Part shown: positions 1-20,365 of the stretch, piece after piece
How the letters are laid out: every line of letters starts with the position of its first letter
Numbering within the stretch: the first letter of the stretch is position 1
Source: a virus
DNA length: 20,365 nt
Virus record (IMG/VR): IMGVR_UViG_3300017770_000238
Coordinates: 1-20,365 of that record
Strand: one strand, 5' to 3'
Position numbers and translations under genes: made by a program
Notes under the pieces: generated by a model
Databases searched by the model: none
What the model was told of the DNA's origin: nothing
What the model saw: the letters and a program-made list of their open reading frames with translations, nothing else

Positions 1-1194
1 ACGCCCTTGCACTCCTTTTGCGTAGAAATCAACATAAGCGTCTATATTTTTTAATGTAGCTTCTCGCCCTAAACCAATTTTCAAAGAATTAAGTTGCTTT
101 AAATCATTAAGATCTTCTACCATTTTAGCGCCCTTTTCGGGTTCTATGTTTGGCAGTATGCTTGCTACATTTGTTTCTAAATCAAGTATTGTTTCTTCAG
201 ATAAGGTTTGCGTAGGCAAATTGTCAGCATAAACGCTTATTGATGACGATAACTCACTTCTATAAATTTCAGCAAGATCTTGTGCTTTTTGCTCTGCAAT
301 CGTTGGGCCTTCAAAGAAAGTTTGTAAGCCACCAACAGCTTTTAACATTTTTGCCTGATCTTCTGAGCTTAACATTTTCATCAAACCATAAACATACGCA
401 CCGCCAGAGGATGAAAGTGCTTCCTCTCCGACAGGCTTTTCTTCTTTTTCTGGACCATAAAAGTCACTTGGCAAGCTATCACGTAACGCACGTCTCATTT
501 CATCTATAGCAAGCACACCACTTGTTGCACTATCAGCATAGTTTGTAAGCGCACGTACCGTACCGTTATAAATCATAGCATATTGTTGCTTTGTAAGACT
601 GCTAAGATCACCAGCCTTTATCTGTGCCATTTTCTGTGTATCGTTTACAACACCTTGCAATGCCATAGATATAACGCTGAGATCCTGACCACCTGCTATC
701 TGGTTTTCAACGTCCGTTAGTTTTCTTTCTCTGTTTTGCAGAGAGGCAACTTCAACACGGCGATCAATGTCACCGCGTAATGCAAATCTATTCTGTATCT
801 CTAACTGACGAAACTGTGACTGAAACTGTTGCTGTGCATATCTATCGCTACCTACTCGATCAGATAACTCACGCTGTAGCTTACCTGTCTCTCGCGTCCA
901 TATCGGATCATCACCATCAAGAACACTGCCATATAAATCTGATTTAGAAAGCTCTTCGCGCCTCTCACGCAACGCCTCTTGTGCATCTAACAACGCATTA
1001 TCAAGATTGTTCTTTGTTTCCATCTTGTAGCGTGTTTCAGCGTATTCACCGATTGCAGCCAATGCAGCCTTTGCTGGTGCAGCCTTTGCCAACTCCTGTT
1101 CAGCCTCTCTGCCCACACTTCGCCTTGCACGTATAGGACGCCCCGGCATGTCTGTGCTTACTCTTCCTTCTGCTCGATATACTGGTATTCTCAT
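1..1194 (-). CDS. Internal virion protein, C-terminus beyond window
   Basis: The reading frame is open for 398 codons from an ATG at 1194 to the window edge, so the C-terminus is missing. A GAGG ribosome site lies about 7 bases before the ATG. The predicted protein starts MRIPVYRAEGR, is hydrophilic and rich in Gln, Arg, Glu and Ala, and has long coiled-coil-like helical stretches (about residues 50-190). No catalytic motif is visible in the part present. It follows a gp14-like internal virion gene after 4 bases and lies at the 3' end of the portal-to-tail gene block, where podoviruses encode the large internal core or ejection proteins (T7 gp15/gp16 position). The assignment rests on position and composition; family membership is inferred. 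A tail-associated structural protein is the main alternative. Confidence 0.6.
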   Translation of the reverse strand, partial: MRIPVYRAEGRVSTDMPGRPIRARRSVGREAEQELAKAAPAKAALAAIGEYAETRYKMETKNNLDNALLDAQEALRERREELSKSDLYGSVLDGDDPIWTRETGKLQRELSDRVGSDRYAQQQFQSQFRQLEIQNRFALRGDIDRRVEVASLQNRERKLTDVENQIAGGQDLSVISMALQGVVNDTQKMAQIKAGDLSSLTKQQYAMIYNGTVRALTNYADSATSGVLAIDEMRRALRDSLPSDFYGPEKEEKPVGEEALSSSGGAYVYGLMKMLSSEDQAKMLKAVGGLQTFFEGPTIAEQKAQDLAEIYRSELSSSISVYADNLPTQTLSEETILDLETNVASILPNIEPEKGAKMVEDLNDLKQLNSLKIGLGREATLKNIDAYVDFYAKGVQGR

Positions 1195-1198
1195 ATTA

Positions 1199-1807
1199 TT
1201 ACCTCAACAAAGGACGTGGCATTGGACGTGGGCTAGTTGTAAAGTTAGATCCTGACGCTCTTGTAGAATATTGTGAACCAGAACCAAATATTCCGCGTTG
1301 GTAGCCAAGACCTGCTACTTGACCTAACCCACTTATTAAAGAGGCAGTGCCTTGAGCACGGAGACTAGCAGAGGCACCGCTACCTTCCATACGTGCCAAC
1401 TCAGCATTAAGACGTGCGTTTTCTTGTTCGTCACTTATCTGCATGTTTGTCATTTCATTGTTAAACTCATTAACAGCCTCTTGATAGTCAAACTCTCTAG
1501 CGTTTATACGCAACACAGCAAGTGGCGTACCTCGACTCATATCAAAGCCAGCGTAACCAAAGCCAGATCTTGCTTGACCTTGTATCTCACTTTCAAAAGC
1601 CCTACGATTTCTTACACCATCTATTGCAAACTGTGCATTGATAATACCGCGTTGTCTTTCAAGCAAACCAATATCACGCTCAATCATTTCTGCGTTGAAG
1701 TTTGCCGCAGCTTGCGCTTTCTCAGCAGCTTTATCAGACGCATTTTTCTGTTTAACAGCGCCAGTTAATCCTGTGAAAACTTGTATTCCTGTGCAAAGAC
1801 CGCCCAT
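1199..1807 (-). CDS. Internal virion protein, gp14-like
   Basis: This 202-residue protein begins MGGLCTG and continues with an Ala/Gly-rich N-terminal helix. A long helical region (about residues 25-140) holds repeated Glu/Asn/Arg positions, including the stretch RGIINAQFAIDGVRNRR. The tail is Ser/Thr/Pro-rich and ends RPLLR. Small helical proteins of this size directly downstream of tail tubular protein B are the core or ejection proteins of T7-like podoviruses (gp14 position), which enter the cell envelope during DNA ejection. The start is supported by GAGG about 6 bases before the ATG. It lies 8 bases after the tail tubular B stop and 4 bases before the next gene. The N-terminal MGGLC and C-terminal LLR recur in the Pro/Thr-rich protein at 8770-9399. 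Function is inferred from position and helical character. Confidence 0.65.
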   Translation of the reverse strand: MGGLCTGIQVFTGLTGAVKQKNASDKAAEKAQAAANFNAEMIERDIGLLERQRGIINAQFAIDGVRNRRAFESEIQGQARSGFGYAGFDMSRGTPLAVLRINAREFDYQEAVNEFNNEMTNMQISDEQENARLNAELARMEGSGASASLRAQGTASLISGLGQVAGLGYQRGIFGSGSQYSTRASGSNFTTSPRPMPRPLLR

Positions 1808-1815
1808 AATCTACC

Positions 1816-3819
1816 TCACAAATCAAATGTATTCATGCGTGGGAACAACGCCAATACCGTTAATGGCAGTGGTTGCGTTTGCCTCACAAAAATACGGTCA
1901 TCATCTTCAAACCCACCAGGAAACTCTATCTCTTTGTCTCCTGTAAACAATGGTATGGCTGTATCCATATCCATAGAACTATCTCTAAATGGTATACGAT
2001 CTAACTCGGTAGTACTGTTACCAACTTCTACACCTACAGTTTCAAATAAACGTAATGTTATTGCATGAATACGTTTAGGTTTACCCTGACTTGTACCATC
2101 AACAGAACCGCTTTCTATACGTAATGTTTCTAAGTTACTTGTAAAACCAAATCCTACAGATGCACTTGTTGCAGAGAAATCAAGCGCAACACCACCAGAT
2201 GCAACCGTTTTATCAGGATGACTTGCACCATTAGCTAATATAGAAACATTTTCACCAGGTAAATGATACAAACCTGATAAGCTGCTAACAGCACTACCAC
2301 TATATGATAGTCCACTATCTACAAAGAAAGCACCTGTTGTATTTGCGCCAAAGTCAAACAATTTAAGTTTCTCAACATATCTTTTTGTTACACTGTTGAT
2401 TGTACGCTTCACAATCATATACAATTCATCTTCGCCAGTATCAGATGGTAATGTTGCAATGCTTTCAACAACAGCTTGCCCACCGCTAAATGCACCACCA
2501 ATCACATGCTTATGCCAAGCAACAACCTCTTCTTCGCGTCTATAGGTCATGCCTACAAGCGTACCATCGGCTCTTGTAGCCCATACAACGCTATCTGGCT
2601 CTTGCTGATACGCAAACTGTGTAAGACCACCATCTGTGATATGCTCTGCTAGAATAGTCATATCTGGTGCAGCGTAGCCACCAGTATTTACATTTCCAAC
2701 AAACTTAAACTCTCTGACTTTACGTGCGCCACGTTGTACAAATAATGTTACATCAGCAACTTGCACAGGATCTATTGAAGCAGATCCATAGTTAGAATAT
2801 TTACGTATAAGTGTTGTTGTTGGTGTTATAGGACCGTCATTTGTTGAAGTAAGAACATATTCACCACCAGATGTACCAATCGTAAGCACTCTTGTTGCAG
2901 AGAGATAACGGATGGCATTAACTTGGTTTGACGCAATCGTATAGATCAACGCATCGTCCGCGTTTGTACCTACTGTAAAGTCTGTATAAGCACCGTTTTT
3001 GCTAAACCAGATACTTTGCGGATTATTATTTGTACCTGCGAATACAAGTCTTTGCTCAAAAAACGATACACAACTTGGCCTATTATCCGATCCACTTAAT
3101 CCTGGTGAGGGAGATCCAGAAATAGAAAGTGTAGCGAAAGTCCAATTATTGTGATCCGATCTCGTTAAGGTGCGTATATCATACGATGGATGCACAAGAT
3201 ACATTGTATCCGCAGATTGAGCAAATCTAATATTAAATAAATCAGCTTCAGAATATGGTGTTGCAATTTCAAATATTTCTGTTGCAGTTCCACCAGATGT
3301 ATAAGTTGTAAAACTGGTAGTATTTATATTGTTTCCAAAGAGATCTTGCAAAGAAAACGTGTTAGTAGTTGAATTTGCTACTAAATAATTTCTACCATTT
3401 ACCTCTGTCATACCTCCTAGGCTATCAACGTATATTTCATCACCATTACTAAAACCATGACTATTACTTGTAAATACGCCGGGATTTGCCTTTGTTGCAG
3501 CAGTAATTGTTTTTGCTGAAGAGTTTAAGACCTGTAAATCATTGCGAAATACACGCATAATCTGATTGCCAAACTCAAGGATATATGTGTCGCTTGTTTT
3601 AAATTGAAAAGCAATAAGTCTTGTCTTTACGGCGCTACTTTTAACTTCACCAAGATACTCTGTCCCTGGACGTCTGGTTACACCACCATGAGGCATTACA
3701 ACCATATTAGTCAAATCAGAAAGACCTTCACGATATTTCTCAATATTTGTGCGACCTTCTAAGCGCGGACTGATTTCGCCAGCAGTAAAAGAACTTAAAG
3801 CTGGAGCACTTCTTGCCAT
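1816..3819 (-). CDS. Tail tubular protein B (nozzle)
   Basis: This 667-residue protein has the N-terminus typical of T7 gp12-like tail tubular B proteins: ALSSFTAGEISPRLEGRTNIEKY, then a segment with GGVTRRPGTEYLG and TRLIAFQF. These proteins form the nozzle of the short tail and close the DNA channel. The rest is beta-rich, with many Ser/Thr/Gly turns, and ends with ALFPRMNTFDL. The length is in the usual range for the family. It starts 2 bases after the tail tubular A stop. The AGGA beside the ATG is too close to act as a normal ribosome site, so translation is probably coupled to the upstream gene. Order and length both fit the family, so the call is strong. Confidence 0.9.
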   Translation of the reverse strand: MARSAPALSSFTAGEISPRLEGRTNIEKYREGLSDLTNMVVMPHGGVTRRPGTEYLGEVKSSAVKTRLIAFQFKTSDTYILEFGNQIMRVFRNDLQVLNSSAKTITAATKANPGVFTSNSHGFSNGDEIYVDSLGGMTEVNGRNYLVANSTTNTFSLQDLFGNNINTTSFTTYTSGGTATEIFEIATPYSEADLFNIRFAQSADTMYLVHPSYDIRTLTRSDHNNWTFATLSISGSPSPGLSGSDNRPSCVSFFEQRLVFAGTNNNPQSIWFSKNGAYTDFTVGTNADDALIYTIASNQVNAIRYLSATRVLTIGTSGGEYVLTSTNDGPITPTTTLIRKYSNYGSASIDPVQVADVTLFVQRGARKVREFKFVGNVNTGGYAAPDMTILAEHITDGGLTQFAYQQEPDSVVWATRADGTLVGMTYRREEEVVAWHKHVIGGAFSGGQAVVESIATLPSDTGEDELYMIVKRTINSVTKRYVEKLKLFDFGANTTGAFFVDSGLSYSGSAVSSLSGLYHLPGENVSILANGASHPDKTVASGGVALDFSATSASVGFGFTSNLETLRIESGSVDGTSQGKPKRIHAITLRLFETVGVEVGNSTTELDRIPFRDSSMDMDTAIPLFTGDKEIEFPGGFEDDDRIFVRQTQPLPLTVLALFPRMNTFDL

Positions 3820-3821
3820 TC

Positions 3822-4427
3822 CTAAAACCTACTCTCAATCAAATCACTTGCTTCTAAACGTTGCGTAGCACTTTCCGTAGCATCGTTAAACCGTGCTTCC
3901 TTAACCTCAGCTTCATATTTAGCGTACATTGTTTGAACAACACTATTTGATCCTGTTATTGAGTATGCAATGTTAGCAGCAAGTTTAGCAGATAATGCTT
4001 GAATTAAACTAGGATCATATTGTTGTGGATCTGTTACCTTAGCAATATATTTTATTTTTGCTATTGCTTCATCCGTAACAAGCTTTCTTCCTTCAATGGC
4101 AAATACTGGACCACCAGTATTATTTGTCATGTTGTCTTGAGGGTAAGAAAGAGTTCCATTGCTAAATTCTAAAACACGTAAACAAAACGGATCAGACGGT
4201 AAAACATATTGATAAGCGTAACCAAAGTTTGGAACTTCGCTTTCTCGCGCCAACTCAGCCCTAGTAATCAAGCAATTCCAAGGGTGAGATCTAAAAACCG
4301 TATCTCGTGTTCCTTCGTAAAACTGATTAACAACCCTTCCAGCCTTACTGTTTTCTGAAAAACTAGAAATGTTTGACGCTCCTAAAAGGTTTAGTGCGTA
4401 GTTTGCTATATCAACCGTACTTGTCAT
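3822..4427 (-). CDS. Tail tubular protein A (adaptor)
   Basis: This 201-residue protein matches the gp11-like tail tubular A family, the adaptor ring between portal and nozzle. It begins with a DIANYALNLLGA helix, followed by a conserved FYEGTRDTVFRSHPWNCLITRAEL segment in which Pro-Trp-Asn is the usual signature, then a GYAYQYVLPSDPFCLRVLE strand pair. The ATG at 4427 is preferred because GGAG lies 7 bases upstream; a TTG codon one position earlier is a less likely start. It sits between the decoration-like gene and tail tubular B, the normal place. A strong hairpin lies just upstream, at 4450-4467. Confidence 0.9.
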   Translation of the reverse strand: MTSTVDIANYALNLLGASNISSFSENSKAGRVVNQFYEGTRDTVFRSHPWNCLITRAELARESEVPNFGYAYQYVLPSDPFCLRVLEFSNGTLSYPQDNMTNNTGGPVFAIEGRKLVTDEAIAKIKYIAKVTDPQQYDPSLIQALSAKLAANIAYSITGSNSVVQTMYAKYEAEVKEARFNDATESATQRLEASDLIESRF

Positions 4428-4449
4428 CAACTATCTCCATGTGAAAGAG

Positions 4450-4467
4450 GGGGCGCAAACGCGCCCC
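4450..4467 (-). terminator. Strong GC hairpin between decoration and tail genes
   Basis: A perfect 7-bp stem (GGGGCGC / GCGCCCC) with a 4-base loop lies in the gap between the stop of the 153-residue protein gene and the start of tail tubular A. In the minus-strand transcript it is followed by CTCTTTCAC, which has only a short, broken U-run. It is therefore likely a partial terminator or an mRNA 3'-end stabiliser that sets high capsid and decoration expression against lower tail expression, rather than a full stop. This is inferred from structure and position. Confidence 0.6.
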
Positions 4468-4473
4468 ACTCTA

Positions 4474-4935
4474 TTAGTCTAGAACGTACTTAACAGTTAG
4501 TTCAACAGTACCAGTGCCAGCTGCACCGCCCATTGTAACCGTTACAGGTACACCGTCCTCGTTAGCATCTAACTCAGTGCCGGAGCCTAAAGCTAGTGTA
4601 GCGATTACGTCTACCTTTTGCGCTGATGTAGACGCAGCAGCCGCTTTATAAGCAGCAGCAGCAGCGCTTACAGCCGTACCAGCTGCGTTAGTATGTGCAG
4701 CATAGCCAACTGACAAGGTTGTGGATGAACCCATTGCATCATGTGCAAGTGATCCTTCTAGCAATCTTGCGCCATCAGGCATAATAAACATCTCAATAAC
4801 GTCACCAGACGCTAAAGAAGACGCTTCATAAGTACCATGAGCAACTCTTATTCTGCCACTCATTTCGTTTGCTTTGTTCATCACTGCTGGTGTAGCTCGT
4901 GAATTAGTACGTTGTGTTGAATAAACGGTAGCCAT
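4474..4935 (-). CDS. Probable capsid decoration or structural protein
   Basis: This 153-residue protein directly follows the major capsid gene (12-base gap) and has a good GGAG ribosome site 8 bases before its ATG. It is rich in Ala, Thr, Ser and Gly, has almost no aromatic residues, and reads as a beta-sandwich: an N-terminal STQRTNSRATP segment, a central MFIMPDGARLLEGSL strand pair, an alanine-rich run around residues 85-105, and a C-terminal VTVTMGGAAGTGTVELTVKY. Small beta-rich proteins in this position in podoviruses are minor capsid or decoration proteins on the head surface. The family could not be named with certainty. A strong hairpin follows its stop codon. Confidence 0.6.
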   Translation of the reverse strand: MATVYSTQRTNSRATPAVMNKANEMSGRIRVAHGTYEASSLASGDVIEMFIMPDGARLLEGSLAHDAMGSSTTLSVGYAAHTNAAGTAVSAAAAAYKAAAASTSAQKVDVIATLALGSGTELDANEDGVPVTVTMGGAAGTGTVELTVKYVLD

Positions 4936-4947
4936 TAATCAATCTCC

Positions 4948-5808
4948 TTATTCGTTACACGCAATTTCTACTACTTTGCTTTCTTCCATGCGAGTAGCAC
5001 CGATAGATTGGCAGTAATAGACTTGCGTTGAGTAGGATTTATCGGCACGTTCATCAATACGAGCAGCTGGCTCTTTACCAACAGCTAGCTTAATACCGTC
5101 TGAAGCAAAGGCAATAACCTGACGGTCACTATTGCTGTCAGTGTTTAAGCGATTTGACACAATAAAGTTAAAACCAACAAATGTGTTTAACTCTCCCTGT
5201 GCTAACGCTTTAACAGTATTAAAGTCAGATGAAGTTACCGTTGTATTGTTTAACAAATCAGAGATTTGCTTTGGCGATACAACAATATGCCGTGTAATTG
5301 ACGGATCAACAGAGTTAGCATCTAAGGTTTCTTTTGCACTTAGAAGCTTCGCAATAGTTAATCCAGCAGATCCATGAGCAATCTTCTGTGTAGAGGGAAG
5401 CGCTGTAGAAGTGCTACCATCTTTACCAGTAGTTGACGTGCCAAGAGCCGCAGTAATGATAACATCATCCATTGCGCGACCCATAGCAGCGGCTGCTGCA
5501 CGGCTGTAGGTTGAAGTCGGATCAACAAGTAAACGCACTTTATCTTGATCATCAATCAAGTCGGCATACTCATAATCTGACATTGTTACCATACGTCTAC
5601 TATGTGGTGTTTCCACCAATGGCGTATCTGCATGGCGTGAAGTACGTAGAACAGCGGACGCTGCACCTACTTGGTCAAAAAAAGCTTTTTCGCCATTCAC
5701 GCTTTCACTATCTACTGCATCTCGCAGCAAAGAACCCATCTGCTGTGATAGCATTTGGACATTAGAAGAAAACTGATTGACAAAAGCTGTAGTAATTTGA
5801 GTAGACAT
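4948..5808 (-). CDS. Major capsid protein
   Basis: This 286-residue protein is the shell subunit. It has the features of the BPP-1/Bbp17-type compact capsid proteins: an N-terminal helix starting TTAFVNQFSSNVQMLSQQ, then the segment SRHADTPLVETPHSRRMVTM, then DYEYADLIDDQDKVRLLVDP and a GRAMDDVII helix. A long P-domain-like helix follows with TIAKLLSAKETLDAN, then HIVVSPKQISDLL and a C-terminal RIDERADKSYSTQVYY. The length fits the family. AAGGAG lies 8 bases before the ATG. A structured 127-base leader separates it from the scaffold gene, the largest gap inside the virion block left of terL, consistent with separate tuning of this highly expressed gene. Confidence 0.92.
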   Translation of the reverse strand: MSTQITTAFVNQFSSNVQMLSQQMGSLLRDAVDSESVNGEKAFFDQVGAASAVLRTSRHADTPLVETPHSRRMVTMSDYEYADLIDDQDKVRLLVDPTSTYSRAAAAAMGRAMDDVIITAALGTSTTGKDGSTSTALPSTQKIAHGSAGLTIAKLLSAKETLDANSVDPSITRHIVVSPKQISDLLNNTTVTSSDFNTVKALAQGELNTFVGFNFIVSNRLNTDSNSDRQVIAFASDGIKLAVGKEPAARIDERADKSYSTQVYYCQSIGATRMEESKVVEIACNE

Positions 5809-5935
5809 AAGTCTCTCCTTTACAGTTTCAGTTTCGGGTTTGCTTCGCTTGGTTGTCCCAAGGGGGCCAATGCTATTGCTTAGGGCAACTAGTCCGCTTG
5901 ACTACAAGCTTTTTCACGGGCCTTTCGGTTATCCG
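5809..5935 (-). promoter_or_regulatory. Structured leader of the capsid gene
   Basis: This non-coding gap between scaffold and capsid genes contains several stem-forming pairs in the minus-strand RNA. There is an outer pair GTTGCCC with GGGACAAC (one bulge; plus-strand 5852-5859 and 5883-5889) enclosing a CAAT-AGC-ATTG hairpin (5868-5878), and a separate TAGTC/GACTA stem (5890-5904). No convincing -35/-10 pair and no U-run were found. It may protect or process the capsid mRNA, or hold a phage-specific promoter not recognisable here. The role is inferred. Confidence 0.45.
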
Positions 5936-6763
5936 CTATAGATACTCTCGGAGCCGTAACACTTCTTCTATATAAGTGTCATGCTCTGGGTGCATCTTAT
6001 CCCAATATGGACCGTCTCGTCTAGTCATCTCTGAAACTTGACGTTGAGCCTCTTGCGGTGTCATAACAAGTTCTGTTGGAGCACCTTCTAAATTGTCTTC
6101 CCCAATTTGCTCTGCTAACTGAGAAAACATCTTAACTACTTCGGGATGATCCCCTAACATTCGACCATCCGATAAAGTTATCTCGTCAAATATATCTGTG
6201 CTTCCCAACAAATCTTTCGCAGCCATTTGAGCTAACTCAAGACGCTGATCAAAAGCTTGACCAAATTCTTGACGCAATTCTTGCTCACCTTCGTACAAAG
6301 CTTTCTCCGTTGTTTCAGACATATCAGTTTCTAAACCACTTATTGTATCCCTAACAAAGCCCATCATTTCATTAGCTTGAGAGTTCGTTAAACCAGCAGT
6401 TAGCGCACGATCACGGAATGTGCCAATTAAATCGTCATTTACAGATATATCACTGTCAGAAAACTCGTATGCACCAGCATCTTCTGGCGCACCTAACTTT
6501 GTGAAAACCTCACGCCATTCTTCTGGCGTGGCAGACTTACTAGGTATTGCTACCTTATCGGCCCCTATCATGCGTTGTGCATGAACGTAGCTCTTTGCTA
6601 ATGCACTCGGATCGGCAAAGTTACGTAGTGACGGTTCATTACGTAGCTCTTCTGGTAAGCTTTCTAAAAAACCGATTGGTGCAGTTTCTGGTGCAGCTTG
6701 TGCCACAACAGCCTCTGGTGCAGCTTCTTGAGATCCAGTATCTTGGATTGCCTCTTCGCTCAT
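5936..6763 (-). CDS. Capsid scaffolding protein
   Basis: This 275-residue acidic, helical protein lies just before the capsid gene, as scaffolds of podoviruses do. It has an Ala/Glu/Pro-rich disordered N-terminus (residues 1-30). The segment FLESLPEELRNEPSLRNF with AKSYVHAQRMIGADKVAIP follows, which is the characteristic opening of this scaffold family. Then come EEWREVFTKLGAPEDAGAYEF and a long helical region. The C-terminus is charged, ending PYWDKMHPEHDTYIEEVLRL, of the kind that contacts capsid subunits. It guides prohead assembly and leaves before packaging. Its ATG overlaps the previous stop by 4 bases (ATGA). Confidence 0.85.
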   Translation of the reverse strand: MSEEAIQDTGSQEAAPEAVVAQAAPETAPIGFLESLPEELRNEPSLRNFADPSALAKSYVHAQRMIGADKVAIPSKSATPEEWREVFTKLGAPEDAGAYEFSDSDISVNDDLIGTFRDRALTAGLTNSQANEMMGFVRDTISGLETDMSETTEKALYEGEQELRQEFGQAFDQRLELAQMAAKDLLGSTDIFDEITLSDGRMLGDHPEVVKMFSQLAEQIGEDNLEGAPTELVMTPQEAQRQVSEMTRRDGPYWDKMHPEHDTYIEEVLRLREYL

Positions 6764-6969
6764 TTTAGTTCCTTCCCTTCGGACAACATCCTGACGATCA
6801 ACAGCACTGCTGCTCGTTGCCCTTCGTTAAATGAATTTTCATATGGATCGCCAGTAAACGTGGTTGTCTCAAAACCAAACCTAGCCTTGAGGTCACTCAA
6901 TACCCTTTCGCCGTCGTCTGTGTTGAACGTGCGCCTATAAGATAATTTTAATTCTTCCAACTGCTTCAT
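6760..6969 (-). CDS. Small Bbp19-like phage protein
   Basis: This 69-residue protein resembles the Bbp19 family of short phage proteins found between portal and capsid genes in BPP-1-type podoviruses. The features seen are SYRRTFNTDDGERVLSDLKARFG, a GDPYENSFNEGQRAAVL segment, and a C-terminal VLLIVRMLSEGKEL helix. The molecular role of this family is not established; the position suggests a part in head assembly or scaffold function. It overlaps the portal stop by 1 base (TAATG) and the scaffold start by 4 bases, so it is translated within the same coupled unit. Confidence 0.7.
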   Translation of the reverse strand: MKQLEELKLSYRRTFNTDDGERVLSDLKARFGFETTTFTGDPYENSFNEGQRAAVLLIVRMLSEGKELK

Positions 6970-8567
6970 TACTGAACAGCCCCTGCTGCTTTAACTAATG
7001 GTGCTACTTTCTGTGCGGTTTCAGCTTGCATCATCTGCTCTTGCATTGCTTGCTGCGCTTGCTCTTGCTCTGCTTTTTCTTCGCGTAATCGTCTTACCTC
7101 TTCATTGCTTCTTATAACTCGTGCCGGAATACCTGTAACCTCTACAAGATACTGCACAAGTTTATCATCATCAAGATAATCCATAACAGGTGCGATTTCC
7201 GCTACTTGCATCATTACCTCAAATCCACGCAACATTGCCTGTAAGTCTGTAAGTCTCTGAGCCTTGGCAAGCGGTGAGACATACTCAATATCAATGTCTT
7301 GGCCTTGTAATTGCTCAGGAGCAGCAGGGAGGAGGCCATTCCTGAGCAGCAACGCAAAGGATCTGGAGATTAGTGGCTGGAGCAATTCGGATTGGAGCCT
7401 ACCGAGAACTGGTCCTAAAAGCCGCATCTTTTCCTCGTTACGTTGCAACACTTCAGTAGCTGTCATCGCTGGTCCTTGCGACATCAACAACTGATCTACA
7501 TAGAAAGCCTGACGTATAGCATTACGTCTCTGCTCTTCCATGTTCAAACCGAGAGGATTGTTTGCTCCAATATTTAAAGGCTCTAGCCTATCTCTTGTAC
7601 CTGTTCTAAAAAAATTCAAAGCACCTGGCGTTGTCCTGACAGGTAACATAAAACCATCATCAGGAACCATCAATGGTGGGTCAATCTGTTTCTGAGCAGC
7701 CCTAATAGTCACCTCTGACATTTTATTAAGCATCTTAACATCTGGCAGTGCGTTCATTGCTGGACTTCTACCATATGTACTTACACTATCTTTTACAAAA
7801 CGTGGAACCATAAACGGAAAATCGTCAAAACCACCCTCAGACAATAACTGCCTTGTGTCAGCGTGATAATACACAGACGCTATTGCTTTGTTCTGTGCCT
7901 TACGACCCTTTGTTTCTCCACGCGGATATATCGCATGTACAAGCTCATGTTCTTTATGAGGCTCATTCTTTAGGTCTTTTGCCATTTGTGCTGGTAAAGT
8001 TTCTTCTCCAAACCTTTGTCCAGCAGCACGAGCAGAGATCTTAAACTTTCTATATATTGTATCTACTTTTCCGTTGGCATCTTCTGCTACCGTAATCTCT
8101 GCAATGTGCCGACACGAAAACCGCAAACCTTCTTTGTCACCTTCAACATAGAAAGCAGCAGTACCAAACACCACAAGATCATAATAAAGCTCATGTATCT
8201 CTTGCTGAAAGTTTGATCTGTTAAAAGCCTGATACATCTGATCTAGGCAGATTTCCAACCACTCATTAGCCATATCGTCATTCTGTAGCGCCGGATCTCG
8301 ATACCGCATAGAAAACCAAGGTGTACTAGGAGATGTAAGCATACCATGCAAGCTAGATGATAGAAGCTCTACAGCATGAATAGCTGTGCCGTCATAGATC
8401 AACTCTGTACGCTTATCACCTTGCGTTCTTTTCTTAGTTATATCTGCTTTACGCGGCAACATATAATCCGCTAACTCTTGCCAATGACGTTCCCAATTTG
8501 ATCTTTGGCTTTGCAAAGATTTAAAACGTCTATCTAATTGAGCTATAAGCGGTGATATTTGTGCCAT
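6969..8567 (-). CDS. Portal protein (head-tail connector)
   Basis: This 532-residue protein matches the T7 gp8-like head-to-tail connector family, the dodecameric ring through which DNA enters and leaves the head. It begins with an N-terminal helix (LDRRFKSLQSQRSNWERHW), then LADYMLPRKAD, and a signature ELIYDGTAIHAVELLSSSLH region followed by GMLTSPSTPWFSM. The middle has the GRSPAMNALPDVKMLNKM segment and the MTATEVLQRNEEKMR segment typical of portals. The C-terminus (about residues 495-520) is a Glu/Gln-rich coiled coil. Length is normal. It overlaps its upstream neighbour by 1 base (TAATG). Confidence 0.93.
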   Translation of the reverse strand: MAQISPLIAQLDRRFKSLQSQRSNWERHWQELADYMLPRKADITKKRTQGDKRTELIYDGTAIHAVELLSSSLHGMLTSPSTPWFSMRYRDPALQNDDMANEWLEICLDQMYQAFNRSNFQQEIHELYYDLVVFGTAAFYVEGDKEGLRFSCRHIAEITVAEDANGKVDTIYRKFKISARAAGQRFGEETLPAQMAKDLKNEPHKEHELVHAIYPRGETKGRKAQNKAIASVYYHADTRQLLSEGGFDDFPFMVPRFVKDSVSTYGRSPAMNALPDVKMLNKMSEVTIRAAQKQIDPPLMVPDDGFMLPVRTTPGALNFFRTGTRDRLEPLNIGANNPLGLNMEEQRRNAIRQAFYVDQLLMSQGPAMTATEVLQRNEEKMRLLGPVLGRLQSELLQPLISRSFALLLRNGLLPAAPEQLQGQDIDIEYVSPLAKAQRLTDLQAMLRGFEVMMQVAEIAPVMDYLDDDKLVQYLVEVTGIPARVIRSNEEVRRLREEKAEQEQAQQAMQEQMMQAETAQKVAPLVKAAGAVQ

Positions 8568-8773
8568 TACATCATTCCATAATTATTCATCAAAGAGCGT
8601 TTTTTCTTTTTGTTTGTTGTTGGTATTCCCTCTAAGGAACCACCTTGCGTTCTCCCAGCCATCCTTTGATTAAGGCGCTCTAAAGGATCAACTGTCATAT
8701 CAACCCGACGTTTGGCTGGTTGAGCAGATTTTGCACCCATTTCTCCGGCTACATTTTTTCGTCGCAACATCAT
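8567..8773 (-). CDS. Small basic protein ahead of portal
   Basis: This 68-residue, strongly basic protein has an N-terminal Arg/Lys patch (MMLRRKNVAGEM) and a middle segment DPLERLNQRMAGRTQGG. The C-terminus is a lysine run followed by RSLMN and NYGMM. It overlaps both neighbours (4 bases upstream, 1 base downstream), so it is translationally coupled to the portal gene. No known domain was recognised. The RSLMN tail (bases 8585-8599) is one copy of a motif found in several other small proteins of this genome. A minor virion or DNA-interacting protein is possible, inferred only from charge and position. Confidence 0.65.
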   Translation of the reverse strand: MMLRRKNVAGEMGAKSAQPAKRRVDMTVDPLERLNQRMAGRTQGGSLEGIPTTNKKKKRSLMNNYGMM

Positions 8774-9399
8774 CTTAGTAAACCACTACCCATTAAAGAC
8801 CGTCTTCTACGGACCGTTCCCGTTGTTCCTGTTCCAAGCAACCCTTTAGGGCTTGTTGCAATCGTTGAAACTCTACCCTTCCCGGTGCTTTCAATAGCGT
8901 CAGCTTCCGTTTCGCTCGTAACAACACGATTATCAATTACATCACCAACACCTACATCTCCACCCTTATATGTTGTATCCGCACCTGTAGTGGTTGTTTC
9001 TGTAAACGGTGGGGGTGCTGGTGGGGGAGTGGGGGTAGTCGGGGCTGTGGGTTGCGTAGGTGTTGTTGGTGCAGTCGGCGTAACAGGAGTAACTGTTGCC
9101 GCTGTTGTATCCGTAGTAGCTGTAGCTGCTCTTTCTCTTCTACGATCTCTACTTCTTTTTTCCCTAAGACGTGCTTGCTCTGTTTGTGCAGCCTCTGCTC
9201 TCTCATTAAGCCTTGAATAATATTCTGTATCTGGTTGACGCAAACCAGTATCCATTGCAATATCACTTACAATCGCATCTAAACCAGTACGCCTTGTTAC
9301 CTGACCTCTGCGAACTGCGTCTTCAGCACCAGTCCTTTGCCTAGCTCTTTCTCTTGGTGTCCTTCTGGTTGCTCTGCTACCACCACACAAACCACCCAT
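8770..9399 (-). CDS. Pro/Thr-rich linker protein of the late operon
   Basis: This 209-residue protein starts at 9399, where AAGGAG lies 8 bases before the ATG; an upstream in-frame start is possible but lacks a site. It begins MGGLCGG, then has a basic Arg-rich segment and a charged helix (about residues 60-95). A Thr/Pro/Ala-rich linker follows (about residues 95-140) containing near-repeats of TAPTTPT. The C-terminus is Gly/Thr-rich and ends with four arginines, SLMG and SGLLR. Such a linker joins two ends and is expected to be extended. No domain was recognised. The N-terminus matches that of the internal virion protein at 1199-1807, which suggests a virion role. Confidence 0.65.
   Translation of the reverse strand: MGGLCGGSRATRRTPRERARQRTGAEDAVRRGQVTRRTGLDAIVSDIAMDTGLRQPDTEYYSRLNERAEAAQTEQARLREKRSRDRRRERAATATTDTTAATVTPVTPTAPTTPTQPTAPTTPTPPPAPPPFTETTTTGADTTYKGGDVGVGDVIDNRVVTSETEADAIESTGKGRVSTIATSPKGLLGTGTTGTVRRRRSLMGSGLLR
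9011..9044 (+). other. Four-tract G-quadruplex motif
   Basis: The plus strand reads G5, 7 bases, G5, 3 bases, G5, 5 bases, G4, which meets the usual pattern for intramolecular G-quadruplex formation. It lies on the non-coding (template) strand of the Pro/Thr-rich gene, where the coding strand spells mostly Pro and Thr codons. Folding in DNA is a prediction from the pattern. Confidence 0.6.
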
Positions 9400-9400
9400 A

Positions 9401-9874
9401 CTATATCTCCTTCTGCATAAACGAACCCATAGGCTCAAAGCCTAAACGCATCATTAACCTAGCAGCTCTGTTTGACGCAATACCAGACGTTGCACCTGTC
9501 ATAATACGAACCGCACCATTCTCTTTAGCCCACGCTTCAAACATCTTCATAAGCCTTACACCAGCTATTCCACCGCGCTCTTGAGGTACAACATACCAGA
9601 TATAATCGCCCCCGACTAGTGTGTTACTATACGGAAACGAAAAAATCATCCCAATTAACACACCTATAACATCTCCGTGCTTTTTTGCTAAGAAGATTTG
9701 ATCCTCTTCATTACGCACTCTATCAACAATCCAACTAGTCATTTTATCATAGTCAAAGTCCGCAAACACTTGCCAACTCTCCTTATGAAACCTCGCGCAC
9801 AACTCAACCACCTCTGGAACGTCCGAAATCTCAGCTACGCAATATTCTTTCGGTTCAAGCTGCAAATGGGTCAT
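9401..9874 (-). CDS. GNAT-family N-acetyltransferase
   Basis: This 157-residue protein has the GNAT fold layout: an N-terminal beta strand and helix (YCVAEISDVPEVVELCARFH), the central strand with FLAKKHGDVIGVLIGMI, and motif A at residues 92-115 with WYVVPQERGGIAGVRLMKMF. The Gln-Glu-Arg-Gly-Gly stretch there is expected to bind the CoA pyrophosphate. A C-terminal SNRAARLMMRLGFEPM segment is also typical. The substrate is unknown. Phages often place GNAT genes beside terminase and portal genes. It overlaps terL by 20 bases. A role in modifying a phage or host protein is inferred, not shown. Confidence 0.85.
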   Translation of the reverse strand: MTHLQLEPKEYCVAEISDVPEVVELCARFHKESWQVFADFDYDKMTSWIVDRVRNEEDQIFLAKKHGDVIGVLIGMIFSFPYSNTLVGGDYIWYVVPQERGGIAGVRLMKMFEAWAKENGAVRIMTGATSGIASNRAARLMMRLGFEPMGSFMQKEI

Positions 9875-11132
9875 AATCCATCACCGCCTGTTTTTGTGGA
9901 GCCTGTTGACTTGGCCTACTCTCTCTTAAACCCACAGCGAAATATCGAAACGCATCGGCTGAGTGACTTGACCAATCATGAACTGGCGTAGACCTAAAAC
10001 TTCTTGTCCTATCATTATAAGCCCTATGATACTGCCGCAAAGCCTCTAAACCATCCTTACACTTCTCTCTATCAAACCAAAGCCTTGGTATCAACATCTG
10101 AGCCGCATGTATCCCATCCTCAACAGGAAGCTTAGGAACAACCCTAAAATTCAAACCCAGATCCCAAGCAACCTCTCTCCTACTCTTACCACTCCCCAAC
10201 TCACGCACCTCTATATCATGCGGTGCATTATGCGACCCATATAAATACTGCTTAGAATTAAGAACCTGACAATAATGCGGCAACCCCTCATTCCTATTCT
10301 CATAATAATCTATCACATGCACAGCACGACCAACACTCTGAGTAAACCATATAGCCGTGCTATCCCCAATGCCTAAATCCCACCAAGTATCAACCCTCTG
10401 ACTAAGATCATACGGTACATTCGTTACTCGACCACCTATCGTAGCATCCTCCAATTCCTTGCCATAAATAGCACCAGGCACATTCGCATTCCAACTGCAC
10501 TCAAATTCCTGAGCATACTGATCCACAGACATCATAGTACGAGCAGCCTCTAACTCCTCTTCGTCCAATATCCCCGTCTCACTCGCCTTATACACCGCAG
10601 ACAACCAATCATCACTCGATGCAGCCTGTTCATAAAAATCAAAGAAAGCATTATGCCCCTTCGGTGTACCCACAAATATACAAAATCCCTTCCTATCAGA
10701 TAATGCTGGCCTCAATACCTCTGGAAATACACTCTCCGGCATGTCAGCAACCTCGTCCATAACACACCCATCCAAATATATCCCACGTAAGCTATCCGGG
10801 TTCTCAGCACCCAACAAACTAATCCTACCACCAGTAGGCAAGTCACACCGCAACTCCGTCTCGTGAAACCTCACATTCGGTATCTTACCAGCAAAATGCT
10901 TTAGATAATCCCAAGCCACATTCTTAGCTTGCCTATAAGTAGGTGCCATATACGCATACCTAGGATTACTCTTTCCGCTTAGAAGAGAATGCCTCAATAT
11001 ATGATTAATAGCCCATACCATCTTGCCAAACCTTCGATGACATACAACAACACCCCACCGCTTCTCTTGCATCTCATTGTGCAACTCCATCTGTAACACA
11101 CGAGGCTCATACGGTATCTCTATATGCGTCAC
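9855..11132 (-). CDS. terL: Terminase large subunit
   Basis: This 425-residue protein is the packaging motor. The ATPase half has the P-loop at residues 32-38 (HRRFGKM), an adenine-side segment YMAPTYRQAKNVAW, Walker B VMDE at 124-127, and the coupling motif FVGTPKG at 153-159. The nuclease half has acidic candidates D252 (in WDLGIGDSTA), D306 and D393 (in SSHSADAFRYF). The residue after the P-loop lysine is Met, where Thr or Ser normally helps hold magnesium; one base change (ACG to ATG) would explain it. Otherwise the gene looks intact and full length. It overlaps the upstream small ORF by 4 bases. Confidence 0.93.
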   Translation of the reverse strand: MTHIEIPYEPRVLQMELHNEMQEKRWGVVVCHRRFGKMVWAINHILRHSLLSGKSNPRYAYMAPTYRQAKNVAWDYLKHFAGKIPNVRFHETELRCDLPTGGRISLLGAENPDSLRGIYLDGCVMDEVADMPESVFPEVLRPALSDRKGFCIFVGTPKGHNAFFDFYEQAASSDDWLSAVYKASETGILDEEELEAARTMMSVDQYAQEFECSWNANVPGAIYGKELEDATIGGRVTNVPYDLSQRVDTWWDLGIGDSTAIWFTQSVGRAVHVIDYYENRNEGLPHYCQVLNSKQYLYGSHNAPHDIEVRELGSGKSRREVAWDLGLNFRVVPKLPVEDGIHAAQMLIPRLWFDREKCKDGLEALRQYHRAYNDRTRSFRSTPVHDWSSHSADAFRYFAVGLRESRPSQQAPQKQAVMDYDPFAA

Positions 11133-11323
11133 TGCCTAACCACCTTCTCCTGATCCTCATATATCAATATGCCATTCAACTCCAAGATAGCCTCGTACAG
11201 ATCAATAAGCAATACCGCAGCCTCAAACTGCTCCTTATAGCTTTCGCCATCTACAACGCTTCTCCGTAGCTCTGAGAGATGACCTAGCATTGCATGTTGA
11301 TCAGCAGTCAGTGTGGGAGTCAC
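11129..11323 (-). CDS. Small ORF between terS and terL
   Basis: This 64-residue acidic helical protein has no domain I recognise. Visible segments are DQHAMLGHLSELRRSV, then EAAVLLIDLYEAILELNGILIY, which reads as two amphipathic helices. It starts with GTG at 11323, supported by CGGAG about 8 bases upstream. Its stop overlaps the terL start as ATGA, so terL is translationally coupled to it. Its place between the two terminase genes suggests a packaging accessory role; this is inferred from position only. Confidence 0.6.
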   Translation of the reverse strand: MTPTLTADQHAMLGHLSELRRSVVDGESYKEQFEAAVLLIDLYEAILELNGILIYEDQEKVVRQ

Positions 11324-11514
11324 TGTGTATGCTCCGCAGGTATATTATGTAGTAAGAAGTGGCGCGGTGATTCTGGGAGGGTGGGGGGTCTGTATCGCCA
11401 GAAATACGGCAAACTACAGCAAATAAGGCGTTTTGTTAACATAATACATATTATGCGAAAAGGTTTTGCACTTCACGCGCGTACCTCGGCCACTCAGAAT
11501 GTTAGCTGGTGCTT
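11324..11514. other. Non-coding gap after terS
   Basis: No convincing gene lies in this gap between terS and the small ORF. It contains a near-palindrome CATAATA-CA-TATTATG at 11440-11455 and a G-rich tract GGGAGGGTGGGGGG at 11375-11388. The AT dyad could be an operator or a -10 element. Packaging initiation sites are often in or near terS, so this gap is a candidate, but no repeat array or cos-like sequence proves it. Confidence 0.4.
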
Positions 11515-11949
11515 TCAATGCAGTACCTCTTCTTCCTCGTGTGCACTAACGGCGGTATCACCTCCGGCCCATGAGATGGTGAAGGTCTGTGCTTGTGGCT
11601 GGTCTTCTTTCTTGTCACGTATTCCGAACGGCTGATTACGAGCCGTTGTCCATTTCAGCGTATCAATTTCGAGACGCCTTCTGTTTACCTCAGCATTGAG
11701 GAAACGCACGTCTCCCTCGGGCAATGGTTCCATAGCAAGCCCATTGATTTTGTCCGCGTAATATTCAGCTTGGAGAATGCGCCCTTTACGGTATAGCGAC
11801 CACAATTCTTCATCAGCTGCTACGGCTCTTGTGACGGCTCTATAGCTTGGCATTGCCTTGTCTTTTGTGATGTCTACAAGCGTCTCGCCTGATGCCAGAC
11901 GATCAACTATCTTTTCCATAATGACTGTGTTTACGCTTCGTCTACTCAA
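11515..11949 (-). CDS. terS: Terminase small subunit
   Basis: This protein (144 residues from the preferred TTG at 11949) matches small terminases of the Sf6 type, which recognise phage DNA and load it on TerL. It has an N-terminal DNA-binding helix-turn-helix: KIVDRLASGETLVDITKD, MPSYRAVTRAVAADEELWSLY. The central oligomerisation helix follows, with AEYYADKINGLA and FLNAEVNRRRLEIDTLKW. The acidic tail has several consecutive Glu residues. The TTG is chosen because AAGGAA lies 7-8 bases upstream; an earlier in-frame TTG at 11964 is also possible. A terminator-like hairpin sits immediately upstream. Confidence 0.88.
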   Translation of the reverse strand: MSRRSVNTVIMEKIVDRLASGETLVDITKDKAMPSYRAVTRAVAADEELWSLYRKGRILQAEYYADKINGLAMEPLPEGDVRFLNAEVNRRRLEIDTLKWTTARNQPFGIRDKKEDQPQAQTFTISWAGGDTAVSAHEEEEVLH

Positions 11950-11962
11950 TCTGTGTTCCTTC

Positions 11963-11987
11963 AAAAAGGCCCGGACCTAAGTCCGAG
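11963..11987 (-). terminator. Intrinsic terminator in terS leader
   Basis: In the minus-strand RNA, CUCGGAC and GUCCGGG pair over 7 bp (one U-G pair) around a UUAG loop, followed by CC and five U. This is a good intrinsic terminator shape. It lies between the divergent control region and terS, so any late transcript started there must pass it. That position suggests attenuation or antitermination control of the late operon, which is an inference. Confidence 0.65.
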
Positions 11988-12000
11988 CTAGTTATTGAGG

Positions 12001-12033
12001 TATACAAAGCTAACAGGCAAGCAACTTTGTATA
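12001..12033. repeat. Inverted repeat in divergent control region
   Basis: A perfect 9-bp inverted repeat (TATACAAAG at 12001-12009, CTTTGTATA at 12025-12033) with a 15-base spacer lies in the non-coding region between terS and the first rightward gene. It could be an operator dyad or a hairpin in the leftward leader, upstream of the terS leader terminator. Weak leftward -35/-10-like pairs overlap it. Confidence 0.55.
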
Positions 12034-12082
12034 TTCAATATATAGATCATCTTACAATCTAACACAATAAATAATTATACTG

Positions 12083-12110
12083 TTGACACTTTGTGACACT
12101 TATGTATTAT
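12083..12110 (+). promoter_or_regulatory. Strong rightward sigma70-type promoter
   Basis: A perfect -35 (TTGACA, 12083-12088), a 16-base spacer and a 5/6 -10 (TATTAT, 12105-12110) lie 38 bases before the first rightward gene, which has a GGAGG site. The -35 and spacer contain a direct repeat TGACACTT at 12084 and 12094, one helical turn apart, a likely operator overlapping the promoter. Confidence 0.8.
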
Positions 12111-12147
12111 GAAGGCATAACAAACAAAGAGGTATACGGAGGAACAA

Positions 12148-12453
12148 ATGCCTAGAATGGATAAACTTAGTAATTACGCTACTACATGGTGGAACAAAGA
12201 CAGTAGCGGCGGTGTAACATATCATCAAACACAGATTGTTGCATGGAATGACAACAAGGTTACACTTAACACTGATGGATGGGAAACCGTCACAACTAAG
12301 CGCAAAATGAACCAAGCATCTAATCAATTCGCATTGCGTTTTGATGTATGGCAAGAAAACTATGAATGGTTCGTAAATCTACCAAACGGTGAGGTTGTCA
12401 AATATTATGACGGTATCACCTTTGAAATTTTTGGTGGTGGTGTCGTACAATGA
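12148..12453 (+). CDS. Trp-rich early protein, function unknown
   Basis: This 101-residue protein is the first gene after the strong rightward promoter, with GGAGG 6 bases before the ATG. It is beta-rich and unusually rich in Trp and Tyr: ATTWWNKDSSGGVTYHQT, then WETVTTKRKMNQASNQFAL, then VWQENYEWFVNLPNGEV and a C-terminal YDGITFEIFGGG. The block around TTKRKMNQASNQF together with the WFVNLPNG segment resembles conserved hypothetical proteins of marine phages, from memory. The role is unknown; as a first early gene it may act on host functions. Its stop overlaps the next start (ATGA). Confidence 0.7.
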   Translation: MPRMDKLSNYATTWWNKDSSGGVTYHQTQIVAWNDNKVTLNTDGWETVTTKRKMNQASNQFALRFDVWQENYEWFVNLPNGEVVKYYDGITFEIFGGGVVQ

Positions 12454-12560
12454 CAATCTCAGAACTAATCACAATCATCAAGAACATCAAACTTAGCGAC
12501 GTTGCCATATGCGTTTTAATCTTTGGATTAGTTTTCGCGTGGCACTTCATAACACCATAG
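12450..12560 (+). CDS. 36-residue single-pass membrane peptide
   Basis: This short gene starts with the ATGA overlap on the previous gene and encodes 36 residues. The N-terminal half is polar (MTISELITIIKNIKLSD). The C-terminal half is a hydrophobic stretch, VAICVLIFGLVFAW, followed by HFITP, fitting one membrane span. Tight coupling and a gapless frame support it as real. Small early membrane peptides in phages can act in superinfection exclusion or host takeover, but nothing here fixes the role. Confidence 0.55.
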   Translation: MTISELITIIKNIKLSDVAICVLIFGLVFAWHFITP

Positions 12561-12571
12561 GAGCAAAGAAG

Positions 12572-12778
12572 ATGGAAGCTATAGAAATAAACAGTCCCAC
12601 AGATGCGCTAACACTTGCATTGATACTTGCTGTAACCGCAAAGACAGAGAAACTATCTCAAGAGTGCTTAGAACATGCTCAAGAAATAGCAGCTACACTG
12701 AACCCCAAAGAAGTTGAACTGTGTAAAATGGCGGCTGAGGTTGCCCTAGAAATACAAAAGGAAGGCAAGCATAGATGA
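12572..12778 (+). CDS. Small helical early protein
   Basis: This 68-residue protein starts at the ATG at 12572, with GGAG 8 bases upstream; a longer in-frame extension upstream would overlap the membrane peptide and lacks a site. It is acidic and all-helical: MEAIEINSPTDALTLALIL, then TEKLSQECLEHAQEIAATL, then VELCKMAAEVALEIQKEGK. No known domain was recognised. Its stop overlaps the next start as ATGA. Confidence 0.65.
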   Translation: MEAIEINSPTDALTLALILAVTAKTEKLSQECLEHAQEIAATLNPKEVELCKMAAEVALEIQKEGKHR

Positions 12779-12972
12779 AAGACAGAGTTAAACTACCCTT
12801 GAGTGCTTTTGTACCTGATACAAACGACCTCATAAAACAATATAAGTGGCTAGTAGAACACCATGTAAACAATGGAAACCCCATTGATGAAGCATGCGGT
12901 ATAGAACGATTGCTACGTATTCTTTTAGATGAATTAGACGTACCACCTTTCAAATATAACTATACCCCTTAG
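12775..12972 (+). CDS. Small early protein, function unknown
   Basis: This 65-residue protein is the last gene of the rightward early unit and starts by ATGA overlap. Segments seen are KLPLSAFVPDTNDLIKQYKW, VEHHVNNGNPIDEACGIERL and RILLDELDVPPFKYNY. It appears helical, with no motif I recognise. An intrinsic terminator follows its stop codon. Confidence 0.6.
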   Translation: MKDRVKLPLSAFVPDTNDLIKQYKWLVEHHVNNGNPIDEACGIERLLRILLDELDVPPFKYNYTP

Positions 12973-12978
12973 AGCCAC

Positions 12979-13010
12979 GGAGAAGCGCCACAGAGTGCGC
13001 TTTTCCCTTT
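12979..13010 (+). terminator. Intrinsic terminator of early unit
   Basis: A 10-bp stem (GGAGAAGCGC with GCGCTTTTCC, one G-U pair) around an 8-base loop is followed by CTTT. It ends the rightward early unit, and the facing leftward operon ends just beyond it at 13020. On the opposite strand there is no U-run, so it is mainly a rightward terminator. Confidence 0.7.
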
Positions 13011-13019
13011 TCCTAAGCC

Positions 13020-13445
13020 TTACCCCCCTAAAGTACTTTCTAGCCACTTCTCGAGCTTGTCCGCGAGTGCTACGCGCTGCATAGGGTCCGACATAGTGAA
13101 CTCCTGAGAAACTTCTATAAAATTCTCTGTAGACAACATCGGTCTTAGTCTACGTAGGATTTTCTCGATACGCCACGACAAAGGATCATTCTGTCGCTTT
13201 GCTTTGCCCTCTTTGTACCGTGGGTGCATCCTGGTCAACGTCTTAGTCAACGTAGGCAAAACCGAATCATCCGGCTGCTGTATTACAGTGTCAGTGATTA
13301 CACTGTCTGTCTGTAATACACTGTCTGTATGTATTACAGTGCTATTACTATGTATATTATTAGTAGTTTCAGTGTATACACTGCTAGCACTGTAATCACT
13401 ATCTCGGGTTGTAACCCTCGCGTTAGCGTACTTACGTATTGGCAT
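13020..13445 (-). CDS. Repeat-bearing protein of regulatory operon
   Basis: This 141-residue protein has an N-terminal part (residues about 17-60) with Ser/Thr/Asp/Val-rich repeats, for example TDSVLQTDSVITDTVIQ, and a basic helical C-terminal part (RYKEGKAKRQNDPLSWRIEKILRRLRPM). GGGGG lies 8 bases before the ATG. It ends the leftward operon. The repeat segment is encoded by a cluster of short palindromes, so that stretch may be under DNA-level selection. The C-terminal part could bind DNA through its Lys/Arg helix; this is inferred. No known family was recognised. Confidence 0.6.
   Translation of the reverse strand: MPIRKYANARVTTRDSDYSASSVYTETTNNIHSNSTVIHTDSVLQTDSVITDTVIQQPDDSVLPTLTKTLTRMHPRYKEGKAKRQNDPLSWRIEKILRRLRPMLSTENFIEVSQEFTMSDPMQRVALADKLEKWLESTLGG
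13279..13417. repeat. Cluster of short palindromic repeats
   Basis: Within about 140 bases there are two exact copies of TGTATTACAGTG (13279-13290, 13330-13341) and an inverted copy of its core (CTGTAATACA, 13311-13320). There are also dyads CAGTG-ATTA-CACTG (13292-13305), CAGTGTATACACTG (13370-13383), TGCTAGCA (13382-13389) and GGGTT-GT-AACCC (13406-13417), plus a related unit ACTGTAATCACT (13390-13401). Units are separated by irregular gaps, so it is not a CRISPR. Replication-origin iterons or operators are possible. Confidence 0.6.
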
Positions 13446-13629
13446 TTGTCAACCCCCTATTTAAATGATGCTTTAATTGCTCTTCTTCCCGGCGTTGTAT
13501 GTACCAGCCACTTACCTTTTCCCAACAGTCCGGCCTGTCTACCGGGTCACAAATAAGATCGTCAGTGGCTAGTATTACCCAGCCACCGCGATTAACGTCA
13601 TGCTCACGACCACACGCTTTACATTCCAT
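13432..13629 (-). CDS. Small zinc-finger-like protein
   Basis: This 65-residue protein has four cysteines arranged as a likely metal site: C3, C6, C27 and C35, in the contexts MECKACG and ICDPVDRPDCW. It continues with a basic, Glu-rich helix (SGWYIQRREEEQLKHHL). It overlaps the GIY-YIG gene upstream by 11 bases and the repeat-bearing gene downstream by 14 bases. Metal binding and a nucleic-acid role are inferred from the cysteine pattern. No named family was recognised. Confidence 0.6.
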   Translation of the reverse strand: MECKACGREHDVNRGGWVILATDDLICDPVDRPDCWEKVSGWYIQRREEEQLKHHLNRGLTNANT

Positions 13630-14485
13630 AATGAATACTTTCTTGAGAAGTTTGATTGAAAGGCAAAAAACAATGCTTTTGTTTTACAGGTAAAATATTC
13701 CTATCTTTCAAATACAATATTTCCCTACCTTGAAACTTTTTATCGCAATCATTTATTTCTTTATTACATCTATCTACAATTTCAGATAAAAAACTTATGT
13801 CCCAATCACTTTTCCATAAATTAATTTCTGAATGATAGCTGTTGAAAAATCTTTGTAAAATATATCTATATGGATCTTCATTTAATAAGCACCTTTCTAT
13901 TTGTGCCTGATCAAGAGCATGATCCATAAGCCACATTTCAACTTCCCATTCAATTTCATAAGCACGTTCTTCCAAACTTTTTGTGTCATCTTTTAATTTT
14001 TTGTAAGCAAGTGTACCTTTACGTTTTCTTTTTAAAAACAATTCATTTTCTTCAATACTCTCAAAGACAGCATCCCTTTCATACCACAAATCATCAATAA
14101 AAAAACAAATTTGGCTTAAACCTTGTCTTAATCTATCAGCAAACTTATCAATCCTATTAAAAATAGCTAACTCCGCAAAATTATCATTATTGTGAACTTT
14201 ATTATGCTCTGGACGAAATGCTTTAATTAATAAAATCTCCCTTATTTCTGCGCGTAATCGACTATAGTGCCACTCAACAGAAACATTTTGTATTTCTTGC
14301 TGCCACTCAGAAGTTTTGAAATGCTGTGTTTGTCTAACTGTAACATCAGTGGCAATACCAACATAAATTAAATTATCATCAATATCATAATGTTTGTACA
14401 CTGCTGTCGGTTTTGTTTCGTATAATTCACGAATTTTTTCTACATCTTTTTCAATTTCTTTTTCGTCGCGTTCAAAGTTATTCAT
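13619..14485 (-). CDS. GIY-YIG nuclease, AT-rich
   Basis: This 288-residue protein has the GIY-YIG nuclease layout in residues 28-95. AVY at 28-30 stands for GIY and YVG at 41-43 for YIG. R51 and H55 sit in the catalytic helix, E83 is the likely metal-binding glutamate, and N95 closes the core (RPEHN). The remaining roughly 190 residues are helical and charged, with no second domain recognised. The gene is visibly more AT-rich than its neighbours and lacks a ribosome site; it overlaps the previous stop by 8 bases. These features suggest a recent arrival, possibly a mobile or homing nuclease or a defence gene. It could also simply be a replication-module nuclease. Confidence 0.7.
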   Translation of the reverse strand: MNNFERDEKEIEKDVEKIRELYETKPTAVYKHYDIDDNLIYVGIATDVTVRQTQHFKTSEWQQEIQNVSVEWHYSRLRAEIREILLIKAFRPEHNKVHNNDNFAELAIFNRIDKFADRLRQGLSQICFFIDDLWYERDAVFESIEENELFLKRKRKGTLAYKKLKDDTKSLEERAYEIEWEVEMWLMDHALDQAQIERCLLNEDPYRYILQRFFNSYHSEINLWKSDWDISFLSEIVDRCNKEINDCDKKFQGREILYLKDRNILPVKQKHCFLPFNQTSQESIHYGM

Positions 14486-14675
14486 TATCTAAAACAGTAA
14501 ATCCACTGCCTCCACACTCCTCACAACAGCGCCTCTCTTCTTTGAGAAAGCCACCATTGTAATAGTCTACGTAGGGTACTTCTGCTAAGTAAAAACCATC
14601 ACCATCACAATACTTGCAATCCTCAGTTTGAACCTCATACTTTGTACCATTTACTAGCTGATAAACGATAGTCAT
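14478..14675 (-). CDS. DnaJ-type zinc-finger small protein
   Basis: This 65-residue protein has two CxxCxGxG-like elements: C20-x2-C23-DGDG and C51-x2-C54-GGSG. These are the repeats of DnaJ zinc centres, so a single zinc site is likely. The ATG at 14675 is chosen because GGAGG lies 5 bases upstream; an in-frame ATG 7 codons earlier has no such site. The start overlaps the upstream stop as ATGA. Similar isolated zinc-finger proteins are common in phage operons, with unknown role. Confidence 0.7.
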   Translation of the reverse strand: MTIVYQLVNGTKYEVQTEDCKYCDGDGFYLAEVPYVDYYNGGFLKEERRCCEECGGSGFTVLDNE

Positions 14676-14959
14676 TTGATCCTCCACTTTATACATGACT
14701 TACCCCATTTAGTTTTACCACGCTCACCACTGTCAACTACCTTGTCCTCGTTCTGTAGCTCCGATAAACGTGGCTGCACCGAGCCGTACGGTACGTTCAG
14801 CAACTCCGCTATATCTTCCGTTGATAATGATACTGATGTTTTCTCAAGCAACTGATAGACTCGATCACGTATCGTTAGCTTGCCTTTAAAGTTACTGTTC
14901 GCCGCTTCTTTGCTTGTGTCGGTGCTTTGATAACCTACGCCTGTTTCTAAATATGGCAT
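14672..14959 (-). CDS. Winged-helix protein
   Basis: This 95-residue protein has a winged helix-turn-helix in its C-terminal two thirds. Helix RDRVYQLLEKT is followed by helix-turn-helix SLSTEDIAELLNVPYGSVQPRLSELQN, then a wing with DKVVDSGERGKTKWGKS. The N-terminal part is polar and likely flexible. A GGAGG site lies 6 bases before the ATG and overlaps the end of the upstream gene. A regulator of phage transcription or a replication accessory protein is likely; the target is unknown. Confidence 0.75.
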   Translation of the reverse strand: MPYLETGVGYQSTDTSKEAANSNFKGKLTIRDRVYQLLEKTSVSLSTEDIAELLNVPYGSVQPRLSELQNEDKVVDSGERGKTKWGKSCIKWRIK

Positions 14960-15298
14960 TTATTCCTCCGTTGTTTTTTTCCAGCCAATCCATTCTAAGA
15001 ATGTCTCATATGTTTCAATCGGCAGCACAACCAATGTGCGCCCCCGGTCTTTACGGACAAATAGCATATCGCTACCGTCCTGATCCAAAGCATCATACAA
15101 ATCCTGATATGCTCTGGCTCTTCGCTTGCACTCAGCAAGCAAAGCCTGTTGTGGGCCAATCTTCAAATCACCCGAATAATTCCCTTTGACAGCTCCTGAC
15201 AACGGAACACGCTCCGCATCAACGCCCCAAGATTTATGTAAGTTTACAATCTCTCTCTCGAAATTAGCACCCTTATCTCTACTTGCTTTACCACCCAT
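14960..15298 (-). CDS. Hjc-like PD-(D/E)XK resolvase
   Basis: This 112-residue protein fits small PD-(D/E)XK nucleases of the archaeal-type Holliday junction resolvase class. It has KGANFEREIVNLHKSWG with a conserved Glu, then VPLSGAVKGNYSGDLKIG carrying the active-site Asp, then LLAECKRRA with the Glu-x-Lys pair. Phages carry such enzymes to resolve recombination or packaging junctions. It is 3 bases downstream of the Cro-like gene, with AGGTGA before the ATG. Its neighbour across the divergent region is an exonuclease/annealing operon, consistent with a recombination role. A related endonuclease class cannot be excluded. Confidence 0.75.
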   Translation of the reverse strand: MGGKASRDKGANFEREIVNLHKSWGVDAERVPLSGAVKGNYSGDLKIGPQQALLAECKRRARAYQDLYDALDQDGSDMLFVRKDRGRTLVVLPIETYETFLEWIGWKKTTEE

Positions 15299-15301
15299 AA
15301 A

Positions 15302-15505
15302 TCACCTATAGAAATCGTTGGGTGTAACTTGCCCCATCGTCGCATCTTGTATTAAATTCATATACTTAGCAGATGGTATCTTGTAATCCTTATGGTCGAT
15401 AGGCAAACACCAACGCCGTACAACTGTAGCATGTGGAGCACCTACTTTATCCGCAAGTTGCTTCAATGTCATCTTTGCGTTTTGACGATATTCTTCTAAT
15501 TTCAT
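15302..15505 (-). CDS. Cro-like HTH regulator
   Basis: This 67-residue protein has a helix-turn-helix: MTLKQLADKVGAPHATVVRRW. A C-terminal segment IPSAKYMNLIQDATMGQVTP and NDFYR resembles Cro-type phage repressors. It is the first gene of the leftward operon, with AAGGGG 8 bases before the ATG, and faces the rightward exonuclease operon across a 70-base control region holding symmetric half-sites. It most likely binds there and represses one or both directions. This implies a regulatory switch, but no integrase is in the window to prove lysogeny. Confidence 0.8.
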   Translation of the reverse strand: MKLEEYRQNAKMTLKQLADKVGAPHATVVRRWCLPIDHKDYKIPSAKYMNLIQDATMGQVTPNDFYR

Positions 15506-15516
15506 CTATAAAACCC

Positions 15517-15563
15517 CTTGACTATATTTGACATATCGTGCATCTTTGTCATTAAATGTCAAG
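15517..15563. promoter_or_regulatory. Symmetric operator/promoter of divergent operons
   Basis: Four TGAC half-sites lie in a dyad about position 15540. TGACT at 15519 and TGACA at 15529 are 10 bp apart; TGTCA at 15547 and 15557 are 10 bp apart on the other strand. The outermost arms CTTGAC and GTCAAG also match. Perfect -35 hexamers are embedded on both strands (TTGACA at 15528-15533, and its complement at 15557-15562), while -10 elements are weak. It probably controls the Cro-like and exonuclease operons. Confidence 0.7.
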
Positions 15564-15575
15564 AGGTATAAACAA

Positions 15576-16550
15576 ATGGGCATACGAAAAACAGATTGGG
15601 CGGACCGATTTAATTACAAATGGCACAGCAATCCAAGCACACCTGATGCCTGGACATTCTTTGATAAAGCAGTGCTTAGACCAATGCGAGATAAGGCGTG
15701 GCGTATATTACGTGGGGATGCTCAGGGAGATGAAAAGTGGGCAAGGAAAGTATTGTACGATAGTGCGTACTACAAAGACCCACAAGGTCATACTCAGTAT
15801 ACAGACAATACAAATATGGTCAGCGGTAGAGCCGTACAAGTCTATACAGATATGTTGCTCGTCAAAGATGCAGACGTGACGGAAGCTTACGGTGAAGCAA
15901 TCAACATGCTACATGGATATGAGCCACCGTATTGGCATGACATGGACGTAGACAAGGCTGTGTTAGCTCACAGAGAAAACGTAGCTTATGATGCAGAGGG
16001 TAAGAAGTCTAAAGAACCTACAATGGCAGAGTTTTCTTTGGTCTGTGAAAACGCAGCAAGTGGCATCCGAGAAGCCATGCAGGGTGCTAACCGTATTGGT
16101 GGAGAGATAGATCTACACGGTAATATACCCCACTGTGAACTACCGTACTTTGGTAAACCAGACTACGGAGATGGACGTGTAGAGCTAAAGACACAGTGGG
16201 ATCAGCAAGCACATACAGATAGTCCAAGAGCAAACTCATTGCCTAAGAAAATTAAAGCACCGCATATGACACAGATAGCCGGGTATTGGCATCTATCTAA
16301 GATCGTTCCTAAAATAGTTTATGCTAACAGGTTAGGCTACGTAGTCTTAGAACCGACGCAGCAAGAATTGGAATTTGCTTTAAATGATATTTCTGTAGCT
16401 TGTAGACGTAGAGAAAAACTAATGAAAGTTGCAGATGATGTAGTTGATCTGCTTAATTTAACTGATCCTCATTTTGGAGATAGTTTTGTGTGGCGTGATT
16501 TAGCGCCTGAGTTTTTAATGATGGCGAAAGGAATGTTTGGTAAAAGATGA
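15576..16550 (+). CDS. PD-(D/E)XK exonuclease
   Basis: This 324-residue protein heads the rightward recombination operon. The ATG at 15576 is chosen because AAGAGG lies 9 bases before it; an upstream TTG lies inside the operator. It has the PD-(D/E)XK nuclease core: E178 (GGEIDL), D196 (GKPDYG), E203 and K205 (VELKTQ), and Q233 with Y237 (MTQIAGYW), the order of Cas4/RecB-like and phage recombination exonucleases. It would digest DNA ends to give single strands for the annealing protein encoded next (ATGA overlap). The general class is clear; the exact family is not named here. Confidence 0.8.
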   Translation: MGIRKTDWADRFNYKWHSNPSTPDAWTFFDKAVLRPMRDKAWRILRGDAQGDEKWARKVLYDSAYYKDPQGHTQYTDNTNMVSGRAVQVYTDMLLVKDADVTEAYGEAINMLHGYEPPYWHDMDVDKAVLAHRENVAYDAEGKKSKEPTMAEFSLVCENAASGIREAMQGANRIGGEIDLHGNIPHCELPYFGKPDYGDGRVELKTQWDQQAHTDSPRANSLPKKIKAPHMTQIAGYWHLSKIVPKIVYANRLGYVVLEPTQQELEFALNDISVACRRREKLMKVADDVVDLLNLTDPHFGDSFVWRDLAPEFLMMAKGMFGKR

Positions 16551-17188
16551 CAGATTTAATTAAAGCAATGGCTGAGGTCAACGATCTCAACCGTACTCAC
16601 GGCGTTACGCAACGTGGTGGTAAAAAATACACAGAGGTATTTGTACGTATCGAGGCTTTTAGAAAAGCTTTTGGAACCGATTTGGGTATTGAAACAAATA
16701 TCATGGATGACAATGGGCAACGTGTTATAGTACAAGCTGTTATTAAAAACAAAGACGGAATGATAATAGGAAGTGGTTTTGCTGAAGAAATACGCGGCTC
16801 TTCAAATGTAAACAAAACAAGTGCCATAGAGAACGGAGAGACTTCAGCAATAGGAAGAGCCTTAGCATCCATTGGGTTACACGGTGGTAGCTATGCTTCA
16901 GCGAATGAGCTTGTTGCAGCTAAAAGAAAAGAAACAGCTTTAGATGAAATTAAAAAAGAAGAAGAGGAGAGCAATAACGAAACCATGCCACAAAACCAAG
17001 CACAATGGGTTGCGTGGTGCACAGATTTAACTAAACAATATCAACAAGCAAAGTCCAAACGAGATCTTGCTGAAGTTGATAGAAAGACTGATGATGCCTG
17101 GCTTGATCAACTCAAGTCTAGTTATCCAGAATTATTTCAAAGGCTAGTAAAAAGATTAACAGAAAAGGAGAATAGCTTTGAGCAATAG
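16547..17188 (+). CDS. ERF/Rad52-like single-strand annealing protein
   Basis: This 213-residue protein resembles ERF-type annealing proteins. An N-terminal domain runs to about residue 130, with KYTEVFVRIEAFRKAFG, then VIVQAVIKNKDGMIIGSGFAEE. The characteristic block TSAIENGETSAIGRALASIG and GLHGGSYASANELVAAK follows. After a Glu-rich linker comes a C-terminal helical domain (about residues 148-213), possibly for partner binding. It starts by ATGA overlap on the exonuclease, forming a Red-like pair. It is expected to pair single strands made by the nuclease. ERF versus another annealase family is uncertain. Confidence 0.75.
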   Translation: MTDLIKAMAEVNDLNRTHGVTQRGGKKYTEVFVRIEAFRKAFGTDLGIETNIMDDNGQRVIVQAVIKNKDGMIIGSGFAEEIRGSSNVNKTSAIENGETSAIGRALASIGLHGGSYASANELVAAKRKETALDEIKKEEEESNNETMPQNQAQWVAWCTDLTKQYQQAKSKRDLAEVDRKTDDAWLDQLKSSYPELFQRLVKRLTEKENSFEQ

Positions 17189-17519
17189 ACCAACATTAGG
17201 GGTAAAGTCACTAACGATAGATGGCTTTATGAACAACGGACAGGCTGTAGAAATGAGAGCTTCAGCATGGATTAACGTACCAAAAGATAAACGATTTGAC
17301 CAAGCTACATTAGCTTTAGCAGAGAAGGTCAAGAAAGCAATGATCGATCATGGCATATCCGTCAGCGTACAACTGCAACATCGAAACGGAGATGATCCAA
17401 AAATGTGGCCTAGAGTTGCAAGCTTTCCTTTGTTTCCAAACAAACCAATGGAAGAGCAACCAATGCAGCAACAACAATCATCTGAGCCTCCCTTGGGAGA
17501 GGATGAAATTCCATTTTAG
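17178..17519 (+). CDS. Putative SSB-like protein with acidic tip
   Basis: This 113-residue protein starts with TTG at 17178, with GGAG 7 bases upstream, and overlaps the annealing gene by 11 bases. It has a beta-rich N-terminal region (VKSLTIDGFMNNGQAVEMRASAW) and a segment DQATLALAEKVKKAMIDHG. The C-terminus is Gln/Met/Pro-rich and ends LGEDEIPF. That end matches the acidic tip of bacterial single-stranded DNA-binding proteins (DDDIPF-type), used to dock partners. A canonical OB fold was not recognised. It is probably the phage SSB or an SSB-mimic serving the recombination operon; this is an inference from the tip and context. Confidence 0.6.
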   Translation: MSNRPTLGVKSLTIDGFMNNGQAVEMRASAWINVPKDKRFDQATLALAEKVKKAMIDHGISVSVQLQHRNGDDPKMWPRVASFPLFPNKPMEEQPMQQQQSSEPPLGEDEIPF

Positions 17520-17521
17520 CC

Positions 17522-17764
17522 ATGAAACCATACCCAGCTTTAAAAAATCGTTACTACAACGAAACTAAAAAACTTCTTGAGCAGTATAAAAATAATACAA
17601 TTAGGAAAGCTGCTGAAGAATTAGGTATTGATCCGTCTAACTTACGCACACTTGCGTATAGGATGGGTGTGGAGTTTCATAGGTCAAACGGTACAGGCAA
17701 GACAACTACCAATACTGTGGAGCGTAAACGTCATATTACGTTACCTATGGAGCCTTGGATATAA
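17522..17764 (+). CDS. Small helix-turn-helix protein
   Basis: This 80-residue basic protein has a helix-turn-helix in residues 20-52: LLEQYKNNTIRKAAEELGID, then PSNLRTLAYRMGVEFH. This is of the Fis/homeodomain-like kind, where two short helices are followed by a basic wing. The tail is polar, ending ITLPMEPWI. It starts 2 bases after the SSB-like gene. It probably regulates the recombination operon or a later one; the target is unknown. Confidence 0.7.
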   Translation: MKPYPALKNRYYNETKKLLEQYKNNTIRKAAEELGIDPSNLRTLAYRMGVEFHRSNGTGKTTTNTVERKRHITLPMEPWI

Positions 17765-17769
17765 GTCGT

Positions 17770-17792
17770 GGGGCAGACGGAGGTTCTGCCCC
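17770..17792 (+). other. Perfect hairpin with GGAGG in loop
   Basis: An 8-bp perfect stem (GGGGCAGA / TCTGCCCC) encloses a 7-base loop CGGAGGT. It lies in the gap after the helix-turn-helix gene, 34 bases before the next ATG. There is no U-run on either strand, so it is not a standard terminator. It could stabilise or process the mRNA. Confidence 0.6.
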
Positions 17793-17826
17793 AGACAAAC
17801 AATAATAAAAGTATGAGGTGTACACA

Positions 17827-18066
17827 ATGTTTAAGTTATTTTATACGTTACTCATTATTGAATACGTTGTTGAAGATCACGATGTATCAACCAGTGTTAT
17901 CTTCCAAAGCCAACAAGAATGTTATGACGCTATGGGTGATGGTGTATTAGATAATCTATACGATATACTTGCAGATACATATGGCAAAGAGATAATGATG
18001 TATTGCAGACGAACGCCAGTTTCTTCTGGCTATCGTAAAATAATTAAACCAATGCCAAGACCATAG
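17827..18066 (+). CDS. Small protein, function unknown
   Basis: This 79-residue protein starts at ATG 17827, with GAGG 8 bases upstream. It begins with a short hydrophobic stretch (MFKLFYTLLIIEYVV), too weak to be a clear membrane span, then acidic segments (QSQQECYDAMGDGVLDNLYD) and a basic end (GYRKIIKPMPRP). No domain was recognised. It is the last gene of the rightward unit and converges with the leftward unit one base away, with no clear terminator between. Confidence 0.6.
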   Translation: MFKLFYTLLIIEYVVEDHDVSTSVIFQSQQECYDAMGDGVLDNLYDILADTYGKEIMMYCRRTPVSSGYRKIIKPMPRP

Positions 18067-18067
18067 C

Positions 18068-18226
18068 CTACTTCTTGTTCATCATAGACTTTGGCTTTTT
18101 ATGCGACAAAACCTGACTGCTTTTTGTATGCTTTGCTCCAGTGTGCAAAGAGCCGTCGGGCATCTTATGTGTAGCCCCGGTGTACTCTTTGCCATTGGGC
18201 AAGTAATGTTTAGCTGCCTTTGCCAT
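18068..18226 (-). CDS. Small basic LPNGKEY-type phage protein
   Basis: This 52-residue protein reads MAKAAKHYLPNGKEYTGATH, then KMPDGSLHTGAKHTKSS. The internal repeat (LPNGKEYTGATHK / MPDGSLHTGAKHT) is typical of a small protein I recall from many phages. It ends KPKSMMNKK, a copy of the recurring small-protein motif. It overlaps the tiny upstream ORF by 17 bases. The role is unknown; the late position suggests a virion or packaging accessory. Confidence 0.7.
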   Translation of the reverse strand: MAKAAKHYLPNGKEYTGATHKMPDGSLHTGAKHTKSSQVLSHKKPKSMMNKK

Positions 18227-18275
18227 AGCCACCATTCATCATAGATTTTTTAGGTTTAGTTTTTTTTCCGTACAT
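18210..18275 (-). CDS. Tiny 21-residue Lys/Met/Gly peptide
   Basis: This ORF begins with ATG at 18275, with GAGG 7 bases upstream, and encodes MYGKKTKPKKSMMNGGYGKG plus a final Ser. It overlaps the gene before it by 20 bases and the gene after it by 17 bases, each in another frame. Short Lys/Met/Gly-rich peptides of this kind recur in marine phages. It contains KSMMN. Its translation is unproven. Confidence 0.45.
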   Translation of the reverse strand: MYGKKTKPKKSMMNGGYGKGS

Positions 18276-18417
18276 TTCCTGTCCTCGCTGCTTGTTTACT
18301 TCCCTTTGGTCCGGCAACCTTAGTCAACGTACCATATACATACTTGTCTCGCTCTTTACCAGTAAGACCTTTTTTCTTTGCCTGGTTCATCAGGCTACGT
18401 TCTAACTTTTCAGGCAT
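18256..18417 (-). CDS. Small basic protein
   Basis: This 53-residue protein starts by overlapping the previous stop by 8 bases and reads MPEKLERSLMNQAKKKGLTG, then KERDKYVYGTLTKVAGPKGS, ending with a basic tail. It contains RSLMN near its start. It is plausibly helix-turn-like and could bind nucleic acid. The function is unknown. Confidence 0.65.
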   Translation of the reverse strand: MPEKLERSLMNQAKKKGLTGKERDKYVYGTLTKVAGPKGSKQAARTGNVRKKN

Positions 18418-19132
18418 CAAACTTATCCTTCATCAATAATGCTTCAATAAAAATACTTGCTTCGTTTGTACTTGCGTTAGACTTTGCTTCAAACTGTATA
18501 TCATTTTTCGGAGAAATTCTAAAGGGTATCTGCCGATCAAATGTTTGCATACCTTCTTTCCAAGTTGCCTCTGCCACACGTAAAATGCGCCCTGAGCTAT
18601 TATCTAATCTATTGCGGTATGTAAGATACTGATTACCGTTTACTGTACCAGAGGTAAGAGATATTCTGAATAAATACAAAGAATAGTTACGTGCCACAGA
18701 ATAAACACAGGCTTGCGTTGTGCCTATTGCCGCTTCTACATATGCGTATGCCGTTCCACCATTGTTAATTGTTATGTTGCCTACATTAGATCCAGACAGA
18801 ATAGTAGCTGAGTTTATGCGTAGAAAACTGTTTGCCGTCGTCACCGTAGCAGTGCCATTGACTGTAACAATCTCTGCCAAAGCATCGTAGTTGCTATCAA
18901 GACCAGAGATCAACAATGTCATAGTATCACTCGCACTACTACTTACTACATCCATTTGTACAGCAGAACTAGGATAGGCATATGTCGCTCCGTTGTTCCA
19001 GATTGTTTCGTAGTCTGTGCCAATGGTTCTGTTAAAACCAAATATGTTTACAGGTACAATATCCGTAATACGCTCTGAAGCGATCTCCAACATCGCATGT
19101 GGACTATCAACTTCTTCGTGAAAGTATCCCAT
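18410..19132 (-). CDS. Probable virion structural protein, beta-rich
   Basis: This 240-residue protein is beta-rich with Ser/Thr/Gly/Asn repeats: NIFGFNRTIGTDYETIWNNG, VVSSSASDTMTLLISGLDSN, then TVTTANSFLRINSATIL, and a C-terminal EASIFIEALLMKD. This layout recalls head-fibre or minor virion proteins often encoded in marine phages, from memory. The N-terminal EEVDSPHAML could anchor it. Its start overlaps the previous stop (TAATG). It lies among endolysin and small late genes, consistent with a virion role. The exact family is unknown. Confidence 0.65.
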   Translation of the reverse strand: MGYFHEEVDSPHAMLEIASERITDIVPVNIFGFNRTIGTDYETIWNNGATYAYPSSAVQMDVVSSSASDTMTLLISGLDSNYDALAEIVTVNGTATVTTANSFLRINSATILSGSNVGNITINNGGTAYAYVEAAIGTTQACVYSVARNYSLYLFRISLTSGTVNGNQYLTYRNRLDNSSGRILRVAEATWKEGMQTFDRQIPFRISPKNDIQFEAKSNASTNEASIFIEALLMKDKFDA

Positions 19133-19443
19133 TAAGCTTTCTTCTTTTTATTGATAGCTGATATTCGTTTGCCCTTTGCTCTGGCATCAGCCTTGCTCGA
19201 TGCACCCCAAGCTCTTAAAGACAGCAACAACCGTGTTGGCTCACCCTTATCATCACGCTCTGGACCCTTCATATTACCCATGCGCTGTAGAAACGATGCA
19301 CGTCTAGGATTGTTCCCAGACTTCACAGGTGCTTTGAGATCTGAACCAGGGTTCTCACGCTCGTAAGACTTGCGACCTTCATAATTAAGACCACCCTTCT
19401 TTGCCTTACCTGCTTTACGTTGCCATGCTGGTGTTCTAGCCAT
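19132..19443 (-). CDS. DUF6321-like small basic protein
   Basis: This 103-residue protein is strongly basic: AWQRKAGKAKKGGLNYEGRK, then LKAPVKSGNNPRRASFLQRM, GNMKGPERDDKGEPTRLLLS and LRAWGASSKADARAKG. This matches, from memory, the DUF6321 family of phage proteins. The role is unknown. GGAG lies 8 bases before its ATG. It is 2 bases after the next gene and overlaps the structural protein start. Confidence 0.75.
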   Translation of the reverse strand: MARTPAWQRKAGKAKKGGLNYEGRKSYERENPGSDLKAPVKSGNNPRRASFLQRMGNMKGPERDDKGEPTRLLLSLRAWGASSKADARAKGKRISAINKKKKA

Positions 19444-19445
19444 AC

Positions 19446-19679
19446 CTAGCTCCGATACTTTCTTGTCTTGTCTCTGATTTTCTTTGGCTGTGGTACAGTC
19501 TTACCAGTGCCGCCACCAGCACGTTTAGCTCGTGTAGTTGCAGCATACTCTGCCGGGGTCAAAGCCTTGATTGCTTTCTCTGGCAAGTAACGTTCACCAG
19601 TTTCACTAGACTTCTTACCAGACTTAGTGCGCCAGTTTTGCTTACTCCAATTCATTAGAGACCGTTGCCGAGCTTTCAC
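19446..19679 (-). CDS. Small basic protein, DUF5872-like
   Basis: This 77-residue protein starts with GTG at 19679 (GTGA overlap; GGAGGG about 9 bases upstream). It begins MKARQRSLMNWSKQNWRTKS, then GERYLPEKAIKALTPAEYAA, TTRAKRAGGGTGK and a basic PQPKKIRDKTRKYRS tail. The layout tentatively recalls DUF5872, seen in phages and large viruses; this is from memory. It carries the RSLMN motif near its start. The role is unknown. Confidence 0.65.
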   Translation of the reverse strand: MKARQRSLMNWSKQNWRTKSGKKSSETGERYLPEKAIKALTPAEYAATTRAKRAGGGTGKTVPQPKKIRDKTRKYRS

Positions 19680-19855
19680 GACTTGTACCCTCCACCAGCA
19701 GCTTTGTATCTTTTTGCAAGGAGTTGTGCTTTACGAGCCGACCACTTGCCGGAAGCTGTTCCTTGAACACTACTATTAAGTATTGAACGAAACTGACGTT
19801 CACGCATCTTGGGTTTAGTATAAGTGTTAGATTTGTTGACTGTGCTCTTTGCCAT
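19676..19855 (-). CDS. Small basic protein
   Basis: This 59-residue protein starts at ATG 19855, just after the endolysin stop, and its stop overlaps the next start. It reads MAKSTVNKSNTYTKPKMRER, then QFRSILNSSVQGTASGKWSA, then RKAQLLAKRYKAAGGGYKS. It is basic and helical, and RSILN resembles the small-protein motif. No family was recognised. Confidence 0.65.
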   Translation of the reverse strand: MAKSTVNKSNTYTKPKMRERQFRSILNSSVQGTASGKWSARKAQLLAKRYKAAGGGYKS

Positions 19856-19857
19856 TA

Positions 19858-20313
19858 CTACACCATCAATTCAAAATGTGGGCCATCAATAAACGGTCTG
19901 CGACCTTGACCACGCCGAGTATCAACGTAGTCATTCATTGCAGCTTCCATAGTTCCATCCCAATGCGCTATGTTTGGTACAGTCCATGCTGCGCCCCACC
20001 TTACAGGAACATCACAGGCTCTTGCACCTTGCGCCATAGCATCAGCTATATCATCGTACAAGTTAAGTTCCCAACTTGCCCGGCTACCAATGTACGCCAT
20101 GAGATCTACAGCTATACCGTCAATATGCTTAGACTTCATGGTTTGACTTGCACCTTTTGCAACTAATTCTTTTTGTTCGTCTATGGTTCGTAAGCCACAG
20201 ATAACACCAAAGTCTATTTTAGTTGAGCCAATTGCGTGTTTTACAACAGCAACCATACGTTCGTCTACACCTTCTAATCTTTCAAGGCTACGCTTTCCAA
20301 GTTTAAAAGTCAT
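19858..20313 (-). CDS. Endolysin, M15-type peptidase
   Basis: This 151-residue protein is a D,D- or L,D-carboxypeptidase-type endolysin of the VanY/M15 class. It has DFGVICGLRTIDEQKELVAK, then the zinc motif SKHIDGIAVDL with H63 and D70, and the final DGPHFEL with D143 and H146. These residues bind zinc and activate water to cut peptidoglycan cross-bridges. No signal peptide is visible, so export would need a holin. GGAG lies 12 bases before its ATG, rather far, and the start overlaps the upstream stop (ATGA). Confidence 0.88.
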   Translation of the reverse strand: MTFKLGKRSLERLEGVDERMVAVVKHAIGSTKIDFGVICGLRTIDEQKELVAKGASQTMKSKHIDGIAVDLMAYIGSRASWELNLYDDIADAMAQGARACDVPVRWGAAWTVPNIAHWDGTMEAAMNDYVDTRRGQGRRPFIDGPHFELMV

Positions 20314-20365
20314 TGTTCAACAAACTCCTTTGTTCCACATAATCTTTCGTACACCATATCACTTG
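20310..20365 (-). CDS. Partial upstream gene, C-terminus only
   Basis: A frame open to the window edge encodes a short C-terminal piece ending MVYERLCGTKEFVEQ and stops by ATGA overlap on the endolysin start, the usual coupling here. Its identity cannot be told from 17 residues. In phages a holin or spanin often precedes the endolysin. A second frame, ending in TAA inside the endolysin start region, is also open, so the call is tentative. Confidence 0.45.
   Translation of the reverse strand, partial: SDMVYERLCGTKEFVEQ

Follow-up and report, generated by a model that had tools for sequence, protein, structure and literature searches.

The 70 bp that separate the start codons of a gene for a 67-amino-acid helix-turn-helix (HTH) protein (15505, minus strand) and of the putative nuclease gene exo (15576, plus strand) are best read as a pair of operators for a Cro-type autorepressor that would shut off both early operons, a reading to which we assign a probability of about 0.8 from comparison with related loci. 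Positions refer to the window, i.e. the complete stretch of 20,365 nucleotides of marine phage DNA that was analysed.

The first-pass annotation had described four TGAC half-sites arranged symmetrically about position 15540 in this gap, and the window sequence bears this out. Two TGAC words lie on the plus strand (15519-15522 and 15529-15532) and two on the minus strand (15551-15548 and 15561-15558), in two-fold symmetry with the centre at 15540. While the plus-strand coordinates were right, the minus-strand words had been placed one base too low (15547 and 15557 instead of 15548 and 15558). The two perfect -35 hexamers claimed for opposite strands are found as TTGACA at 15528-15533 (plus) and 15562-15557 (minus). 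The window contains the array a single time and none of 300 dinucleotide-shuffled windows contains it, which makes a chance origin unlikely; the intergenic region contains four TGAC/GTCA words compared to 0.54 expected (P about 0.001).

Judged by the sequences of related loci, the conserved unit is an inverted 17-bp pseudo-palindrome, TTGAC-N7-GTCAA, and not a 10-bp direct repeat. We analysed the DNA upstream of the regulator in 80 loci that encode a relative of it and that form 23 clusters at 90% protein identity. In 20/23 clusters, compared to 0.12 in shuffles, the palindrome with at most one mismatch lies no more than about 130 bp upstream of the regulator; its rate is 5.4 per kb near the regulator vs 0.2 per kb elsewhere. 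Among inverted spacings from 0 to 25 in these clusters none but N7 is strongly enriched. Because this first set had partly been chosen through the peptide HATVVRRW, so that the invariance of the helix within it reflects ascertainment, we built a hold-out set by searching with the C-terminal half of the regulator only. This yielded 16 new clusters with varied helices (HGTVVRRW, GATVARRW, HATIARRF, DATIARRW and HAQMARRW), 14 of which have the palindrome, nine of them in perfect form, against 0.08 expected from shuffles. The identification of this palindrome as the operator is thus very highly probable.

The window has two such palindromes, O1 and O2 (Table 1), 28 bp apart. The inner TGAC half-sites noticed at first correspond to the inward-facing halves of the two palindromes, in which the middle A/T base is swapped: in O1 and O2 alike the inner half departs from the G(A/T)C of the consensus at the middle base, and in O2 its end base differs as well. 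With its two mismatches O2 of the window, taken alone, is not distinguishable from background; a perfect TTGAC-N7-GTCAA is found at the O2 position in L045-L052. A spacing of 28-30 bp between O1 and O2 is kept in the nearest clades. In more distant cI-less clades O1 is kept and O2 is degenerate or unrecognisable, and the cI-minus lineages L056, L057 and L061 have O1 and no recognisable O2.

These relatives also bear on the initial proposal that one multimer reads four direct TGAC half-sites, 10 bp apart on one face of the DNA with the axis at 15540. In the window the four words and their 10-bp phase are exact, and TTGAC-N5-TTGAC exceeds shuffles in 5/23 first-set clusters, although direct repeats are few in that set. 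However, the 10-bp direct repeat is found in 0/16 hold-out clusters, the inner O1 word TGAC reads TGTT in close relatives (L034, L035, L036, L041 and L044) with an exo about 92% identical, the inner O2 element of L045-L052 reads TTGAC in inverted orientation, and the spacing of the elements is variable across L056-L077. Direct repeats spaced by one helical turn are therefore not kept as a unit across relatives, and where the inner direct half-site of O1 is lost beside conserved flanking genes the palindromes stay. A multimer of this kind is improbable. What stands of the proposal is an operator region in a divergent promoter for the adjacent Cro-like regulator, with two sites of dimer size on opposed -35 elements, and without the four direct half-sites, the single multimer and the single DNA face.

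Table 1. Features of the divergent region and of the adjoining operons in the window.
Feature	Position	Strand	Remarks
Winged-helix protein	14672-14959		same operon as cro
PDDEXK_15/RusA-like endonuclease	14960..15298	-	downstream of cro
67-aa Cro-like HTH regulator (P0001)	15302..15505	-	five-helix model, pLDDT 93
Operator O2 (predicted)	15518..15534	+	TTGACTATATTTGACAT; 2 mismatches to TTGAC-N7-GTCAA
exo promoter, candidate -35	15518..15523	+	TTGACT, 5/6 match; 70-bp start-codon spacing leaves little other room
cro promoter, weak candidate -10	15540-15535	-	CACGAT
exo promoter, weak candidate -10	15541-15546	+	CATCTT
Operator O1 (predicted)	15546..15562	-	TTGACATTTAATGACAA; 1 mismatch of 10 to TTGAC-N7-GTCAA
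cro promoter, candidate -35	15557..15562	-	TTGACA, invariant in clade
exo, putative PD-(D/E)XK-type nuclease	15576..16550	+	first gene of the rightward operon
Second exo-operon gene, phrog_11717	16547..17188	+	PHROG match; function not annotated

The outer TTGAC of each operator fits the candidate -35 element of one of two face-to-face promoters. In O1 this is the candidate -35 of the cro promoter, and the operator reaches into the first bases of the Shine-Dalgarno sequence of exo. In O2 it is the candidate -35 of the exo promoter, and the operator touches the Shine-Dalgarno sequence of cro. Because only 70 bp lie between the start codons, the geometry favours a face-to-face overlap of the predicted promoters, unless transcription starts inside the opposite gene. 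The -10 hexamers of the window are weak (3/6 matches), and over 40 operator sites from all clusters the -10 match averages 3.48/6 vs 2.99 expected, a modest enrichment; in the hold-out loci L166, L167 and L174, perfect operators are placed on promoters of the form TTGACC-N16-TATAAT. Since TTGACA, at each outer edge, is the sigma-70 -35 consensus, the TGAC words might represent merely the -35 hexamers of crowded promoters and no specific operator. We give this little credence, as it predicts neither an inverted GTCAA exactly 7 bp away nor the absence of the site from homologues with other helices.

The 67-residue Cro-like protein is the predicted reader of the operators, with high likelihood. 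It is a small single-domain HTH protein of the lambda-repressor-like fold. A weak match to HTH_3 (E 0.0037) falls below the cut-off and phrog_7950, a repressor family, is matched with E 0.00027; in fold it resembles, among others, P22 c2, a prophage Cro and YdaS (TM about 0.65-0.68), with no Foldseek E-value <0.1. A first scan of genomes with the whole regulator returned no match, and the phage collection contained no match to either the regulator or the exo of the window. A scan of bacterial genomes gave 24 regulator homologues. The alphaproteobacterial Cro/YdaS-like homologues have a homologous C-terminal motif (GxVTPNDFY-like) but a different recognition helix. The sole RRW-type bacterial homologue, L193, is accompanied by a perfect site, whereas the non-RRW homologues with a readable start lack it with a single exception (1/22, with one mismatch). 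TTGAC-N7-GTCAA is likewise absent from HTVC034P and Lederberg, cultured Pelagibacter phages that encode a diverged homologue with a homologous C-terminal motif and a different helix; in HTVC034P this homologue is divergent from an operon of an annotated nuclease and an annealing protein. The roseophages CRP-823 and CRP-831 have the two neighbouring genes (winged-helix and endonuclease) in common with the window, and their divergent region has no site. The presence of the site thus goes with the helix type of the regulator in the genomes compared. In the hold-out loci L178 and L179 (helix KHSKIVQRW) ATGAC-N7-GTCAT replaces TTGAC-N7-GTCAA, a possible change of specificity.

The sites might instead bind another phage protein. 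Candidates include the winged-helix protein, which is encoded in the same operon, and, for the temperate relatives, the CI-like protein alone; CI of lambda-type phages uses the same operators as Cro. The chances of this are slim, since no cI-like match was found in the window-clade records G001-G003, CRP-823 and CRP-831 have the winged-helix gene with a site-free divergent region, and the site tracks the helix type of the regulator. A role of the inverted symmetry as RNA or cruciform, such as a leader hairpin or terminator, was considered and can practically be dismissed: the outer arms CTTGAC/GTCAAG could pair, but the inner-arm changes in L034, L035, L036, L041 and L044 are uncompensated on the opposite side and no terminator is called at the array.

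Regarding the flanking genes, exo has no Pfam match and a search of the PDB with an exo profile was also empty, and its assignment as a nuclease is therefore based on motifs; residues D196, LKT 204-206 and Q233/A235/G236 are invariant. The product of the second gene of the exo operon may act in recombination; a single-strand-annealing role, guessed from HTVC034P gp16, found no BLASTP support. Judged from the portal protein (58-62% identity), the window is close to Pelagibacter podoviruses similar to HTVC010P. A search for a phage-type RNA polymerase gave no PF00940 match, which is uninformative as the control genomes gave none either.

Operator-like sequences are also found outside the divergent region. 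A third one in the window, TTGACACTTTGTGACAC at 12083-12099, has two mismatches and is individually not significant; it is located on a strong promoter (TTGACA-N16-TATTAT) that precedes a small rightward gene of the Kyano_Gp96 family (12148-12453, plus strand), and the same site is present in L036 and L127. At L045:6646 and L050:6441 a perfect operator and a second one precede a small gene. Inside the RusA-like gene, TTGACAGCTCCTGACAA (15186-15202) recurs in relatives and may reflect protein coding. At L092:2606 a one-mismatch operator overlaps a promoter, TTGACA-N16-TATGAT, just before an integrase gene.

In the window clade exo lies directly against cro, while the integrase-bearing relatives have the order exo-OL-cI-OR-cro, as in lambda. 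In L094, exo is followed by an operator, a gene for a 261-residue CI-like protein (HTH_26 match, E 5.6e-8), two operators and cro, with an integrase upstream. The order exo, cI, cro is found in 9/23 cluster loci. A cI between OL and OR, divergent from cro, is present in L078, L080, L081, L084, L091, L094, L095, L099 and L110, and an integrase in L084, L094, L100 and L107. L092 and L107 have an integrase and no cI between exo and cro, where the sister L099 has a cI-like gene. No HTH_26 match to a cI-like gene was found in the window-clade records G001-G003 (up to 35 kb), and a lambda-type immunity region of this layout was thus not found in this clade. The integrase of a lambda-type temperate phage (PF00589) was not found in window-clade records of up to 35 kb either, contigs that are fragments and may be incomplete. 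The exo tree has three changes of the cI state, and well-supported branches force at least two of them; being midpoint-rooted, the tree is no proof of their direction. The arrangement of the window looks like a lambda-type exo-OL-cI-OR-cro region after loss of cI, and loss is the somewhat favoured direction.

The cI-bearing relatives have a strong hairpin between cI and exo (z from -3.9 to -7.4), in most cases with a U-run, on the minus strand (L094:5016-5060, L091:2524-2569, L080:2620-2663, L078:4662-4705, L110:5181-5226, L081:1768-1816 and L084:5180-5228). Its end is at or near the exo start, and the -10 of the exo promoter seemingly falls within its 5' arm, an arrangement suggestive of a cI terminator nested with PL.

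For the pair of operators in the window we propose the following mechanism. The Cro-like protein would most likely bind each operator as a dimer, the inverted half-sites being 12 bp apart. The outer TTGAC of each operator would serve as the -35 of one promoter and would also lie over the start and ribosome-binding region of the other, because 70 bp have to accommodate both promoters face to face. One bound site may therefore be enough to hinder both promoters, whichever of the two is filled. As Cro accumulates, its own operon and the nuclease operon would be shut off, as by lambda Cro at OL and OR. Repression of both operons is likely, if slightly less so than the presence of the operators as such.

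The closest known kinds are the lambda and N15-type switches. In common with lambda OL/OR and its Cro and CI are the 17-bp pseudo-palindromic operators on early promoters and the small HTH Cro adjoining them, and the temperate relatives also agree in the order exo, OL, cI, OR, cro. The operator sequence is unrelated, however, lambda has six operators compared to two here, and the window clade differs in that no cI was found and the two early promoters would overlap face to face in 70 bp. The immB regions of N15, PY54 and phiKO2 encode a small five-helix Cro with 16-bp palindromic operators on the promoters of divergent genes, and Cro of PY54 and phiKO2 binds only OR3 and represses cI/cB, not itself (PMC4488713, PMC4997575). 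The small five-helix Cro and the palindromic operators overlapping divergent promoters are alike; in contrast to the Cro of PY54 and phiKO2, the regulator here has an operator on its own candidate promoter, and autorepression is therefore predicted. In P2 and 186, face-to-face early promoters choose between lysogenic and lytic operons. The opposed, overlapping promoters, which should exclude each other, are similar, whereas both operons here are early lytic ones and no repressor for lysogeny was found. In the literature, which was covered in part, we found no description of the operator, its reader family or the cI-less face-to-face layout.

With TTGAC-N7-GTCAA, a large group of uncultured marine phages now has a precisely defined operator that can be tested, along with the protein that probably reads it. 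Searches with this operator can list the regulon of each genome. More tentatively, and at slightly less than even odds, widespread uncultured marine phages may have lost cI, apparently in more than one lineage, and retained a Cro-only circuit in which OL and OR stand side by side, mirror-symmetric, on face-to-face early promoters; a pair of Cro dimers would close both early operons and time a purely lytic programme. The relatives range from phages with cI in a lambda-like immunity region to phages with a compact region that lacks it, and the role of Cro in a CI-free phage thus becomes directly testable.
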